From positions 62,001 through 126,000 of the forward strand of contig NZ_WEZF01000007.1 in NCBI RefSeq assembly GCF_009177065.1: a stretch of DNA of 64,000 bases, given 5' to 3'. Below the pieces are notes generated by a model. It was not told the origin of the DNA. It made no database searches and worked only from the letters and a program-made list of their open reading frames with translations. Source of the stretch: Tautonia marina. GTDB lineage: Bacteria; Planctomycetota; Planctomycetia; Isosphaerales; Isosphaeraceae. The position numbers were made by a program, and so were the translations under genes. Of this stretch, positions 1-64,000 are shown in pieces; positions within the stretch are counted from its first letter, which is position 1; every line of letters starts with the position of its first letter.

Positions 1-1
1 G

Positions 2-1108
2 GTCTCGGGGGTGAAGGTTCCTCGGATCAGCGCCGTGGTGATGATCCGATGGCAGGACGAGGAAGGACGGCGGGTGGTCAACGATCGGGGAACGCTCGTC
101 TCGGGATTCCTCCGAAAATGGAGCCAGCCGCCGGCCGAGGCCGAGCATCCGACCGACGGCCCGACCGACGAGGAGGGCTGGACCGAGGTTTCGGGGACCT
201 ATCAGGCTCCTGGCGGCGCGACTCGCGCGGTGGTCGAGCTGCGTCTGCGCTGGCCAGCTCCGGGGGGGAAGGTTGAGTGGAGCGCCGTGTCGATGGAGGA
301 GGTCGAGCCGCTCCCCCCGCGTCGGGTGACGCTGGCGACCGTCCACCACCGGCCGACCGAAGGGTCGACCCCCGAGGCGAAGCGAGAGCAGTTCGAGCCG
401 TTGATCGCCGAGGCGGCCCGCCAAGGAGCCGATCTGGTCGTCTTGCCGGAAACCCTGACCTACTACGGCACGGGGCTGTCCTTCGCCGAGGTGGCCGAGC
501 CGATTCCCGGCCCCTCGACCGAGGCGTTCGGCCGGATGGCCCGGGACCATGACCTGTACATCGTGGCTGGCCTGGTCGAACGCGATGGGCATCTGCTCTA
601 CAACGTCGCCGCCTTGATCGGCCCCGATGGGGAGCTGGTGGGAACCTATCGCAAGGTGACGTTGCCTCCCGGAGAGTCGGACGCGGGGATCATGCCGGGC
701 TCGGAGTATCCGGTCTTTGAGACGAGCTTCGGCAAGGTGGGCCTGATGATCTGCTACGACGGCTTCTTCCCCGAGGTCGCCCGGCAACTGACGATCAATG
801 GGGCCGAGGTGATCGCCTGGCCGGTCTGGGGCTGCAACCCCCATCTGGCCGAGGCCCGAGCGGCCGAGAATCACGTTTACGTGGTCAGCAGCACCTACGA
901 GGACGTTTCCTCGAACTGGATGATTTCGGCCATTTACGACCGATCGGGCAGCGTCCTGCAGCAGGCGACGGAATGGGGCACGGTGGCCATCGCCGAGGTG
1001 GACCTGAACCAACCGACCGAGTGGCCGAGCCTGGGCGACTTCCGCTCGAAGATCAACCGCCATCGGCCCGCCAGCGACGCCGAACGCCTGCCGGCCGAGA
1101 CACCTTGA
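2..1108 (+). CDS. carbon-nitrogen hydrolase (nitrilase superfamily), 5'-truncated by the window
   Basis: Amidohydrolase of the nitrilase superfamily, which cleaves C-N bonds of amides or nitriles; the substrate cannot be told. Counting from the first in-frame Met at 11, the Glu-Lys-Cys triad is visible: E147 in VVLPET, K215 in YRKV and C248 in MICYDG. Residues 1-100 before the catalytic domain form a beta-rich stretch ([20 protein letters not shown]) resembling a carbohydrate-binding-like or jelly-roll module. The frame is open to the window edge and no ribosome-binding site precedes the Met at 11, so the true start is probably upstream. The catalytic assignment is firm; the N-terminal module is a guess from its pattern. 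Confidence 0.85.
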
Positions 1109-1122
1109 TTCGCTCGCGGGTC

Positions 1123-1209
1123 GGTTTCGCCCCCGGCGCGCCAAGCGTGAACTCCTGAACGCCTGAAATGAACGAGGTTTGCGGCAAAAACTCTCGTTCG
1201 TTTCGGGAA
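1123..1209 (+). repeat. dispersed element copy 1 (degenerate)
   Basis: Ends in TTCGTTTCGGGAA (1197-1209). The box 60 bp upstream is GGCGCGCC (1135-1142) in place of the GGTGCGC of other copies. A small AAC/GTT inverted repeat lies 26 bp before the TTCG, the same register as in the other copies. Confidence 0.6.
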
Positions 1210-1293
1210 CCGTGCGCGGAGAGGCACCCGGCCGACGATCCCGGCATCGAGCAACCTGGGACGGCACCTTCGATGCAGCATCCTTGAGGTCGC

Positions 1294-1395
1294 GGTGCGC
1301 GGGCTGCGCCCGTCTCGGTGCGCGGAAGATGTCGAACGGAATCGCAACCGCGCAAACGAGTTGAGGCGAACATCCGAGTTCGTTTCGGGAATTGA
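1294..1395 (+). repeat. dispersed element copy 2
   Basis: TGCGC boxes start at 1296, 1305 and 1319. The core TTCGTTTCGGGAA is at 1379-1391, exactly 60 bp after the last box, and is followed by TTGA. A GCAA...TTG mini-inverted repeat (1352-1363) lies 27 bp before the core. No open frame explains it. Confidence 0.75.
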
Positions 1396-1531
1396 ACCGG
1401 ATGTCCTGCCCTGGAGCAATCGGCTGATTCGGGGCGGGTCTGTCGATCGGGGATCGGCTGGTGGGCCGAGAGCGTTCGAGGTTTCGTGAGACGTCGAGGG
1501 CGAGGCGTCCGGGGACGGGCACGACGGGGCG

Positions 1532-1634
1532 GGTGCGCCCTAGGTGCGCGGCACGGTGCGCCGAGTCGAATCGACAGAACCGGTTTTCAGCAAGCGACTT
1601 GCGCCTGAAATCCTCGTTCGTTTCGGGAATTGAG
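1532..1634 (+). repeat. dispersed element copy 3
   Basis: TGCGC boxes at 1534, 1545 and 1557, 11 and 12 bp apart. The core TTCGTTTCGGGAA (1617-1629) follows the last box by 60 bp, then TTGA. The mini-inverted repeat GCAAGCGACTTGC is at 1590-1602, again 27 bp before the core. Confidence 0.75.
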
Positions 1635-1906
1635 GTGTGAGGAACCTGCGAATCGAAGCCCATGACCGGAGTTGCGAAACGGGAGTCGGCTCATCGGGGA
1701 TCGGATCGCGGCATGGCCTGGCCGTCTGGATTCGGGAAGAACGGCCGCCGAGATCGGGGGAAAGGAGAATCGGGGCTCAATCGGTCGTGTCAGAGGGAGG
1801 CAAGAGGCGGGGAGGTGTCGCAGTCTCGGACACTCCTGCCTCATTGAAATGATCGAGGAAATGGGCAGCGGCAGTCACTGAAAATGGCGAGAAGGGAGGG
1901 CGCATG

Positions 1907-1942
1907 GAAAACGGCCCTGGTTGAGGACAACCGGGGCCGTTG
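1907..1942 (-). terminator. rho-independent terminator of the lipoprotein gene
   Basis: On the minus strand a stem opening with AACGGCCCC pairs with GGGCCGTT (arms about 1910-1923 and 1928-1941, loop of about 4), followed by TTTT. It lies about 80 bases past the lipoprotein stop. Confidence 0.75.
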
Positions 1943-2020
1943 GGCAACCGCTCAGGTCAACGGTGCTCGGAGCGAATCCGAGCGGGCGTTGCGAGTGAGT
2001 CGATCGACGAGTCCGCAACC

Positions 2021-2332
2021 TCAGGGGGTCGCGGGCTCTTCGGTCGGGGCCGGCTCTTCGGCCGGGGCGGGTTCCGGAGCCGGGGCCGGCTCTTCGGTCA
2101 CAGGAGCTTCGGCCTCAGGGGCCGGGGCGGGCTCTTCGGTCGGGGCCGGCTCGACCACGTCGGCCTCGTATTCATCGACAACGACATCGTCGCCTTCGAG
2201 GGTCGAGTCGGCGCCGATGGTTTCGTCGGCCGGGGCGACCTCGTCGCCGCCGGTGTCGCATCCGGCCAGCAGGGCAGCGGCCAGAAGCATGGGGGAAAGC
2301 TTGAGCCAGTCGATCAGTCGAGAGAGCGTCAT
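2021..2332 (-). CDS. small lipoprotein with acidic Pro/Ala/Glu-rich tail
   Basis: 103 residues. The N-terminus has a short charged start, a hydrophobic stretch and a lipobox (LLAGC, Cys near residue 25), so it should be lipidated and anchored at a membrane. The mature part is acidic and ends in repeated EEPAPAPE-like units, a low-complexity tail shared in style with two other secreted proteins in this window (3601 and 14860). No enzymatic domain is visible and the function is unknown. It stands alone, with its own hairpin terminator. Confidence 0.75.
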   Translation of the reverse strand: MTLSRLIDWLKLSPMLLAAALLAGCDTGGDEVAPADETIGADSTLEGDDVVVDEYEADVVEPAPTEEPAPAPEAEAPVTEEPAPAPEPAPAEEPAPTEEPATP

Positions 2333-2521
2333 CGGTGAGAATCTCGCAAGGGAGAATCGGGGTCAGTCAGATCGTGTCGGACCCCTTTGCCGGAGGAACA
2401 GGCAACGGGGCACGATTCCGATCGGCGCCCAGGCGGTTGGAATTCCACCGCCGAGGCCGATACTCCCTAGTACGGCAAACTTCGGGCAGAGTGTTGGAGC
2501 GTTCTGCCGAAGAATTTCGGA

Positions 2522-3382
2522 TCAATCGACAAAGGCATAGCGGAGGATGCAGTAAAGCGCCCGGAGGCCGTCGCGAAGGGGGCGGATGTGCTTGCCTTCC
2601 TCGAAGCTGCGGCCGTGGTAACTGACCGGGATCTCGTAGATGCGGCACTTGCGGCCGCGGCGTCCCCCTTCGGCGGGGAAGCGGAAGCGGGCGACCTTGG
2701 CGGTGACCTCGGGCTCGAAGCCGAAGCGGTCGCTCTTGAGGGTGATCCCCTGGATGATCTCGCGTCGGAAGACCTTGTAGCAGACCTCCATGTCGGTCAG
2801 GTTCAGGTTGGTGAACATGTTCGACAGGAAGGTGAGCCCCTGGTTGGCGACGGCGTGCCAGAACAGGTGGACCCGGTGCGTCTCGCCAATGAATCGGGAG
2901 CCGAAGACGACATCGGCGCGGCCGTCGACGATCGGCTGGATGAGCCGGGGGTATTCGGCCGGGTCGTATTCGAGGTCAGCGTCCTGCACGATGACCAGGT
3001 CGCCGGTGGCGTGGGCGAATCCGGTGCGAAGGGCCGCCCCCTTACCCTGGTTCTGGGAGTGAAAGAGGATCTGCAGGTCGGGCTGGGGGTTGCTCCCCTC
3101 GGGGGTCCAGCTCTGGAGCAGCTCGCGGGTGCCGTCGGTCGAGCAGTCGTCGATGAGGATGATCTGCTTGGTGATGGGGGTTTCCCGAACCCGGCGCAGG
3201 ATCTCGTCGATCGTCCGCTTCTCGTTGTACACGGGCATGACGACCGAGAGGACCAGTTCCTCGGGAATCCGAAACAGACCGAGCCGACGGCTATTGGCGT
3301 CTCCGAGCGTCTCCATCAGCCAATCGAGCCGGAGCCTCGGGTTGTCGGGCAGTTGCGGGAGGGAGGGCTGATTCGATTCCAT
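2522..3382 (-). CDS. family 2 glycosyltransferase (dolichyl-phosphate-sugar synthase-like)
   Basis: Cytoplasmic GT-A fold glycosyltransferase, probably moving a sugar from a nucleotide donor to a lipid or other acceptor. The N-terminal [16 protein letters not shown] and IDDCSTDGT are the nucleotide-binding strands. [10 protein letters not shown] carries the metal-binding DxD, and the C-terminal half ([22 protein letters not shown]) matches the DPM1-like subgroup. The Met at 3382 has AAGGA upstream and is preferred over a GTG at 3418 that would add 12 residues. No C-terminal membrane segment is seen. The acceptor is unknown. Confidence 0.88.
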
Positions 3383-3513
3383 CGTGGGACCAATCCTTAC
3401 GACTCCGGTGGCAAACACGGGGCCCTGGGCAACCGGTAAGGACGTGACCCCGACACATGGTCTTTATCTATCCCGAAAACTCCGCGCCTCGTAAAGACCA
3501 AGCTGCGCAGACG

Positions 3514-3553
3514 AACGGCCCGCGTCGTCCGGTCAGGGGCGGCGCGGGCCGTT
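3514..3553 (-). terminator. hairpin downstream of the Tyr/Cys-rich gene
   Basis: Perfect 11-bp arms AACGGCCCGCG (3514-3524) and CGCGGGCCGTT (3543-3553) with a GC-rich loop, about 50 bases past the stop of the minus-strand gene. No clear T run follows, so it may be an attenuating or stabilising hairpin rather than a classical terminator. Confidence 0.5.
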
Positions 3554-3600
3554 GCGGAAGAATCGTCTGATCGGGTCGAACGGACGAGGCCGAGGGCCGA

Positions 3601-4332
3601 TCAGGTGTTCGGATCTTCGATCGGCAAATCGCCGAAGTCGAGGTCGTTCCCGACGGGCGGGGTCGCCGGCTCGGTCGGAGCCGGAACCGGGGGTTCGTCG
3701 GCCGGGGGAGCGGGTTCGTCGGCCGGGGCAGCAGGCTCCTCGGCCGCAGGGGCGGCAGGTTCCTCGGTCGCGGCGGGGGCCGACTCGGCCGGGGCGGCGC
3801 TACCATAGGCCTGAGGAGAGGACTTGCCCGGGGTGGTCATGATCACCCCCTGCGGCGAGCCGTAGGCCGCCTGCGGAGACACGGCCGGCGTGTAGGTGCC
3901 GAAGACCGGCATGTCGTAGTTGGTCGCGTAGATCGCGCCGGTGTAGCAGGCGTCGTAGTAGGTCGGCCCGTAGCAGGCCGAATAGCAGGCGTCGTAGCAC
4001 GACGAGTAGCACGAATCGTAACAGGCCGCTCGCTTATGCTTGTGGCCGAACAGCCCCTTGAAGCAGGAGAACAGGCCTCCGTGCTTCTTGTACGAGACGG
4101 AGTAGCAGGAGTCGTAGCACGACGAGTAGCAGGCATCGTAGCAGGAGCCATAAGCGGTTTGCGTGAAGCCGCCACCGTAGCAGGCTGAGTAGCAGGAGTC
4201 GTAGCAGGCATCGTAGACGACCGCGCCGCCATAGCAGGCTGAGTAGCAGGCGTCATAGACCGGCGTATGGTGGACCGAGTGATGGCAACCCAGCCCACTG
4301 AGGGCCAGGAGCATGACCATGGTTCCCTGCAT
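3601..4332 (-). CDS. Tyr/Cys-repeat lipoprotein
   Basis: 243 residues, not a known enzyme. The N-terminus (MVMLLALSGLGC) looks like a lipoprotein signal with the lipobox Cys near residue 16. Residues about 28-135 consist of many copies of a YDACYSACY-type unit (Y-D-x-C-Y-S/D-x-C-Y), interrupted by a basic segment KKHGGLFSCFKGLFGHKHK. The C-terminal third is Pro/Ala/Glu-rich. The regular Cys and Tyr spacing would suit disulfide or dityrosine cross-linking, or metal binding, in the cell envelope; that is inference. GGGAG precedes the start by about ten bases. Confidence 0.75.
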   Translation of the reverse strand: MQGTMVMLLALSGLGCHHSVHHTPVYDACYSACYGGAVVYDACYDSCYSACYGGGFTQTAYGSCYDACYSSCYDSCYSVSYKKHGGLFSCFKGLFGHKHKRAACYDSCYSSCYDACYSACYGPTYYDACYTGAIYATNYDMPVFGTYTPAVSPQAAYGSPQGVIMTTPGKSSPQAYGSAAPAESAPAATEEPAAPAAEEPAAPADEPAPPADEPPVPAPTEPATPPVGNDLDFGDLPIEDPNT

Positions 4333-4783
4333 CGCGATGTGTCTCCCTGAAGTTGCGAGACGATGGAGAAGGTCGAGGGGGTCGATTGGGCCAATCGAGT
4401 TGAGACGGTCGCGCCCGTGTCAGGTTGCACCGGTGAGCAACACGAGCCCGAACCAATTGAGCAATTTACGTTCCAGGATTGTTGCTAACGAACACTCCAG
4501 CTTACGCAAACCACCCAATTCGGAAAGTTTGAGCCTTCCGTTGGCGATTCTAATTTCCCGGATCGCGCGGATCAACTCTTTTCTGGCAAAATAGCGGAAA
4601 GAGGCCGTTTCGGGAAAGTGGGCCTGGATTTCGGATTTTCCTGTGATTCCGGGAGTCTGCTCTGCGGTCTGGAATGCGAGACCTTGGCGTCCATCGGGGG
4701 GCGTCGGCGGGTCGGGGATCGGGTAAGCTGGAGGGAAACGATTCCCAAAGGGCAACGCAACGGGCCGGGGGAGGACCGAGGCA
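4333..4783. other. divergent intergenic region
   Basis: About 450 bases between the divergent Tyr/Cys-rich gene and the 4784 gene. It includes an AT-richer patch (4440-4590), the likely place for promoters of both genes, though no convincing -35/-10 pair was picked. CGTTTCGGGAA at 4606-4616 resembles the core of the dispersed element but lacks the upstream boxes. Confidence 0.4.
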
Positions 4784-5386
4784 ATGGCGGAGCGAGGCGA
4801 GGAATCGGACGAGCCGCAATGGCCCGGTTGGGCGAGGCTGGGGGTGTCGGCCCTGGTGATCTGGCATGGGGTGGCGGTGCTGGCCGCGGTGCTGGCGGCG
4901 CCGCCGTCGTCGGAGTTGCAGCGGTCGGTGGCCGAGCTGTTCCGACCGTATTACCGAGTGGCCGATCAGGGGTACTCGTATCGCTTCTACACGGCCGGAG
5001 CGCCGCCGACGCCGATCGTGACGGCCCTGCTCGAATTCGAGGATGGCCGGTCGGAGGAAATCCGGATTCCGGATCGGTCGATGTGGCCTCGCTTGCGGTT
5101 TCAGCGGCAACTGGCGCTGGCCTACCACCTGTTCGAGGACGTCCGGCGAGCTCCCCGAGACCCGGCGACCGGAGACAGCCGGAGCCGGTGGGCAATTTCG
5201 TACGGCAGGCATCTGTGCCGGGAAAATCCGGGGTGTCGGCGGGTGATTCTGTTCCTGCAAGATCATCTGAATCCGAGCCCGGACGAGCTGATGGACGCGG
5301 CCCGAGAAGGGCGGACGATCGACGTGGAAGATCGGCGTTATTACGGCGATCGCCAGCGCATTGGAGTCTACCTGTGCGACGATTGA
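4784..5386 (+). CDS. membrane-anchored protein of unknown function, partner of the HTTM protein
   Basis: 200 residues. One hydrophobic segment (about residues 18-40, ARLGVSALVIWHGVAVLAAV) is followed by a soluble domain of about 150 residues with conserved-looking aromatic motifs (RPYYRVADQGYSYRFY). It overlaps the next gene by 13 bases, so the two are very likely co-translated. Small proteins of this kind commonly precede HTTM-domain proteins; no function is assigned. Confidence 0.75.
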   Translation: MAERGEESDEPQWPGWARLGVSALVIWHGVAVLAAVLAAPPSSELQRSVAELFRPYYRVADQGYSYRFYTAGAPPTPIVTALLEFEDGRSEEIRIPDRSMWPRLRFQRQLALAYHLFEDVRRAPRDPATGDSRSRWAISYGRHLCRENPGCRRVILFLQDHLNPSPDELMDAAREGRTIDVEDRRYYGDRQRIGVYLCDD

Positions 5387-6804
5387 TCACCGGGCCGGTG
5401 GCCTACTTCTCCTCCCTCGGCCGAGCGACGGCCGACGGCTGGAACGCCTTTCTGTTCCGCCCTGCCGACCCGACGCCGGTGGGCCTGATCCGCCTGGGCC
5501 TGGGACTGCTCCTGCTCTGGAATTATGCGATTCTGGGGCTGGATCTGCACGCCTTTCTCGGGTCGGGAGGCTGGGCCGATCCGGAGGTGCTGGGCTTCTT
5601 CCGCAACCTGGAGCGGGACCGCTGGTCGTGGTCGCTCTGGTCGATCGTGCCCGATGCGATGCTCGTGCCGGCGTATGTCGGGTGTCTGGTGGTGTTGCTG
5701 TTGTTCACGGTCGGCCTGTGGAGTCGGACGACGGCGGTCTTGACGTGGTTGATCGTGGTCTCGACCGTCAGGCGAACGCCGGTGATGGTCTTTGGCTTCG
5801 ATCAGGCGGCCTCGATGCTGCTCCTTTATCTGGCGGTCACTGGGGCGAGCGGCCGGGCGGTGTCGCTCGATCGGTTCTTCGAGCGATTGAAGGGGACGAG
5901 GGAGGCGGTGAACCGGGGGCGATCGGCGACCCCGCTGGAGTGTCCGGTGGGAGATGGCCGGCCAAAGGCATCGATCCCGGCGAATCTCTGCCTGCGCTTG
6001 ATTCAGGTGCATCTTTGCATCATTTATGGCCTGGCGGGCCTGGCGAAGCTGCAGCACCCGATCTGGTGGGAGGGGTTCGCCTTCATGAGCCTGCTTGGCT
6101 ATGCCGAGTTCCGGCCAGTTGACCTGACCTGGCTGGCGCGGTGGCCGATGGTTTTGATGCTCTTTTCGCACGGAGCGCTGTGGCTGGAGATTCTCTATCC
6201 GGTGCTGGTGTGGGTGAAACGGCTCCGACCGCTGGTGATTAGCCTGACAATCGCCCTGCACCTGGGAATCGCCGTGACGATGGGGCTTTACGAGTTCGCC
6301 CTGGCGATGATCGTGGCCAACATGGCGTTTGTCTCCGGGCCGTGGTTGCGAAGCCTGGTGACAGGGACGAACCCGGAACCGTTGCGGGTTCTGTATGATG
6401 GAGCGTGCGGCCTGTGCCGGACCTCGGTGGCGATGGGCAGCGCGGCGGATCCGGGGCGGATGATCGATTGGATCGACGTGACCACAATGGAGGTAAAGGC
6501 AGTTCATCCGTCACTGGACGATCGGGCGTGCCTGGAATCGGTGCATTGCGTCGGGCCGGGGGATCGGGTGCGTTCGGGATTTCAAGGGGTGGTGGCGGTG
6601 GCACGCCGCGTGCCCTTGATCTGGCCTGTGGGACTGCTGGGTGGGTTGCCGGGCGTTTCGGCCGTGGGCCAGGCGCTTTACGACAGGGTGTCGAAGTCTC
6701 GGCATCGTGACCCCGCCTGGGAGAAACGGCCGCAGGGAGCCGATCCCCAGAAAGGAACCTCCAGGCCGCCCAATCGACCCGAGAAACCGAGGGCCCGCCG
6801 ATGA
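5374..6804 (+). CDS. HTTM-domain membrane protein fused to a DCC1-like (DUF393) domain
   Basis: About 476 residues. The first 310 residues are polytopic and resemble HTTM proteins, the family of vitamin K-dependent gamma-carboxylase relatives. The C-terminal part (about 335-440) is a DCC/DUF393 domain with the motif LYDGACGLC (C345, C348), typical of thiol-disulfide oxidoreductase-like proteins. The start is taken as GTG 5374, which has GGAG seven bases upstream and overlaps the preceding stop; a TTG at 5383 is the alternative. The frame stays open upstream of 5374, but that part shadows the previous gene. The substrate is unknown. Confidence 0.8.
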   Translation: MRRLITGPVAYFSSLGRATADGWNAFLFRPADPTPVGLIRLGLGLLLLWNYAILGLDLHAFLGSGGWADPEVLGFFRNLERDRWSWSLWSIVPDAMLVPAYVGCLVVLLLFTVGLWSRTTAVLTWLIVVSTVRRTPVMVFGFDQAASMLLLYLAVTGASGRAVSLDRFFERLKGTREAVNRGRSATPLECPVGDGRPKASIPANLCLRLIQVHLCIIYGLAGLAKLQHPIWWEGFAFMSLLGYAEFRPVDLTWLARWPMVLMLFSHGALWLEILYPVLVWVKRLRPLVISLTIALHLGIAVTMGLYEFALAMIVANMAFVSGPWLRSLVTGTNPEPLRVLYDGACGLCRTSVAMGSAADPGRMIDWIDVTTMEVKAVHPSLDDRACLESVHCVGPGDRVRSGFQGVVAVARRVPLIWPVGLLGGLPGVSAVGQALYDRVSKSRHRDPAWEKRPQGADPQKGTSRPPNRPEKPRARR

Positions 6805-7169
6805 TCCGCGATCCGAACCTTCCGAACGCCGAACACGGCCCCGAGGAGCCGATGGTCCCCCGCGTCTTTTTGAGGGAGCCCGGCTGGCGGGTCGGCCTGA
6901 AGATCGGCAGCGAGCGGGAATTCTGTCACAGCATGGCCCCGGGGGATGACGCCTATCACCGGCTGGCCGACGGCGAGATGTTCGTCTACTCGCCCGAGGA
7001 ACGGCTCTGCCTGCCGTGCGCTGATCGTCGAGGCTTGCTGCATTACGAGCCGAAAGGACTCCGCCAGCCGATGCGGACCTTCGAGCTGGAAGGCCCGGCC
7101 CTGCCGGGCGAGACGTTCAAGGTGATCGAGCGGAGGACGGAATCGGAGTCCGAATCCGACGAGACCTGA
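6801..7169 (+). CDS. conserved-looking hypothetical protein
   Basis: 122 residues, unrecognised. It is soluble, with a compact middle (REPGWRVGLKIGSEREFCHS and EERLCLPCADRRG, the latter with a CLPC pair) and a Glu/Ser-rich tail. Its ATG overlaps the stop of the HTTM gene (ATGA), so it is the third gene of that operon. The CLPC pair could be redox-active or bind metal together with the upstream C; this is speculation. Confidence 0.65.
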   Translation: MIRDPNLPNAEHGPEEPMVPRVFLREPGWRVGLKIGSEREFCHSMAPGDDAYHRLADGEMFVYSPEERLCLPCADRRGLLHYEPKGLRQPMRTFELEGPALPGETFKVIERRTESESESDET

Positions 7170-7226
7170 TCTGGAATTTGGTATTCTTCGCGTTCTTCCC
7201 CCCTTTTTTTCGCTCCCGGAATCCCC

Positions 7227-8021
7227 ATGCCGCCCGCTGATTCGTATGCCGTCGAACTGGACTTTGTGAAGTCGCTCGCGCAGGAAGCGGCCGAGATTGC
7301 CCGAAGCCGATGCGCGCGGGTCCGTCCGCAGGAGAAGGAGGCGAACCTCGGCTATGTCACCGATCTCGACCACGACCTGGAACGGTTGGTCCGGAGTCGG
7401 CTGGCGGAGCGGTTCCCGGACGACCTGTTGACGGGAGAGGAATACGCCAACGAAGGAGGATCGGGGCCGAGGCGGTGGTCGATCGACCCGATTGACGGCA
7501 CGGGAAATCTGGTGCACGGCCTGCCGATCTGGGCCGTGAGCATCGGCCTGATCGACCGGGGAGAGCCGGTGCTGGGGGTCATCGCTCTGCCGATTCTCGG
7601 GGAACTGTACTGGGCGACCCGAGGGGGAGGCGCCTGGCGCGACGGCGAACCGATCCGCGCGGCCGAGGACCAGGACGGCTTCCACAATCAGGACAACGTG
7701 TGCATCGGGACCAATGCGCTGCGGGTGATTGATCCGAGAAGCGTGGTCGGTCGGCTCCGGGATCTGGGGTCGTGCTGCTCGGAGCTGGTCTGGGTGGCCT
7801 GCGGTCGGCTGGTCGCGGTCTGCCACCTCGGGGAAAAAGCCCACGACCTGGCCGCCGGGGCGGTGATCGCCCACGAGGCGGGGTGCCGGTTCGGGACGAT
7901 CGAAGGGCGAACACTGACTCCCGCCGAGCTGATCGCCGAGACGCCGATTACGGTTCCCACGTTTACCGCTCCACCCCGCCGCCTGGCCGCCTTGATGAGC
8001 CACACGAAGCGGTTGCCGTGA
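7227..8021 (+). CDS. inositol monophosphatase-family phosphatase
   Basis: 264 residues, the usual length for the family. Mg-dependent sugar/inositol phosphate phosphatases bind metal through E...DPIDGTxN; here LTGEEY provides the Glu and IDPIDGTGNLVHG the Asp cluster. The C-terminal KAHDLAAGAVIAHEAG corresponds to the family's WDxAAG motif, with His in place of Trp. The substrate could be inositol-1-phosphate, histidinol phosphate (HisN-type) or another small phosphate; the sequence does not decide. Confidence 0.88.
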   Translation: MPPADSYAVELDFVKSLAQEAAEIARSRCARVRPQEKEANLGYVTDLDHDLERLVRSRLAERFPDDLLTGEEYANEGGSGPRRWSIDPIDGTGNLVHGLPIWAVSIGLIDRGEPVLGVIALPILGELYWATRGGGAWRDGEPIRAAEDQDGFHNQDNVCIGTNALRVIDPRSVVGRLRDLGSCCSELVWVACGRLVAVCHLGEKAHDLAAGAVIAHEAGCRFGTIEGRTLTPAELIAETPITVPTFTAPPRRLAALMSHTKRLP

Positions 8022-8172
8022 CGCGAGCCGGTTCGGGTGACTTCGATTCCGAAGGGGCGGCTGGTATCCTGGGGCGATCCGGGCGGACACGCGACGCAAT
8101 GCGATCCGGCCGAGACGGGGCTGTTGAGGCGATCGGTGCGCCTCGGGATCGCATCGGCAAACGAACGGCGGC

Positions 8173-9456
8173 ATGGCAGGAGGACCGACCACGGTGGCCG
8201 AATCGACGAACAAGGTCGTGATCGTGGGGGTGGGAGACGACGGCCTGGCGGGCCTGACCGAATCGGCCCGGGGAATCCTTGCCGGGGCCGATCTGATCCT
8301 CGGGTCACCATCAGCGCTCAAGACGGTCGAGGACCTGGGGGTGCCGACGCTGCCCTTGTCGAGCGACATGGTCGAGGCAGTCGATCAGGTCCGGCAGGTC
8401 ATGGCGTCGGACGCCGAGCGTCCCGTGCTGGTCAGCACCGGCGACCCCTTGTTCTACGGGATTGCCCGCTACCTGTGCGAACGGCTGGGCAAGGAGCGGT
8501 TCGAGATCGTCCCGCACGTCAGCAGCATGCAACTGGCCTTTGCCCGGGTGAAGGAAAGCTGGGACGACGCCTATCTGGCGAACCTCGGCTCACGGCCGGT
8601 CGAGGCGATCGTCTCGCGCATCCGGAACGCCGAAAAGGTGGGGCTGTTCTCCAGCGATCGCTGCCCGCCGTGGAAGCTGGCGCGAGCGATGCTTGATCGC
8701 GGGATCGAGGACTACCGGGCGTTCGTTTGCGAGCACCTCGGCTCTCCCGACGAACGGGTGACGCAGGCGAGCCTGTCCGAGCTGGCGGAGATGGAATTCG
8801 ACCCGCTGCACGTGTTGATTCTGGTGCGGTCGGTCGATCATTCGGCTCGGGCCGATCACCAGGCCGGTCGGCTGCGGTTCGGCAATCCGGACGAGCTGTT
8901 CTTCCAGAACCTTCCCCGGCGATCGCTGGTGACGACGGCCGAGGTGCGTTCGATCGCGCTGGCGCAGTTGAACATCCGGGCCGATTCGATCGTCTGGGAC
9001 GTGGGGGCCGGGACGGGTTCGGTGGCGGTTGAGGCGGCCCAGCTTGCCCCCGAGGGCCAGGTTTTCGCCATTGAGCCGAGGGCCGACGACCTGGCCTTGA
9101 TACCGGTCAACGCCGAGAAGTTCGGCGTGACGAACGTCAAACCGATCGCGGGCCGGGCTCCCGACGCGCTGGCCGATCTGCCCGACCCGGACGCCGTGTT
9201 CATCGGCGGCACGGGGCGGCATGTGGGGTCGATCTTGCGGGCGGCGTTTCAGCGGTTGCGACCCGGAGGCCGGATGGCGGTCAACGTGGCGTCGGTCGAG
9301 GCGCTGGTCGAGGCGCATCGCTTGCTCAAGGAGCTGGCACGAGACGTCCAGGTCTGGGACGTGCATATTTCCCGAGGGGTCGAGCAGCTCGACCGCCTGC
9401 GATTCCACTCGAACAGCCCGAGCTATTTGCTGGCCGTCGGCAAGATGTTCGACTGA
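8173..9456 (+). CDS. cobL: precorrin-6Y C5,15-methyltransferase (decarboxylating), CbiE-CbiT fusion
   Basis: 427 residues. Cobalamin (corrin ring) biosynthesis enzyme that methylates C5 and C15 and decarboxylates the acetate side chain. The N-terminal half is CbiE-like (VGVGDDGLAGLTESARGIL, then STGDPLFYGIA, the tetrapyrrole methylase motifs). The C-terminal half is CbiT-like, a Rossmann methyltransferase with WDVGAGTGSVAVEAA for SAM binding. It stands alone, with no other cob genes in the window and no cobalamin riboswitch seen upstream. Confidence 0.92.
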   Translation: MAGGPTTVAESTNKVVIVGVGDDGLAGLTESARGILAGADLILGSPSALKTVEDLGVPTLPLSSDMVEAVDQVRQVMASDAERPVLVSTGDPLFYGIARYLCERLGKERFEIVPHVSSMQLAFARVKESWDDAYLANLGSRPVEAIVSRIRNAEKVGLFSSDRCPPWKLARAMLDRGIEDYRAFVCEHLGSPDERVTQASLSELAEMEFDPLHVLILVRSVDHSARADHQAGRLRFGNPDELFFQNLPRRSLVTTAEVRSIALAQLNIRADSIVWDVGAGTGSVAVEAAQLAPEGQVFAIEPRADDLALIPVNAEKFGVTNVKPIAGRAPDALADLPDPDAVFIGGTGRHVGSILRAAFQRLRPGGRMAVNVASVEALVEAHRLLKELARDVQVWDVHISRGVEQLDRLRFHSNSPSYLLAVGKMFD

Positions 9457-9503
9457 GTCGAGGGGCGAGATCGAGGCCGGATTCTGGAGCAGGAGCGGTT
9501 CCG

Positions 9504-9923
9504 ATGGGGCACTGGGGCGTGCGCAGCTACGAGGTGGACGAGGCCAACGACGCGATCGACGCGGCGATGGATCGCGTGCACGGCCGGACCTACGACGACC
9601 TGATGAGCGATCGGAACCCATTGCCCGTCGAGCAGATCCACCGTCAGCTTGCCAATGCCGAGACCCTGGCCGCAGCAATCGCGGCGGTCGAGGACGACTT
9701 CGGCCACGATCGCGACGCCTGGGACGAAGTCGCCCGGCTGGCGTTCTGCGGGGTCGTGGTGCTTCATGCCGAGCTGGGCGTTCCGGTGGCCGACGAGCTG
9801 CGAACTCATGCCGCCGCATGGCTGGAGGCCGAGGAACTCGACTGGGAGCCTCAGCCGAAGCGAGACGCCCGTCGGCGTCGGGAAATCGAGCTGCTGCGGC
9901 GATCGCCCGAGGGGAGCGCCTGA
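9504..9923 (+). CDS. small acidic alpha-helical hypothetical protein
   Basis: 139 residues, with AGGAG upstream of the ATG. It opens with MGHWGVRSYEVDEANDAIDA, reminiscent of DUF4259-type proteins that start MGxWGxxxFDND, but the match is only to this N-terminal pattern. The rest is helical and rich in Ala/Glu/Asp. Function unknown. Confidence 0.7.
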   Translation: MGHWGVRSYEVDEANDAIDAAMDRVHGRTYDDLMSDRNPLPVEQIHRQLANAETLAAAIAAVEDDFGHDRDAWDEVARLAFCGVVVLHAELGVPVADELRTHAAAWLEAEELDWEPQPKRDARRRREIELLRRSPEGSA

Positions 9924-10088
9924 GCGAGCACCTGCGGGCATTGGATTTGGTCGGGAATCGCTTTGAGGTGGCGGCAAACTTGACGACCGGGGAGGCGGTG
10001 CGTATCCCAAATGAGGGGATGGAATCCGTCAGTTTGACATTTCCCCCTTCATCAGCGACGCGACCCAGGACCCCCGAGGACGACCCAC

Positions 10089-10787
10089 ATGAACGCCGCC
10101 CCGTTCGTTCGACTGCTGGCCTTTTGTTTGATGGCATCCCCTGCCCTGGCACAACCGGGAGACTTGCCCCCGCCGGATGCTCCGCTGCCCGAGGGATTCC
10201 CTGATCCGACCGTGCCGGGAGAAATCGAGATCAAGCAGTATCCGGCCTACCGGAGCGCCTGGACGAAGGGAGACGCCATGAGCATGCGCTCCGGCGACAT
10301 GCTCTTTTTCTGGCTGTTCCGGCACATCAGCGAGCGCAAGGTGGAGATGACCGCGCCGGTGATCAACACGTATCTCGACCCGGAGATTGCCGTTGATCCC
10401 TCGCTCCGTGGCGACCTGTCGATGGAGTTTCTTTACGAACGGCCCGATCAGGGGGAAGCCGGTAAAGGGGTCGGGCCGGTCGAGGTGAAGGACTTCGCGC
10501 CGATGACCGTGGTGGCCCTCGGCTTTCAGGGGGTCATGACTCCCGAGGAGATGGCCGACGGCGTCAAGCGTTTGCAAACCTGGATCAAGGAGCACGGCGA
10601 GGAGTGGACCGAGGCTGGTCCTCCCCGACGGCTCGGCTATCATGGCCCGATGACCCCGGCCGATCGGCAGCTCTGGGAAGTGCAGATTCCCGTTAAGCCA
10701 GTCGGCGAGGCTCCCCAGGCTGAAGACAACGCTGAACCGGGCGATGAGAAGTCGGAAACGCCCGAAAACCCTGAATCTTCCCGCTGA
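10089..10787 (+). CDS. exported SOUL-family heme-binding-like protein
   Basis: 232 residues. A signal peptide (LLAFCLMASPALA, cleavage near residue 21) is followed by a SOUL/HBP-like domain: IEIKQYPAYRSA, then RKVEMTAPVI, and a closing QLWEVQIPV strand, in the order expected for the family. SOUL proteins bind heme or tetrapyrroles in other organisms; binding here is not shown by the sequence. A charged, low-complexity tail ends the protein. Confidence 0.8.
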   Translation: MNAAPFVRLLAFCLMASPALAQPGDLPPPDAPLPEGFPDPTVPGEIEIKQYPAYRSAWTKGDAMSMRSGDMLFFWLFRHISERKVEMTAPVINTYLDPEIAVDPSLRGDLSMEFLYERPDQGEAGKGVGPVEVKDFAPMTVVALGFQGVMTPEEMADGVKRLQTWIKEHGEEWTEAGPPRRLGYHGPMTPADRQLWEVQIPVKPVGEAPQAEDNAEPGDEKSETPENPESSR

Positions 10788-10799
10788 GATATCGGTGTC

Positions 10800-11033
10800 A
10801 TGCATCTCGGATTGATGTACGCAGCCCTCGTGGCAACGGGGGCGATCTCCCCCGATGGTCGATCTGTTCCCGCGTCGAATCCCGAAGCCGACGACCGCAA
10901 TCACAATCGCAACGGTCAGGTGATGCCCGGGGTGGTGGCGGCTCTGGCAGCCGAGGAGACCGGGGTGTCTCCGGAGCTGGAAGAGCCGGCGGGGTGCCCG
11001 GCCGAGGCAACGATTCCGGCCATTGCATTCTGA
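10800..11033 (+). CDS. possible small secreted peptide (doubtful)
   Basis: 77 codons starting 12 bases after the SOUL-like gene. The first 15 residues are hydrophobic (MHLGLMYAALVATGAI), like a weak signal. No family is recognised, there is no clear ribosome-binding site, and the opposite strand is also open. Listed because of the close spacing only. Confidence 0.25.
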   Translation: MHLGLMYAALVATGAISPDGRSVPASNPEADDRNHNRNGQVMPGVVAALAAEETGVSPELEEPAGCPAEATIPAIAF

Positions 11034-11127
11034 TCGCAGAGCAATTCTCGATTGCTCGGATCGCTCCTGCCGGAATTGGGGAGAGGGGTCGCCGGTCAGG
11101 ATACAACGCTCGTTCGTCGTGCCTCTG

Positions 11128-11190
11128 GCCCTCTCACCCGGCCTCCGTCCACCCTCTCCCCCGCGTGCGGGAGAGAGGGTTGGGAGGGGT
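11128..11190. repeat. REP-like palindrome, copy 1
   Basis: CACCCTCTCCC...CGGGAGAGAGGG hairpin with outer CTCACCCGG and GGTTGGGAGGG flanks. It belongs to a family of five in this window, lying past the 3' end of the minus-strand gene at 11210. Confidence 0.7.
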
Positions 11191-11209
11191 AGATCTTGGA
11201 GTTGCGTGG

Positions 11210-11995
11210 TCAGGAGGCCAGTAACCACCGAACCAGTTGCTGCCAGAGGGCTGGGTACTGGTCCCAGGACACGAGGTTGCATCCCCAGTGCGGGGCGGGG
11301 TCGGAGGTGTAGGCCGCGACCCGGCCGGAGCCGAACTGGCCAACGGCAATCGCTGGATCGGGGGAATCTCCCCAGGTGGCTAAAACCTCGCAGCCGGGGC
11401 GAGGCCGGGTGATGTTGTAGCCGAGGATCGGTGGAGAGGCGTGCAGGTCGATTCCGCGCAGGGCGGGATGATCGCCGGTGGTCGGGACCATGCGGTAACC
11501 CTCGGTGCTTTCGCGCAGGTCCTCGAAATCGAGGCAGGTGACGGGAAGGACCTCGGCCAATCGGGTGCGTCCCCAGCCTCCTTTGCCGCACTCGCCATTG
11601 AAGCTGAGCCAGCCGCCGAGGAACAGGGCATGCGTGCCGCGATGAATCGCCTCGACCGTCAGACGAACGCGGTCGGGGAAGGTCAGCGGCTTGCTGCCGA
11701 ACTTCGAGCGGTCGAAAAACGAGGGGTGGAGCTGGAAGTTCCGGGCCTCGACATCGGAGAAGATCAAGAGGTCATACTCGTCGAGAATCCGATCGAATTC
11801 TCCCGGAGCGAGGCGGTAGAAGTCCCAGGCAGGAACACTGGTTACGGTATGCTCGCCGGAGGATTCGAGCGCCTCGACCAGCCAGGTGCCGTAATTGAAA
11901 ATCTCGGTCCCTTTGTATTCGTAGTTGAAGGGACTCTCGGCGAAGATCGGGCCCATCATGATGGCCCAGTCGCCGACATAGTAGATGTTCGCCAT
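11210..11995 (-). CDS. GATase1-like protein (putative glutamine amidotransferase family)
   Basis: About 261 residues. The order ANIYYVGDW, LLIFSDVEA, HALFLGGWLSFNG, DHPAL and VAAYTSDPAPHWG matches the class I glutamine amidotransferase-like (DUF1355-type) family, which keeps the flavodoxin-like fold. The usual nucleophilic Cys elbow is replaced by the GGWLSF region, so amidotransfer is doubtful. The ATG at 11995 has GGGGAGG about 12 bases upstream and slightly overlaps the stop of the symporter gene, so the two genes form an operon; a TTG at 12016 would lie inside the upstream gene. Confidence 0.78.
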   Translation of the reverse strand: MANIYYVGDWAIMMGPIFAESPFNYEYKGTEIFNYGTWLVEALESSGEHTVTSVPAWDFYRLAPGEFDRILDEYDLLIFSDVEARNFQLHPSFFDRSKFGSKPLTFPDRVRLTVEAIHRGTHALFLGGWLSFNGECGKGGWGRTRLAEVLPVTCLDFEDLRESTEGYRMVPTTGDHPALRGIDLHASPPILGYNITRPRPGCEVLATWGDSPDPAIAVGQFGSGRVAAYTSDPAPHWGCNLVSWDQYPALWQQLVRWLLAS

Positions 11996-11999
11996 GCGA

Positions 12000-13844
12000 T
12001 CAGTGATCCTCCCCAATCGGCCCCGGCGCGGTTGGTTCGGCAGTTCCCGAGGCCACGGTTCGCCAGGTGACGGCCATCGCCGCCCCCCCTGCCAGGGCGA
12101 TCAGGATCGCAAGGGTTGCAGGCATCGTTCGGCCGTAAAGAAACAGGCCGGTGGCGAACAGGGCGCCATAGATCGAGGCACAGCCGCCGATCAGGAAGAT
12201 CAGCTCGCTCCGCAGGTTCCAGGAGCCGTTGCAGTCGAGCAACTCTCCCTCGGCATGGGCGCGGCGGATCACCGCCTTCCAGCCCGGCCCGCCGGGGCGA
12301 ATGTGGTTGTAGAAGTTGCGGAGGGTTTCCTCACGCTCCGGAGGCGTGACCAGCGAAACCACGATCCAGCACGCCGTCGTCCCGCCGACAATGATCAGGA
12401 ACTGGAGCCAGTCGGCCGGGGTTTGCTCGGGAGCGATCCGGCTCAGGACCACAAAGCCGGCGGCCATCAGAAACGAGACGGCCATCGCCACGATCTCGGC
12501 CAGGGCGTTCAGCCGCCACCAGAACCAGCGGAGGATGTAGATCAGGCCCGTCCCCGCGCCGACCTTCAGCAAAATCTGGAACCCTTCGTAGACGCTCTGA
12601 AGCTGCAAGGCGATCACGCAGGCCAGGACCATCAGGGCCACGGTGAGGAACCGGCCAAGCCGGACCAGCTCGCGCTCCGAGGCCTTCGGCCGAAAGAACC
12701 GGAGCCAGAAGTCGTGGACGAGGTACGAGGAGCCCCAGTTGAGCATCGTCGAAATGGTGGACATGTACGAGGCGATCAACGACGTGGCGATCAGGCCGAG
12801 CAGGCCTGGAGGCATCCGGTTCATCATGGCTGGATAGGCCAGGTCGTCGCGGACCATCGTATCGCCGACCTTTGGGAAGGCGGAGCGAAGAGAGTCGAGG
12901 TCGGGGTAAATCGCCAGCGAGGCCAGCGCGACGAGAATCCAGGGCCAGGGACGCAGGGCGTAGTGGGCGAAGTTGAACAGCAAGGTCGCGCCGGTGGCGT
13001 GCGACTCGCTGCGGGCGGCGAGCATCCGCTGGGCCACGTAGCCGCCGCCGCCGGGCTCGGCTCCGGGATACCAGGCGGCCCACCACTGCACGGCCAGCGG
13101 GATGATCAAAATGGTCATCGCCGCGTTCAGGGAGGCGGTCGAGCTGAAATCGAGGCTCGGCCAGAGGGCCAGGCGTGCTTGCACCTGCTCGTGGGCGAAC
13201 AGGCCGGTCAGGCCGCCGACCTCCGGTTGCCGAAGGGCCACGATCGCCGCGCCGATCGACCCGGTCATGGCGATCAGAAACAGGACGAAGTCGGTCAGCA
13301 AGACGCTTCGCAAGCCTCCCGCCGCGCTGAAGATCACGGTGACGGTGGCCGCCACGAGGATCGCCTGGATCGGGCTGAAGTCGAACATCACCTGGGCGAT
13401 TTTCACGGCCGCGAGCGTGACATTGGCCATGACCAGGACGTTGAAGATCAGGCCGAGGTAGACGGCGCGGAAGCCTCGGAGGAACGCCGCGGGAGCTCCC
13501 CCATAGCGGCGTTCATAAAATTCAACATCGGTCAGAATCCCTGACCGCCGCCAGAGTTTGGCGAAGACGGCGACCGTGAGCATGCCGGTGAGCAGGAAGG
13601 CCCACCAGACCCAGTTGCCGGCCACCCCCTGCTCTCGGACGATGCTTGTCACGAGCAACGGCGTATCGGCCGCAAAGGTGGTGGCGACCATCGAGGTGCC
13701 CAGCAACCACCAGGGCATCCCGCGACCGGACAGGAAGAAATCGGACTGGGTCCGCCCTGCCCTTCGGGAGACGACGAGCCCGACAATCAAGGTGAATGCG
13801 AAGAAGGTGCCGATGATGGCCCAGTCGATCGTTCGAAGCAGCAC
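12000..13844 (-). CDS. sodium/solute symporter (SSS family)
   Basis: About 614 residues with 13 or more predicted membrane segments. The start of the fold (DWAIIGTFFAFTLIVGLVVS), GRGMPWWLLGTSMVATTFAADTP and the Trp-rich AVQWWAAWYPGAEPGGGGYVAQRML are typical of the Na+/solute symporter (SLC5-like) family. The solute is unknown. The preferred start is the GTG at 13844, with GAGGG eight bases upstream. The frame runs on to 13946, but that N-terminus is unlike the family. It is followed by the GATase-like gene in the same operon, which may act on what is imported. Confidence 0.87.
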   Translation of the reverse strand: MLLRTIDWAIIGTFFAFTLIVGLVVSRRAGRTQSDFFLSGRGMPWWLLGTSMVATTFAADTPLLVTSIVREQGVAGNWVWWAFLLTGMLTVAVFAKLWRRSGILTDVEFYERRYGGAPAAFLRGFRAVYLGLIFNVLVMANVTLAAVKIAQVMFDFSPIQAILVAATVTVIFSAAGGLRSVLLTDFVLFLIAMTGSIGAAIVALRQPEVGGLTGLFAHEQVQARLALWPSLDFSSTASLNAAMTILIIPLAVQWWAAWYPGAEPGGGGYVAQRMLAARSESHATGATLLFNFAHYALRPWPWILVALASLAIYPDLDSLRSAFPKVGDTMVRDDLAYPAMMNRMPPGLLGLIATSLIASYMSTISTMLNWGSSYLVHDFWLRFFRPKASERELVRLGRFLTVALMVLACVIALQLQSVYEGFQILLKVGAGTGLIYILRWFWWRLNALAEIVAMAVSFLMAAGFVVLSRIAPEQTPADWLQFLIIVGGTTACWIVVSLVTPPEREETLRNFYNHIRPGGPGWKAVIRRAHAEGELLDCNGSWNLRSELIFLIGGCASIYGALFATGLFLYGRTMPATLAILIALAGGAAMAVTWRTVASGTAEPTAPGPIGEDH

Positions 13845-13951
13845 GCGCAAGGCCCTCGGGTTTGCTCGGGCGTTGTCTCCCTGGTGAGGAAAGGACGCAT
13901 TCTCATGAGGCCGATCGGGCGGGTCAAGCAAGCACCCGCCGCGCATGCAGA

Positions 13952-13985
13952 AACGGCCCGGATCGCCGAAGCCATCCGGGCCGTT
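13952..13985 (-). terminator. strong hairpin terminator of the 14015 lipoprotein gene
   Basis: Perfect 12-bp arms AACGGCCCGGAT (13952-13963) and ATCCGGGCCGTT (13974-13985), loop of 10. On the minus strand it is followed by TTTCTGC. It sits 30 bases past the stop at 14015. Confidence 0.75.
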
Positions 13986-14014
13986 CGATTGGAGCGATGT
14001 ATCACGTCCCGAGC

Positions 14015-14449
14015 TTAGAAGTTGCCGGGAGGGGGAACCATGCCCGGAAGCTGTTCGCCCGGAGGCGGAGCCTGGATCGGCGGGCGGGCCTGCTCGATTT
14101 CCATATCGGAGCCGCCGCCGGGGATCGGCTGGACCATGCTGGCACCGCCCGGAGCGGTCAGCACACCGCCCGGTGCGACCATGCCGGCCGCCGGAGGAGC
14201 GCCATAAGGCTCGATCCCCTGAGCCTGCATCTGGGCTCGCTGGGTGGCGGCCTGCGTGTTCGCCAAGGGGAAATCAGGTCCCTTGGGGAAATACTGAACG
14301 TCGTCAAAGAGATACTTGCCCGTCGGCAAGGTCATGCCGGCATACTCGACCTGGCAGCCGACGGCCCCGAACAGGCCGAAGGCGGCGATCCCGGCCCAGA
14401 TCGCTCGCCGACCGGCGTGGATGGGGCCTCCCATGCGGGACGTCGACAT
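14015..14449 (-). CDS. lipoprotein with Pro/Gly-rich tail
   Basis: 144 residues. AAGGAGG nine bases before the ATG at 14449 sets the start; the longer open frame upstream is not coding. A twin-Arg-containing N-terminus (AGRRAIWAGIAAFGLFGAVGC) ends in a lipobox Cys. The mature start EYAGMTLPTGKYLFDDVQYFPKGPDFPLANTQAA looks like a conserved exported planctomycete motif; the rest is Pro/Gly/Ala-rich. Function unknown. It lies alone, with its own terminator. Confidence 0.78.
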   Translation of the reverse strand: MSTSRMGGPIHAGRRAIWAGIAAFGLFGAVGCQVEYAGMTLPTGKYLFDDVQYFPKGPDFPLANTQAATQRAQMQAQGIEPYGAPPAAGMVAPGGVLTAPGGASMVQPIPGGGSDMEIEQARPPIQAPPPGEQLPGMVPPPGNF

Positions 14450-14859
14450 CGGTTCGACCCTCCTTGGTCTTGTGGCGGTCAACTCCGGACCGCCCGCGAG
14501 GCGTTCATTCTGCTTCCCTGATCCCAAGCCGGCCCTCGAAACGGGGGGCCGATCCGCGTCTGGGGCCGAGCAAAACGGCTCGGCCGGACGTTTGGGATCA
14601 ATCACAATAAGGTGATCGGCCATTCGGGCATCAGATCCGCAACGAAAAGAGACCGGGAGGTTTCGACCGGCTGCTCGGATCGTCCGCGGTTCGGCACGCC
14701 GACCTCGGCAAAACTCCCTAAGCGTTTCTATCGACCGGGAATGCCCGTTGCTTGACTTCCCTGGGGCTTTTCCCGCGATGTTCGTAGTCATCGAACTCGG
14801 AACGACTTAAACTAATGGATGGGATCGGTAACAGATCGGAACCTCTGGGGACCGCGATC

Positions 14860-15684
14860 ATGACAACCGGCACTTTGCCCCGATCGGCGTCGGTGGCGCT
14901 CCTGGCCGCGGCCCTGCTGGGCCTGAGCTGGCCCGCCCCAGCCTCGGCTCAGCCGCAGGCCGGGCCGTTCGGGCCGTTTCAAAACTACGTTTACATTGGT
15001 GGCTCCGGCCCGTACGGCTGGGGGCCTTATGCCTTCGGCTGGAGCGGCCTCTCGACGACCGGCTACATGCCGCCGGTGCCGCCGATTTACATCGCCCCTT
15101 ACGTCCAGGCCAACACCCAATCCCTTCAGACGGCCCGGCCCACAACCGCCGCCGATGCCATGAAGCAGCAGGCCGCCGCAGCGGCCTGGCGCAACCAGCG
15201 CCGCGAAGCCCTGCGAATGCAAACCAAGGTGGATGTCGAAACCGGCCTCCCCCGCACCATCCCGACCCGAGTGACCCCTCCCCTGTCGCTCGAACGCCGG
15301 ATCGAGATGCTCTTTACCCCGGAAGGCACAATCCGCTGGCCTGCCGGGCTGACCTCGACCCCCGCCGCGGCCCGTCGAAGTGTCGAACAGGCCGCCCTGG
15401 CTGCGCTGGAGGAGTACCGCCTGCAAGGGCGGGCGAACGTCACTGATGTCGCCTTCGCTCGTGACCAGGTGGCGAGCTTCGCCGCGCCGATCTTCTCGCA
15501 ACTGGCCGCGATTGACGACCCGCTGGCCTCGCAGACCACGCTCGACTTCTTCCGACGCCTCGATGCCACCCTGATCGACCTGGCCGATCCTCCGGCTGAG
15601 GCCCCCGAGCCGGCCGAGTCGGACGCTCCCGCCGAGACGGACGCTCCCGCCGAGTCGCCGGAGCCAGCAGTCGAGGCTCCTTGA
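14860..15684 (+). CDS. exported hypothetical protein with acidic Pro/Ala/Glu tail
   Basis: About 274 residues from the ATG at 14860, which has GGGGA upstream; an upstream in-frame ATG at 14815 would put 15 residues before the signal. The signal peptide ends near PAPASAQ. The mature protein has a Gly/Tyr/Pro-rich segment (PYGWGPYAFGWSG), a helical middle with an Ala-rich region, and a tail of PAESDAPAETDAPAE type. No domain is recognised. It is similar in design to the exported protein at 25504. Confidence 0.72.
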   Translation: MTTGTLPRSASVALLAAALLGLSWPAPASAQPQAGPFGPFQNYVYIGGSGPYGWGPYAFGWSGLSTTGYMPPVPPIYIAPYVQANTQSLQTARPTTAADAMKQQAAAAAWRNQRREALRMQTKVDVETGLPRTIPTRVTPPLSLERRIEMLFTPEGTIRWPAGLTSTPAAARRSVEQAALAALEEYRLQGRANVTDVAFARDQVASFAAPIFSQLAAIDDPLASQTTLDFFRRLDATLIDLADPPAEAPEPAESDAPAETDAPAESPEPAVEAP

Positions 15685-15736
15685 TCGATCGAGCAGGACA
15701 CCTGGCGATCTCGTCCAAACCGCGAAAAGGGAACTG

Positions 15737-17314
15737 TCAGGATGCCGCCACCCGGTCGAGAAATCGGGTGGCGGCATCCATGATGGCTTCCTCGGTCGCC
15801 TCGGCTCGCGAGAGTTCGGCGGTGAGCCTCCCCTCGCAGAGGACAAGAATCCGGGTGCTGACGGCGAGCAATTCGGGAAGCTCGCTGGAGGTCATCACGA
15901 TGGCCATGCCTCGCTCGGCCAGGCGGTGGATGAGGGCGTAGATCTCGGCCTTCGCGCCGACGTCGATTCCGCGCGTCGGCTCATCCAGGAGCAAGAGCTT
16001 CGGTTCGGTCAGGAGCCATCGGGCGATGATGCACTTCTGCTGGTTGCCTCCGGAGAGGCTCATCACCGGCACATCGCCGGACGGGGTCTTGATCCGAAGC
16101 CGATCGATGGAATGATCCACCGCCTCGCGCTCCGCGGCGGGACGAACGACCCCGAGGGTGGCGAGCCGTTGCAACTGGGCGAGCGTGATATTTTCGGCCA
16201 CGGTCATCTGATCGAACAGGCCGAGGGTTTTGCGGTCCTCGGTCACCAGGGCGACCCCGGCGGCGATGGCGTCGGCCGGTGCGTCGAAGTGGACCTCCCG
16301 ACCGTCGAGCCGGATCGTGCCCGAGGGCCGATCGGCCGAGGCTCCGAACAGCGATTCCAGGAGCTCGGTTCGCCCGGCGCCGAGCAACCCGGCGATGCCG
16401 ACCACCTCTCCCGGTCGGACCTCGAAGTTCAGGTCACGGAGCGCCGGCCGACCGCTGCCGTGCGGGCTCGGCAAGGAAAGCCGTTCGACCTGAAGCACCG
16501 GAGGCCCCTGGGGCACGTTCACCTCGAACTCGAAGTCATTGATCTCTCGACCGACCATCCAGCGCACGACCTGCGCCGGCTGGATCTCCTTGCGCGGTGC
16601 GGAGGCGACAAACACTCCGTCGCGCAGGACGGTCACCCAGTCAGCAAGGGTGAAGACCTCGTTCATCTTGTGCGAGATATAAAGAACCGTGGTCCCGGAT
16701 TTCCTCAGGTCGCCGATGACCCGGTAGAGCCGTGCGACCTCGGCATCGGAGAGGGCCGAGGTCGGCTCGTCCATGATGAGGACGAGGGCATCGAAGGCCA
16801 GGGCCTTGGCGATCTCGACCATCTGCTGATCGCCGATGCGAAGGTCGCCGACCCTTGCCCGTACCGAGATGGGCGTGCCGAGCCGCTCGAACAGGGCCGA
16901 GGCGGCCCGTTCCATCGCCCAGTTGTCGATCAGGCCGAGCGCCGTGCGACGCTCGCGGCCGAGAAAGATGTTGGCCGCGACGCTCAGGTCGGGAACGAGG
17001 TTCAGTTCTTGATGGATGATCCGGATGCCGGCGTCCTCGGCGTCTCTCGGCCCTGCGAAGCGGCGCTCTCGACCGTCGAGGATGATGCGGCCGTCGTACT
17101 CGGGAATCACCCCGGCGAGGATTTTCATCAAGGTACTCTTGCCCGCGCCGTTCTCTCCGCAAAGGGCGTGGACTTCCCCTGCCCTGGCGTTGAAGCTGAC
17201 CGATTCGAGGGCATGAACGCCGCCGAAGCGCTTGGTGATTCCTTCCATGATGAGGCGAGGGGGCACCTCGTCGGGATCGACCTTGATCCAGGTCAGTTCG
17301 GTGTCGGTCGTCAT
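15737..17314 (-). CDS. sugar-type ABC transporter ATPase with two ATP-binding domains
   Basis: 525 residues, the length of RbsA/MglA/XylG proteins. The first domain has the Walker A GENGAGKST and Walker B LVLIMDEPTSAL. The second has the family's altered P-loop GLLGAGRTE, the signature LSGGNQQK and LLLDEPTRG. Such proteins energise import of ribose, galactose or related sugars with a membrane permease and a binding protein, neither of which is adjacent here. Its start overlaps the stop of the GNAT gene (ATGA). The last codons contain a perfect inverted repeat. Confidence 0.88.
   Translation of the reverse strand: MTTDTELTWIKVDPDEVPPRLIMEGITKRFGGVHALESVSFNARAGEVHALCGENGAGKSTLMKILAGVIPEYDGRIILDGRERRFAGPRDAEDAGIRIIHQELNLVPDLSVAANIFLGRERRTALGLIDNWAMERAASALFERLGTPISVRARVGDLRIGDQQMVEIAKALAFDALVLIMDEPTSALSDAEVARLYRVIGDLRKSGTTVLYISHKMNEVFTLADWVTVLRDGVFVASAPRKEIQPAQVVRWMVGREINDFEFEVNVPQGPPVLQVERLSLPSPHGSGRPALRDLNFEVRPGEVVGIAGLLGAGRTELLESLFGASADRPSGTIRLDGREVHFDAPADAIAAGVALVTEDRKTLGLFDQMTVAENITLAQLQRLATLGVVRPAAEREAVDHSIDRLRIKTPSGDVPVMSLSGGNQQKCIIARWLLTEPKLLLLDEPTRGIDVGAKAEIYALIHRLAERGMAIVMTSSELPELLAVSTRILVLCEGRLTAELSRAEATEEAIMDAATRFLDRVAAS
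15740..15779 (-). terminator. inverted repeat within the last codons of the ABC gene
   Basis: Perfect 15-bp arms GGATGCCGCCACCCG (15740-15754) and CGGGTGGCGGCATCC (15765-15779), loop of 10, ending at the stop codon. A short T-containing run (TTCCCTTTT) follows on the minus strand, so it probably works as an overlapping terminator. Confidence 0.55.
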
Positions 17315-17859
17315 TGTGGGCCGGTCCCCTTGGCCTGGGCATCGTCGGAGTCGGTCAGGGGCATGGCGAAATGGATCTGCCGGGCGACTTCCCGGAAACC
17401 GACCGACGGGTAGAGATGCTGGCCGATCGGGTTCTGGTCGAGCGTCTCGATCCGGGCGACGGTCATCCCTTCCTCGCGGAATCGCCTGATCGCATGTTCG
17501 AGCAAGGTGCGGCCAATCCCCTGTCCTCGCACCTCGCTTGAGACGGCGAGATTCGGAATCTGCCCGACCTTCGCTCCGCGATCGCAGCGCATCGAGACGT
17601 AGCCGACGACCGTTCCACCAGCATCCTCGGCCACGGCGATCTCGCCACCGGGGGCGTTGAGGTCGTCATCGACGTGCCTTCCCTTGCGGGTCCGCCAGTC
17701 CTCGGCCGCGATCGGGCCGAGCAGGCGGTCGATGTTGTGGTCGATCGATACGCCTTCGAAGGCCTCGATGGTCATGGCCCGGAGGATCGGGCGGTCGGAT
17801 TCACGGAAAGGGCGGATGGTCATGGTACGGGTCATGGAATGTTCGAGGGAGACAGACAC
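17311..17859 (-). CDS. GNAT-family N-acetyltransferase
   Basis: 182 residues if the first Met is used; Mets at 17835 and 17823 (MTIRPF) are equally likely starts. The fold order is typical: TIRPFRESD, VVGYVSMRC, then the acetyl-CoA loop IPNLAVSSEVRGQGIGRTLLEHAIR (R/Q-x-x-G-x-G/A pattern), and closing QHLYPSVGFREVAR. The substrate is unknown. It is followed directly by the ABC ATPase in the same operon. Confidence 0.87.
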   Translation of the reverse strand: MSVSLEHSMTRTMTIRPFRESDRPILRAMTIEAFEGVSIDHNIDRLLGPIAAEDWRTRKGRHVDDDLNAPGGEIAVAEDAGGTVVGYVSMRCDRGAKVGQIPNLAVSSEVRGQGIGRTLLEHAIRRFREEGMTVARIETLDQNPIGQHLYPSVGFREVARQIHFAMPLTDSDDAQAKGTGPQ

Positions 17860-17860
17860 C

Positions 17861-18100
17861 TTATGACGCTTCGTAAGCCTTCAGGAAGTCGTCTCGGGTG
17901 ATTCCGGACTGCTTGCAGATCATTCTCAAGGTTGAACCCTTGAGGTGAGAGTGGCCCGGCAAGGTCAATGGAGTCCGTGTTCCGTCAGGATTGTCTCGGA
18001 TCATGGAAACGTGTTCGCGATCTCGGACGATCCGGAATCCGAGTGATTCGAGGGCTGAGATGACTTTCGCCCTCGGGGCATCCACGGGAAAACGGGGCAT
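17861..18100 (-). CDS. hicA: HicA-family mRNA interferase toxin
   Basis: 79 residues, the usual length. The HicA fold is a double-stranded-RNA-binding-like domain. The catalytic His region is RDREHVSMIR, and the second half has TPLTLPGHSHLKGSTLRMICKQSGI, closely matching the family. A longer in-frame extension to 18433 is excluded because this ATG overlaps the HicB stop by one base, as expected for the pair. Sequestered by HicB, it would cleave mRNA when released. Confidence 0.88.
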   Translation of the reverse strand: MPRFPVDAPRAKVISALESLGFRIVRDREHVSMIRDNPDGTRTPLTLPGHSHLKGSTLRMICKQSGITRDDFLKAYEAS

Positions 18101-18333
18101 CAGAGCGAGATTCCCGTCTCGGCAACGAAGGCTTCCAGGATCGGTGATTCGTCCTCGAACGCTTCCGGTCCGAAGGTTTCGATGTGAAAACGGATTGCCG
18201 ATCGCACGTCGGCCAGGGCAGCCTCGTATGAGTCGCCCTGACCCACCACGACCCCGCGCATCCCCAGGGGGTACGCAACGTATCCATCGGCGTGTTTCTC
18301 GACGACGACCTTGTAGTGCTTCTCCACAGCCAT
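18100..18333 (-). CDS. hicB: HicB-family antitoxin (short form)
   Basis: About 77 residues from the Met at 18333 (MAVEKHYKVVV); a Met at 18348 would give 82. HicB motifs include YVAYPLGMRGVVVGQGDSYEAALADVRSAI. It ends soon after the RNase-H-like domain and has no C-terminal helix-turn-helix or ribbon-helix-helix, so autoregulation may be missing or use another factor. The order antitoxin then toxin is the common one. Confidence 0.85.
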   Translation of the reverse strand: MAVEKHYKVVVEKHADGYVAYPLGMRGVVVGQGDSYEAALADVRSAIRFHIETFGPEAFEDESPILEAFVAETGISL

Positions 18334-18354
18334 GCAGCCCTTCCCCACCCTTCC

Positions 18355-18729
18355 TTACATTTGGATACGATGCCTCAGTGCTTCGAACCGCTCTGCGTTG
18401 CCGGGCTCCTCGGACTGCCCCAACTGCCAGCATCGCAAAAACATGTCAGCGAACAATGGGTCCGCCAGCGTTCGATCCTCAACTCGGGGAAAGAAGGCCG
18501 AGAAGTGGCATTCGAGGAGATGTTCTAGCAGACAGCACGCGATGGCATTCCGCAAGTCTTCCTGGGTATGCCCACCCCATCGAGCGATGAACAACCAGAT
18601 GGGTTCGGGGTCCGTTTCGATGAAATCCTCGACCTCAAGGATCGCTTGCCACCGGGGGTCCTCGCCCCCTTCGACCGGCTCGCCGGGGAGGAGGGATTCG
18701 GCGTTTCGAATGGCGTCATGAACGGTCAT
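18355..18729 (-). CDS. hypothetical protein upstream of hicBA
   Basis: 124 residues, soluble and acidic, rich in Glu, Trp and Cys (WLFIARWGGHTQEDLRNAIACCLLEHLLECHFSAFF). No family recognised. It is on the same strand and only about 20 bases upstream of hicB, so it may be co-transcribed, though a shared role is not shown. Confidence 0.65.
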   Translation of the reverse strand: MTVHDAIRNAESLLPGEPVEGGEDPRWQAILEVEDFIETDPEPIWLFIARWGGHTQEDLRNAIACCLLEHLLECHFSAFFPRVEDRTLADPLFADMFLRCWQLGQSEEPGNAERFEALRHRIQM

Positions 18730-18765
18730 CGCTTCCCTCGGCGACCCTGGATCGCACGCGACGAT

Positions 18766-20406
18766 TTACCGACCGGGCGCCCCCGAGGCCACGGCCTCAG
18801 CCATCTGCTGCATCATCTCAAGCTCGGTGATGCCCGACCAGCAATGGCCCTCGCCGGCGCCGTAAACGATGGAGCCTTCGAAGGGAGGGTCGGCGGTTTC
18901 GAGGAACGCTTCGAGACGCTGGAGGGCCTGTTCGAGGAAGAAGTTGTCGGCATCGCCCATCCAGATATGAATCTTGCCGCGCAGCTTGGGTCCGAGCGTC
19001 TGCCAGTTGGCTTCGAGGACGCGGCGGATGTCGTACCGGGCCCAGTGGTCGAGGACAGACTTGTCGATCGCGCCGGTGACGGGGTCCCAGAGGGGGACGG
19101 GGCGGCCGTCGGGGCCTCGGGGGCTGTAGGTGGCGTTCCAGGAGCCCCACTGGCCACCGGACATGGCCCACGAACCGCCCAGACCGAGGGCGTTTTCGAG
19201 GCTGCATTCGTCTCGCATCGCGTAGACGGGGGTGCCATCCTCGCGGCGGAAGGCGGGGCGCTCGGCACCGTCGGCGGTGGTGTAGGCGTTGGCGTCGTCG
19301 TAGATGTTGATGAGCTGAAACGAGCGAAAGTCGAGGCTGTCGGGGCAGCTTGACCAGCAGCCGTTGAAGAAATCGGGGTAGAAGACCTGCAGCGCGATTG
19401 ACACCCAGCCGCCGGTCGATCCGCCATCAAGGACGCGGGCGTATCCCTGGCCGATGCCCCGATAGAGACGCTCAATATAGGGAATCAGTTCTTGTGTGAT
19501 CGCGTCTCCATACGGGCCGTGATTGGCCGAGTTCACCTGGTACGGGTCGCCGAGCGGCCCGGCTCCGTCGAGAAAAAGCATGACGAAGCGAGGGGTGTCG
19601 TCGGCCAGCCACATCCGGCGGAAGGGGGAACCCTCGGCCATCCGGCGGCGGGCGGCGGTGAAACGCGAGCCGAAGCCGCCGATGTGGACCCGAAGCGGAT
19701 AGCGCACGCTTGGGTCTTTCCCGTAATCCCGAGGCAGCACCACCGCGACACGTAGGAACATCGGCCGGCCGTGGAACTCGCTCAGGAGCTTCGACGGAAC
19801 CTTCAGGTAGCGGACCAGGTCGGTATCGTCGGGCAGGCGTTCCGGAGGGTCGATCCGGGTCAGTTCGAGGGGGATCGGGTCGGTGTCGGCCGGATCAAGA
19901 TTGACGGGAGTGGGTGCGCTGGAGAGGTTACCGGGGGCGTTCAAGAGGAGCAAGTCCGGGTTCCGCATCAAGACGGCCTGCGCGACATACTCACCGGGAG
20001 GCAGGTTCTCCAGGGCTTCGATGGGAAAGCTCCGGGCCGAAGCATCCACCATCGTCACCGTACCGGGGGCGACCAGTTCCGCATCGACGCCCAGCACGGC
20101 CGGAGAGCCAGGCACAGGGAGGCTGAGAGCATTGCGCGGCTCGGGTCGGGCTCGGCGGGCGAGGATCACGACCAGGCGGCCGTCGGTTGGGGCGTCGATC
20201 AGACCTTCGACCACGCTGACCGCGAACCGGGGGGCGAGGGGTGCCGGCGGGCCGGGCAAGGCGGCGGGCTCGGGCTGGCCCGTGGTCGCGGGGGTCGGCT
20301 CCACGGGCTCGGCGCTCCGGGTCGGGAGGGGGCCGAGGGCCTGGGCCTCGACCGTGGTCATCACGAGGCAGAGGGCAAGCGGCGCGAGCCAGCGGTTGAG
20401 CGTCAT
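18766..20406 (-). CDS. exported alpha/beta-hydrolase esterase (enterochelin esterase-like)
   Basis: 546 residues with an N-terminal signal (LAPLALCLVMTTVEAQA), a Pro-rich linker, a beta-sandwich-like domain (about 60-190) and an esterase domain. The nucleophile is in LDGGSTGGW (S330). WMGDADNFF offers the Asp and GAGEGHCWSG the His. This matches the esterase D/Fes-like group that acts on esters outside the cytoplasm. The substrate is unknown. Confidence 0.8.
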   Translation of the reverse strand: MTLNRWLAPLALCLVMTTVEAQALGPLPTRSAEPVEPTPATTGQPEPAALPGPPAPLAPRFAVSVVEGLIDAPTDGRLVVILARRARPEPRNALSLPVPGSPAVLGVDAELVAPGTVTMVDASARSFPIEALENLPPGEYVAQAVLMRNPDLLLLNAPGNLSSAPTPVNLDPADTDPIPLELTRIDPPERLPDDTDLVRYLKVPSKLLSEFHGRPMFLRVAVVLPRDYGKDPSVRYPLRVHIGGFGSRFTAARRRMAEGSPFRRMWLADDTPRFVMLFLDGAGPLGDPYQVNSANHGPYGDAITQELIPYIERLYRGIGQGYARVLDGGSTGGWVSIALQVFYPDFFNGCWSSCPDSLDFRSFQLINIYDDANAYTTADGAERPAFRREDGTPVYAMRDECSLENALGLGGSWAMSGGQWGSWNATYSPRGPDGRPVPLWDPVTGAIDKSVLDHWARYDIRRVLEANWQTLGPKLRGKIHIWMGDADNFFLEQALQRLEAFLETADPPFEGSIVYGAGEGHCWSGITELEMMQQMAEAVASGAPGR

Positions 20407-20610
20407 CGGGGCGTTGTCCTTCGAGGTCGGCTCGGGCAGGATTGACGACGTATCCTAACGTCGTCGGCCCCCTCGACGAAAGGGACCGATCGCCGGAGAC
20501 GTGGCACGCTTCGGCGGCCAATTCCCATCATGCCGGTGGGCGTCCGGCGTGGACGGTCGATCGGGCTCGGAACGGATCCCTGACGAATTCCCGAGTAGTC
20601 GAGGGTGATA

Positions 20611-21831
20611 ATGAGACGCTTGCCCTTGTCGGACGAGTTCAGGCATCGCTATCGCGCCCCGAGCGTCTCGCCGTTCTGGGTCCGGGCCGGTGCCATCGCC
20701 TTCCGCCGGATGCTCCGACGCGAGCAACGGATCGAACAGTACGACATTGAGGGCCTCGACCGGCTGGCAGGGCTGCTCGATCGCGGCGACGGCGTCCTGA
20801 TCGCCCCGAATCATTGCGACGACGCCGACGCCGGTGTCGTCTTCGAGCTGGGCATGCGGCTGCGTCGGCCGTTCTACTACATGGCCGCGTACCAGATTTT
20901 CAAAGGGAAGGCCGGCTATGTCTTGCCCCGAGTCGGGTGCTTTCCGGTCGACCGCGAGGGGACCGACCTCCGCGCGTTCAAGACCGCCGTTGAGCTGCTC
21001 GGCGATCGGCCGAACCCCCTGGTCGTCTTTCCTGAAGGCGAGATTTACCACATGGCCGACCGGCTCACGCCGATCCGCGAAGGCGTGGCGACCATCGCGT
21101 GCTCGGCGTTGAAAAAGCGTCGGACGGCGGGCAAAACGGTCTGGATCGTCCCGGTCGGTTTGAAGTACCGATTCCTCGACGACCACGACCCCCGCCCGGC
21201 CCTCGACGCCCAGATGACTGCGCTGGAAGCCCATCTCCGCCGACAGACCAGGCCGGGGCGATCACTCGTGGATCGGATTTACGCCTTCGCCGAGGGGGCG
21301 GTCTGCTTGAAGGAGACGGAGTATCTCGGCTCGGCCCGATCGGGCCCGCTGGCCGATCGCCTGGCGGAGCTTCGGGAGCACATCCTCGGCGCGATAGAGG
21401 AACGCCGATTCGTCATTCGGAAATCCGGCGACGTGCCGGTGCGGGTCAAGGAACTACGGCGTGCCTGCCTGGAGGTCCTGGCCGAGTCCGGGGCCGATCC
21501 CGCCCGGATTGCCGAGGCCCGCCACGATCTGAACGACCTGTTCGTCGTCATGCAGATGTTCAGCTATCCCGGCGATTATGTCCGCGACTGCCCGACCCTG
21601 GAACGGGCGTCCGAGGTTCTCTTGAAGCTGGAGCAGGACACGCTGGGCATCCAGTTTCCTCGGCCGAGAGGTCCTCGACGCGCCGTGGTCCGGGTCGGCG
21701 AGCCGATCGACGTGGGAGCCTTCGCCGCGTCCTCGGAGCGGCCTCGACGCACGGCCTCAGTCCTGACCGCCACCCTGGAACAACGCCTCCAGAGGCTTCT
21801 TGACGCCATTGGGCCGGGCCGACCCCTCTGA
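20611..21831 (+). CDS. PlsC-like acyltransferase
   Basis: About 406 residues. The acyltransferase motifs are LIAPNHCDDADAG (the NHx4D block), YILPRVGCFPVDREGTDLR and VVFPEGEIYH (the FPEG block), as in 1-acyl-glycerol-3-phosphate acyltransferases. The C-terminal 200 residues are an extra helical region. The start is ATG 20611 with GAGGG upstream; an overlapping GTG at 20605 is less likely. It probably acylates a lysophospholipid, with lipid or other acceptors open. Confidence 0.85.
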   Translation: MRRLPLSDEFRHRYRAPSVSPFWVRAGAIAFRRMLRREQRIEQYDIEGLDRLAGLLDRGDGVLIAPNHCDDADAGVVFELGMRLRRPFYYMAAYQIFKGKAGYVLPRVGCFPVDREGTDLRAFKTAVELLGDRPNPLVVFPEGEIYHMADRLTPIREGVATIACSALKKRRTAGKTVWIVPVGLKYRFLDDHDPRPALDAQMTALEAHLRRQTRPGRSLVDRIYAFAEGAVCLKETEYLGSARSGPLADRLAELREHILGAIEERRFVIRKSGDVPVRVKELRRACLEVLAESGADPARIAEARHDLNDLFVVMQMFSYPGDYVRDCPTLERASEVLLKLEQDTLGIQFPRPRGPRRAVVRVGEPIDVGAFAASSERPRRTASVLTATLEQRLQRLLDAIGPGRPL

Positions 21832-21861
21832 GTCCGGCCGACGACTTTCTGTCACGGCCGC

Positions 21862-22701
21862 TCACTCCGATTCGGAGACGGCGAAGGCATCGTCAAGCGG
21901 AGCGTATCCGAGCATCTCCTCGGCTCGGGAGATCGGCCAGCGACTCCGTCGGTTGCGCGAGGTGCCATTGACGACGAGGAAGCGGTCGTCCAGCTCGGAC
22001 CAGAGGGCGCACTCGACGAGCTGGGCGAGGTCGCGATCTGAGAGCCAGAGCGACCTTGCCCAGTCGTCGGGCAAAGTGGCCGGATCGTTCGGGTCGGGCT
22101 GCACCCAGCCGACTCGAAGCGCGACGAAGGCCAGTTCGAAGGCCTGTGCCATGCTTCGCCCGAACCGCTCCCCCACCAGCTTCGAGGCGCCGAAGGAGCC
22201 ATCGGGCCGGGGAGGCAGATCCTCGGAGATCGGGCCGGTGCCGTCATCCCGATAGCCCCACATCGTATGGCTGGAGCTGGCGAAGACGAAGCGATCGACC
22301 GCGGCGAGCACGGCGGCGTTCAGGACGTTCGGCAAGGCGTCGAGGTTCGGGCCGACCAGCGCCTCCCACGAGGCGTTCGGGTGCGAGTGGGCCGCAAGGT
22401 GGACCACGGCATCGACGCCGTGAAACAGCTCGGCCCACTCGTCGTCCAGCTCAGTCAGATCGGCCGTGATGACCTCGTCGTTGTCTGGACCGGGGTTACG
22501 GTCAAGGAGGATCAGATCGTAGCGATCGCCCCACTGCTTGCGGAGCTTGCGTCCAAGGTATCCGCACGCTCCGGTGATGAGGACCGTCGGCCGATCTTCG
22601 GAATCGATCGGCCCGAGGTCGTCCTCGATCATCGGCAAGCTTGGAAAGCCGTTAGGTGGGAACGGATCATCGTCATCACGACCGCGAGATTCGGTGCTCA
22701 T
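21862..22701 (-). CDS. NAD-dependent epimerase/dehydratase-like protein with altered active site
   Basis: 279 residues. Rossmann motif LITGACGYLGRKL, then VDAVVHLAAHSHPN and FASSSHTMWG. At the catalytic YxxxK position the sequence is GSFGASKLVGE, with Phe where the family has Tyr, while the Lys is kept. The family covers uronate dehydrogenase and sugar epimerases. The N-terminal 40 residues are a disordered, acidic extension. It overlaps the preceding gene by 26 bases, and an internal Met at 22632 is an alternative start. Confidence 0.8.
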   Translation of the reverse strand: MSTESRGRDDDDPFPPNGFPSLPMIEDDLGPIDSEDRPTVLITGACGYLGRKLRKQWGDRYDLILLDRNPGPDNDEVITADLTELDDEWAELFHGVDAVVHLAAHSHPNASWEALVGPNLDALPNVLNAAVLAAVDRFVFASSSHTMWGYRDDGTGPISEDLPPRPDGSFGASKLVGERFGRSMAQAFELAFVALRVGWVQPDPNDPATLPDDWARSLWLSDRDLAQLVECALWSELDDRFLVVNGTSRNRRSRWPISRAEEMLGYAPLDDAFAVSESE

Positions 22702-23167
22702 ACCATTGGTTCACCTGATTGATGATCTCGTCGAGTGCGTCACGATCGAGACGACGAAACCAGTTGGCATCCCGATCCACAAGCCCTGGCCTTCCCGACG
22801 GATCGATGGTGGGTTCCTTGAGCCATCGATAAAACCCGTGGTCGTTTTCGATGTCGAACACGACCAGGCAGAAGGGGAACGGGATGTCGATCGGGTAGGA
22901 GATGTCGTTGAGGTTCAGGGACAGGGGAAACGGTCGAGATTCGTCAATCCTTCCTGGTTTCAAGCCACGAAGTGCCTTCAATTCGATCCCGAGCACTCGA
23001 CCGGTTCGGCGACCGCCCGAGGTAATGTGGACCAGGTAATCGACAGAGCGGTCGGCATCGAGCGCCTGCCGCTGGATCTCAAGGTCATCCCGTCGGGTGA
23101 GATGGACCATCAAGAGACTCTCGGCCCGTTCCTCGAAATACCAGGGTTTCGCGGTGGTCTTCCCCAT
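22676..23167 (-). CDS. small PD-(D/E)XK-like protein
   Basis: 163 residues from ATG 23167, which overlaps the previous stop by one base. A motif DYLVHI...GIELKA (D-x about 13-E-x-K) resembles the core of the PD-(D/E)XK nuclease fold. The rest, with SLNLNDISYPIDIPFPFCLVVFD, is unrecognised. It is not clear that it cuts DNA; members of this fold also act as structural or regulatory proteins. It is co-transcribed with the DUF4365-like gene and the epimerase. Confidence 0.7.
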   Translation of the reverse strand: MGKTTAKPWYFEERAESLLMVHLTRRDDLEIQRQALDADRSVDYLVHITSGGRRTGRVLGIELKALRGLKPGRIDESRPFPLSLNLNDISYPIDIPFPFCLVVFDIENDHGFYRWLKEPTIDPSGRPGLVDRDANWFRRLDRDALDEIINQVNQWYEHRISRS

Positions 23168-23661
23168 CACTCGCTCCGATCGGGATCGGTGAAGCAAGAA
23201 CGCAAGCGTCTCCGCCTTTCCCAGTATCGTTTGACTTCGTGCCAGAGACGAGAGCGGTTTTCCGGGTTGATCGGGTATGCGGTCGGGAATCCGTTGAGAT
23301 GCGAGTACTCCTCCTCGTTCACCGAGAGGATGAACCCGCATTCGCGGATTACGTCGATTCCGAAAAGGTAGGTCGGGGCCGGGTAGCGGGCGATCGCAAG
23401 GAGTTCCTCTCGTGACAATCGACCCATCTTCAACCGACCATCTCGTGAACGATAGCCCTGGCGAGTGGCCTTGACCTGGGCGAAGAAGAATGGAGTCGTC
23501 GACCCCGTGCCGGTCAGCCCGACCAGGAAATCGACGCCCGGGTGTTTGTCACCAAGAAAGACGGGGTGGAAACGAGGCTCAGGGAGACCATCAAATTCCG
23601 TGATGAGGAGCCGAAAAATGCTCTCTCCTCGTTCCCCGATCCGATCTCCCGAGCCGCTCAC
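23167..23661 (-). CDS. DUF4365-like protein
   Basis: About 164 residues. IGERGESIFRLLITEF followed by HPGVDFLVGLTG and PFFFAQVKAT matches DUF4365, a family predicted to have a PD-(D/E)XK-like fold (here D...QVK). The preferred start is GTG 23661, which overlaps nothing; the open frame continues to 23829 over the GH88 gene. It lies between the GH88-like gene and its smaller relative in a minus-strand run, so function is not evident from neighbours. Confidence 0.7.
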   Translation of the reverse strand: MSGSGDRIGERGESIFRLLITEFDGLPEPRFHPVFLGDKHPGVDFLVGLTGTGSTTPFFFAQVKATRQGYRSRDGRLKMGRLSREELLAIARYPAPTYLFGIDVIRECGFILSVNEEEYSHLNGFPTAYPINPENRSRLWHEVKRYWERRRRLRSCFTDPDRSE

Positions 23662-23696
23662 CTTGGGATTCCTGAGGGGATGTTGCTCAACGCGGA

Positions 23697-24827
23697 TCAG
23701 TCTCCGTCGATCATCGACAGGACCTTGCAGATGGCTTCGAGGAAGAAGAACTCGCCCCACATGACGGACTCGTCGACGCCGAGCCCTTTGGGCTTGTGGT
23801 AGACGCCGTGCTTGAGAACGCCTTCCCACTCGGGTTCGTTCCAGGAGACGTAAGCGTCGGAGCAGAGGGAGTCGAGGATTGTCAGGGCGGCGTCCTGGTA
23901 GCGGGCGGCGCGGGCGGGGTCGCGGGTCAGGTCGGCAAGCTGCCAGAGACCCGAGGCGGCGATGGCCGAGGCGGAGCTGTCGGCCATGCGATCCCCTTCG
24001 GGGGCGTCAAAGTCCCAGGGGGCGACCAGCCCGTCGGGGCAGCGGTCGATGAAGTGGTCGGCGTTGCGCTCGGCAACGGCGAGGTCGGCCGGGTCGTTCG
24101 TGTAGGTGTAGACGGTGCCGAAGCCGTACAGCGACCAGGCAAGCCCTCGGGTCCAGTCCGACTCGGCGGAGAGCCCCTGGTGGGTACTCTGCCGGAGAAA
24201 CTCGCCGGTGTTAGTGTCGAAGATCCCCTCGTGGGCCGTGCTGCCGTTGGGCCGAACGATGGTGCGCTCGGTGGTCCGGCAATGGGCCTTGGCGATCCGG
24301 AGCAGGTTCTCGTCGCCGGTTTCCCGGGCGGCGTAGAGGATGACCGGGACGTTCATCATGATGTCGATGAACAGGCTTTCCGGCCCGATGAACGAGCAGA
24401 GGTACTCTCCTCGCTCTCGGAAGCGCAGGGCAAGCGTCTGGCCGGCGGTGACAACGACCTGTTTCTTCGATTCGTCTCCCGTGACCTCGTACCAGGGAAG
24501 GTACGAATTCAGGAAGATGAACCCGAGGTCGTGGACGTCTCGGTCGTGCTGCTTGTGTTCGAGCAGGCGGCAGTAGTGTTCGGCCTTGTCGCGCCACCAC
24601 TCGTGGCGGATGCGGCGGTAGCAGTGCCAGAGGATGCCGGTGAGGAAGCCGGCGCACCAGTCGGTCCAGAGTTCCCCGCCGTGCCGCCACCGACCGCCCT
24701 CGGTGTAGATCGGGAAGAAGTCGGGGTGGTGGTCGATCAGGGTGCCGAACTTCGAGGCGTAGTGATCGAAGGTCCGCTGCAGGCGCGGCTTCAGGTCGGC
24801 CAGGTCGACAAGTTGGGGCTCGGCCAT
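23697..24827 (-). CDS. unsaturated glucuronyl hydrolase-like protein (GH88-like)
   Basis: About 376 residues, an alpha/alpha-barrel. The motifs DWTRGLAWSLYGFG, MADSSASAIAASGLWQLA and GVDESVMWGEFFFLEAI match the GH88 family, which cleaves unsaturated uronic acid sugars after polysaccharide lyases. Its place before the uronate dehydrogenase/epimerase-like gene is suggestive of uronic acid use. The start is ATG 24827 with GGAGAG upstream. The fold is confident and the substrate is not. Confidence 0.78.
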   Translation of the reverse strand: MAEPQLVDLADLKPRLQRTFDHYASKFGTLIDHHPDFFPIYTEGGRWRHGGELWTDWCAGFLTGILWHCYRRIRHEWWRDKAEHYCRLLEHKQHDRDVHDLGFIFLNSYLPWYEVTGDESKKQVVVTAGQTLALRFRERGEYLCSFIGPESLFIDIMMNVPVILYAARETGDENLLRIAKAHCRTTERTIVRPNGSTAHEGIFDTNTGEFLRQSTHQGLSAESDWTRGLAWSLYGFGTVYTYTNDPADLAVAERNADHFIDRCPDGLVAPWDFDAPEGDRMADSSASAIAASGLWQLADLTRDPARAARYQDAALTILDSLCSDAYVSWNEPEWEGVLKHGVYHKPKGLGVDESVMWGEFFFLEAICKVLSMIDGD

Positions 24828-25503
24828 GCTTCGGGCTCTCCGGTCCACCAGGAAAGGAGGACGGTCCGCGATCGGACGTCAGCGTGAGGAAATCAATTCG
24901 GGGCAGCGGCATCGGCTTCGATCGGCAAGGGTCCGAACCGAGTCCGGGATCGATCGACCGTCGGATGGACCCTCGGTCGCATCGTCTGGGAAGGGAAGTC
25001 GGCGCGCGTAACGCCCCTCGGTCCCGGTCCCCCTTGTGGGGGAATCGAGCCTATCGCCGGAGATCGTCGCACCCTGCGATCGATCGACCGGGAGCCGATC
25101 TCGTCCCGGTTGAGCCGGGTCAAGCGCGTGCCGGAGAGAATCATCGCCGCCAGGAGCCTCCCAAGAGCCTGACCGGGATGAGGCGTCGTCCTTCCCCTCG
25201 GGCAGGGCCGCGAAGCGCAGCGATGCGACGCGAGGGAATTCTCCTCAACCGACCGTTCGGGGCGAATCGACCAGACAACGGAGAGCACGCCACCAATGCG
25301 GCCACTCCCAATCGGGTCGAAATCATCGTTCGGATCGATCAACGGTGCCAACGCTCAGCCAATCGAGTCGCCACCTTAACGACCGCTGGTTCGATCGGCA
25401 AGCGCTCGTCCCTCATCAACGGAGAACCGACCGGCCCGAAGCGGCGTCGCCCGGGTCCGGTCGGTCAATGCTCCGTCGCGGTATTCTCGATCAATTGCAG
25501 GGA
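24828..25503. other. gene-free interval
   Basis: About 675 bases between the start of the GH88-like gene and the end of the next minus-strand gene. Several open frames exist on both strands but none looks like a protein family or has a clear start. No repeat or hairpin stands out. The promoter of the GH88-like operon should be near 24830-24900 but is not resolved. Confidence 0.5.
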
Positions 25504-26628
25504 TTAGCGCTGCGGTTCATCGGGGGCCGGGGCCGCTCCGTGAGCCTCGCGGCGGCCGACTTCTTCCCAGGGGAACTTATCAAAGGCACCGACGGGAGGC
25601 TCCTGCCCCACGTTCGCCTGGAACTGGTCGGGAATCTGGCCGCCGAGTTCCTGAGCGACGCGCTGGCGGAGGTCCGCCATCTTCGGATACAGGGTGTTGA
25701 GGTACAGGGCTCGTTCTTCGGGGGTGTTTGCCGAGCCGAAGCTGAGGTTGAAGTTGGTCATGCCCAGCAGCGCATTAGCCAGGGGAACCTCATCACGCTT
25801 GTAAGCGGCTTCAAGGGCCTGGCGAACGTCGGCGCGACGGGCAAGCTGAAGCATGCCGGCGAGGGTCTTGAGGTATCGCTCGGCCTCGGCGAAGTCTCGA
25901 CCTTGAAGGCGTTCGGAAGCCTGGGTCCGGATCTGGTTGACCACGTCGATCGCCCGAACGATCAGCTCGTCGGGAATTTCTTCCTCGTCGGGGATGTTGC
26001 GGGCCTCGTCGACGATCTGTTGATACTCGTTGCGAAGGTTGTCGAACGGTCCGCCGGTGAGCGGCGGCGGCCAGTTATCCTCGGCGGACAGGCGGTGAGC
26101 CGAAATGACTAGCCCCTTGCTGGCAAATCGCAGCGGAACCAGGCGAATCTGATCGCCGGTGATGGTCAGGTCGGAACCGGCATTGACCAGCACCGAGTGC
26201 GGCACGCCAGGGCTCAAAAGCTGGTGGAAGAGGGCGTTCAGTGTGTCGCCGCTGACAATGTCTTGCTGAGTCGGTTGATTCAGCTGCCGCTGCTGGATCG
26301 CATTGGCCGATTGCCGAACATTCGCCGAACGCGCGGCAACCTTCTGGGCATATTGCTGCCGACGGATTTGCTCAGACTGCCAGACATACTCGTTGAACCG
26401 CATCCGCGTGTCGGTCTCGATCGACCGCGCCACCGCCGTCTGCTCGTTGTACTGGCCCATGCCAGCCGCGAGAATGCCCATGCCGCGGGTCACATCACCA
26501 CCGACTGTCGCACTCCCCCAGCCGCCCCAGCCGCCCCAGCCATAGGCCCACTGGGCCTTGGCTTCGGAAGCCAGGCCGGATGCCGCGAAAACCGCGGCTG
26601 CGACTGCGATCGTCAAACGCCGAGTCAT
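25504..26628 (-). CDS. exported hypothetical protein
   Basis: 374 residues. GGAGAGG lies upstream of the ATG at 26628 (an upstream extension to 26706 is unlikely). A signal peptide (VAAAVFAASGLASEAKAQ) is followed by a Gly/Trp-rich patch (YGWGGWGGWG) and long helical segments rich in Gln, Arg and Glu. No known domain. It resembles in design the protein at 14860, and may be a periplasmic or outer-surface protein. Confidence 0.75.
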   Translation of the reverse strand: MTRRLTIAVAAAVFAASGLASEAKAQWAYGWGGWGGWGSATVGGDVTRGMGILAAGMGQYNEQTAVARSIETDTRMRFNEYVWQSEQIRRQQYAQKVAARSANVRQSANAIQQRQLNQPTQQDIVSGDTLNALFHQLLSPGVPHSVLVNAGSDLTITGDQIRLVPLRFASKGLVISAHRLSAEDNWPPPLTGGPFDNLRNEYQQIVDEARNIPDEEEIPDELIVRAIDVVNQIRTQASERLQGRDFAEAERYLKTLAGMLQLARRADVRQALEAAYKRDEVPLANALLGMTNFNLSFGSANTPEERALYLNTLYPKMADLRQRVAQELGGQIPDQFQANVGQEPPVGAFDKFPWEEVGRREAHGAAPAPDEPQR

Positions 26629-27130
26629 GGTGCCTCTCCAAAGTCTCAATTGATGCCGGGCGAAGGAAACTGCTGCCGACCCTGATGAGCGCCGTCGGAT
26701 CGGCAAACCTCCTCGTTAGTTTATCTCCGATTCCGGAGTCGTGACGAGTGTCTCTTTTCCTTCAACCGCTCTCTTGCGTCCCGATTTCTGACTCACCACG
26801 CGCGGAACCGCCTTGGCAAGAGCAGAAACGCCGGTTTGCGATCTCTCTAATTACCCTATCCTGCGCCGGTTGTTGGTGCAACGATGTACGCAACTCCTGA
26901 CAGAAAAAGGCTGGATTCGGAGCGTTCGAAGGCCCAGAGGGTGCGGGGCACCTGGGCCGATCCCGCTTCGACAAAGACATGCGGGAGCAATGCCAGGGTT
27001 GCCGGATTGCCTCGATTGGAACCAGAGACGGGACGCCCCCGTTGCCGACGGCATGACCACGGCGTTACAGTGCGCTGGTGGGTCGCTTGCCGACCAAACC
27101 TCTCGACCCTCCATCAAGGGGGAGACTCCG
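26629..27130. other. divergent intergenic region
   Basis: About 500 bases between the divergent exported protein and the first cytochrome gene. Open frames here, including one that runs into the cytochrome gene, lack a signal or domain. An AT-richer patch at 26705-26760 is a possible minus-strand promoter; no clear consensus. Confidence 0.4.
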
Positions 27131-27595
27131 ATGAAGATGTGGATGATTCGAGCCCTCGGGGCGAGCCTCGCCCTGGCCGTCGTGGTGCTGGCAGGTTCCG
27201 CCGTGGAAGGCCGAGTCTTCGGTCCGATTTCCCCTGAACCGGCGGCGATCGCGACCGTTGACGCAGACCCGGATGCGCAGGACAAGCGAGCCGAACTGAT
27301 GGCGTTGAAGCTGGATTACGCCAAGAACGTGCTCGAAGGCCTGACGCTCGAAAAGATGGATCAGGTCGCCAAGAACGCCCAGGAGTTGAAGCTCCTCAGC
27401 GCCGCGGCCGAGTGGGAACCGGTCACCGTGCCCGGCCCCTTGTATCTGGTCTACACCCGAGAGTTCCAGCGGATCGCCGACTCCCTGGCCGAGAACGCCA
27501 AGGACAAGAACCTCGACGCCGCCACGCTCGCTTATGTGCAGTTAACCATGAATTGTGTCGAGTGTCACAAGTACGTTCGATCGACGGATCGCTGA
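27131..27595 (+). CDS. cytochrome c'-like exported protein, copy 1
   Basis: 154 residues. The signal peptide ends after VVLAGSAVEG. The mature protein is helical and finishes with the heme-binding motif CVECH (NCVECHKYVR) near the C-terminus, as in class II c-type cytochromes. It could carry electrons or sense gas in the periplasm. GGGGGAGA lies upstream of the ATG. It is followed by a second copy in tandem. Confidence 0.75.
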   Translation: MKMWMIRALGASLALAVVVLAGSAVEGRVFGPISPEPAAIATVDADPDAQDKRAELMALKLDYAKNVLEGLTLEKMDQVAKNAQELKLLSAAAEWEPVTVPGPLYLVYTREFQRIADSLAENAKDKNLDAATLAYVQLTMNCVECHKYVRSTDR

Positions 27596-27676
27596 TCGGC
27601 CCCGTGTCCGCTCGGCTCGTGTCGGCTCGAATCGCCGTCGGACCCATTCGGTGAAGGTGTGGGAGACTTCTCCGTC

Positions 27677-28144
27677 ATGGCGACTGCCCCTGTTGCGGCT
27701 CAATGGCGATTCGGGCTGATGATCGTCCTTGGACTCTCGGCGTTGCTGGCGGCCGCTTCGCTGGCGTCATCTCAACCCAAGGTGGCCGACGAGCCGTCGC
27801 AAGCGGAGAAGCCACTCGACGATCGAGCGGTCTTGATGCGCCGCAAGCTCGACCACAGCCAGCGCATCCTCGGCGGTCTGGCCGAGGGCCGCTTCGGCTC
27901 CGTGGCCCGGTCGGCCCGATCGCTTCAAGAAATCAGCGAGGTGGCGGCCTTCTACAACCTGCCGACCGACGACTACCAACGCTTCAGCAACGAATTCCGC
28001 CGGATCACGCAAACCCTTGCCGAGCGAGCCGAGGCCAACGACCTGGACGGCGCCACGCTGGCCAATGTGCAACTGATCATGAATTGTGTCGAGTGCCACA
28101 AGTACGTCCGGATTCAGATGAATCCCCCCGCCCCTCCTCGATGA
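27677..28144 (+). CDS. cytochrome c'-like exported protein, copy 2
   Basis: About 155 residues from the ATG at 27677; an in-frame GTG at 27659 is the alternative. A hydrophobic N-terminus (RFGLMIVLGLSALLAAASLA) is followed by a helical domain ending NCVECHKYVR, the same motif as copy 1, with near-identical DNA around the CXXCH. The two are a tandem duplication, likely expressed together. Confidence 0.75.
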   Translation: MATAPVAAQWRFGLMIVLGLSALLAAASLASSQPKVADEPSQAEKPLDDRAVLMRRKLDHSQRILGGLAEGRFGSVARSARSLQEISEVAAFYNLPTDDYQRFSNEFRRITQTLAERAEANDLDGATLANVQLIMNCVECHKYVRIQMNPPAPPR

Positions 28145-28183
28145 GGCGAGAATCACCGACGAGCGGCCCCGTCCTCGACATCG

Positions 28184-28429
28184 TCAATGTCCGTGGCCGT
28201 GGTGACGTACTTCCGATGCCTTCGAAATCGACTGGCGCAGGAAGCCGAAGAACGACCCGCCCGTAAACATGCCCAGAACGTACACGGCCAGCATCACCAG
28301 GAACAAGGGGGCCGAAAACTGAACCTGGGTCATCGGGAAGTTCACCTGCACCGCCTCTCGGTTCACCACCGCGAAGGCAATGAAGGCGGCCACCAGCACG
28401 ATCAGCAGGATCAGGTAGACGTATCGCAT
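28184..28429 (-). CDS. LapA-family (DUF1049-like) small membrane protein
   Basis: 81 residues with two hydrophobic segments (LILLIVLVAAFIAFAVVN and FLVMLAVYVLGMFTGGSFFG) and a His-rich end (HHGHGH). It fits the LapA/DUF1049 pattern of two-helix membrane proteins linked to lipopolysaccharide assembly in other bacteria. That link here is inference. It converges with the cytochrome genes and stands alone. Confidence 0.75.
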   Translation of the reverse strand: MRYVYLILLIVLVAAFIAFAVVNREAVQVNFPMTQVQFSAPLFLVMLAVYVLGMFTGGSFFGFLRQSISKASEVRHHGHGH

Positions 28430-28563
28430 CGAATTCTCCGCGCCGAAGCAAAGCGAGGGCGATTGATCCTCGGACCCACCAACTTCAGTCTACCCGATTG
28501 TTCGTGGCCGCGATGCCCGCCGGAGATCCGGGAAGACCCGGTCGGGTCCGGCGGGCCGGCCGG

Positions 28564-29772
28564 TTACTCGGGAACCACGGCGATCATATCGACCGTGATG
28601 GATCGACGGGCCAGCCCGACTCCCGGAACCTGGGCCTTCGAAGCCGCCGGAGGCCGCTTCGGGTCGTAATAGTTCGGCCGAAGGTCGTTCAGCGCCTGGC
28701 TCGAATCGTTGGCGGAGACGTAATAGGTGGCCTTGGCCAGGTGGTTCAGATCGCTGCCCGATGCGCCGAGCACGGCAATCATCTGGTCGAAGATCCCTTC
28801 GACCTGAGCGGCCCCCGATTCTCCCTCGGGACCGAAGAGGCCGGAGAGAAACACCAGGTCCCCCCGGTTCACCCGAGCCACCCGGCTATAGACTGGCGAG
28901 GCGGGCAGCGCAGGGGTTGCCAGGTAGTCGATCACCTGGTCGCTGCCCGGTTTGGGAGCGGTGGCGACCAGCTCAATCTCGATCGGTAAGGTGCTTTCCC
29001 ACTCGACCAGGACCAACGGGGGCGTCTCCTTCCCCTGGAAGAAGGCCGCGACCTCCCGTTCCACGACCTCGGCCGATTCCGGGGGCAGGTAGAACGCCTT
29101 CAGTTGCACAACCTGATCAGTGCCGAGCCCGAGGTGATCGAGCGTCTCGGCCAGGCTGTCGAGCGTCTTGCGGGTGGCGGTGGCGAGGTCGTCGGCCGGC
29201 TCAGCCTGGCCGGCGATGAAGACCCGGGGCCCACTCGGCAAGACGGCCAGTGGCGCCCCGGCGATCTGCCCGGTCGCCTGCCCTTGCGGCACCTCGGGCC
29301 AGGCGACCTGTCCTGCTGAAGGCTGGGCGTCGGTCGTCGCCACGGCATCGACGGCGATCCAGGCCCCGGATCGGGGTAAAGTCCCTTCCACCACGGTCAA
29401 GGCCGGCGGGTCGTGGTCGGCAAGCCGCTCGGCCAGATGCGTCTTGAGCAGAGGGAGCAAGTCGGCGTTCGCCAGAACGACATGGAGCCGAACGGCCCGA
29501 TCGAGGCCCGAGCCGCCTGCCTGGAGCATCGCGTCGAGCCGATCGAGGACTTCACCCACCACCTGATCGGGTGTGGTTTCCTGGTCAGGCGATTCCGGTC
29601 CGACCACCTGCGTCGAATACACCAATGCGGTCTCGGCGGGCACCACCACCGCCGCAGAGGTGCCCTGCTCGGGGTCGGGTTGGACGAACCGCACGGTCGG
29701 TTGCGAGGCGGTTGCGAACGAGCCGATCGCCAGGGCAATCGTTGCACATACAGGAAGGATGCCGGGACGCAT
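28564..29772 (-). CDS. exported protein with three RidA-like domains
   Basis: 402 residues. The signal peptide ends near ATASQ. Three stretches each show the RidA/YjgF-like pattern of a long helix then an edge strand: about 45-150 (VVGEVLDRLDAMLQAGG), 175-285 (TRKTLDSLAETLDHLGLG) and 300-402 (IFDQMIAVLGASGSDLNHLAKATYYVS). RidA proteins are trimers that destroy reactive imines. One chain with three copies may fold as a trimer by itself. The catalytic Arg cannot be placed with certainty in each copy. It is exported, unlike ordinary RidA. Confidence 0.75.
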   Translation of the reverse strand: MRPGILPVCATIALAIGSFATASQPTVRFVQPDPEQGTSAAVVVPAETALVYSTQVVGPESPDQETTPDQVVGEVLDRLDAMLQAGGSGLDRAVRLHVVLANADLLPLLKTHLAERLADHDPPALTVVEGTLPRSGAWIAVDAVATTDAQPSAGQVAWPEVPQGQATGQIAGAPLAVLPSGPRVFIAGQAEPADDLATATRKTLDSLAETLDHLGLGTDQVVQLKAFYLPPESAEVVEREVAAFFQGKETPPLVLVEWESTLPIEIELVATAPKPGSDQVIDYLATPALPASPVYSRVARVNRGDLVFLSGLFGPEGESGAAQVEGIFDQMIAVLGASGSDLNHLAKATYYVSANDSSQALNDLRPNYYDPKRPPAASKAQVPGVGLARRSITVDMIAVVPE

Positions 29773-29918
29773 GGGAGAAGGGCCTCCGCCAGGGGCACGG
29801 GGTCAGCATGATTCGGGGTCGAGGCAACGCTCGCCGTCGGAATGGAACGCGAGCATAGGGGGTCGATCCCATCGGAGCAAGCCTCGGGACTCCTCCTCGC
29901 GAGCGGCCCCGGAACCAA

Positions 29919-30821
29919 TCACGCGACGACACGTTCCCCTTCCCGGCTCGTCAGATCACGATACAACTCGCTCAGGCGACGAGTCATCGGGCCAGGCTGA
30001 CCGTTGCCGATGGTCCGGCCATCGACCTGAACGACCGGGGCAAGCTCTCCCATCGTGCCCGTGCAGAAGACCTCGTCCGCGCGGTAGATGTCAGTCAGCG
30101 AGAGGTCGCCGATCTCGAACGGAATCTCGTGCGAGCGGCACAGGTCGATGACGGTTGATCGGGTAATCCCTTCGGGACAGGCGTTGGTGGTCCCGGTCCG
30201 CACCACTCCCTCGGAAACGAGAAAGACGTGGGTTGCGTTCGTTTCGGCCACGAAGCCGCGAGGGTCGAGCATCAAGGCGTCGTCGGCCCCGGCGGCGTTG
30301 GCCTGAATCTTGGCAAGAATCGAATTGATGAGGTTGCAGTGGTGGATCTTCGGGTCGAGTACGTCGGGGCCGGGGCGTCGGATCGTGCTGGTGACCAGGG
30401 TGATCCCGCTGAAATCGTAGACCGGCGCCTTGTGCTCGGCCAGAACAATCAGGGTCGGCCCCGCGGTGTTCAGCCTCGGGTCCATGCCCGAGGTGTACTT
30501 GACTCCTCGGGTCAATGTGAGCCGAACATGAACACCATCACGCATCTGATTCGCCTCAAGCGTGCGGCGAATCTCGGTCGTGATGGTCTCGAAGTTCGGG
30601 ATCTCCGCAAACGCCAGGGCCAGGGCCGAGCTGCGAAGGCGTTCCAGGTGCTCGGTCAGCTTGAAAATGCGGCCGTCGTAGACCCGCAACCCCTCCCAGA
30701 CGGCGTCTCCCCCCTGCACCGCCGAATCGAACGGGCTAATTCCCGCCTCGTTCCGGTGGAGCAGGCGGCCGTTGATATTGATAAGCAGGTCGCTATTTCG
30801 AGAATCAAAGGTTTGAAGCAT
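29919..30821 (-). CDS. class IV aminotransferase (branched-chain or D-amino acid type)
   Basis: 300 residues. PLP-dependent fold-type IV enzyme. GGDAVWEGLRVYDG begins the domain, the PLP Lys is K158 in LDPKIHHCNLI, and FVAETNATHVFLV and GTMGELAPV are typical of the family. The spacing suits branched-chain or D-amino acid aminotransferases, but the sequence does not settle which. It is followed upstream on the same strand by a sulfotransferase-like gene 57 bases away. Confidence 0.85.
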   Translation of the reverse strand: MLQTFDSRNSDLLININGRLLHRNEAGISPFDSAVQGGDAVWEGLRVYDGRIFKLTEHLERLRSSALALAFAEIPNFETITTEIRRTLEANQMRDGVHVRLTLTRGVKYTSGMDPRLNTAGPTLIVLAEHKAPVYDFSGITLVTSTIRRPGPDVLDPKIHHCNLINSILAKIQANAAGADDALMLDPRGFVAETNATHVFLVSEGVVRTGTTNACPEGITRSTVIDLCRSHEIPFEIGDLSLTDIYRADEVFCTGTMGELAPVVQVDGRTIGNGQPGPMTRRLSELYRDLTSREGERVVA

Positions 30822-30878
30822 GGCGGAGTGTGGCTGGAGGGAGTGAAGAGGCGGCGCAACGACAGGAGCAAGAACCGC

Positions 30879-31628
30879 TTAAACAGTGATGACATGATGG
30901 TGCAGTTTTACGTAGCACGCCTCCGCACCGTCGAGCACTTCGGAAAGCGACTCGGGCACCGTGTCGGGCTTGGGCCGATACGGGTGAAATCCGGTTGAGC
31001 GTTCGACGTTCTCGTACCAGTATTTGGCCCAGATGCCGTCGGTCTCTCGGGGGCCAGCAGGCCAGCTCAGCATGGCCTCGTCGAAGGGGACGTCGAGCGC
31101 CTCGCAGAGGGCCGAAAGAACGCCACGAGGGTTCTCGAGGACGTCCTTTGCATCAATGACCGGCGGCGTTCGCCCGGTCGTTGTCTGAACACGTTCGAAG
31201 ATCTCGACCTGTTGCGGTAACCCCGTGTCTTCCAGACGAGGCTCGTGCAAGACCTTCGCCAGCGAGGTGAGCATCTCGCGGGGATCTCGAATCAGGAACG
31301 CATGCGTTAAGTGGTCGAGCCAGCCTCGGTCGATCGAGGGCAGCAGGTGGTGCGCCATGTGCTTCTGGTACGAGATCGCTTTGCCTCCCGGCACTGGGCC
31401 GATCAACTCGGCTACCACCGCCCGCCAGTCCGGGTTGTGATGAGTGATCACCTCAAGCGCTCCCGGATGGTCGAGCTTCGTGTCGCGAAGGTAATGGGCA
31501 TACAGCGGCTCGTCGCAGACCACGGTGTCGGCCCGGTTGCCCCACGATCGCATCATCGCCGTCGAGATGTTGCGGGGGCCAGACCACATGGCAATGCGGA
31601 TCGGAGCTTCAGGAGTTGGCATGGGCAT
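30879..31628 (-). CDS. sulfotransferase-like protein
   Basis: 249 residues. It begins RIAMWSGPRNISTAMMRSWGNRADT, a 5'-phosphosulfate-binding loop of the sulfotransferase family, with RDPREMLTSLAKV as the 3' phosphate-binding motif. The acceptor is unknown. It precedes the class IV aminotransferase in one operon, so a joint pathway on an amino acid or keto acid is possible. Confidence 0.78.
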   Translation of the reverse strand: MPMPTPEAPIRIAMWSGPRNISTAMMRSWGNRADTVVCDEPLYAHYLRDTKLDHPGALEVITHHNPDWRAVVAELIGPVPGGKAISYQKHMAHHLLPSIDRGWLDHLTHAFLIRDPREMLTSLAKVLHEPRLEDTGLPQQVEIFERVQTTTGRTPPVIDAKDVLENPRGVLSALCEALDVPFDEAMLSWPAGPRETDGIWAKYWYENVERSTGFHPYRPKPDTVPESLSEVLDGAEACYVKLHHHVITV

Positions 31629-31666
31629 GATTCAAGACATTCAGGATTTTTGGTAATTTTCGTGCG

Positions 31667-32647
31667 TTATACGCTTTCGCGCGGAGAAATGAGCATCCGG
31701 AAAATTCGCGCCAGCGCGTTTTCCCTCGTCACTGATTTAGCCGGCTGCGGGGGGAAGCGGGAGAAGAGCCAGTGAAGCAGGTCAGGGGCATTGGCGAGCC
31801 CTTCGATTGGCTCGTCGATGCCAAGAAAGCCCGTCCCGATCGCCACCGCGTCAAGGTCGGCACCAAGCAGCCCGGCGGCTTCGTCCAGGGCATTGCCGAA
31901 CGACTCGGCGGTTGGGAATAACGCCCGGGCAGGAGAGAGGCCAATGACCCCGCCGAGTGCCCGGACCCGCTGAGCATCTTCGGGTCGCAGTCCGCCCATC
32001 ACTCCGCCGAGGCTGACGATCGGGACAACATTACCCTGCTCCCCAGCCTCCACCAGGCCGAGGACCTCGCCGGCTGCGGTCAGGGGAAGCCCGGCGAGGT
32101 CGAGCAGAAGCGGTCGGCCGGAGGAAGCGGAGGCGATGGTGGCAATCGCCGAGCGTTCGGGGTCGGTCAGGCCGCGATCGCGTGCGGGATCAATCGGACA
32201 ATCGACGAGCCCGGCCAGGCGCATCGCTCGGACACCACGATCGATCAGGGCAGCCAGACGGTCGCGGGCGTCGTCGGTGTGCAACAGGGTGGCGAGCCCT
32301 CGAAGCCCGACCACCGCCCAGGTCATCGTGTCGTCCGGTTCGCTCGTGAAGCGGTTGAGGTCGGCAGGGTCCGCGAGAATCCGGCCGGAGAACTCGGCCT
32401 CGACCCCGGCGAACAGGCGGGAGACCTCGCCCCAGGGGTCGGGCCGATCGCCGGGCGCGGGGCCGATCCAGACGATCGCGGCCAGGGTGGTCGAGAGGTA
32501 GCCATCAACCTGCCCGAGCCGCGCTCGGACGCCGGGATAGTCCGCCGCGTCGATCGCGGTCGACTCCTCGGCGTACTGGAGCGGCCACTCGACGGCCAGG
32601 TCGATCAGGCGAGACGGGGCAGAAGATGCTGAAGCTGCGGTCGTCAT
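31667..32647 (-). CDS. degenerate M19 dipeptidase-like protein
   Basis: 326 residues. The overall pattern follows membrane dipeptidases of family M19: VDGYLSTTLAAIVW, IDRGVRAMRLAGL, RPLLLDLAGL, LGGVIGLSPA, DAVAIGTGFLG and NALARIF lie in the family order. The zinc ligands are gone: no HxD at the start, no His in the middle strands, and GSDFDG is GTGFLG. It is therefore probably inactive, or binds a ligand only. It overlaps the next upstream gene (ATGA). Confidence 0.65.
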   Translation of the reverse strand: MTTAASASSAPSRLIDLAVEWPLQYAEESTAIDAADYPGVRARLGQVDGYLSTTLAAIVWIGPAPGDRPDPWGEVSRLFAGVEAEFSGRILADPADLNRFTSEPDDTMTWAVVGLRGLATLLHTDDARDRLAALIDRGVRAMRLAGLVDCPIDPARDRGLTDPERSAIATIASASSGRPLLLDLAGLPLTAAGEVLGLVEAGEQGNVVPIVSLGGVMGGLRPEDAQRVRALGGVIGLSPARALFPTAESFGNALDEAAGLLGADLDAVAIGTGFLGIDEPIEGLANAPDLLHWLFSRFPPQPAKSVTRENALARIFRMLISPRESV

Positions 32648-34161
32648 GAGGGGTCCTCCGTCACGACCAGGGGCGTGGCGGTGGGTTCAGCCGGCAATTG
32701 ATCAAGGAATCGGCGGATCGGGTCACGGAGCCCCTCCCACCGAAGACGGTCGCGGAGTGCCTCCCCCTCGGTCCAACCCAGGACGACCACGGGAGGCGTT
32801 TCGATCAGCGCCTCCCGGATCGCCGGGTCGATCCAGGGGAGTCGGCCCGGCCAGGTGGCGAGGACCCGAGACGGGCCCTCGGCCGCATCGGTCCACTGGC
32901 TTCGAAGGGTCGAACCGGCCGATTGCTCCGGATCGGCCAGCGCGACGAGGCTGGCGGTGAACGCCTCGGCCCCCCACCCGATCAGCACGGAATTCCCGAC
33001 ACGAGCGGTCTTGAGCGGTCGGTCCTCCATCCATCGGACACTGGCCAGTCCCTCGACAATGCGGGTCACGACACGGTCACGAACTTGCTCGGCAGCCTGG
33101 TCGCTGGTGGCATGGAGGGCAAGCAGGCCGCCATCAGGGAATCCGGCCTCGTTCAGTGACACCCAGGCGGTCACCCCGGTGAGGTTCGGCCAAAAATCCA
33201 GCTCAAGCCGGATGCCTCGGATCAGGGCGAGCAGGCCCAGCCGCTGCCGGAAGGCCACCGCTTCGCCCCGGGTCGGGTCGGCCTGCTCGACCCGATCGAC
33301 CACCTGCAGCAACCCGGCCCAGGCATCTGCGCCGGGGCCGATTGCCAGCGAAACGGCCATCGCGGCCTGCTCATTTGGGACGACGTCCAGCCAGCTCGGA
33401 TCGATGGCTCCCCAGCCCGGTCGGGTTGCGAGCGGATGGGTGGGGCCTTCGACAACGACCTCCAGGCAATCACCGACGAGAGCCGCGCGGGCCTCGATCG
33501 ACTCGTAACCGAGGCCGAGGACGGCCGCGGCGATCTGACGGCCCGGCACCCATTCCGAAGCGGCCAGGGCCTTGGGATCGACCCGAACGATCCAGCCCGA
33601 GTCGATTCCCGGATCGTCCCCTTGGTTCCCATTGAGCCGTTCCATGGCCAATCGCAACGCCGGGCGGTCGGAGGCGAGAATGACCGGCGCTCCCGGCTCG
33701 GTTGAGGCGACCAAAGGAGCCCCGTTCGGGCCGATCCGATCGACCGCGAAGGGGCCTTCAGATGCCTCGCGGCGGCCGTCGGTCAGGACCAGAGCGGTGG
33801 CCAGGGCGGTGATCGTGCCGTCATCCTTCGGGACGACGGCGGCCCAGTGGGGCTGGCCTCCGGAGTCGAGGTCGAGCAAGAACCGGGTGCCGTCGAAGGT
33901 CGCCAGCTCCTGTGCCATCAGGGGGTTTAGGGCGGTGAGGAGGGCTTCGAGCGTCTTGCCGAGCGATCGCTCCTCGCCCGGTGGGGCCGATTGCTTCCAG
34001 TCGGCCAGGGCGGCGGCCGGGTGGGGCCAGGCGGTCCCCTCGAACAGGGAAAGGAGGGCGAAGACCTGGGCATCGGGCCGGATCGCCCGGATCTCAATCG
34101 CCGGGGAGGGTTCTCCGGCTCGGGCCGGGAGGACCATCGGGAGGAGCCAGAGCAGGAGCAT
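32644..34161 (-). CDS. exported hypothetical protein
   Basis: 505 residues from ATG 34161, which begins a signal peptide (MLLLWLLPMVLPARAGEPS); longer forms upstream lack a signal and start codon support. The mature part has long beta/alpha stretches (LLDLDSGGQPHWAAVVPKDD; TAWVSLNEAGFPDGGLLALHA) similar in style to DUF3352-type or other large exported planctomycete proteins, but no domain is certain. It overlaps and is co-transcribed with the degenerate M19 gene. Confidence 0.7.
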   Translation of the reverse strand: MLLLWLLPMVLPARAGEPSPAIEIRAIRPDAQVFALLSLFEGTAWPHPAAALADWKQSAPPGEERSLGKTLEALLTALNPLMAQELATFDGTRFLLDLDSGGQPHWAAVVPKDDGTITALATALVLTDGRREASEGPFAVDRIGPNGAPLVASTEPGAPVILASDRPALRLAMERLNGNQGDDPGIDSGWIVRVDPKALAASEWVPGRQIAAAVLGLGYESIEARAALVGDCLEVVVEGPTHPLATRPGWGAIDPSWLDVVPNEQAAMAVSLAIGPGADAWAGLLQVVDRVEQADPTRGEAVAFRQRLGLLALIRGIRLELDFWPNLTGVTAWVSLNEAGFPDGGLLALHATSDQAAEQVRDRVVTRIVEGLASVRWMEDRPLKTARVGNSVLIGWGAEAFTASLVALADPEQSAGSTLRSQWTDAAEGPSRVLATWPGRLPWIDPAIREALIETPPVVVLGWTEGEALRDRLRWEGLRDPIRRFLDQLPAEPTATPLVVTEDPS

Positions 34162-34279
34162 CAGCCCGGCTCGGAGGGGCGCTTGCCCAAGGCCGGGTCG
34201 GCGGGTTAGGCTGAGGGCCGATCGGGCCCCCCGAGAGCGTTCTCGGTCCCGAAACCGCAGTCTCAGGCAGGAGGTCCCC

Positions 34280-34603
34280 ATGCCGACCGTGACCGTTGAA
34301 GGTGTCGGAGCGTTCGAGGTGGAAGCGGGCAAGAAGCTGGTGCTGGCGATCGAGGACGCCGGCATCGACATCCTCCACCGTTGCGGCGGCCAGGCCAAGT
34401 GCACGACCTGTCGCGTCGAGGTGCTGGAAGGAGATGCCCCGGCGATGGAGGAGGCCGAACGGGATCGGCTGGCCCTCGAATCGAGCTTCCCGCCGAACAC
34501 CCGGCTCTCATGCCAGGTGCGCGTGACGGGAGACCTGAGCGTCCGCGTCGCCGCGCGGGCCTCGACCACCGGCAAGGAGCCCGGCCCCCGCCCGGCCGAC
34601 TGA
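34280..34603 (+). CDS. 2Fe-2S ferredoxin
   Basis: 107 residues. A plant/adrenodoxin-type fold with the cluster Cys in RCGGQAKCTTCRVEV (C-x5-C-x2-C) and the fourth in TRLSCQVRV. It transfers electrons to a partner that is not encoded nearby. GCAGGAGG is just upstream of the ATG. It stands between divergent and convergent unrelated genes. Confidence 0.9.
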   Translation: MPTVTVEGVGAFEVEAGKKLVLAIEDAGIDILHRCGGQAKCTTCRVEVLEGDAPAMEEAERDRLALESSFPPNTRLSCQVRVTGDLSVRVAARASTTGKEPGPRPAD

Positions 34604-34758
34604 TCCGACGGCTTCCTGTCACGATCGGCCGACGACTGCCGTTGCGGTCCCTGGCTGAAGTTCATTACAATCACTCTCTTTGCCGATTTGATCGATCGCG
34701 CAGCAGTTCCGAACGTGTGCAAAGGACCGACCGGCCCAGACCGGCGGGAGAAGGACCC

Positions 34759-34938
34759 ATGGCGAAGAAATCGGCCGGTCGTGAGCACGTCTGGCTCCAG
34801 TGCTCCGAGACCGGCGAACTGAACTACCGCGTCTCCGTCAACACCAAGGGCGGAATTCCGGAAGGGCTTCAGGGGGGCTTGAAGAAGTATTGCCCGAAGC
34901 TCAGGCGTCATACGCTCCACAAGATCAAGCGGAAGTAA
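34759..34938 (+). CDS. rpmG: 50S ribosomal protein L33
   Basis: 59 residues. Part of the large ribosomal subunit. The C-terminal GGLKKYCPKLRRHTLHKIKRK is the family signature. Only two of the four zinc-ribbon Cys remain (C15 and C45), so it is a form that probably no longer binds zinc. GAGAAGGA precedes the ATG. A strong hairpin terminator follows. Confidence 0.9.
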   Translation: MAKKSAGREHVWLQCSETGELNYRVSVNTKGGIPEGLQGGLKKYCPKLRRHTLHKIKRK

Positions 34939-34996
34939 TTCGAGCGGAGTTCCGAGGGGACCGTCGTTGCGGCCCCCTGGATGGCTCGCTCAACGG

Positions 34997-35038
34997 CGAG
35001 GCACGGGAAGCCCCCCGAGGGGGGAGGCCCGTGCCTCG
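34997..35038. terminator. bidirectional hairpin terminator
   Basis: Long stem: CGAGGCACGGG (34997-35007) pairs with CCCGTGCCTCG (35028-35038), enclosing a second GC-rich CCCCCC/GGGGGG stem. It lies between convergent rpmG and the prolyl oligopeptidase gene, and could serve both. Confidence 0.7.
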
Positions 35039-35056
35039 CGTGCGTTTGGGGGTCGA

Positions 35057-37234
35057 TCAGTCGGCATCGGGCAGGGAAACGCCTAGCTCGTGGACGACGA
35101 AGGCCATCTCGTCGGCGGCCTCCTCGATGATCTTGGCCGTCGGCTTACCGGCGCCGTGGCCGGCTCGGGTCTCGATCCGGATGAGGATCGGGTTGTCGCA
35201 GCCCTGGGCCTCTTGCATGGCGGCGGCGAACTTGAAGCTGTGGGCCGGGTAGACGCGATCGTCGTGGTCGGCGGTGACGATCAGGGTCGGTGGGTAGCAG
35301 GCCCCCTGCTCGACCCGGTGATAGGGGGAGTAGGCGTAGAGGGCCTCGAACTCGTCGGCGTTCTCGGAGGAGCCGTAGTCGTCGGTCCAGGCCCAGCCGA
35401 TCGTGAAGGTGTGGAAGCGGAGCATGTCCAGCACCCCGACGCCCGGCAGGCAGGCGCCGAACAGGTCGGGCCGCTGGGTCATGCAGGCCCCGACGAGCAG
35501 ACCGCCGTTGGAACGCCCCTGGATGGCCAGCTTGGGGGTCGAGGTCCGGCCCTGATCGATCAGGTATTCGGCCGCGGCGATGAAGTCGTCGAAGACGTTC
35601 TGCTTCTGGAGCTTCGTGCCGGCCTTGTGCCAGGCTTCGCCGTACTCACCGCCGCCCCGGAGGTTCGGCACGGCGTAGACACCGCCCATCTCCATCCAGA
35701 CCAGGCGAGAGACGCTGAAGCTGGGGGTCAGGGGGATGTTGAACCCGCCGTAGCCGTAGAGCAAGGTCGGCGTCTCGGGGCCGATCTCGATCCCCTTCTT
35801 GTGGCTGATGAACATGGGGACGCGGGTGCCGTCCTTGCTCGTGTAGAAGACCTGTTCGGTGGTGTAGTCGTCGGGGTTGAAGCCGACCTGAGGCTCCTTG
35901 TAGAGGGTGCTCTCGCCGGTCGCCAGGTCGTAGCGGTAGATGGTCGAAGGCCGGGTGTAGGAGGAGAAGGAGTAGAAGGTCTCGGTGTTGTCGCGGTCGC
36001 CGGAGAAGCCGGAGGCGGTGCCCAGCTCGGGGAACTCGACCTCGCGGACGAAGGCGCCGGCCAGGTCGTAGAGCTTCACCTGAGAGCGGGCATCCTTCAG
36101 GTACTGGGCGATCAGGAACGGGCCGACCCGGTTGGCGCCGAGCAGGGTTTCCTCGGCCTCGGGGATGATCGTCTCCCAGTGCTCCGGCTCGGGGTGGTGG
36201 ACGTTGATGGCGATGACCTTGCCGAGCGGGGTCTCCTTGTCGGTCCGGAAGAAGAGGCGGGGACCGTCGTTGTCGATGAAGGTGTAGTCGGCGTCGAAGT
36301 CGCCGACGAGGTGGATCGGCTCGGCGTCGGTGTCGGCCAGGGGACGGTAGAGGATGCGGTACTTGTCGTCGGTGCCGCGGCCGAGGGTGAGGATCAGGTA
36401 GGCGCCGTCGTCGGTCACGGTGGCGTCGGCCCGCAGGTCCTTGTTCTCGGGGTCTTCCCAGATCAAGGCATCGTCATCCTGAGACGTGCCGAGCTGGTGG
36501 TAATAGACCTTCTGGTAGAAGTTGGCGGCGCGGAGGTCGCTGCCGTCTTCGGGCTCGGGGAAGCGGCCGTAGAAGAAGCCAGAGCCGTCGGGGGTCCACT
36601 CGGCGCCGGAGAACTTGCTCCAGCGGATCAGGTCGTCGAGGTCGTCGCCCGAGGCCACGTCGCGGACCTTCCAGGTCATCCAGTCGGAGCCGGCGTCGGA
36701 GACGGCATAGGCGACCTTCGATCCGTCCTTCGAGGGGGCCAGGCCGGCCAGGGCGATGGTGCCGTCGGCGCTGAAGGTGTTCGGGTCGATGAGGACCTGA
36801 GCGTCGGCGGCTAGGGAGGGGGTCGAGTAGATGACGTTCTGGTTCTGCAGGCCGCTGTTATAGGAGTAGAAGTAGCGGCCCCCCTTTTCAAAGGGGATGC
36901 CGAACTTCTCGTAGTCCCAGAGCTGGGTCAGGCGGTCCTCGATGCGTTTGCGGGCGGGGACGTCGGCGATGTAGGAGTCGAACAGGGCGACCTGAGCCTC
37001 GACCCAGGCGCGGGTCTCGGTCGAGTCGATGTCCTCCATCCAGCGGTAAGGGTCGGCGACAGGGGTGCCGTGGTAGTCGTCAACCACGTCGCCTCGGGCG
37101 GCCTCCGGATAGTCCAAAGGGGTGCGCTTGGCGTCGTCGGGCGGGCCGGCGGAGGCGGGGTCGGGGGCGGTCATCAGCAGCACGGCTCCGGCGAGGCAAA
37201 GGGCAGGGAACAGGGGGCGTTCCGTGATCCTCAT
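35057..37234 (-). CDS. exported prolyl oligopeptidase (S9 family)
   Basis: 725 residues with a signal peptide (ALCLAGAVLLMTAPDPASAG). The N-terminal beta-propeller starts TPLDYPEAARGD and PYRWMEDIDS. The hydrolase domain has the nucleophile in IQGRSNGGLL, the Asp in VTADHDDRVYP and His in RAGHGAGKPT. It should cleave after Pro in peptides outside the cytoplasm. The start is ATG 37234 with AAGGAG upstream; an extension to 37447 does not fit the family. Confidence 0.9.
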   Translation of the reverse strand: MRITERPLFPALCLAGAVLLMTAPDPASAGPPDDAKRTPLDYPEAARGDVVDDYHGTPVADPYRWMEDIDSTETRAWVEAQVALFDSYIADVPARKRIEDRLTQLWDYEKFGIPFEKGGRYFYSYNSGLQNQNVIYSTPSLAADAQVLIDPNTFSADGTIALAGLAPSKDGSKVAYAVSDAGSDWMTWKVRDVASGDDLDDLIRWSKFSGAEWTPDGSGFFYGRFPEPEDGSDLRAANFYQKVYYHQLGTSQDDDALIWEDPENKDLRADATVTDDGAYLILTLGRGTDDKYRILYRPLADTDAEPIHLVGDFDADYTFIDNDGPRLFFRTDKETPLGKVIAINVHHPEPEHWETIIPEAEETLLGANRVGPFLIAQYLKDARSQVKLYDLAGAFVREVEFPELGTASGFSGDRDNTETFYSFSSYTRPSTIYRYDLATGESTLYKEPQVGFNPDDYTTEQVFYTSKDGTRVPMFISHKKGIEIGPETPTLLYGYGGFNIPLTPSFSVSRLVWMEMGGVYAVPNLRGGGEYGEAWHKAGTKLQKQNVFDDFIAAAEYLIDQGRTSTPKLAIQGRSNGGLLVGACMTQRPDLFGACLPGVGVLDMLRFHTFTIGWAWTDDYGSSENADEFEALYAYSPYHRVEQGACYPPTLIVTADHDDRVYPAHSFKFAAAMQEAQGCDNPILIRIETRAGHGAGKPTAKIIEEAADEMAFVVHELGVSLPDAD

Positions 37235-37392
37235 GGTCGGCCGACTCCTTGGGGGAAACGCGGGTGGCTCCCGGGGCTCAACCAGCTCCGGAGGCATCGT
37301 CCTGGGATCGGATCGGGCGGACGACGCCAGTGTACGGCCCCGGTGGCCTGCTCGCCAAGGACTCGACGGGCAAGGAGCCAGATCAGGTCGTG

Positions 37393-37512
37393 GTGTGCCC
37401 TCGGTGCGCGGATCGGTGGGCCTCTGGTGCGCGTCGGTGCGCATCAAGGAATCGCTCTAACTCGTTGAACTGGCAACGGGTTGCCTGGTTTCGCCACGGT
37501 TCGTTTCGGGAA
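37393..37512 (+). repeat. dispersed element copy 4
   Basis: TGYGC boxes at 37395, 37405, 37428 and 37438. TTCGTTTCGGGAA is at 37500-37512, 62 bp after the last box. A GCAACGGGTTGC inverted repeat (37473-37484) lies 27 bp before the core, as in other copies. Confidence 0.75.
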
Positions 37513-37587
37513 TGGGAGGGGGCAAGGGAGCCACGGATGGGAGAGAGGGTGAAGCCGGGAAAGGCCAGGCGAGGTCTGGGTGGCCTC

Positions 37588-37695
37588 GGTGCGCGTTGGT
37601 GCGCCGGAGTGCGCCTGTTTGGTGTGCTGAGAGGGGATCACGCAAAGTGTCTTTTCAAAGAGCGTTACGGCGATCTTGGCCGTTCGTTTCGAGAA
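37588..37695 (+). repeat. dispersed element copy 5
   Basis: TGCGC boxes at 37590, 37600 and 37610 (exactly 10 bp apart), then TGTGC at 37623. The core TTCGTTTCGAGAA (one mismatch, 37683-37695) is 60 bp after that last box. Confidence 0.7.
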
Positions 37696-38164
37696 CTCGT
37701 GGGGTCAGGATCTCGGGGCATCCAGCGAGGGAAAGGAGCCCGGAAAACCTCCGAAGAACGCATCAATGCTTGGATTGAAAAGCTCGACAGATCAGGGCAT
37801 GGAGGAAGCTCCCTTGAAATCATCGTGGCGAAGGGCCGTTGCAGTCAGGAAATCTGAAGGCGAATTCGGTGGCAGAGCGGGAGGGAGACTGCCGAATCGG
37901 CAGTCGGCGGGAAGGGAGGAAACGGGATCGGCAGGCAGCAGACCGAGAGAGAGCAGAAGAAGAAAAACCTAACACGTTAACTTCAAACAAGTTGTGAATT
38001 CCAATTCTGATAGGCACGCGGGTTGCCTCTGGCGCTGGCCGACGATTGGGGCCGGCCGCGTCCAGAGGGGGACGAGTTGGCAGGAGGCCCTATCGGGTGA
38101 ACGATTCTGATTCCGAAATCGTGCGAGGCTCGGGCGCATCGCCGAGCGAGGAGAGCAGGTCGCG

Positions 38165-38458
38165 ATGAACATCCAGCCGCTGGGCAATCGCGTGGTGGTC
38201 GAGCGGGAGGAAGCCAAGGAGACGACCGCCGGCGGCATCGTTCTGCCGGATTCGGCCAAGGACAAGCCCCAAAAGGGCAAGGTGGTCGCGGTCGGAGATG
38301 GCACGACCTCCAAGGACGGCACCAAGAAGCCATTGTCGGTCAAGGTCGGCGACGCGGTGATCTTCACCAGCTATGCCGGCGAAGAATTCAAGCTCGACGG
38401 CGACCGCAAGGTCCTCCTGATGCGCGAGGATGACATCCTCGCCGTCGTCGAGGGCTGA
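38165..38458 (+). CDS. groES: co-chaperonin GroES
   Basis: 97 residues. Caps the GroEL barrel. NIQPLGNRVVVEREEAKETTAGGIVLPDSAKDKPQKGKVVAVGDG is the family's full N-terminal half, with the mobile loop around TTAGG. It ends ILAVVEG. GAGGAGAGCA precedes the ATG. groEL follows after an unusually long 418-bp gap. Confidence 0.97.
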   Translation: MNIQPLGNRVVVEREEAKETTAGGIVLPDSAKDKPQKGKVVAVGDGTTSKDGTKKPLSVKVGDAVIFTSYAGEEFKLDGDRKVLLMREDDILAVVEG

Positions 38459-40499
<2,041 letters not shown>

Positions 40500-40561
40500 T
40501 CGGTTTCGCGCCCGGCCTCCCCGTTCTTCGGTGGGCCGGGACGAAGCGTTCGACGATCACG

Positions 40562-40606
40562 AAGGGGGGAGGCCAGGGATTTCCCTGGCCTCCCCCCTTT
40601 TTTTTT
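40562..40606 (+). terminator. rho-independent terminator of groEL
   Basis: 18-bp perfect stem AAGGGGGGAGGCCAGGGA (40562-40579) / TCCCTGGCCTCCCCCCTT (40582-40599), 2-base loop, then a run of T to 40606. Confidence 0.92.
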
Positions 40607-40656
40607 CGGGTGGCCCTGCCTGGGTGGCGACCTTCCAGCCTTACATCATGCGTTCC

Positions 40657-40770
40657 GGGTGGCCCCAATTGCTTGTCAATCGAGTCCGCAGGGCGACCCG
40701 AAGCCTCGGCGGAGCACCTGTGGCCGCTTGCGGCTGCGCCGCCCCGGTTGGCGAGCAACTGGGGCCACCC
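40657..40770. repeat. inverted-repeat element downstream of groEL
   Basis: Arms GGGTGGCCCCAATTGCT (40657-40673) and AGCAACTGGGGCCACCC (40754-40770), 16 of 17 matching, with an inner hairpin GCCGCTTGCGGC. About 114 bp, with no gene inside. It could be a miniature mobile element or a large hairpin. Confidence 0.6.
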
Positions 40771-40841
40771 AGGGTAAGGAACGACGCATGGTTTGAGGGT
40801 GGAAGGACAACGAGAGGCGACGCGGTTCCGTCGGGAACGGG

Positions 40842-41513
40842 TCAATGGGATGGGGGGACCGCGGGGGAATCCTGGTTGAGCGGGTTGAGCCTTGGCAACG
40901 ACCAGCGGCGGCGGTAGGCGATGAGGCGGAGGATCAGGCCGAAGGCGAAGACGGCGAGGAGGGAGACGGGGCTCATCAGGTCGGCCCGATGGAGGGAGTC
41001 GATGGCGACGCCGAGGAGGATGGCCACGCTGCCGTAGAAGTCGCCGTGGAGGACCAGGGGGACCTCGTTGACGAGGATGTCTCGGACGATGCCGCCGCCG
41101 GTGGCGGTGAGGAACGAGAGGATGACGACGCCGAAGAGATGCAGGTCATGCTCGATGCCGACGATCGCCCCGGTAATTCCGAACGCAACGAGCCCGACCG
41201 CATCGCTGAGGACGAAGATCCAGGCCCGTTCGAGCGAGGCCCGTTGCTGGAGCTTCAACACAAGAGCGAGCGTCACCGTGCCCGCTGTCAGGTAGAAGGG
41301 CCTCAGGCCCGCCATGATGGCCGGCGGACGATCAACGAGCAGGTCGCGGATCACGCCGCCGCCGTTGGCGGTCAGGAAGGCGAGGATGAAGACCCCCATC
41401 AGGTCGAGCCGCTTGCGAGCCCCCATCATGAACCCGGAGAGGGCGAACGCAATGCTGCCGACGATCGACGCCGTGGTGAAAACCTGGGAGGGACCGTCGC
41501 CGAGATTCATCAT
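40842..41513 (-). CDS. TRIC-family cation channel (UPF0126/YicG-like)
   Basis: 223 residues, seven membrane segments. Two repeats each with a Gly-rich kink, GVFILAFLTANGGGVIRDLLV and GVVILSFLTATGGGIVRDILV, which is the signature of the bacterial TRIC/UPF0126 family of trimeric K+ channels. The C-terminal tail is basic. It is alone, beside the REP pair. Confidence 0.9.
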   Translation of the reverse strand: MMNLGDGPSQVFTTASIVGSIAFALSGFMMGARKRLDLMGVFILAFLTANGGGVIRDLLVDRPPAIMAGLRPFYLTAGTVTLALVLKLQQRASLERAWIFVLSDAVGLVAFGITGAIVGIEHDLHLFGVVILSFLTATGGGIVRDILVNEVPLVLHGDFYGSVAILLGVAIDSLHRADLMSPVSLLAVFAFGLILRLIAYRRRWSLPRLNPLNQDSPAVPPSH

Positions 41514-41584
41514 GATGCGATCGTACCGGGGGGCAGGGTGTGTGAGGTGGAGAAAGGACAGCCGTTCTGACCAATCGGTTCCGG

Positions 41585-41626
41585 CCCCCTCTCCTCGCTT
41601 ACGGGGAGAGGGTTGGGGTGAGGGGT
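41585..41626. repeat. REP-like palindrome, copy 2
   Basis: CCCCCTCTCC-TCGCTTAC-GGGGAGAGGG with the flank GTTGGGGTGAGGGG. In the gap between the TRIC-like and EamA-like genes. Confidence 0.7.
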
Positions 41627-41665
41627 CCGGGAGTTTGGCGACGAGCTTGGAGCCTCGTCGGAGCC

Positions 41666-41709
41666 CCCCTCACCCGGGCCCTCTCCCCCAAGAGCAGGGG
41701 AGAGGGAGG
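41666..41709. repeat. REP-like palindrome, copy 3
   Basis: CCCTCACCCGGGCCCTCTCCCC...GGGGAGAGGG, about 40 bp from copy 2 and facing the other way, so the pair is itself an inverted repeat. Confidence 0.7.
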
Positions 41710-41762
41710 AAAACGTGCGGCGGACAGGGAAGGGGTCGGATGAACCAGGGCGAGACAGCGCA

Positions 41763-42749
41763 TCACCGAGCAGAATCGGCCGGGGGGCCGGGGGGGGCGG
41801 GAGTTGCGACCGTTGGGAGCGGGCGGGGGCGTTTCATCGGGATGTATCGCAGGGCGACACCGGCCAGCAGGAATGCGCCGCCGATGAGGGTCGCGTCCTT
41901 GGGCCATTCGCCGATGAACAGAAGGACCCAGAGGGGGTTGAGCAAGGGCTCGACCAGGGCGAGCAGGCCAGCCTCGGGGGCAGGGACGTCGCGGAGGCCT
42001 CGGGCGAAGAGGACGTAAGGGATGGCCATCTGAACGATCCCGAACAGCAACAGGGCCCCGGCCTGCGGCCAGGTCGGCAGGGGGATGGAGCCGGAGACGG
42101 TGAGGAGGAACAGGCCGAGGACCAATGCGCCGCCGAGGTTGTTGACGGAGCTGAGCCACATGGGGTCGAGCCCGCGGAGAGACCGCAAACCGACGGCGAC
42201 TCCGGCGTAGGCCACCCCGCTGCCAAGCGCCATGCCGATGCCAAGCGAGTCGTTCGGCCCCCCTCCCCCGCCCCGGACGACGATCAGGACGATGCCGAAG
42301 GCGGCCACGGCGATGCACCAGAGGGATCGGCGGTCGGGCCACTCGCGGAGGAAGACGAGGCTCAGCGGAACGGCCCAGAGGGCGGAACTGTACTGAAGAA
42401 AGATGGTGTTGGCGGCGGTCGTGGCCTTCATGGCGGCGATAAACAGGCCGGTCATGACGCCAAAGGTGATGACCAGCGGGATCATCGGCGCTTGAAACCG
42501 CATCTTCGCAGGCCGAACCAGGGGCAAGAGGGCCAGTCCGGCAAACAGGCCGCGGTAGACGGCGATCGTGCCGCTTTCGAGCCCGGTCAGGCTCTTGGTG
42601 AAGACGCCGGAGAGGCTCCAAAGGACGGCGGCAGCCAAAATGCAACGACGGCCGAAGGCGCGGTCGGATCGACTCGAAGATTCCAGGGGCACGGGGCGAA
42701 TGACCTCAGGGAGGAGCCGTCGCAACGGTTCGGGGGGTGAACGAGCCAT
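41763..42749 (-). CDS. EamA/DMT-family transporter
   Basis: 328 residues with ten predicted helices in two EamA repeats (CILAAAVLWSLSGVFTKSLTG; IGMALGSGVAYAGVAVGL). These carry amino acids, nucleotides or drugs, usually outward; substrate unknown. ATG 42749 starts the family-like sequence; the open frame continues far upstream without coding character. Confidence 0.85.
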   Translation of the reverse strand: MARSPPEPLRRLLPEVIRPVPLESSSRSDRAFGRRCILAAAVLWSLSGVFTKSLTGLESGTIAVYRGLFAGLALLPLVRPAKMRFQAPMIPLVITFGVMTGLFIAAMKATTAANTIFLQYSSALWAVPLSLVFLREWPDRRSLWCIAVAAFGIVLIVVRGGGGGPNDSLGIGMALGSGVAYAGVAVGLRSLRGLDPMWLSSVNNLGGALVLGLFLLTVSGSIPLPTWPQAGALLLFGIVQMAIPYVLFARGLRDVPAPEAGLLALVEPLLNPLWVLLFIGEWPKDATLIGGAFLLAGVALRYIPMKRPRPLPTVATPAPPGPPADSAR

Positions 42750-43064
42750 CGTAGCGAAGAATCGGACAGCGTGCGACGCTTCCCGGCGTTGAGGGGGCAC
42801 TGAGGGATTCGGGGAGAGGGAAGAGGGATCGCGCGCAGAAACGCAACGTTGCAAAGGGGAGAGGAAACGGAGAGGAGAGAGAGGGGAGTCGCTGTGCAAA
42901 GGCAGGCTCGCGCTTCTTTGCGGCTCTGCGTCTCTGCGCGTGTTTCCTCCCTCGCCCACGTGGCAAGAAACCGTTCGTGTCCCCGGGGCCGTTGCTCCGT
43001 CGAGGACAATGACCGTAGAGTGAAACAAAGGGAACCGAACACGTCGAGGGTGGGGTGAGCGTTG
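42750..43064. other. intergenic region with a TCTGCG-type short repeat
   Basis: About 315 bases between the divergent EamA and RING-like genes. GCGGCTCTGCGTCTCTGCGCG at about 42920 is like the TTTGCGxCTTTGCGTC short repeats common in intergenic DNA of several phyla. The promoter for the downstream operon should be here but is not clear. Confidence 0.45.
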
Positions 43065-43901
43065 ATGGACGTCCTGGTCGTCGGGATCATCGTCCTGGCC
43101 CTGTATGCGGTCGTCCGGGTTTTCGGGGCGATCTGGGCGGGCTTCTCGGGGGCGAGATACCGGGCGTATCGTGCCCTGGCTCGGCAGTACCGGGGGCGTT
43201 ACGAGCATCGAGGGCTGGTCGACCCGCCGACGGTGAGCTTCGGCTACCACGGATCGAGCGTTCGGGTGGGCCTGGCGCCGGTGGTGGCGGGGCAGCCGTC
43301 GATGCCGAGAACGCGCGTGGTCACGCGGTTCGGCGAGGGGATTCCGTTCCGGTTTGAGCTGTTCCCGGTGACGCGTCCGTCTCCGAAGCAGGTTCCACGA
43401 GGAACGAGGCTGGTGAGGCTCGGGGATCCGGTCTTCGATCGCCATTACGTCGTGCGGGCGAACGATCCGGAGATCGCCCGAGAACTGCTACACCAGAACT
43501 CGGCCCGGTCGGCGATCGAGAACCTTCGGAAGCTGGGGCCACCGGGGGGGATTTTGGTGTCGGTCACCCCGGAGCGGCTGCTGGTGCAGGTAGATCGGAA
43601 CCTGGGGCAGAGCGTCTCGGGGCTGGATCTGGCGGTGCGGGAAAGTCTGGTGTTGCACGATCTTCTGCGATCGAACATCCAGGAGCGGATGGCCGAAGGG
43701 ATTGCGATCGTCGATGTCGGCGCGTCGAGCCCGGTCGAGGCGGGGCCGCCGATCTGCAAGGTCTGCAACGAGCCGATCGGGCCGGACGAGGCGAAGGTGA
43801 TCTGCGCCTCGTGCAAGACGCCGCACCACCGCGATTGCTGGACCTTCGTCGGGGCCTGCTCGATCTACGGTTGCCAGGGAAAGCAATGCGTGTCGGCGTG
43901 A
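43065..43901 (+). CDS. membrane-anchored RING-like zinc-finger protein (E3-like)
   Basis: 278 residues. An N-terminal membrane helix (VLVVGIIVLALYAVVRVFGAIWAGF), a middle domain of unknown type, and a C-terminal zinc domain C231-x2-C234-x12-C247-x2-C250-x3-H254/H255-x2-C258-x6-C265-x4-C270-x4-C275, as in prokaryotic RING/treble-clef domains (CxxC...CxxC...HxDCW). Such domains in bacteria sit beside E1/E2 genes, as here. It may present substrates at the membrane to the E2. Ligase activity is inference. The ATG at 43065 is chosen over a TTG at 43062. A 175-bp gap with a small hairpin separates it from the UBL gene. Confidence 0.8.
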   Translation: MDVLVVGIIVLALYAVVRVFGAIWAGFSGARYRAYRALARQYRGRYEHRGLVDPPTVSFGYHGSSVRVGLAPVVAGQPSMPRTRVVTRFGEGIPFRFELFPVTRPSPKQVPRGTRLVRLGDPVFDRHYVVRANDPEIARELLHQNSARSAIENLRKLGPPGGILVSVTPERLLVQVDRNLGQSVSGLDLAVRESLVLHDLLRSNIQERMAEGIAIVDVGASSPVEAGPPICKVCNEPIGPDEAKVICASCKTPHHRDCWTFVGACSIYGCQGKQCVSA

Positions 43902-43922
43902 GGGTGTGTGTTGTGGGAAACG

Positions 43923-43940
43923 GCCCCTTTTCGAAGGGGG
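43923..43940 (+). terminator. small hairpin between the RING-like and UBL genes
   Basis: CCCCTT (43924-43929), loop TTCG, AAGGGG (43934-43939). No T run, so a weak attenuator at best; it may lower read-through into the UBL operon. Confidence 0.4.
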
Positions 43941-44076
43941 GATCCGGGCGATAGGATGGGGTGATCCTCGATCCGTCAGGGTGCTTTGTTCGTGCCGCCG
44001 AGAATCAAAACGGTGCGCCGGTGCCTCAATAATCGCGGCCGAGGTCCGAATCGAATGCTAGAGGAGGGACCTTGCC

Positions 44077-44379
44077 ATGTCTTACGGCGGTAATGCAGAT
44101 GCCAGCGGGATCCAGGTCACGTTCCTGGACCAGACCGGATCGAAGTCGGTCAAGGCGGTGATCGCCTACAGCGTTCCGGTGAGCCGGATCCTGCCAAACA
44201 TCATCACGAAAATGAACCTTCCGACGACCGGCCCGGATGGTCAGCCGTTGAGCTACTCGCTCGACCACAAGGAAGGGCGGCGCCGGTTGACCGAGGCGCA
44301 AACCCTGGTCGAGGCGAGTGTGCAGAACGGCGATCACCTGATCGTCTATCCGGAGGTGGTCGCGGGCTCCGGCGCGTGA
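44077..44379 (+). CDS. ubiquitin-like beta-grasp protein
   Basis: 100 residues. IQVTFLDQTGSKSVKAVIAY, then a helix (SRILPNIITKMNL), then TLVEASVQNGDHLIVYPEV is the strand-helix-strand order of the ubiquitin/YukD beta-grasp fold (L-E-A-x-V-x-x-G-D-x-L-I). It is the likely tag that E1 activates. The C-terminus is VVAGSGA, not Gly-Gly: a final Ala would have to be removed to leave Gly, or a different end is used. GGAGGGACC precedes the ATG closely, giving a strong start. It lies directly before E2 and E1. Confidence 0.82.
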   Translation: MSYGGNADASGIQVTFLDQTGSKSVKAVIAYSVPVSRILPNIITKMNLPTTGPDGQPLSYSLDHKEGRRRLTEAQTLVEASVQNGDHLIVYPEVVAGSGA

Positions 44380-44433
44380 GTGCCGGCGGTGCCATGATTG
44401 TGACGCAATGCGATGAGCGTGAGGCCCTGCGCC

Positions 44434-45081
44434 ATGCTTCGGAAATCGTATGATTCGCCCCAGTCTCGCCGATTGCGCTCGGATCGGTCGGCGATGGAGC
44501 GGTTGCAAGAGGAAAGCACGATTCTCCGGTTCCGGGCGTCGGGCGATCCCGCGCAGCGCTATCTGATCGAGTTCCGAGGTCGAAGCCTGGCGAGAGAGCG
44601 CGGGAAGATCATCGCGCAGGACACGCATCAGGTGGAGATCAAGCTCGGGGCCTCGTATCCGAGGAGCATGCCCGAGCTGCGCTGGCTGACGCCGATCTAT
44701 CACCCGAACATCTCGGAGATCGGCCTGGTTTGCCTGGGCGGCTACAACACGCACTGGGTGCCGAGCCTGCAGCTCGACGAACTGTGCGAGATGCTCTGGG
44801 ACATGGCCCGGTTCCACAACTATGATCTCCGCAGCCCCTATAACCGCGACGCGGCGCTGTGGGCAGCGAATCAATCGACGTTTGCCTTTCCGATGGACGC
44901 TCGCCCGTTGCGTGACGCGAGAGCGGCGCAAGGCAGAATCGAGCCCGAGGCGGTAACCTCGCCCCAGGTGACCGAGGGGGAGTCGATTGTCTTGCTCGAT
45001 GAGGAGGTGGCCTTGCCCCCTCGCCGCGAACCGGCCCCGGTGCGCCGGGAACCGCCACCGGATATTCTGTTCATTGAGTGA
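44434..45081 (+). CDS. E2-like ubiquitin-conjugating enzyme
   Basis: 215 residues from ATG 44434 with GAGG nine bases upstream; ATG 44413 is the alternative. The UBC fold is clear: ERLQEESTILRFRASG at the start, VEIKLGASYPRSMPELRW, then the HPN box (H90 P91 N92) and the catalytic Cys C100 in GLVCLGG, eight residues on as in eukaryotic E2s, and LQLDELCEMLWDM for the following helix. The tail contains ESIVLLDEEVAL and ends PDILFIE. It would take the UBL from the E1 as a thioester. Its stop overlaps the E1 start. Confidence 0.9.
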   Translation: MLRKSYDSPQSRRLRSDRSAMERLQEESTILRFRASGDPAQRYLIEFRGRSLARERGKIIAQDTHQVEIKLGASYPRSMPELRWLTPIYHPNISEIGLVCLGGYNTHWVPSLQLDELCEMLWDMARFHNYDLRSPYNRDAALWAANQSTFAFPMDARPLRDARAAQGRIEPEAVTSPQVTEGESIVLLDEEVALPPRREPAPVRREPPPDILFIE

Positions 45082-46319
45082 CACCACGATCCCTCGTGAC
45101 TGGATGGGATGGGAGCCTTCGGATCGTGGACGATGACATCCTGCACATTGACGACGACGATCGTTATAGCCGCCTGCGCCTGATCTCGTGGTGGCGCCAG
45201 GATCGCCTGGCGGCGGCGAAGGTGTTGGTCGTGGGGGCGGGGGCGCTCGGGAATGAGGTCCTGAAGAACCTGGCGTTGCTGGGGGTCGGGACGGTGGTCG
45301 TGATCGACCTGGACGAGGTCGAGGCGTCGAACCTGTCGCGGTCGGTTCTGTTTCGGGCCGAGGACGGTGGACAGCCGAAGGCGGAGGTAGCGGCGCGTCG
45401 GGCGAAAGAACTGAACCCGGATGTGAGTATTCGGGCGATTCATGGAGATGTGATCACCGACATCGGTCTTGGCCTGTTTGCCGAGATGGACGTGGTGATC
45501 GGCTGCCTCGACAACCGCGAGGCGAGGCTCTGGGTCAACCGGCAGTGCTGGAAGGTGGGTACGCCGTGGGTTGATGCAGGGATCCAGGAAATCCAAGGGG
45601 TCGTCCGCGTGTTCGTGCCGCCGGATTCGGCCTGTTACGAATGCGGGATGACGAGCCGGGATTATCAACTGTTGAACCTGCGGTATAGCTGTCCCCTGCT
45701 CCGCCGGGAAGACATTCTGGCGGGAAAGGTGCCGACCGCGCCGACGATTGCTTCGATAATGGCGGCAATGGAAGTGCAGGAGGCGTTGAAGCTGATCCAC
45801 GGGATGCCGGTGCAGGCTGGTTGTCTTCATGTGTTCAACGGGGTGGCGAACACCTTCTACACGACCGAGCTGCCGCGCAAGGAGGACTGCCTAAGCCACG
45901 AGACCTATCCCGAGCCGATGCGGGTGGACCTGGGCCACTCGGCGACGGCCGAGGCGGTGTTTCACGTGGCACGGGAGCATCTGAGCGGACCGTTGGTGCT
46001 GAGCCTCGACCGGGACCTGGTGGCGGCGATTGAGTGGCCGCAACTGGGGAGACGTCAGGAAGTGATGAAGCCGAGGTCGAAGGTGAGCGTTGCCGAAGCG
46101 ATCGACCCCGAGTCGGGGGAGACAGGACGGCCGGAACTCATCTCGATGGTTGAGGAAGGGACTCCCCTGGCCGAGCGCTCCCTGGCCGATCTCGGCGTGC
46201 CACCGTACGATGTCGTCCGTGTCGAAGGGCTGGACGGCGCGGTCTTCATCTTGCTGGAGGCCGACCGGGCGGGGGTGATGAACGCCTCGGGAATTCAATT
46301 GCCTCAAGACACTCGTTGA
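45078..46319 (+). CDS. E1-like (ThiF-superfamily) activating enzyme with C-terminal extension
   Basis: 413 residues, starting at GTG 45078 inside the E2 stop. ATP binding: VVGAGALGNEV (G53, G55, G58), then DLDEVEASNLSRSVLF. Zinc: C186-x2-C189 with C271 and H274. The most likely catalytic Cys is C205 (RYSCPLL), before IASIMAAMEVQEALKLIHG. After about residue 285 the protein adds 130 residues, ending in ADLGVPPYDVVRVEGLDGAVFILLEAD, which looks like another beta-grasp or E2-binding (UFD-type) domain. It activates the UBL by adenylation and hands it to E2; ThiF or MoeB-type sulfur transfer is less likely in this setting. Confidence 0.88.
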   Translation: MTPRSLVTGWDGSLRIVDDDILHIDDDDRYSRLRLISWWRQDRLAAAKVLVVGAGALGNEVLKNLALLGVGTVVVIDLDEVEASNLSRSVLFRAEDGGQPKAEVAARRAKELNPDVSIRAIHGDVITDIGLGLFAEMDVVIGCLDNREARLWVNRQCWKVGTPWVDAGIQEIQGVVRVFVPPDSACYECGMTSRDYQLLNLRYSCPLLRREDILAGKVPTAPTIASIMAAMEVQEALKLIHGMPVQAGCLHVFNGVANTFYTTELPRKEDCLSHETYPEPMRVDLGHSATAEAVFHVAREHLSGPLVLSLDRDLVAAIEWPQLGRRQEVMKPRSKVSVAEAIDPESGETGRPELISMVEEGTPLAERSLADLGVPPYDVVRVEGLDGAVFILLEADRAGVMNASGIQLPQDTR

Positions 46320-46346
46320 TTTGACCTCGGGAACCAAGAGCCGCCA

Positions 46347-47789
46347 GTGAGCAGCGATCGCGACGAGATCCAGTTTGATGAGGTGAGCTACCGGGAGCCG
46401 CTTCGGCTGCGCCGGCCCGACCGGGATCGGCGGTTCGCGTGCCTTGCGTATGGGAACCCGGGGCCGGAGGATCTGGCGATCTTTGTCGATCGGGCGACGG
46501 TCGATGCGATCGAGCGTCATGCGCTGAGTGACACGAGGGTGGAACTCGGGGGCATCCTGCTGGGCAAGGAGTGCGTAGACGAAGAGACGGGCAGGCCGTT
46601 TGTCTGGATCTCGCAGGCGATTGAAGCGAAGCATTACGAGAACACGCAAGCAAGTTTCACGTACACGCACGACTCGTGGGAGGAAATTACCCGCGAGCGC
46701 GACCGAACGTATCCGAACCTGGATATCGTCGGCTGGTACCATACGCATCCGGACTTCGGCATTTTTTTGTCGGGGCACGATGTGTTCATTCAGCAGCACT
46801 TCTTTGGCCAGCCGTTGCAGGTAGCCTACGTGGTCGATCCGATCCGCCAGACGCGGGGCATTTTCCAGTGGCGGGACGGAGGGTTGAGGCAGGTCGAGGG
46901 GTATGTGGTCGTCTCCCCTCGGGACCAGCGGCGGGCCCTGGCCCGGACGGTCGACGACCTGGAGGGGGTGCTGGTGGCCGAGTCCTCGGGAGGACTGGGC
47001 GCACTCTCGCCTCGCCTGGAAGCGGAGCTGATCGCCATGCTCAATCGACCGCACACCGCCTCGGCAACGACGGCCGACCGGGGCCAGTCGGCCGCGGTGT
47101 TCACCTTGCTGGGGATCATCTTCGGCGTGCTCGGCCTGGCGCTGGCGCTCTGGATCGGGGCGTTGACGAGCCAGATCCGGGAGCAGTCGCGATCGCTCGG
47201 CAGCCTGCGGGCCGAGCTGGCCCGCGCGAACGAGGCGCGCGAAGCGTCGGACACCGCCGAGCGGCTCCGAGCGAAGGAACAGGCGATCGACGCCTTGCTG
47301 GCCGAGGTCCGCGTGGGGGATTCGAACGAGCGGTTCACCCGCGTCTATACCCAGTTGCGCGAGGAGCGCGATCGGGCCGTCGCCGAGGCGGCCCTGGTGG
47401 AACAGGTCGGGCGTGATCTGATCGCCAAGGAACGGCAACTGGCAGAGATGCGTCGTCAGGTGGCGATCCGGGACCAATCCCTCGCCCAGATGGATGCATT
47501 GCGTGAGGAAGCCAATCAGCTCCGAGCGGCGAACGAACGGCTCGCCCTGGCCGCTTCGGGAGATGGGACCGCGATCGACGGGGAGCTGTCGGACGAATCG
47601 GACGCGAGTGACCGGCGGTACACGGTGGCCTGGTATGCGGCGGTCGGCGGGTGGTCGGTGGCGATCTTGCTGGGTCTGGGGCTGGTGGCGAACATTGCGC
47701 GATCGGTCCCGCATTCGAGCAACGAGACGGAGCCCCCTGCCCCGTCGGGTCGGGGTCGGTCGCCAGACTCGCCCCACCGGATTGAATGA
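46347..47789 (+). CDS. membrane-anchored JAMM/JAB isopeptidase
   Basis: 480 residues from GTG 46347, 27 bases after the E1. The metalloprotease core is at residues about 45-185: E66 in ELGG, then H132-x-H134-P and S142-x2-D145 (HTHPDFGIFLSGHD), the full JAMM motif. It would trim the UBL precursor or remove the tag from targets. Then come a membrane helix (VFTLLGIIFGVLGLALALWIG, about 252-272), a long coiled coil (about 280-405) and a second membrane helix (YAAVGGWSVAILLGLGLVA). The anchored form is unlike eukaryotic Rpn11. Confidence 0.9.
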   Translation: MSSDRDEIQFDEVSYREPLRLRRPDRDRRFACLAYGNPGPEDLAIFVDRATVDAIERHALSDTRVELGGILLGKECVDEETGRPFVWISQAIEAKHYENTQASFTYTHDSWEEITRERDRTYPNLDIVGWYHTHPDFGIFLSGHDVFIQQHFFGQPLQVAYVVDPIRQTRGIFQWRDGGLRQVEGYVVVSPRDQRRALARTVDDLEGVLVAESSGGLGALSPRLEAELIAMLNRPHTASATTADRGQSAAVFTLLGIIFGVLGLALALWIGALTSQIREQSRSLGSLRAELARANEAREASDTAERLRAKEQAIDALLAEVRVGDSNERFTRVYTQLREERDRAVAEAALVEQVGRDLIAKERQLAEMRRQVAIRDQSLAQMDALREEANQLRAANERLALAASGDGTAIDGELSDESDASDRRYTVAWYAAVGGWSVAILLGLGLVANIARSVPHSSNETEPPAPSGRGRSPDSPHRIE

Positions 47790-47923
47790 CTGCGAGGGCC
47801 CTCCGGCCAGATCGGTGCTTGACGCGCGAGCACCGGGTTGACGAGACTCCTCTCGCACCACCTTCGCAAGCGTTCGAGGGTGCCTCTGAGCCCGGAAGGC
47901 GTTCGACTCAGGAGTGAGCAGTC

Positions 47924-48469
47924 ATGATGATCCGCGTGATGCTGGGAGCTGCCGTCGGGCTGGGGATCGTGGGGGGGGCCGCCGTGGTGGCGAAGCAGCA
48001 AGGCCCTCCAAGGGTAGCGGCCCCCGTCCCGGCGGAGGAGCCGTCCCCCCCTCGCATCTCGGACGAGGTCGAGGCATTGTCACCTCCCGCGATGCCGCCC
48101 GAGGTGGTGGGCCTCGAACCTCTCGTCGGCTTCTCTGATCCGGACGAGGTCCTTCCCCCGTTGCCGGGAACCAGGCCGCCCCGAATCGTGGCCGCCGGAG
48201 TGGAGGCGAGCGCGACCGTCATCGATTCCGAGACCTTCATCGACGAGGGGCGAGCGACGGCCGAGGGGGTGATCGAGGCCTTGACAGACGAGCGCAAAAC
48301 GTTGGAGGCCCGCCTCCGACGCATCGATGATGAGCTGGCACGCTGGGAGGCGATCAAGGAGGGGCTGACCACGGCGAAGGAGATGACGCCTCAAGTGCCA
48401 TCGGCGCGAATCAATCCATCACCCGACGATTCCCTGGACCTCGAACCTCTTCCGGAACCGGGCCAGTAA
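47924..48469 (+). CDS. small membrane-anchored or exported protein, downstream of the JAB gene
   Basis: 181 residues, GGAGTGAG upstream of the start. An N-terminal hydrophobic stretch (VMLGAAVGLGIVGGAAVVAK) lacks a clear cleavage site. It is followed by Pro/Glu-rich linker sequence and one coiled-coil helix (EALTDERKTLEARLRRIDDELARWEAI). No known domain. It comes 134 bases after the JAB gene, so it may or may not belong to that operon. Confidence 0.6.
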   Translation: MMIRVMLGAAVGLGIVGGAAVVAKQQGPPRVAAPVPAEEPSPPRISDEVEALSPPAMPPEVVGLEPLVGFSDPDEVLPPLPGTRPPRIVAAGVEASATVIDSETFIDEGRATAEGVIEALTDERKTLEARLRRIDDELARWEAIKEGLTTAKEMTPQVPSARINPSPDDSLDLEPLPEPGQ

Positions 48470-48783
48470 GGTTCCTTGCCGGAGGGATCTGCCCGTGCGA
48501 GGGGAGCCGAGGCGGATGTCCGGAAGGATTCATCGAGCCTCGGGTACATTCGGGGCTCGTCATTTTGCCAGGGGGAGGCTCGTGTCAACGGTAGTCCAGT
48601 CGTTGAACCCTGGGAGGAACGCGGCGGCCTGCATCGGATTCGCCGCTGGGGTTCGTCGCTACCCCCTGGTCGGATGGGTGAAAGCTTGGAAAATAGGGCG
48701 ATCGAATCGAACCATGCGGGCTGTCCCGCGAAGGTTGGTCGCCGGGTCGGATTCCGGACCCGGACGGGGGGAGCCCGTCTCGC
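48470..48783. other. gene-free interval
   Basis: About 310 bases with no convincing frame, repeat or hairpin. Probably holds the promoter of the MMPL gene, though none is clear. Confidence 0.45.
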
Positions 48784-51588
48784 ATGCCTTTTGATGCCCT
48801 GAGGTGGTTTGTCAGTCGACGGCCGGCGGTGGTCGTCGCGTGCTGGATCGTGGTTCTGGTGGTGGTCGTTGGGCTTGCGCCAGACCTGACTCGGATCGCG
48901 GCCGAAGGGCAAGCGTCGCTGCTGCCTGAAGGGTCGGAGAGCGCGATAGCGGCCGAGATTCTGGGCAAGACCTGGCCGGAGCAGTGGTTCGACTCGTCGG
49001 CGGTGGTCGGGGTCTACAACCCCGAGGGCCTGACGGACGACGATCGCGACTTCGCCGCGCTGCTGGCCGATCGGTTTCAACGGAGCGACCGACCGGAGGT
49101 GCTCTCGACGGTCCTGGCTCCATCGCCCGATCAGCCGGAGGTGTCGGCTCGGCTCATCAGTCGCGACGGCACGCTGATGCTCATGTTCGTCGCCATCGAC
49201 GAAGCGTTCGTCAGCCCGACGAGTCAGGAGGCGGTGGCCTGGCTGGAACGGGAGGTCAAGGCGCTCGACTCGGAGCGGCCGGAGGGGGCTTCGGTCGTCT
49301 GGAGCGGCGCGGCGGTGATCGGCCGGGACTACATGCAGAACGTGCAAACCACGCTCGACCGGGCGGCGGTTGCGGCGTTCTTCTTGCTGCTGGTGGTCTT
49401 GCTGATCGTCTACCGGTCGATCTTCCTGGCGATGGTGCCGTTGATCACGATCGGCGTGAGCCTCTTGATTGCTCGAGGGCTACTGGCCTGGGGGGCTGAG
49501 CTGGGCTGGGAAGTCTCGTCACTGGTCGAGCTGTTTCTGGTGGTCCTGCTGTTCGGGACGGGGACGGATTTTTGCCTGTTGCTCTCGTGGCGGTTCGGGG
49601 AGAACTGGAACGCCTCGAACCCAAGCGCGGCGATCCGGACGACCCTCGGGCGCGTGGCCCTGGCCGTGGTGACGAGCGCGTTCACGACCATCATCGGGCT
49701 CTCGTTGATGGGGCTGACGCGGTTCAAGCTGTTTTCGAGCACCGGGCCAAGCGTGGCGTTCGGCCTGGCGATCACCGTGGTGGCGGCCCTGACCCTCGCC
49801 CCGGCCTTGCTCCTGTTCCTGGCGCGATGGAGGCCCCGATCGTTCACCGGATTGACGAGACCGCCGTCGGGCTACTGGGATCGGCTGGGTCGGGCGGTGC
49901 TGAAGCGTCCTTGGCTGGCCTGGGGCCTGACCCTGGCGGCCATGATGCCGATGGCGGTCCTTGGACTTCAGCTGACGGCGCAGAATGCGTTCATCCAGGA
50001 TACGATCTCGGAGATGCCCCCAACGGCCGGCTCGGTCGAAGGGCTCGCCCTGATCTCGTCCAAATTCGGCGCAGGGGCGACGGCACCGATGGCCGTCTTG
50101 CTGGAAGCGAGGCCGGAGGACCCGGACTTCCGCAGCTCGGTCGGCCTGGCGGCACTGGATGACATTAGCCGATTGCTCTCGCACCAGCGAACGCTCGTCG
50201 AGGTTCGATCGGCCACGCAGCCGCTCGGGAGCACGGCCCCTCTGGAACCGGCTCGGCTGTCTTCGCGGCTGTCGGCGGTCAACGAGGGATTTGAACGGCT
50301 GGTTGAGGGGGCGAAGGAGCTGAAAGCGGGGCTCGATGAGGGCGGCGGGCGCATTCGGGGGGCGATGCTCCTCGGCGAACTGACCGGGGCCGATGTGCTT
50401 GGGGAGATTCCGGGCTCGCCCCCCCCTGCTCCGGATCAGGAACCCGAAGCGGCGGCCAAACCCGATGCGGAATCGGGCCGCCCCTCACAGAGCGATCCGG
50501 TGACGGCGGGATTGCGGCGGGCGACCTCGGCGATGCTCGGGCAGTTTGGGGGAGCGGCGGCGGCACAGAGTGTCAGCTCGATCGGCCCGGTCGAGGGAGA
50601 CGGCCCGGTCGCCCAGTTGCTCCGGGAGCTGGCCCGAGCGGCCGAAGGAGCCGGCCAGATCGCCGAAGGGGCCAGCCTGGCTCGTCGGGAGATCAGCAAC
50701 ATTCTGGAGGACCCGGTCGGCCACCGAGCACTCGATCGGTTGTTGATTGACGAGCGGACGATCGAGGAAAACCCGGAACTGCTGCGCGGGTTTGCGGCCT
50801 ATCTCTCGGAGGATGGGAGGCGGGCTCGGATCGATCTGGAGCAGGCGAGCCGACCGTTCTCCCCTCAGGCACTCGATGAGGTGGAAACGATTCGGCAACG
50901 GCTTCAGGATTATTTGAGCGAGTACGATGAGCGGGACCCGATTCACCCGAAGGCGATGGTGGCCGGGCCGAACGCCGAAGGGGCCGACATCCGCGCCTTG
51001 ACCCGTCGGGATCAGTATCAGACGTGGATCATGGTCCCGCTCGGTGTGTTTCTCGTCCTGGTGGCGATGCTGAGAGCACCGCTGGCGTGCGTGAATCTGG
51101 TGGCGACGATGATCCTCACGTACGCCTTTGCCCTCGGGATCACGCACATGGTCTTCGTGTGGGGAGGAGGAGCCGAGGGCCTGGACTGGAAGGTGCCGTA
51201 CTTCCTGTTCGTGCTGCTGGTGGCGGTGGGGGTCGATTACAACGTGTTCCTGATGTCGAGGCTTCAGGAGGAAGTCCGGGCGCTCGGCCTGAAGGCGGGA
51301 ATCACGAAGGCGATCGGCCAGACAGGCGGGTTGATTACCTCGGCGGCAGGAATTACGGCGTGTAGCTTCGCGGCGATGATGTTCAGCCCGTTGCTCTCGC
51401 TGCGACAACTGGGGTTTGCCCTGGTCGTCGGGATCGTGACCGACGCGGCTCTGGTGCGGCCGGTGTTGGTGCCGTGCGGCCAGTGGTTTCTGAACAGAGG
51501 ACGCGAGAAGCGTCGGCAACGGGCGCTGACGAAAGAGAACGCGCCGGGGGCCAGCGTGCCGCAGTCGAGGGAGACGATTCTCTCCTGA
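48784..51588 (+). CDS. MMPL/RND-family transporter
   Basis: 934 residues. Two halves of six membrane helices each with a large periplasmic loop, as in MMPL proteins. The family motif FGTGTDFCLLLSWRFGE lies in the first half and VGVDYNVFLMSRLQEE in the second, at the proton-relay position. It probably exports a lipid or drug-like molecule. The loop region (about 490-640) is very Ala/Glu-rich. It starts about 1 kb downstream of the JAB gene. Confidence 0.88.
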   Translation: MPFDALRWFVSRRPAVVVACWIVVLVVVVGLAPDLTRIAAEGQASLLPEGSESAIAAEILGKTWPEQWFDSSAVVGVYNPEGLTDDDRDFAALLADRFQRSDRPEVLSTVLAPSPDQPEVSARLISRDGTLMLMFVAIDEAFVSPTSQEAVAWLEREVKALDSERPEGASVVWSGAAVIGRDYMQNVQTTLDRAAVAAFFLLLVVLLIVYRSIFLAMVPLITIGVSLLIARGLLAWGAELGWEVSSLVELFLVVLLFGTGTDFCLLLSWRFGENWNASNPSAAIRTTLGRVALAVVTSAFTTIIGLSLMGLTRFKLFSSTGPSVAFGLAITVVAALTLAPALLLFLARWRPRSFTGLTRPPSGYWDRLGRAVLKRPWLAWGLTLAAMMPMAVLGLQLTAQNAFIQDTISEMPPTAGSVEGLALISSKFGAGATAPMAVLLEARPEDPDFRSSVGLAALDDISRLLSHQRTLVEVRSATQPLGSTAPLEPARLSSRLSAVNEGFERLVEGAKELKAGLDEGGGRIRGAMLLGELTGADVLGEIPGSPPPAPDQEPEAAAKPDAESGRPSQSDPVTAGLRRATSAMLGQFGGAAAAQSVSSIGPVEGDGPVAQLLRELARAAEGAGQIAEGASLARREISNILEDPVGHRALDRLLIDERTIEENPELLRGFAAYLSEDGRRARIDLEQASRPFSPQALDEVETIRQRLQDYLSEYDERDPIHPKAMVAGPNAEGADIRALTRRDQYQTWIMVPLGVFLVLVAMLRAPLACVNLVATMILTYAFALGITHMVFVWGGGAEGLDWKVPYFLFVLLVAVGVDYNVFLMSRLQEEVRALGLKAGITKAIGQTGGLITSAAGITACSFAAMMFSPLLSLRQLGFALVVGIVTDAALVRPVLVPCGQWFLNRGREKRRQRALTKENAPGASVPQSRETILS

Positions 51589-51631
51589 CGCGGTTCCCGA
51601 GTGAGCGTCGCGGTTGGAGCTGGCTGCGGCC

Positions 51632-51690
51632 TCCCTCACCGGGCCTTCGGTCACCCTCTCCCCAGCGAGCGGGGGAGAGAGTTGGGGAGA
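51632..51690. repeat. REP-like palindrome, copy 4
   Basis: CACCCTCTCCCCAGCGAGCGGGGGAGAGAGTTGGGG unit with CCCTCACCGGGCC flank, between the convergent MMPL and efpL genes. Confidence 0.7.
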
Positions 51691-51809
51691 TCGCGAGTTC
51701 TCATTGGGTCGTCAGCCACTCGATCCCTCGCACGATGGGGCGAGGGTTGAGCGCGCCGGGCTCGCGGTTACGAGATTCGAGGGAGGGCGCGGATCGTTCG
51801 AGGAGGGGC

Positions 51810-52379
51810 TCAACCACCGCGGCCGAGGTACTCGCCGGTGCGGGTATCGACGCGGACGATGACCCCCTGGTCGAGATGCTCGGGGACCTGAACGACGTGG
51901 CCGGTCGAGAGGGTGGCGGGCTTGGTGCGTCCGGTGGCGGAATTGCCACGGACGCCGGGGCTGGTGTCGGTGACGGGAAGCTCGACGACGTCGGGAATCT
52001 CGATGCCGATGGGCTGCTCGTCGACGACGAGGGCCTCGACCCCTTCCATGTTCTCGGTCATGAACGGCGCCTGGTCTTCAAGGCTCTCGGCGGGCATCGA
52101 GAACTGCTCGAAGTTCTGGGCGTCCATGAAGTGGAACTGCTCGTCGTCTCGGTAGAGGAACTGGATGGAACGACGCTCGAAGCTGGACTCAGCGAGGGTG
52201 TCGGTCCCCTTGTAGGTCTTATCGACGCGCTGGCGGGTCTTGAGGTTCCGGGCGCGGACCTTGTAGAGGGTGGCCGCACCCCGGGCCGAGGGGGTCTGGA
52301 CGACGATTTGCTCGATGAGATGCGGCTGGCCGTCGATCTCGACGACCATGCGTTTCTTGAAATCCTTGGCGGGGATCAC
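51810..52379 (-). CDS. efpL: elongation factor P-like protein EfpL (YeiP type)
   Basis: 189 residues, the length of E. coli YeiP. TPSARGAATLYKVRARN at the tip loop (Arg where EF-P has its modified Lys) and TSPGVRGNSATGRTKPATLSTGHVVQVPE near the end identify the YeiP/EfpL branch over ordinary EF-P. It rescues ribosomes stalled at Pro and other difficult motifs. The likely start is GTG 52379 (VIPAKDFKKRM); the frame is open further upstream but shows no family match. Confidence 0.88.
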   Translation of the reverse strand: MIPAKDFKKRMVVEIDGQPHLIEQIVVQTPSARGAATLYKVRARNLKTRQRVDKTYKGTDTLAESSFERRSIQFLYRDDEQFHFMDAQNFEQFSMPAESLEDQAPFMTENMEGVEALVVDEQPIGIEIPDVVELPVTDTSPGVRGNSATGRTKPATLSTGHVVQVPEHLDQGVIVRVDTRTGEYLGRGG

Positions 52380-52609
52380 GGCGGAGACGCTCCAACCTCG
52401 GCTGGCGACCTGAGTGGGGGAGAGATCGGGCACACTCCCCCGGATCGAGCGTTGGGTCGGCGAAGCTCGGCCGGTGGAGCGTGTTGAGGTTCTTATCGTA
52501 TCGGGAAGCGGCATGAACGGTAAAGCCCGGCCGGCGTGAAGGGTTCCATTGACTTCGAGCGCGTGGGGCGATAGCCTCCAGTATCCCTCCTTGGTCCGAG
52601 ACGGCACCC

Positions 52610-53326
52610 ATGCCCGCGCCTCCTGAAGACGATTTGCTGGAACATTGCCAGCGGGCCATCGGCTATCGCTTTGCGAACCTGGCCCTGCTCCGCTCAGCCT
52701 TGACCCACGCCTCGGGGGCCGATCACCGGCTGGCGTCGAACGAACGGCTCGAATTCCTGGGCGATTCGGTCCTGGGCCTGATTGTGTGCGAGCTGCTTTA
52801 CCGCCGGTATCCGGAGTTTCTCGAAGGGGAGCTGACCCGGATCAAGTCGGTGGTGGTCTCGAGGCAGACGTGCGCGCGGTTCTCCGGAGAACTGGGGTTC
52901 GACAGCTGCTTGACGCTCGGCAAGGGGATGTCGGGACATGGTCCGCCGCCGTCTTCGGTGCTGGCCGACGTGTTCGAGAGCGTGCTGGGTGCGCTCTATC
53001 TGGACGGGGGCATGGAGGCGGCCCGGACATTCCTGGAACCGCTGGTGCTCCCGGAGATCGTCGAGGTGGTCGAGAACCAGAGCGGCTCGAACCACAAGAG
53101 CACCTTTCAGCAGGTCGCTCAGCGCGAGTACGGGGCGACCCCGACCTATCGCCTGCTCGACGAACAAGGCCCCGACCACTCGAAGTGCTTCAAAATTGCC
53201 GCGCAGGTTGGGCCGCACAAGTTCCCGCCCGCCTGGGGCCGGAACAAGAAAGAAGCCGAACAACGGGCCGCGCTCAACGCCCTCTGTCAGATTGCCGGAG
53301 AGCCGATTCCGTTCGCCTCGGGCTGA
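52610..53326 (+). CDS. rnc: ribonuclease III
   Basis: 238 residues. The signature [14 protein letters not shown] contains the metal-binding Glu/Asp; [13 protein letters not shown] is the second. The C-terminal dsRNA-binding domain is seen in [32 protein letters not shown]. It cuts rRNA precursors and other double-stranded RNA. It diverges from efpL. Confidence 0.96.
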
Positions 53327-53493
53327 TCGATTGGGCCTGGGGAGCGGACGGCGGCCGATCGGGTCCCTTGCGGGGGCCAGTGGCGGCCCTTTAGGATGGC
53401 CATTTGACGTCGAGTCGCTCGACGTCCTGCAACGGCGCAACCGATCCGAACGTGGCGGGTTCTCCGCCAGTCAGAATCCCGAGAGATGCCTTC

Positions 53494-54771
53494 ATGGTTC
53501 CCGACCTCGGTCTCGGGCCCGAGATCTGGTTATTGCTGACACTGCTGCTGAGTGTCTCCATCTTCGTTTCGTTCCGCCGACCGTGGAGTCTGAGGAACCT
53601 CGACCTGCTCCTCCTGTTCGTGCTGGCTCCGGGACTGATGGCTCTGGTGGGCAATGGAGACGACGGCGGGACGCTGGTGCCGTTCCTGTGGCTCTTTTTC
53701 GGGACGGGCCTGTGGTTGCTGCGTTGTCTGGTGGATCTGGGCCTGGCCCGGCGGCCCATGCTGGAGCCGAACCTCAATGCGCCGGGGCTGACGTGCCTTT
53801 CGGTCGGGATGATTGTGCTGCTGGTGGCCGAGACGATCAGCCTGCCGATCCGGGAAGGGACGGCGCGGAACCCCGCGGCCTCGGATGATGGGAAGGTCGA
53901 TGCGCATGGTGCGGTGGGGGCGGTTTCTCAAGTTCCGGGCGATCATCATGACGCTGCCCTTCCCGTGCCGACCGAACCGGGGGTCGTGCGCTGGCGATCG
54001 ACGCAGATCTTGCTGTCGAGGGTTCTGGCCGGGCTGGCGCATATTGGCGTGGTGCTGGGGCTGTGGATGCTGGGCCGAACCCACTTCGGCCAGCCGATCG
54101 CGGGCCTCTCGGCGGCAGCCCTGTATCTGGTGATGCCCTACACGCGGATTGAGGTCGTCGATAGCGGGCAGGTCTTTCCGGCCGCCTTGATCGTGACGGC
54201 CCTGGTCTGGTACGAGATGCCCGCAAGGGCCGGTGCCCTGATCGGTCTGGCGGCCGGCTGGATGCCCGCGAGCGTGGGGTTGATCCCGCTCTGGCTGGGC
54301 TTTTATCGAGGCAAGCAGGCGGCTTGGTTTGCAGCATCGAGCCTGGGGGTGGCGGTCGCTTGTGTTGTGAGCGGCCGGAACGTGCCCGTGCTAAGCCGAT
54401 GGGCCGAGGCGATGGGAGCGAGAGGACTGGCCCAGGCCGGCCTGGTGCCGGGCCAGGAGACGCCCTCTTCGGGTAGCCTCTGGTCGGGGCTCGATCCGGC
54501 GTACCGACTGCCGGTTCTGGTCGCGTACCTGTCGCTCGTGATCGTGGTGTCGATCTGGCCGTTGAGGAAGAACCTGGGAGAGCTGATTGCCCTGTCGGCA
54601 GCCGTCTTGCTGGCGAGCCAGTTCTGGTATCTGGAGAAAGGGGGCACGATGGTGCTGCTTTATCAGCCCCTCCTGCTCCTGATGATGTTCCGCCCGAACC
54701 TGGCGGCGAAACGGGCACCGAGACCCGAGCGTTCGTCGGACGAATCGATCTCCCCCCTGCTCCGCACGTGA
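53494..54771 (+). CDS. polytopic membrane protein of unknown function
   Basis: 425 residues with nine to eleven membrane helices from ATG 53494 (GAGAG upstream). A hydrophilic loop (about residues 130-175) interrupts the helices. The pattern (ALYLVMPYTRIEVVDSGQVFPAALIV) resembles glycosyltransferase-like (GT87/GT39-type) or other lipid-linked membrane enzymes, but no catalytic motif is certain. Confidence 0.75.
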   Translation: MVPDLGLGPEIWLLLTLLLSVSIFVSFRRPWSLRNLDLLLLFVLAPGLMALVGNGDDGGTLVPFLWLFFGTGLWLLRCLVDLGLARRPMLEPNLNAPGLTCLSVGMIVLLVAETISLPIREGTARNPAASDDGKVDAHGAVGAVSQVPGDHHDAALPVPTEPGVVRWRSTQILLSRVLAGLAHIGVVLGLWMLGRTHFGQPIAGLSAAALYLVMPYTRIEVVDSGQVFPAALIVTALVWYEMPARAGALIGLAAGWMPASVGLIPLWLGFYRGKQAAWFAASSLGVAVACVVSGRNVPVLSRWAEAMGARGLAQAGLVPGQETPSSGSLWSGLDPAYRLPVLVAYLSLVIVVSIWPLRKNLGELIALSAAVLLASQFWYLEKGGTMVLLYQPLLLLMMFRPNLAAKRAPRPERSSDESISPLLRT

Positions 54772-54829
54772 TCGGAAGCGGGGAGATGGCGGCCTCGAAG
54801 GGTGAGGCGATCGGTTCGAAGGAATGACG

Positions 54830-54845
54830 GGTTCCACGTGAAACG
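54830..54845. promoter_or_regulatory. parS site
   Basis: GTTCCACGTGAAAC at 54831-54844, a 14-bp match to the parS palindrome core (consensus TGTTNCACGTGNAACA). Its reverse complement is identical to the site at 61921. It is about 3.5 kb from parAB. Confidence 0.85.
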
Positions 54846-54914
54846 ACGGAGAAACGGCCAGGGGACTGAGACTGGCTGATCCACCTGAGGTGGGCTCTGA
54901 AGCGGAACCGAACG

Positions 54915-54989
54915 TCGGGGCGACCAGATTCGAACTGGTGACCTCCTGCTCCCAAGGCAGGCGCGCTAACCAGACTGCGCTACGCCCCG
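54915..54989 (-). tRNA. tRNA-Pro (anticodon UGG)
   Basis: On the minus strand: a 7-bp acceptor stem CGGGGCG / CGCCCCG, D-loop AGTCTGGTTA, anticodon arm CTGCCTTGGGAGCAG with loop CTTGGGA (anticodon TGG), T-loop GGTTCGAATC-type (CAGTTCGAATCTG). Discriminator A at 54915; CCA is not encoded. Confidence 0.95.
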
Positions 54990-55085
54990 AATTGCGATGG
55001 CACAGGCATGGTAGCGCCGGGTGGGCCTGTGGGTCAAGGTCGAGTGTGACGAATCTTGCGTCGCGGGCCGGTGCGAAGGGTCCGA

Positions 55086-55496
55086 TCACAAGGCCAGATG
55101 AGAGACGCGATCGAGCAATCGATCGCAATCCACCGGCTTGCTCAGGACCTCGTCGAAGGTGGTCTGGAGTTCGAGGAGGAAGCTTTCATCGAGGTTCTGA
55201 GCGGTGATGAGGATCAGGGCGAGGCCGGGAAAGCGATCGCGCAAACACCGGCCGAGGCCCTGGCCATCGAGCCCGGGCATGCAGAGGTCGGTGATGACGA
55301 GGCGGGGGCAACGGTCGTCGCAGAGGTCGAGCGCCTCACGACCAGAGCCGACATCGACGCAGGGATGACCGGCGTGGTCGAGCAGGCGAGCGATGGATTC
55401 CCTGCCGATGTCGTCGTCATCGACGAGTAAAACGAACGGACCGCCACTGCCTGAGGTCATTGGGGCGGGCTGGGTGAGGGGACTCAGGAGGGTCAT
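55086..55496 (-). CDS. response regulator receiver-domain protein
   Basis: 136 residues, a receiver domain only. FVLLVDDDDIGRESIARLL, the phospho-acceptor Asp in VITDLCMPGLDG, T/K positions ILITAQN and VLSKPVD. There is no output domain. It lies 26 bases past the kinase-like gene on the same strand, so the two probably work together. Confidence 0.88.
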   Translation of the reverse strand: MTLLSPLTQPAPMTSGSGGPFVLLVDDDDIGRESIARLLDHAGHPCVDVGSGREALDLCDDRCPRLVITDLCMPGLDGQGLGRCLRDRFPGLALILITAQNLDESFLLELQTTFDEVLSKPVDCDRLLDRVSHLAL

Positions 55497-55522
55497 CTCG
55501 GGGAACCTCGATGGGGGTCACG

Positions 55523-56194
55523 TCACGGTCGATCCGCCGGCCAACTCAACTCGATGGCACAGGCATCTGCCGCGATGGCAAGCGTGCCCTGATGAGCGCG
55601 AAGCACACGAGCGAGCACGGGGAGGGCGAGATTCTCTGCATCTCCCTGAGTCTGGATCAACGAGGATTCGCTTTCAAAACGGACGTGGAACCGTCCGGGG
55701 TCGCGTTGCCAGCTCAGACGAATTGTTCCGTCGGAACAGCCGTGCGAGGCCCAGAAGGTGATCAAGGCGTCGAGTCCCTGGGCCAGCCGATTCCAGTCGA
55801 ATCGGGAGGGGAGCGCCTCACTCGGTCCACCGGTTTCCAGGTGGATGGGCCGCTGGGCCAAAACGCGTTGCCAGTCGGGCACGCGCTGCTCGATCCAGTG
55901 GTTCAGATCACCCTCGGCAAGCGAAGGTTGGAGCGGATTGCAGAATAGTTGGACCTGTTCGATCATCGCTTCCATGCTCCGGTAGGCCGAGTCGGCACGC
56001 ACCCAATCGGGACCGGAGGGGTTTCCGGATAGTCTTCGAGCCAGATAAAGGCTCAGCTTCATGCTGTTCAAGCGGTTCCGGAGTCGGTGACAGTAGCGAT
56101 CCAGCAAGACCTGGATCATGGGAATCCGATCCGGCTCCTCGACACAACGAAGCAGTGCCCCGGCGAGTCCATCGACCTGCGCCGCTGTGCTCAT
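55523..56194 (-). CDS. degenerate histidine kinase-like or phosphotransfer protein
   Basis: 223 residues. DRYCHRLRNRLNSMKLSLYLARR has an H-box-like helix with the possible phospho-accepting His. The second half ends NLALPVLARVLRAHQGTLAI, like the last strand and helix of a HATPase domain, but the N and G boxes for ATP are not visible. It may be a phosphotransfer (Hpt-like) protein or a dead kinase that relays to the receiver next to it. Confidence 0.65.
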   Translation of the reverse strand: MSTAAQVDGLAGALLRCVEEPDRIPMIQVLLDRYCHRLRNRLNSMKLSLYLARRLSGNPSGPDWVRADSAYRSMEAMIEQVQLFCNPLQPSLAEGDLNHWIEQRVPDWQRVLAQRPIHLETGGPSEALPSRFDWNRLAQGLDALITFWASHGCSDGTIRLSWQRDPGRFHVRFESESSLIQTQGDAENLALPVLARVLRAHQGTLAIAADACAIELSWPADRP

Positions 56195-56618
56195 CTTGCC
56201 TCCGAATCGAGTCGTGATCGCCGGGCACCAGGTAACCAGGAGTCGTTCCCTGGGACAGATCTGCCGGAGTGAACAACGATTCCACCTTCCACTTCAACGC
56301 AATCACGGTGCCGATCGCTCGGCGACCGCCACACGATCCACCCAAGCGACCGAAGGGATTGAACCTTACGTCCAATCCTGACAGACACGGCGATCGAGAC
56401 GAAAATTGAGCAGCGGGAAACGAACTTCTCGTTGGTTGGGAACCGATGGGGAAATGGGAACCGTCCTTCCCGGAACCCTCACAATCGAGTCCTTCCGAGT
56501 GGACACAGAACAACCCTGGGCGGCAGCGCCGACCAGGGTTGGGGGATTGTTCTCGACGATGTGGGCGACACCGGGACTGAGGCCCGCGAAGGTATCGGAA
56601 ACGAAACCAACCCGCGAC
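56195..56618. other. gene-free interval
   Basis: About 420 bases between the kinase-like gene and parB (both on the minus strand). No real frame, no parS-like sequence and no strong hairpin. Confidence 0.5.
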
Positions 56619-57584
56619 TTAGCCGGACCATTCCTCATGGTGGTGATGATCGCCATGGTGGTGCTCGTCGTGCCCCACAGCGACGGGCTCGGGAGACCAC
56701 TCGGCGCCCCGGATCATACCGGTGATGCGCTCGAACTGGTCACGGTTGGCGTAGTCGATGACGATCTGCCCGCGGTCCTCCCCTTTGACCTTGATCAGGA
56801 CCTGGGTTTCGAACCGGGTCCGGAGGTGCTCCTCCAACTCCGAGACATGAGGAGGACGGGTCACGGCGTGGGCCTGATCGACCCGAACCCGGGTGCGCGA
56901 GGGGGTCGGCTCGCCGGTTTTGACGAGGGCCTCGGTCTGACGGACGGAGAGCTTCTCGTCGATCACCCGGCGGCAGGCGGCGGCCTGTTCCTCAGGGTTC
57001 TCGATGGCGAGCAAGGCCCGAGCGTGGCCGGGGCTGATCTGATCGCTGACGACGGCGTGCTGAAGCTCCTCGGGCAGGTCGAGCAGGCGGAGGAGGTTCG
57101 ACAGGGTTGAGCGGTCGATGCCGAGCCGGCCGGCCAGCTCCTCCTGAGTGCCGCCGTAGGAGTCGAGGTAGCGGCGGAAGGCCTGGGCCTTCTCGATGGC
57201 GTTGAGATCCTTCCGCTGAAGGTTCTCGACGATCGCCAGCTCGTTGACCCGCTGATCGTCCAGTTCCAGGACGCGGGCGGGAACTTCGGCCAGATGGGCC
57301 TCGACGGCGGCCCGGAGCCGACGCTCTCCGGCGATCACCTGGAAGCGGTCGCCGGCCGGTCGGACGAGGATCGGCTGCAGCATGCCGTGTTGGCGGAGCG
57401 AGTCGGCCAGTGCGGCAATCTCGTCGGCGTCGAAGATGCGCCGGGGCTGGAAGGGGTTCGGGTCGATCTGGTCGACGGGCAGATGGGTGAGCTCGGCTGC
57501 TTCCAGCGAGCCGGGCTCGAAGCCGCCTTCGTCGGTGCCGAGCAGCGCGGTCAGCCCGCGCCCGAGTCGCTTACCCTTGGTCAC
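56619..57584 (-). CDS. parB: chromosome partitioning protein ParB
   Basis: 321 residues. CTP-dependent clamp that loads at parS and spreads on DNA. PVDQIDPNPFQPRR (box I) and VIAGERRLRAA (box II) form the CTPase part; the helix-turn-helix is around QEELAGRLGIDRSTLSNLLRLLDLP. It starts at GTG 57584 with GGAGG upstream and overlaps parA by 14 bases. The C-terminus carries an unusual His/Glu-rich tail (GHDEHHHGDHHHHEEWSG). Confidence 0.95.
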   Translation of the reverse strand: MTKGKRLGRGLTALLGTDEGGFEPGSLEAAELTHLPVDQIDPNPFQPRRIFDADEIAALADSLRQHGMLQPILVRPAGDRFQVIAGERRLRAAVEAHLAEVPARVLELDDQRVNELAIVENLQRKDLNAIEKAQAFRRYLDSYGGTQEELAGRLGIDRSTLSNLLRLLDLPEELQHAVVSDQISPGHARALLAIENPEEQAAACRRVIDEKLSVRQTEALVKTGEPTPSRTRVRVDQAHAVTRPPHVSELEEHLRTRFETQVLIKVKGEDRGQIVIDYANRDQFERITGMIRGAEWSPEPVAVGHDEHHHGDHHHHEEWSG

Positions 57585-58323
57585 GATCGATGACCTCCAA
57601 TGTCAGCTCCATGTAAGCCCGAGCCCCCCTGGCCCGAGGCGCGTAATCGATGACGCTCAAGCCGTGGCTCGGCGCCTCACTGACGAACACGTCGCGCGGG
57701 ATCATGGTGTCGAAGACGGCGTCATCGAAGAACCCGCGGACCTCGTTGGCAACTTCGTTGGCCAGCTCCAGCTCGGGATCGTACATCGTCAGAACGATGC
57801 CGCCGATCTCCAGGCGGCGGTTGTCGCGCGCCTTGGTCTGCCGGGCCAGCTCGATGATCTGGGAAAGACCCTCCATGGCGAAGTATTCGCACTGGATCGG
57901 AATGTACACCTCGGCCGACGCCCCGAGCGAGGCCCGGGTGAGCTGACCAAGTGACGGCGGGCAGTCAATCAGAACATAATCATACTTCGAAAGCTCTGAA
58001 CCGAGTTGCTGACGAAGGGCCGAGGCACGCTGACGGTTTGAAGCCGAGAGGGCGTCGGCGTCGGCGAGGCTCTGGGAGCCGGGCAGAACGTAGAGTCGTT
58101 CCTGGGTCGTGGGGGAGACGGATTCGGCCAGGGGTTTCCCGGCGAGCAGGGGGTGGCGCTTGGCCGGTTCAACGCCGAGGCCGCTGGTGGCGTTGCATTG
58201 GGGGTCGACGTCGATCACGAGCGCCGACTTGCCCGCCTTGGCCAGCCCGGCCGCCAGATTGATGGCGGTGGTCGTCTTGCCGACGCCCCCCTTCTGGTTG
58301 GCCACGCTGATGATCTTGGCCAC
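57571..58323 (-). CDS. parA: chromosome partitioning ATPase ParA
   Basis: 250 residues from GTG 58323 with GGGAGGAA upstream. Deviant Walker A QKGGVGKTTT, Walker A' / B strand LVIDVDPQCNATSGLG and VLIDCPPSLG. Binds DNA when ATP-bound and is stimulated by ParB to move origins. The order parA then parB with overlapping frames fits. An open frame upstream to 58380 has no start with a better signal. Confidence 0.95.
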   Translation of the reverse strand: MAKIISVANQKGGVGKTTTAINLAAGLAKAGKSALVIDVDPQCNATSGLGVEPAKRHPLLAGKPLAESVSPTTQERLYVLPGSQSLADADALSASNRQRASALRQQLGSELSKYDYVLIDCPPSLGQLTRASLGASAEVYIPIQCEYFAMEGLSQIIELARQTKARDNRRLEIGGIVLTMYDPELELANEVANEVRGFFDDAVFDTMIPRDVFVSEAPSHGLSVIDYAPRARGARAYMELTLEVIDRDQG

Positions 58324-58581
58324 GGTCGAGGTTCCTCCCGCCAAAAAGGGACCGTACGGGCGGGCTCGGACTCGTTGCAATCCGCAGGAGTAGCGTCGTG
58401 GGTGTCGGGCGTCCGTGCCCGCTCGTGTTGAGCGATCGAATCGATTGGGGATGATGAAAGCCGGCGAAGGTCGATCAGGATGGGCTGCAGGACTCTAGCC
58501 TCACCCCCCTGCCCTGTAAAGCTCAAGTGTCTCGGGAGCCGCCGGCCGGCGAGTTCGGGAGGTCCTTCCGACGGGACACGG

Positions 58582-58630
58582 ACCCCTCACCCCGGCACTC
58601 TCCCTGCGAGCGGGGAGAGGGAGTCGGAGG
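58582..58630. repeat. REP-like palindrome, copy 5
   Basis: CCCTCACCCCGGCACTCTCCCTGCGAGCGGGGAGAGGGAGT unit, in the gap between parA's start and the end of pncB. Confidence 0.7.
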
Positions 58631-58643
58631 CGGCGGGCCGCGC

Positions 58644-60026
58644 TCAATCGGTCGAGGTCGCCGGGCCGGTGCGAAGGCGATGGGTGATGCGGTCGGCCTC
58701 GTCGGTGAGGGTGTCGCTGAAGGAGACGGGATAGTCTCCGGGAGCGTCGAGGGCAAGAAGGGCCTCGGGGAGCGAGGCGATCTGATCGGCGCATCGGGAC
58801 CGGATGGCGTCGAGGCCGGGGAGCGGTTGGACCAGCTCACCGGCGCGGAGGATGGGCGTCAGGAGCGGTTCACCGGCGGCCGATTCGTCGAAGCGGGTCA
58901 CAAGATCTCCGGCGAACCTCCCCTGCCCGTCTCGCGATCGGAAGACCTGCTTGCCGAGCGGGATGCTGACCTTGTCGGTGCTGAGCTTCAAACGACCCTC
59001 GCCGGCATAGGCAACGATCTTGTAGACCATGGCGATCGAGGGGGCATCTCGGCTGGTGATCAACTCGGTCCCGACTCCAAAAGCGTCGATCGGGGCCCCG
59101 GCTCGGACAAGGCGGTCGATCGACCACTCGTCGAGATCGCCGCTGGCGAAGATGCGCGTCTCGGTGCGATCGAGGGCGTCGAGGATCGCTCGGGCTCCTC
59201 GGGACAGTTCCAGGAGGTCGCCGCTATCGAGTCGGACAGCGGCGATGGGAGGTTCGATCGAAGCGGCGCGTCGGACCCCTTCGAGCGTGTCGTACGTATC
59301 GACGAGCAAGGTCGATTGCGCGCCGAAGTGGCGGCTGAAGGCCTCGAATGCGGCGTGCTCGTCCTCGAAGGACTGGACCCAGGAGTGGGCCATCGTGCCC
59401 ATGGCCGGGATACCGAGGCGGCGGGCAGCCTCAACATGACTCGTGCCGACGAAACCGGCGAGGTAGGCCGATCGAGCCGCCAGCAACGGGGCCATCGGCC
59501 CGTGTCCGCGACGGGCGCCGAACTCGACGAGGGAGCGGCCACGGGCGGCGTGGAGGATCCGGCTGGCCTTCGAGGCGACCATCGTCGGATAGGCACAGGC
59601 GTTGATCAGGAAGGTCTCGATCCACTGCGCCTGCTCCAGGGGAGCATCGATTCTCACCAATGGCTCGTTTGGGAAGACGACGGAACCTTCGGGGACGGCC
59701 CAGACGTCTCCGGTGAATCGGAGCACGCGAAGGCGATCGAACCAGGACGGGTCAACGTGCTGGAAGGTCGGGTGAGTCCGGAGCCAGGCGATTTGCTCGT
59801 CGGAGAAGCGCATGCTCCGCAGGCCATCGATCGCCTGTTCCAGACCGGCGAAGACGAGGTACGATCGGTTCTTCGGGAGCTTGCGGACGAACAGCTCAAA
59901 GGTGGTAGGCGTCTCGGCCATACCCTCGGCGGCGTAGCCGGCCATCATGGTCAGCTCGTAGAGGTCGGTGAGCGGGCCGATGGCGTCGGGGTCGGGCCAG
60001 AGCGAGACGGGGGGACTGCTGGGCAT
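58644..60026 (-). CDS. pncB: nicotinate phosphoribosyltransferase
   Basis: 460 residues. NAD salvage enzyme that joins nicotinate to PRPP. The start GPLTDLYELTMMAGY is the family signature; VEFGARRGHGP and TMAHSWVQSF with DTYDTLEGV (PRPP-binding region) and RLDSGDLLELS follow in order. The ATG at 60026 is in good position. Stands alone between parA and the GT39-like gene. Confidence 0.93.
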   Translation of the reverse strand: MPSSPPVSLWPDPDAIGPLTDLYELTMMAGYAAEGMAETPTTFELFVRKLPKNRSYLVFAGLEQAIDGLRSMRFSDEQIAWLRTHPTFQHVDPSWFDRLRVLRFTGDVWAVPEGSVVFPNEPLVRIDAPLEQAQWIETFLINACAYPTMVASKASRILHAARGRSLVEFGARRGHGPMAPLLAARSAYLAGFVGTSHVEAARRLGIPAMGTMAHSWVQSFEDEHAAFEAFSRHFGAQSTLLVDTYDTLEGVRRAASIEPPIAAVRLDSGDLLELSRGARAILDALDRTETRIFASGDLDEWSIDRLVRAGAPIDAFGVGTELITSRDAPSIAMVYKIVAYAGEGRLKLSTDKVSIPLGKQVFRSRDGQGRFAGDLVTRFDESAAGEPLLTPILRAGELVQPLPGLDAIRSRCADQIASLPEALLALDAPGDYPVSFSDTLTDEADRITHRLRTGPATSTD

Positions 60027-60067
60027 GGCGGTGACTCACGGGAGGGCCTCGAATCGGCCCGAGTGGC

Positions 60068-61885
60068 TCAGCGTCGCGTGAAGATCCAGAAGGAACAGAC
60101 ACCCGCGTCCTGACTCTCCTCGGCAGCCGCCTTGCCGGGAATGGCCGGAGGCTCGGTTCCGAGGAATCGCTCGGCCGGGTCGTAGACACAGCCGGGCCGG
60201 ACGTCGAGCAAGGAGGCGATCGAGATGCTCGTTTGCTGGTCCGACGTAAGCCGCCAGCCGGCATCTTGAAGTTCGAGAACCTGTTCGGGGGTCATCGTCA
60301 CCCCCATTGCAGCGTCAACAAGCGCGAGGGTTCCCGAACGAGCCGAGTCGGTTCGGAGGGCTTCAAGGTCCGCAAGAACCCGGATGGGATTAGTTCCCCC
60401 TGCCAGGACGTAGTGATACCCGACGGTCGGGCGGGCGTAGACAAGGACTGAGGAGGCCGGGGCACCAAGGGGAGCCTCGGGAAGCTCGGCACGGAGAAAT
60501 TCGGCGGCGTTTCGGCTGCCATCGCTCGGGGCGAGCGGGTCCGGGAACCACCGGACGCGATCGGGCAAGACCCAGGGACCAACCTCAGCGAGCAGCACGC
60601 CAACCACCGCGATCGCGACCACGTGCCGCAAGGGCTGCAAGGAGCGTCGGGTCGGGATCGTCTCCGGTTCATCTCGGACACCGCGCAACCAGCAGAGAAC
60701 CGCCGCGATCAGGCCGCCCCCGAGCATCCAGGAGGCCGCCAGCGTGGGTAGCCAGAGCCGAGCATAGGGGTGGTACAACGGGGTCGAGACAGCCATGACC
60801 AGGAACCAGACGGCCATGAGCCGCGCCGAGGGACGCGTGTCAAACCAGACGAGGACCGGGGCCCAGATCAGGGCCGCCCAGTACGGCAGGTTCGCCGGGC
60901 TGGCCAGCGAGACCACCGCCAGAATCAGAGCCAGCAATGGGCCGAGATGGCGGAAGCGTTTCCAGGATCGGACGGACCTCCCCTGCCCGATCGCCGCGCC
61001 GATCCAGGCCAGGGCAACCGAGATTGCAAGCCAGGAGTTCCCTGTTCGGGTCAAGCCCACCAGCGCCGCGGCCTGAGCCATCTGCTGTTGCCAGTTCGGC
61101 CACCAACCGGCAACGCCATCGACGTAGCTCCGGTGATGAGCGAGCAGCCCCGCGTAGCCGGTGGTTCGTTCGACAAAGAGGAACCACGGCAGGTAGACCA
61201 GGAGAGCAACCGCGGCCGCGAGCAGTCCAAACCCAAGCGACTTCGGCAAGGCGTCTCGCCCGGCTCCGGGCCGGATCGCCGCAATCAGGACCGTCAGGGC
61301 GACGATCAGGCCGGTCATCCCGCCGTTGTACTTGACCAACTGTGCAAGGCCGACGAGGAAGCCGAGGCCGATCGCACTTCGGACCCCCGGCCGATCAAGG
61401 AACCGAACTCCGGCGAGCATCGCCAGGGACCACACGAGCAGGAATGTCGCGTCGGTCAGGCCGGTTCGGGAAAAGAGAACGTGCGGCCCCGACAGCGCGA
61501 CCAGAGCGGCGGTCGCGGCTCCGGCCCCCTGCCCGAACGTGCGACGAGCCAGCCAGGCCAGGACGGGGATGGTCAGGACCCCGGTCAGAATCGAGACGAG
61601 AATGACCGCCGCCGCCGAGACTCCAACCAGTTGGTAGGACAGACCGACCAGGAACGGAAACCCGGGAGGCGCGTACGGGATCAAGGCCGGATCGAGCGCG
61701 CGGAGTCCTCCCTCGGCAAAGACCCAGGAGGCGGCCTGGGCATAAATGCCTTCGTCGAAGTGGTCGAGGCCCAGCGTGCCCAGCCCTTTGAGCCGCACGC
61801 CGGCGCCGAGCATGGTCATGGCGATCACCCAGACCGTTTCTCGGCCAAGGCGTCGCGGCATCGCATCGGTGTCCATGCCGGGCAT
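60068..61885 (-). CDS. GT39-type (PMT/ArnT-like) membrane glycosyltransferase
   Basis: 605 residues with a dozen membrane helices. The first loop has DHFDEGIYAQAA, the Asp-Glu motif of GT-C transferases that take sugars from polyprenyl phosphate. A soluble C-terminal domain (about 480-605) ends EESQDAGVCSFWIFTRR. It probably glycosylates an envelope protein or lipid. The gene ends 41 bases before the pncB start. Confidence 0.85.
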   Translation of the reverse strand: MPGMDTDAMPRRLGRETVWVIAMTMLGAGVRLKGLGTLGLDHFDEGIYAQAASWVFAEGGLRALDPALIPYAPPGFPFLVGLSYQLVGVSAAAVILVSILTGVLTIPVLAWLARRTFGQGAGAATAALVALSGPHVLFSRTGLTDATFLLVWSLAMLAGVRFLDRPGVRSAIGLGFLVGLAQLVKYNGGMTGLIVALTVLIAAIRPGAGRDALPKSLGFGLLAAAVALLVYLPWFLFVERTTGYAGLLAHHRSYVDGVAGWWPNWQQQMAQAAALVGLTRTGNSWLAISVALAWIGAAIGQGRSVRSWKRFRHLGPLLALILAVVSLASPANLPYWAALIWAPVLVWFDTRPSARLMAVWFLVMAVSTPLYHPYARLWLPTLAASWMLGGGLIAAVLCWLRGVRDEPETIPTRRSLQPLRHVVAIAVVGVLLAEVGPWVLPDRVRWFPDPLAPSDGSRNAAEFLRAELPEAPLGAPASSVLVYARPTVGYHYVLAGGTNPIRVLADLEALRTDSARSGTLALVDAAMGVTMTPEQVLELQDAGWRLTSDQQTSISIASLLDVRPGCVYDPAERFLGTEPPAIPGKAAAEESQDAGVCSFWIFTRR

Positions 61886-61919
61886 TCTACCTCAGTGGCG
61901 AGCGTTTCGCGCGTCTCTC

Positions 61920-61935
61920 GGTTTCACGTGGAACG
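61920..61935. promoter_or_regulatory. parS site
   Basis: GTTTCACGTGGAAC at 61921-61934, identical to the reverse complement of the site at 54831; also flanked by G on both sides. About 3.5 kb beyond parAB on the other side. Confidence 0.88.
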
Positions 61936-62091
61936 CGCCGGGCACAAATGCCTCGAAGGCGATCGGTGTGGGCTTCGGGCTTCACCTCATTGACGCCCTC
62001 TGGTCCTCGCCTTACCGTGCAACGATACGGTCGGATCGCCCTTCCCACCCGATGCGACTTTCGAACCGAGCCAGATCGAGGCCCGACGCCC

Positions 62092-63039
62092 ATGGCCATG
62101 GTCCGCTTCTTCAGCGACCCCCGGATGCTCGAACACGTTCCGCCCGTCGGCCACCCGGAGGCTCCGGAACGGCTCTCCGTTCTCCTCCGACACCTGGAAC
62201 GGACGACCGTTCGGGCAGCCTGCGCCACGGGCACGGTCCGCGAGGCAACGGACGAGGAATTGCTCCGGATCCACGATCCCGAGTACCTGGAGACACTGTC
62301 GCGGATGGCGTCGGAGGGTGGCGGACGGATCGAAGCCGATACGTGGCTTGGCAAGGGGTCGATCACTGCGGCTCGATTGGCGGCAGGAGCGGCGATCGAG
62401 GCTGTCTCATCCGTCGTCCAGGGGCCGCAACGCGTGGCCTTCTGCGCGGTCCGGCCGCCGGGCCATCATGCCCGGCCGGCTCACGCGATGGGGTTCTGCC
62501 TCTATGGCACTGTCTCGGCGGCCGCGTCCCATGCGGTCGAGGTGCTCGGGATGTCTCGCGTGCTGGTCATTGACTGGGACGTCCACCACGGCAACGGCAC
62601 CCAGGAGATGTTTTACGAGGACGGCCGGGTCGGCTTCCTCTCCTTGCATCGGCATCCGTTTTACCCCGGCACCGGCATGAAGGATGAGACCGGCAGCGGC
62701 CGAGGCCTGGGATGGATCAAGAATCTGCCGACCCCTTACGGAACGCCTCGGAAGCTGATCGTCGATCAGTTCACCACGGCACTGGAGGAACTGGCGGACA
62801 GGACGCGGCCGGAGCTTGTGCTGATCAGTGCGGGCTTCGATGCCCACGCGAACGACCCGGTGGGCGACCTGGGGCTGGAGATCGAGGACTTCGAGATCAT
62901 GACTCAGGCTGTCGAGCAGGTGGCCGACACCCACGCGAGCGGGCGGCTGGTGAGCGTCCTCGAAGGGGGTTACGATCCCGTGACGCTCGCCCAGTGTGTC
63001 GAGGCACATCTCCGAATCCTGGGAGCGGAAACTCCCTAA
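62092..63039 (+). CDS. HDAC-family deacetylase (acetoin utilisation/histone deacetylase-like)
   Basis: 315 residues from ATG 62092 (62098 also possible). VRPPGHHARPAHAMGFC and VIDWDVHHGNGTQEMFY hold the active-site His and zinc-binding Asp/His; LISAGFDAH the second Asp, and LEGGYDPVTLAQC closes the fold. It removes acyl groups from lysines or polyamine-like substrates in bacteria. Substrate unknown. Confidence 0.92.
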   Translation: MAMVRFFSDPRMLEHVPPVGHPEAPERLSVLLRHLERTTVRAACATGTVREATDEELLRIHDPEYLETLSRMASEGGGRIEADTWLGKGSITAARLAAGAAIEAVSSVVQGPQRVAFCAVRPPGHHARPAHAMGFCLYGTVSAAASHAVEVLGMSRVLVIDWDVHHGNGTQEMFYEDGRVGFLSLHRHPFYPGTGMKDETGSGRGLGWIKNLPTPYGTPRKLIVDQFTTALEELADRTRPELVLISAGFDAHANDPVGDLGLEIEDFEIMTQAVEQVADTHASGRLVSVLEGGYDPVTLAQCVEAHLRILGAETP

Positions 63040-63097
63040 GCCGCGCGGGTCGGCCGCCAACCGCAAGACCGAACGACTGACTGACCGGATCGCCCTG

Positions 63098-64000
63098 ATG
63101 ACTTCCGATGCTCCTGCTCCTCGTCGCCGCGTCTCGTTCGTTGCTCGAATTCTTCTGGCTATGGTCGCCGGAGCGGTGCTTGGCCAGGTTGCCAACTGGG
63201 CGATTGGGCCTGAGGCAACGCTGGCCGACCATCTGACCTCTCGGCTGCCGGAGGGAGTCGGCCCGAGGGTGTTTGATGCCTGGCTGTCGATCGGGCGGTT
63301 CACGGTGACGCTGGGCTACCTTGGCGGCCTGGTGGTCGATTTGATCAAGGGACTGGCGGGGCCGCTGCTGTTTTTTGCCGTGATTGACGCGTTTCTCCGG
63401 ACCCGGATCCAGGCGAGGAACGCGGGCCTGATGCTGCTCATCTCAGCCACCAATGCGGCGATCGCCGTGGTGATCGGCCTGACGATCTCGAACACGATCG
63501 AGCCGGGACGGTATCTGAATCAGGACCTCACCGGTCCCGTCGCGGCGCAGAACGGGCAGGGGGCTGCTGAGGCCGAGGTCGACAGTGAGGAGCCTGCGGA
63601 TCTCGAACGATTCGCGGCCGGACGACGGCCGATCGACTTCGTCAGAGACCTGCTCGGCTTCGTGCCGACGAACCCGGTGCAACCGTTTTTGGAAAGCTCG
63701 ATTCTCTCGATCATCATTCTCGCCTTACTCGGGGGAGCTGCCCTGAGGAAGGTCAAGGATGAGCAACTCGCCGAGGGCCGGGCGGATTTCCAGGTGATCG
63801 AAACCGGGGTGGCGGTGATCTTCCGGGCGATTGAGGTGGCCCTGGCGTGGGTCATTGCGCTGGTGCCGCTGGCGGTCTTCGGGGTGGTGGCGAAAACGGT
63901 GGCCGAGCAAGGTTTCGCACCGTTCCTGGGGCTGATCGTGTACGTCGGGGTGGCGATGCTTGGCCTGGCGATCCAGGTGGCAGTCGTCTATCAAGCCTGG
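63098..64000 (+). CDS. dicarboxylate/amino acid:cation symporter, 3'-truncated by the window
   Basis: At least 301 residues; runs off the end. Membrane helices and the motif NPVQPFLESSILSIIILALLGGAAL place it in the DAACS (DctA/GltP) family of C4-dicarboxylate or glutamate transporters, though only the first half is seen. An unusual soluble segment (about 150-180, GAAEAEVDSEEPADLERF) lies between helices. The ATG at 63098 follows the HDAC gene by 58 bases. Confidence 0.8.
   Translation, partial: MTSDAPAPRRRVSFVARILLAMVAGAVLGQVANWAIGPEATLADHLTSRLPEGVGPRVFDAWLSIGRFTVTLGYLGGLVVDLIKGLAGPLLFFAVIDAFLRTRIQARNAGLMLLISATNAAIAVVIGLTISNTIEPGRYLNQDLTGPVAAQNGQGAAEAEVDSEEPADLERFAAGRRPIDFVRDLLGFVPTNPVQPFLESSILSIIILALLGGAALRKVKDEQLAEGRADFQVIETGVAVIFRAIEVALAWVIALVPLAVFGVVAKTVAEQGFAPFLGLIVYVGVAMLGLAIQVAVVYQAW

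Follow-up and report, generated by a model that had tools for sequence, protein, structure and literature searches.

Identification of a predicted protein-tagging operon in Tautonia marina

Five same-strand genes at 43065-47789 (+) encode a Prok-RING protein, a YukD-type ubiquitin-like protein (UBL), an E2, an E1 and a JAMM peptidase, and the best overall explanation for them, which we consider quite probable, is a complete and reversible protein-tagging cascade. All positions refer to the window, i.e., the whole 64,000-nt stretch of Tautonia marina that was analyzed (GCF_009177065.1, NZ_WEZF01000007.1 positions 62,001-126,000, forward strand); all features of the five genes given below lie on its + strand. 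In the proposed scheme, the JAMM peptidase would trim the UBL precursor and expose Gly97, which the E1 would adenylate before holding the UBL in thioester linkage at Cys205; the UFD-like C-terminal domain of the E1 would hand the UBL to Cys100 of the E2, and the membrane-anchored RING protein would serve as the E3 that passes it to lysines of inner-membrane targets, from which the membrane-anchored JAMM peptidase would also strip it. The core cascade is very likely; a housekeeping role, resident in the family, is likely to apply rather than that of a phage-defence cassette, and location at the membrane is somewhat favored. The analysis shows which genes are present, which residues are invariant, that the operon is conserved and its genes retained together, and how the E1 and the RING protein are predicted to fold. 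We infer that the UBL is matured and passed on as a thioester, that the RING protein acts as an E3 on targets at the membrane, and that the role is a housekeeping one.

The open reading frames stand, all on the + strand, where the initial annotation had placed them; all five products score above curated Pfam cut-offs, and the E2 and E1 frames overlap by four bases (GTGA). The genes also co-occur in homologous loci: 53 distinct loci carry all five, on a single strand in 52 of them, which is beyond chance. Among 79 distinct loci with UBL, E2, E1 and JAB, the RING gene was missing from the fetched stretch in 26, some of these stretches ending at contig ends. Over the 79 loci the UBL varied least of the four, with a mean pairwise identity of 0.748 (0.685 for E1, 0.574 for E2 and 0.544 for JAB), and co-evolution distances among the four gave Spearman values of 0.65-0.82. 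In the window genome, the UBL, E2 and RING genes are the sole matches to YukD, E2 profile A2 and Prok-RING_1, respectively. X6 (47924-48469) was rejected as a sixth member: it has no family over cut-off and, among the 34 loci L032-L065, was found only in L033.

The modifier and its activating and conjugating enzymes

The UBL (44077-44379; 100 aa) matches YukD (PF08817; 3.6e-14, 53.7 bits against a cut-off of 27); its YukD-type fold is putative, assigned from Pfam alone, and comparison with solved structures gave no match better than 0.038. Gly97 (codon 44365-44367) is followed by a three-residue tail, SGA. All 78 distinct UBLs carry a C-terminal PExxAG: 36 end exactly at its Gly, while 42 extend beyond it by varied tails of 1-215 residues, two of these being in-frame UBL-E2 fusions. 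Such variable tails beyond a conserved Gly are as expected for a precursor matured by the JAMM peptidase. Two points count against conjugation: i) the terminus is AG, not GG; ii) Bacillus YukD was reported as not conjugated (PMC1779556).

The E1 (45078-46319; 413 aa) holds a single ThiF stretch (residues 33-271; 3.5e-59, 200.3 bits against 28.1), and its model has a pLDDT of 90.6, the stretch up to about residue 20 being without a confident fold. The GAGALG, C205 and CxxC seen earlier proved to be conserved: GxGALGNE was found in 31/31 aligned sequences, and C186, C189 and C205 in 31/31 and, in a second alignment, 70/70. C271/H274 (CxxH) is probably the second zinc pair, and Cys205 (codon 45690-45692) is, by position only, the candidate counterpart of the catalytic Cys of other E1s. 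Residues 281-402 (45918-46283) form a C-terminal domain which, from structural alignments of the model, is probably a ubiquitin-fold domain (UFD) for E2 docking: whole-model alignments to SUMO E1, UBA1, UBA6, UBA7 and one UBA3 chain extend to residue 393-396, within the region that bears the UFD in eukaryotic E1s, at a whole-model rmsd of 3.6-7.5 A, while those to most other UBA3 entries stop near 276.

The E2 (44434-45081, alternative start 44413; 215 aa) matches UQ_con (3.5e-13, 49.8 bits against 27), and the HPN and Cys100 (codon 44731-44733) claimed for it are both present and invariant in 27/27 aligned relatives; its best solved relative is E2 13 (Ubc13; 1.3e-13). Among 85 Cys-bearing E2s, 83 have Trp at the UbcH5 Phe62 site and 82 keep W-x-P-S in the next loop, both being sites at which RINGs touch UbcH5. 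Some relatives encode an additional E2, of which 24 are devoid of the catalytic Cys (UEV-like).

A hydrophobic-acidic motif ends the E2 (DILFIE, 45061-45078; 71 of the 85 Cys-bearing E2s, 0.08 expected by shuffling) and a similar one lies at the N-terminus of the JAB (DEIQFDE, 46362-46382; 59 of 80 JABs with an aligned N-terminus, 0.30 expected), expectations that ignore both relatedness and the fact that the E2, UEV and JAB patterns were drawn up after sequence inspection. At the E1 N-terminus a motif of this type was dropped as a general feature (JAB pattern 2/92, LxFLD variant 10/92).

The RING protein and the JAMM peptidase

The RING protein (43065-43901, with a TTG start possible at 43062; 278 aa) matches Prok-RING_1 (PF14446; 3.4e-9, 37 bits against 29.1) and is the predicted E3. 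Its zinc domain spans residues 230-271 (43752-43877). The eight or more Cys/His ligands attributed to it are borne out, Cys 231, 234, 247, 250, 258, 265 and 270 being invariant (57/57) and position 255 being His or Cys in all 68 distinct RINGs (of 70) with a readable pattern. C-x-[VI]-C, whose [VI] is presumably the hydrophobic E2-contact residue of RINGs, is retained in 67/68. Among solved structures the nearest to the zinc domain were RINGs, 4s3o (Z 4.5, 52 aligned, 3.4 A) and BIRC7 (Z 4.3), in a tie with the Pygo PHD (Z 3.7), and in a PDB profile search its best match was 2db6 (0.0019), a cysteine-rich domain, presumably C1.

Ahead of the zinc domain, residues 29-210 (43149-43694) make up an N-terminal domain that folds, in the model of the RING protein, like mycobacterial TtfA (Foldseek 6t84, E 2.3e-7, prob 1.00; VIA Z 15.0, 160 aligned, 3.9 A); its fold also resembles that of chain 4 in 7tm3, a multipass-translocon structure (Z 13.4). 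Residues 3-21 (43071-43127) are a predicted transmembrane (TM) segment (hydropathy 2.61; helix 2-27 in the model).

The JAMM peptidase (46347-47789; 480 aa), predicted to act as both UBL maturase and deconjugase, matches JAB (3.7e-9, 36.8 bits against 22.5). Its motif HTHPDFGIFLSGHD (46740-46781) supplies H132, H134, S142 and D145, and these and E66, the set named by the initial annotation, are all present and invariant in 29/29 aligned sequences. The best solved relative is Rpn11 (4.4e-12); 6fjv, an N11-like protein presumably from Caldiarchaeum, is among the closest (2.5e-10). Hydropathy predicts TM segments at residues 250-268 (47094-47150) and 432-450 (47640-47696).

Hydropathy assigns a single hydrophobic segment to the RING protein and a pair to the JAB, the two proteins described earlier as tethered, and none to the UBL, E2 or E1 of the window, by a measure that over-calls, since it flags 35/92 E1s too. 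With the same over-calling measure, at least one segment precedes the RING in 59/70 proteins, and two follow the JAMM motif in 66/81 long JABs.

Distribution and genomic neighborhood

Among 45 genomes of the host family (Isosphaeraceae), the UBL was found in 38, the E2 in 38 and the RING in 39. Of these genomes, 36 had RING and UBL together and four had neither, with RING only in three and UBL only in two; the RING without UBL or E2 occurred in three genomes, which are 81-92% complete. RING, UBL and E2 were jointly absent from 4/4 genomes of one genus. Records with UBL, E2, E1 and JAB together were named Singulisphaera, Tautonia, Paludisphaera and Aquisphaera. Phylum-wide the distribution was patchy, with 18/294 genomes positive (two of them from the family, one being the genome of the window itself). 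The UBL gave zero matches at 1e-3 in 72,556 plasmid and 50,697 phage records, and the 10 surrounding genes include, by Pfam, GroES, GroEL, RNase III, ParA, ParB and transporters, with one gene lacking a family; housekeeping neighbors and zero plasmid or phage matches argue against a Bil-type defence island.

Two further genes recur as neighbors of the predicted cascade: an MMPL transporter (48784-51588, +; MMPL 6.9e-94), beside the operon in 14/29 other family loci (once on the opposite strand), and a Ste24-type M48 membrane peptidase. In Pirellulaceae, one to three RINGs follow E1-JAB. Separate RING genes also occur, and 17/18 fetched regions around them lack the other four genes; two of the 18, L163 and L164, come from genomes without a UBL match. 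MMPL or M48 was found in 0/18 of these regions; therefore MMPL and M48 accompany UBL-E2-E1-JAB rather than the RING. Docking of the RING protein on the MMPL, suggested by the interaction of mycobacterial TtfA with MmpL3 (PMC6593404), was rejected as the best explanation by the same 0/18. Degradation via a 20S proteasome was likewise dropped: the sole proteasome-family match in the genome adjoins an HslU-like ORF (by eye) and is thus HslV-like, leaving the 20S route unsupported.

Alternative explanations

The TtfA fold match, the often separate RING gene and the three genomes with RING and neither UBL nor E2 could also fit a RING protein that is a TtfA-like membrane scaffold instead of an E3, the cascade then comprising UBL, E2, E1 and JAB only. 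We hold this to be unlikely in view of the near-universal C-x-[VI]-C, the RINGs that follow E1-JAB in Pirellulaceae and the joint loss of RING, UBL and E2 in one genus; the lack of MMPL in relocated RING regions counts against a transporter scaffold in particular. The operon could be antiviral, by UBL conjugation of the Bil/CBASS kind or as part of a wider conflict system: parts of the E1 and JAB match PADLOC models (E1-E2, best 2.9e-18; BilD, 2e-10, at E1 residues 45-168; JAB, best 2.2e-6), the phylum-wide distribution is patchy, and UBL systems with JAB, E1, RING-type E3 and UBL-E2 are described inside FtsH-ternary conflict systems, recorded for planctomycetes too (PMC7159879). Yet none of the PADLOC models hits the UBL, the E2 or the RING, the 10 surrounding genes gave only ParB (3.5e-7) and ParA (1.8e-6), which are domain cross-hits, and these three genes reside in most family genomes, the UBL having zero plasmid or phage matches, all of which makes a defence role improbable.

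A role in sulfur transfer or cofactor synthesis, with a MoeB/ThiF-like E1, the UBL as sulfur carrier and E2 and RING as accessories, is very improbable. The E1 does match ThiF/MoeB NCBIfam models and folds, MoeB (Z 29.8) and ThiF (Z 29.3) being the top structural matches of its model, but the curated cut-offs of the models listed are missed widely (best 149 bits of 275), sulfur transfer needs neither an HPN/Cys E2 nor a JAMM peptidase, and cofactor genes are absent among the neighbors scanned. A YukD assembly factor of type VII secretion with attached enzymes is scarcely credible: beside the Pfam YukD match, one WXG100 protein is encoded elsewhere in the genome, but on a different contig (C12, versus C7), the scanned neighbors include no ESAT-6 or FtsK-type partner, and the YukD neighborhoods described in the sections of the source covered contain genes for secretion instead of E1, E2 and JAB (PMC1779556).

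Relation to known systems and significance

Burroughs, Iyer and Aravind reportedly predicted in 2011 that a YukD-like UBL, E2, E1 with UFD, JAB and RING occur together. In common with operons of that type, the window has a YukD UBL, an HPN/Cys E2, an intact JAMM and a Prok-RING, and nothing was found that excludes it from the type. The 2011 prediction is cited, with planctomycetes named, in PMC4197634. The operon belongs to this already predicted YukD/Prok-RING kind; the present analysis describes its TtfA-like domain, the pattern of UBL tails, the motif at the C-terminus of the E2 and the UEV-like partner. A literature search that covered few subscription papers found no study in which a YukD-type cascade of planctomycetes was tested biochemically.

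The Caldiarchaeum ubiquitin operon (PMC5654768) shares a tailed UBL precursor, E1, E2, a small RING E3 and an Rpn11-like JAMM that matures and deconjugates, whereas the window UBL is YukD-type and ends in AG, and its RING and JAMM proteins have predicted TM segments. BilABCD shares UBL, E1, E2 and a JAMM that exposes the C-terminal Gly, but it has a two-domain UBL, a CEHH E2 and an E1 with inactive and active adenylation domains, and the portion of the description consulted names no RING (PMC11354881), which the window operon has. The initial annotation read the genes as a full E1-E2-E3 and deconjugation cascade, which as a prediction finds good support in the family assignments, the invariant residues, the conserved operon, the joint retention of its genes and the UBL tails. 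The Bil kinship that it raised is not supported, given the single adenylation domain, the HPN rather than CEHH E2, the lack of PADLOC matches for UBL, E2 and RING, the housekeeping surroundings and the presence in most family genomes. Type II CBASS uses E1, E2 and JAB chemistry through Cap2, a fused E1-E2, and Cap3; the window has this chemistry in common but its E1 and E2 are unfused and it has its own UBL, and no CD-NTase was found among the 18 window genes scanned. With YukD/EccD of type VII secretion (PMC1779556, as far as consulted) the UBL family is common, but the window UBL ends in a conserved AG plus a short tail and sits in an E1-E2 operon whose scanned neighbors lack secretion genes.

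Should the cascade prove functional, a near-full ubiquitin-type system would be part of the normal physiology of a bacterial family that has cultured members, and conjugation as a modifier would be established for a YukD-type UBL; with the UEV-like E2 of relatives, this would be a bacterial E1-E2-UEV-RING-JAMM set with membrane-anchored E3 and deconjugase. The 2011 prediction becomes directly testable, as the maturation site after Gly97, the catalytic residues and a protease for mapping conjugates are specified. A further reading by analogy, doubtful when all its parts are taken jointly, would have a resident non-defence UBL system tag membrane proteins, like ER-associated quality control: the RING TM segment and TtfA-like domain may capture multipass membrane clients, the two-TM JAMM may edit the tag, the M48 peptidase and MMPL may be helper or client, the Cys-less E2 of Pirellulaceae may build UBL chains with the Ubc13-like E2, and the common [DE][IV]xF[IL][DE]-type motif may dock E2, UEV and JAMM on one partner. 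The terminal AG and variable tail of the UBL, the E1 C-terminal domain, the TtfA-like domain, the E2/JAB motif and C271/H274 are observations beyond the initial annotation.

Operon Layout and Precedents

The initial annotation had placed five plus-strand genes in this part of the window (G000:C7:62001-126000, from a genome sized 7.07 Mb), and all were found where it put them: a RING protein (43065-43901), a ubiquitin-like protein (UBL; 44077-44379), an E2 (44434-45081), an E1 (45078-46319) and a JAB peptidase (46347-47789). The E2 and E1 genes overlap by four bases, as seen in translationally coupled genes. Reading the operon as an E1-E2-E3 cascade with deconjugation is likely right. The operon type is already known and not new, as PMC4197634 indicates: citing a 2011 paper, it states that related operons are carried by Actinobacteria, Planctomycetes and Acidobacteria. 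E2s of this kind seem under-noticed, since a 2024 review that searched bacteria for homologues of human E2s gives single cases only (in Nitrospinota, Riflebacteria, Vulcanimicrobiota and Aminicenantes; PMC11354881). What is added here is evidence for i) the UBL as a processed modifier; ii) a C-terminal domain of E1 where the ubiquitin-fold domain (UFD) sits; iii) the existence in relatives of a UEV-like partner and of a tail motif that is shared; iv) a TtfA-like membrane part in the RING protein; and v) the system as a family fixture, in contrast to a defence island.

Conservation of the Gene Set

Relatives turned up in 485 stretches when genome_contigs (84,980 species) was scanned with the E1 alignment; the best 80 loci were retained. 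These 80 came for the most part from planctomycetes (Isosphaeraceae, Pirellulaceae) and also included MAGs bearing the labels Riflebacteria, Wallbacteria, Abditibacteriales, Deltaproteobacteria and, in one case, ‘Euryarchaeota’; in the last (L145) only E1 was found, and this MAG is possibly misbinned. With duplicates removed and the window included, UBL, E2, E1 and JAB occurred together in 79 loci, 53 of which had the RING gene too. All five lay on one strand in 52 of those 53 loci; the RING gene was missing from the available stretch of the other 26 of the 79. Among the five-gene loci, the order was UBL-E2-E1-JAB-RING in 36, RING-UBL-E2-E1-JAB (as in the window) in 15 and UBL-E1-JAB-RING-E2 in two. 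Four MAG loci (L096, L104, L112 and L121), of which three carry the labels Riflebacteria, Wallbacteria and Deltaproteobacteria, were ordered E1-UBL-E2-short JAB, with no RING gene found within the stretch.

RING and UBL were both present in 36 of 45 Isosphaeraceae genomes. RING alone was found in three (G006, G009 and G027, which are 85, 92 and 81% complete, the match in G027 being partial), UBL alone in two (G020 and G032, 77 and 89% complete) and neither in four, all of a single genus. The association (Fisher p 0.003) is overstated by this p value, since the joint loss was probably one event; one of the 36 genomes (G336) had, by score, the paralogous UBL type only. RING genes outside the usual place in the operon stood alone, without the other four genes, in 17 of 18 fetched regions. 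The exception (L168) had RING, UBL and E2 adjoining, with the E1 and JAB of that genome (G005) on another contig (L058).

A Probable Family Fixture Rather Than a Defence Island

The initial annotation named the Bub/Bil antiviral systems among the known gene neighbourhoods of this sort, and conflict systems also include UBL-E2 fusions, E1, JAB and RING, according to PMC7159879. The evidence argues for a fixture of Isosphaeraceae rather than a defence island. At E 1e-40, 31 of 37 genomes of this family (own genome included) gave an E1 match, as did none of 22 from six other families of the class; profile searches of 45 family genomes recovered UBL in 38, E2 in 38 and RING in 39. Across the phylum UBL was patchy (18 of 294 genomes, two belonging to the window's family), and it gave no match in plasmid and phage records at 1e-3. 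By Pfam, neighbours in the window are GroES, GroEL, a glycine transporter family, EamA, RNase III, ParA, ParB, prolyl oligopeptidase, a PMT_2 protein, MMPL, EF-P and one protein without a family, and the genes adjoining Pirellulaceae loci read by eye as housekeeping.

Two extra families recurred in 29 family loci, M48 peptidase (15) and MMPL (14), the next commonest being in five. The M48 peptidase, Ste24-like with a CAAX-protease-type membrane part, has L072, L082, L083 and L091 among its 15 loci and, in 13 of the 15, followed E1-JAB closely and in the same orientation; it had no match in the window. Neither family was found near the relocated RING genes, nor MMPL in 54 loci (L092-L145, some with short flanks). 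Between JAB and MMPL, the window encodes X6 (47924-48469), a small protein whose N-terminus is hydrophobic; a relative of it adjoined the operon in L033 only, among L032-L065.

The UBL as a Putative Precursor

The UBL belongs to the YukD family. The motif PExxAG was present in 78 of 78 distinct UBLs, its Gly being the last residue in 36 and followed in 42 by a tail of 1 to 215 residues, which began with R (12), S (12), A (6), G (6), Q (3), V (1), I (1) or D (1); in L111 and L119 the UBL continued in frame into E2. Among 70 distinct non-paralogous cores (86 residues, terminating at the PExxAG Gly), 29 positions were invariant, including the terminal AG and two Lys, and three Lys positions were conserved at 95%. 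Identity of UBL exceeded that of E1 in 92%, of E2 in 99.8% and of JAB in 97% of locus pairs. A constant Gly-ended core with an unconstrained tail, encoded beside a JAMM peptidase, is as expected of a matured UBL, suggesting that the protein may be made as a precursor; an archaeal precedent, described in PMC5654768, strengthens this reading. Maturation would be unnecessary for the 36 UBLs ending at Gly.

A WXG100 protein (L148, G000:C12:185799-186041) adjoins an ORF that reads as a coiled coil; by eye, no type VII secretion set was recognised in the 3.2 kb around it.

Folds of E1, E2 and JAB

Against solved structures, E1 matched UBA7 (3.6e-46) and further E1s. In the E1 model (pLDDT 90.6), the adenylation part resembles MoeB (Z 29.8) and ThiF (Z 29.3), and alignments with SUMO E1, UBA1, UBA6, UBA7 and one UBA3 chain extended to residue 393-396 (rmsd 3.6-7.5 A), while most of those with other UBA3 entries ended near residue 276. 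The C-terminal end of SUMO E1 and UBA-type enzymes is the UFD. Columns 320/323/343/346 of the E1 alignment hold Cys in at least 90% of 70 sequences; this CxxC...CxxC pair of the C-terminal domain is missing in the window's E1 and its genus. The nearest solved relatives of E2 were E2 13/UBE2N, and those of JAB were Rpn11 (4.4e-12), the N11-like protein 6fjv (2.5e-10), then AMSH and CSN5.

A Predicted TtfA-Like Fold in the RING Protein

The RING protein has a TM segment (residues 3-21), a second domain (residues 29-210) and a Prok-RING_1 zinc domain, and was modelled with pLDDT 90.9 and pTM 0.75 (AlphaFold2, alignment of 57 sequences). The sole PDB match below 0.001 (Foldseek) was TtfA (6t84), to residues 29-210 (E 2.3e-7, probability 1.00; VIA Z 15.0, rmsd 3.9, 160 aligned); TtfA was absent from the sequence-search matches. 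Residues 1-210, TM included, aligned with chain 4 of a multipass-translocon structure (7tm3; Z 13.4, rmsd 3.8, 198 aligned), which we take to be CCDC47. Function does not follow from the common, predicted fold. The zinc domain matched RINGs (4s3o, Z 4.5; BIRC7, 4.3), with the PHD finger Pygo (Z 3.7) less than 1 Z below them.

Additional Components in Relatives

Many Pirellulaceae loci encode a further JAB, which is short, along with a second E2. Defined by a missing Cys pattern, the second E2s numbered 24 distinct proteins: 20 retained HPN and had a different residue where Cys sits (Asn 10, Asp 4, Ser 2, Gly 1, Glu 1, Phe 1, His 1), and four were unplaceable by pattern. One, when scanned, matched UQ_con (1.6e-7). 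Judged from sequence, the second E2s are UEV-like.

C-terminal residues of the type [DE][IV]xF[IL][DE] were found in 71 of 85 Cys-bearing E2s (0.08 expected) and 17 of 24 second E2s (0.03 expected), and a kindred motif at the JAB start in 59 of 80 (0.30 expected), the patterns having been picked once the sequences had been read. Controls gave 2/92 for E1, 0/70 for RING, 4/82 for UBL and 0/109 for E2 N-termini. Of the 14 Cys-bearing E2s missing the motif, two, from a paralogous cluster, had no such end, and most others were near variants by eye. Our guess is that the motif might bind UBL in the fashion of a SUMO-interacting motif.

The paralogous YukD-UBL cluster (L061-L064, four family genomes) has an E1 42-47% identical to that of the window and a more distant JAB, with UBL, RINGs and E2 likewise more distant where seen. 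One of its UBLs (L063:5491-6195) runs on into a zinc-ribbon-like and DUF4190-like stretch, and one of its RING proteins (L063:11234-12607) has a trypsin-like domain.
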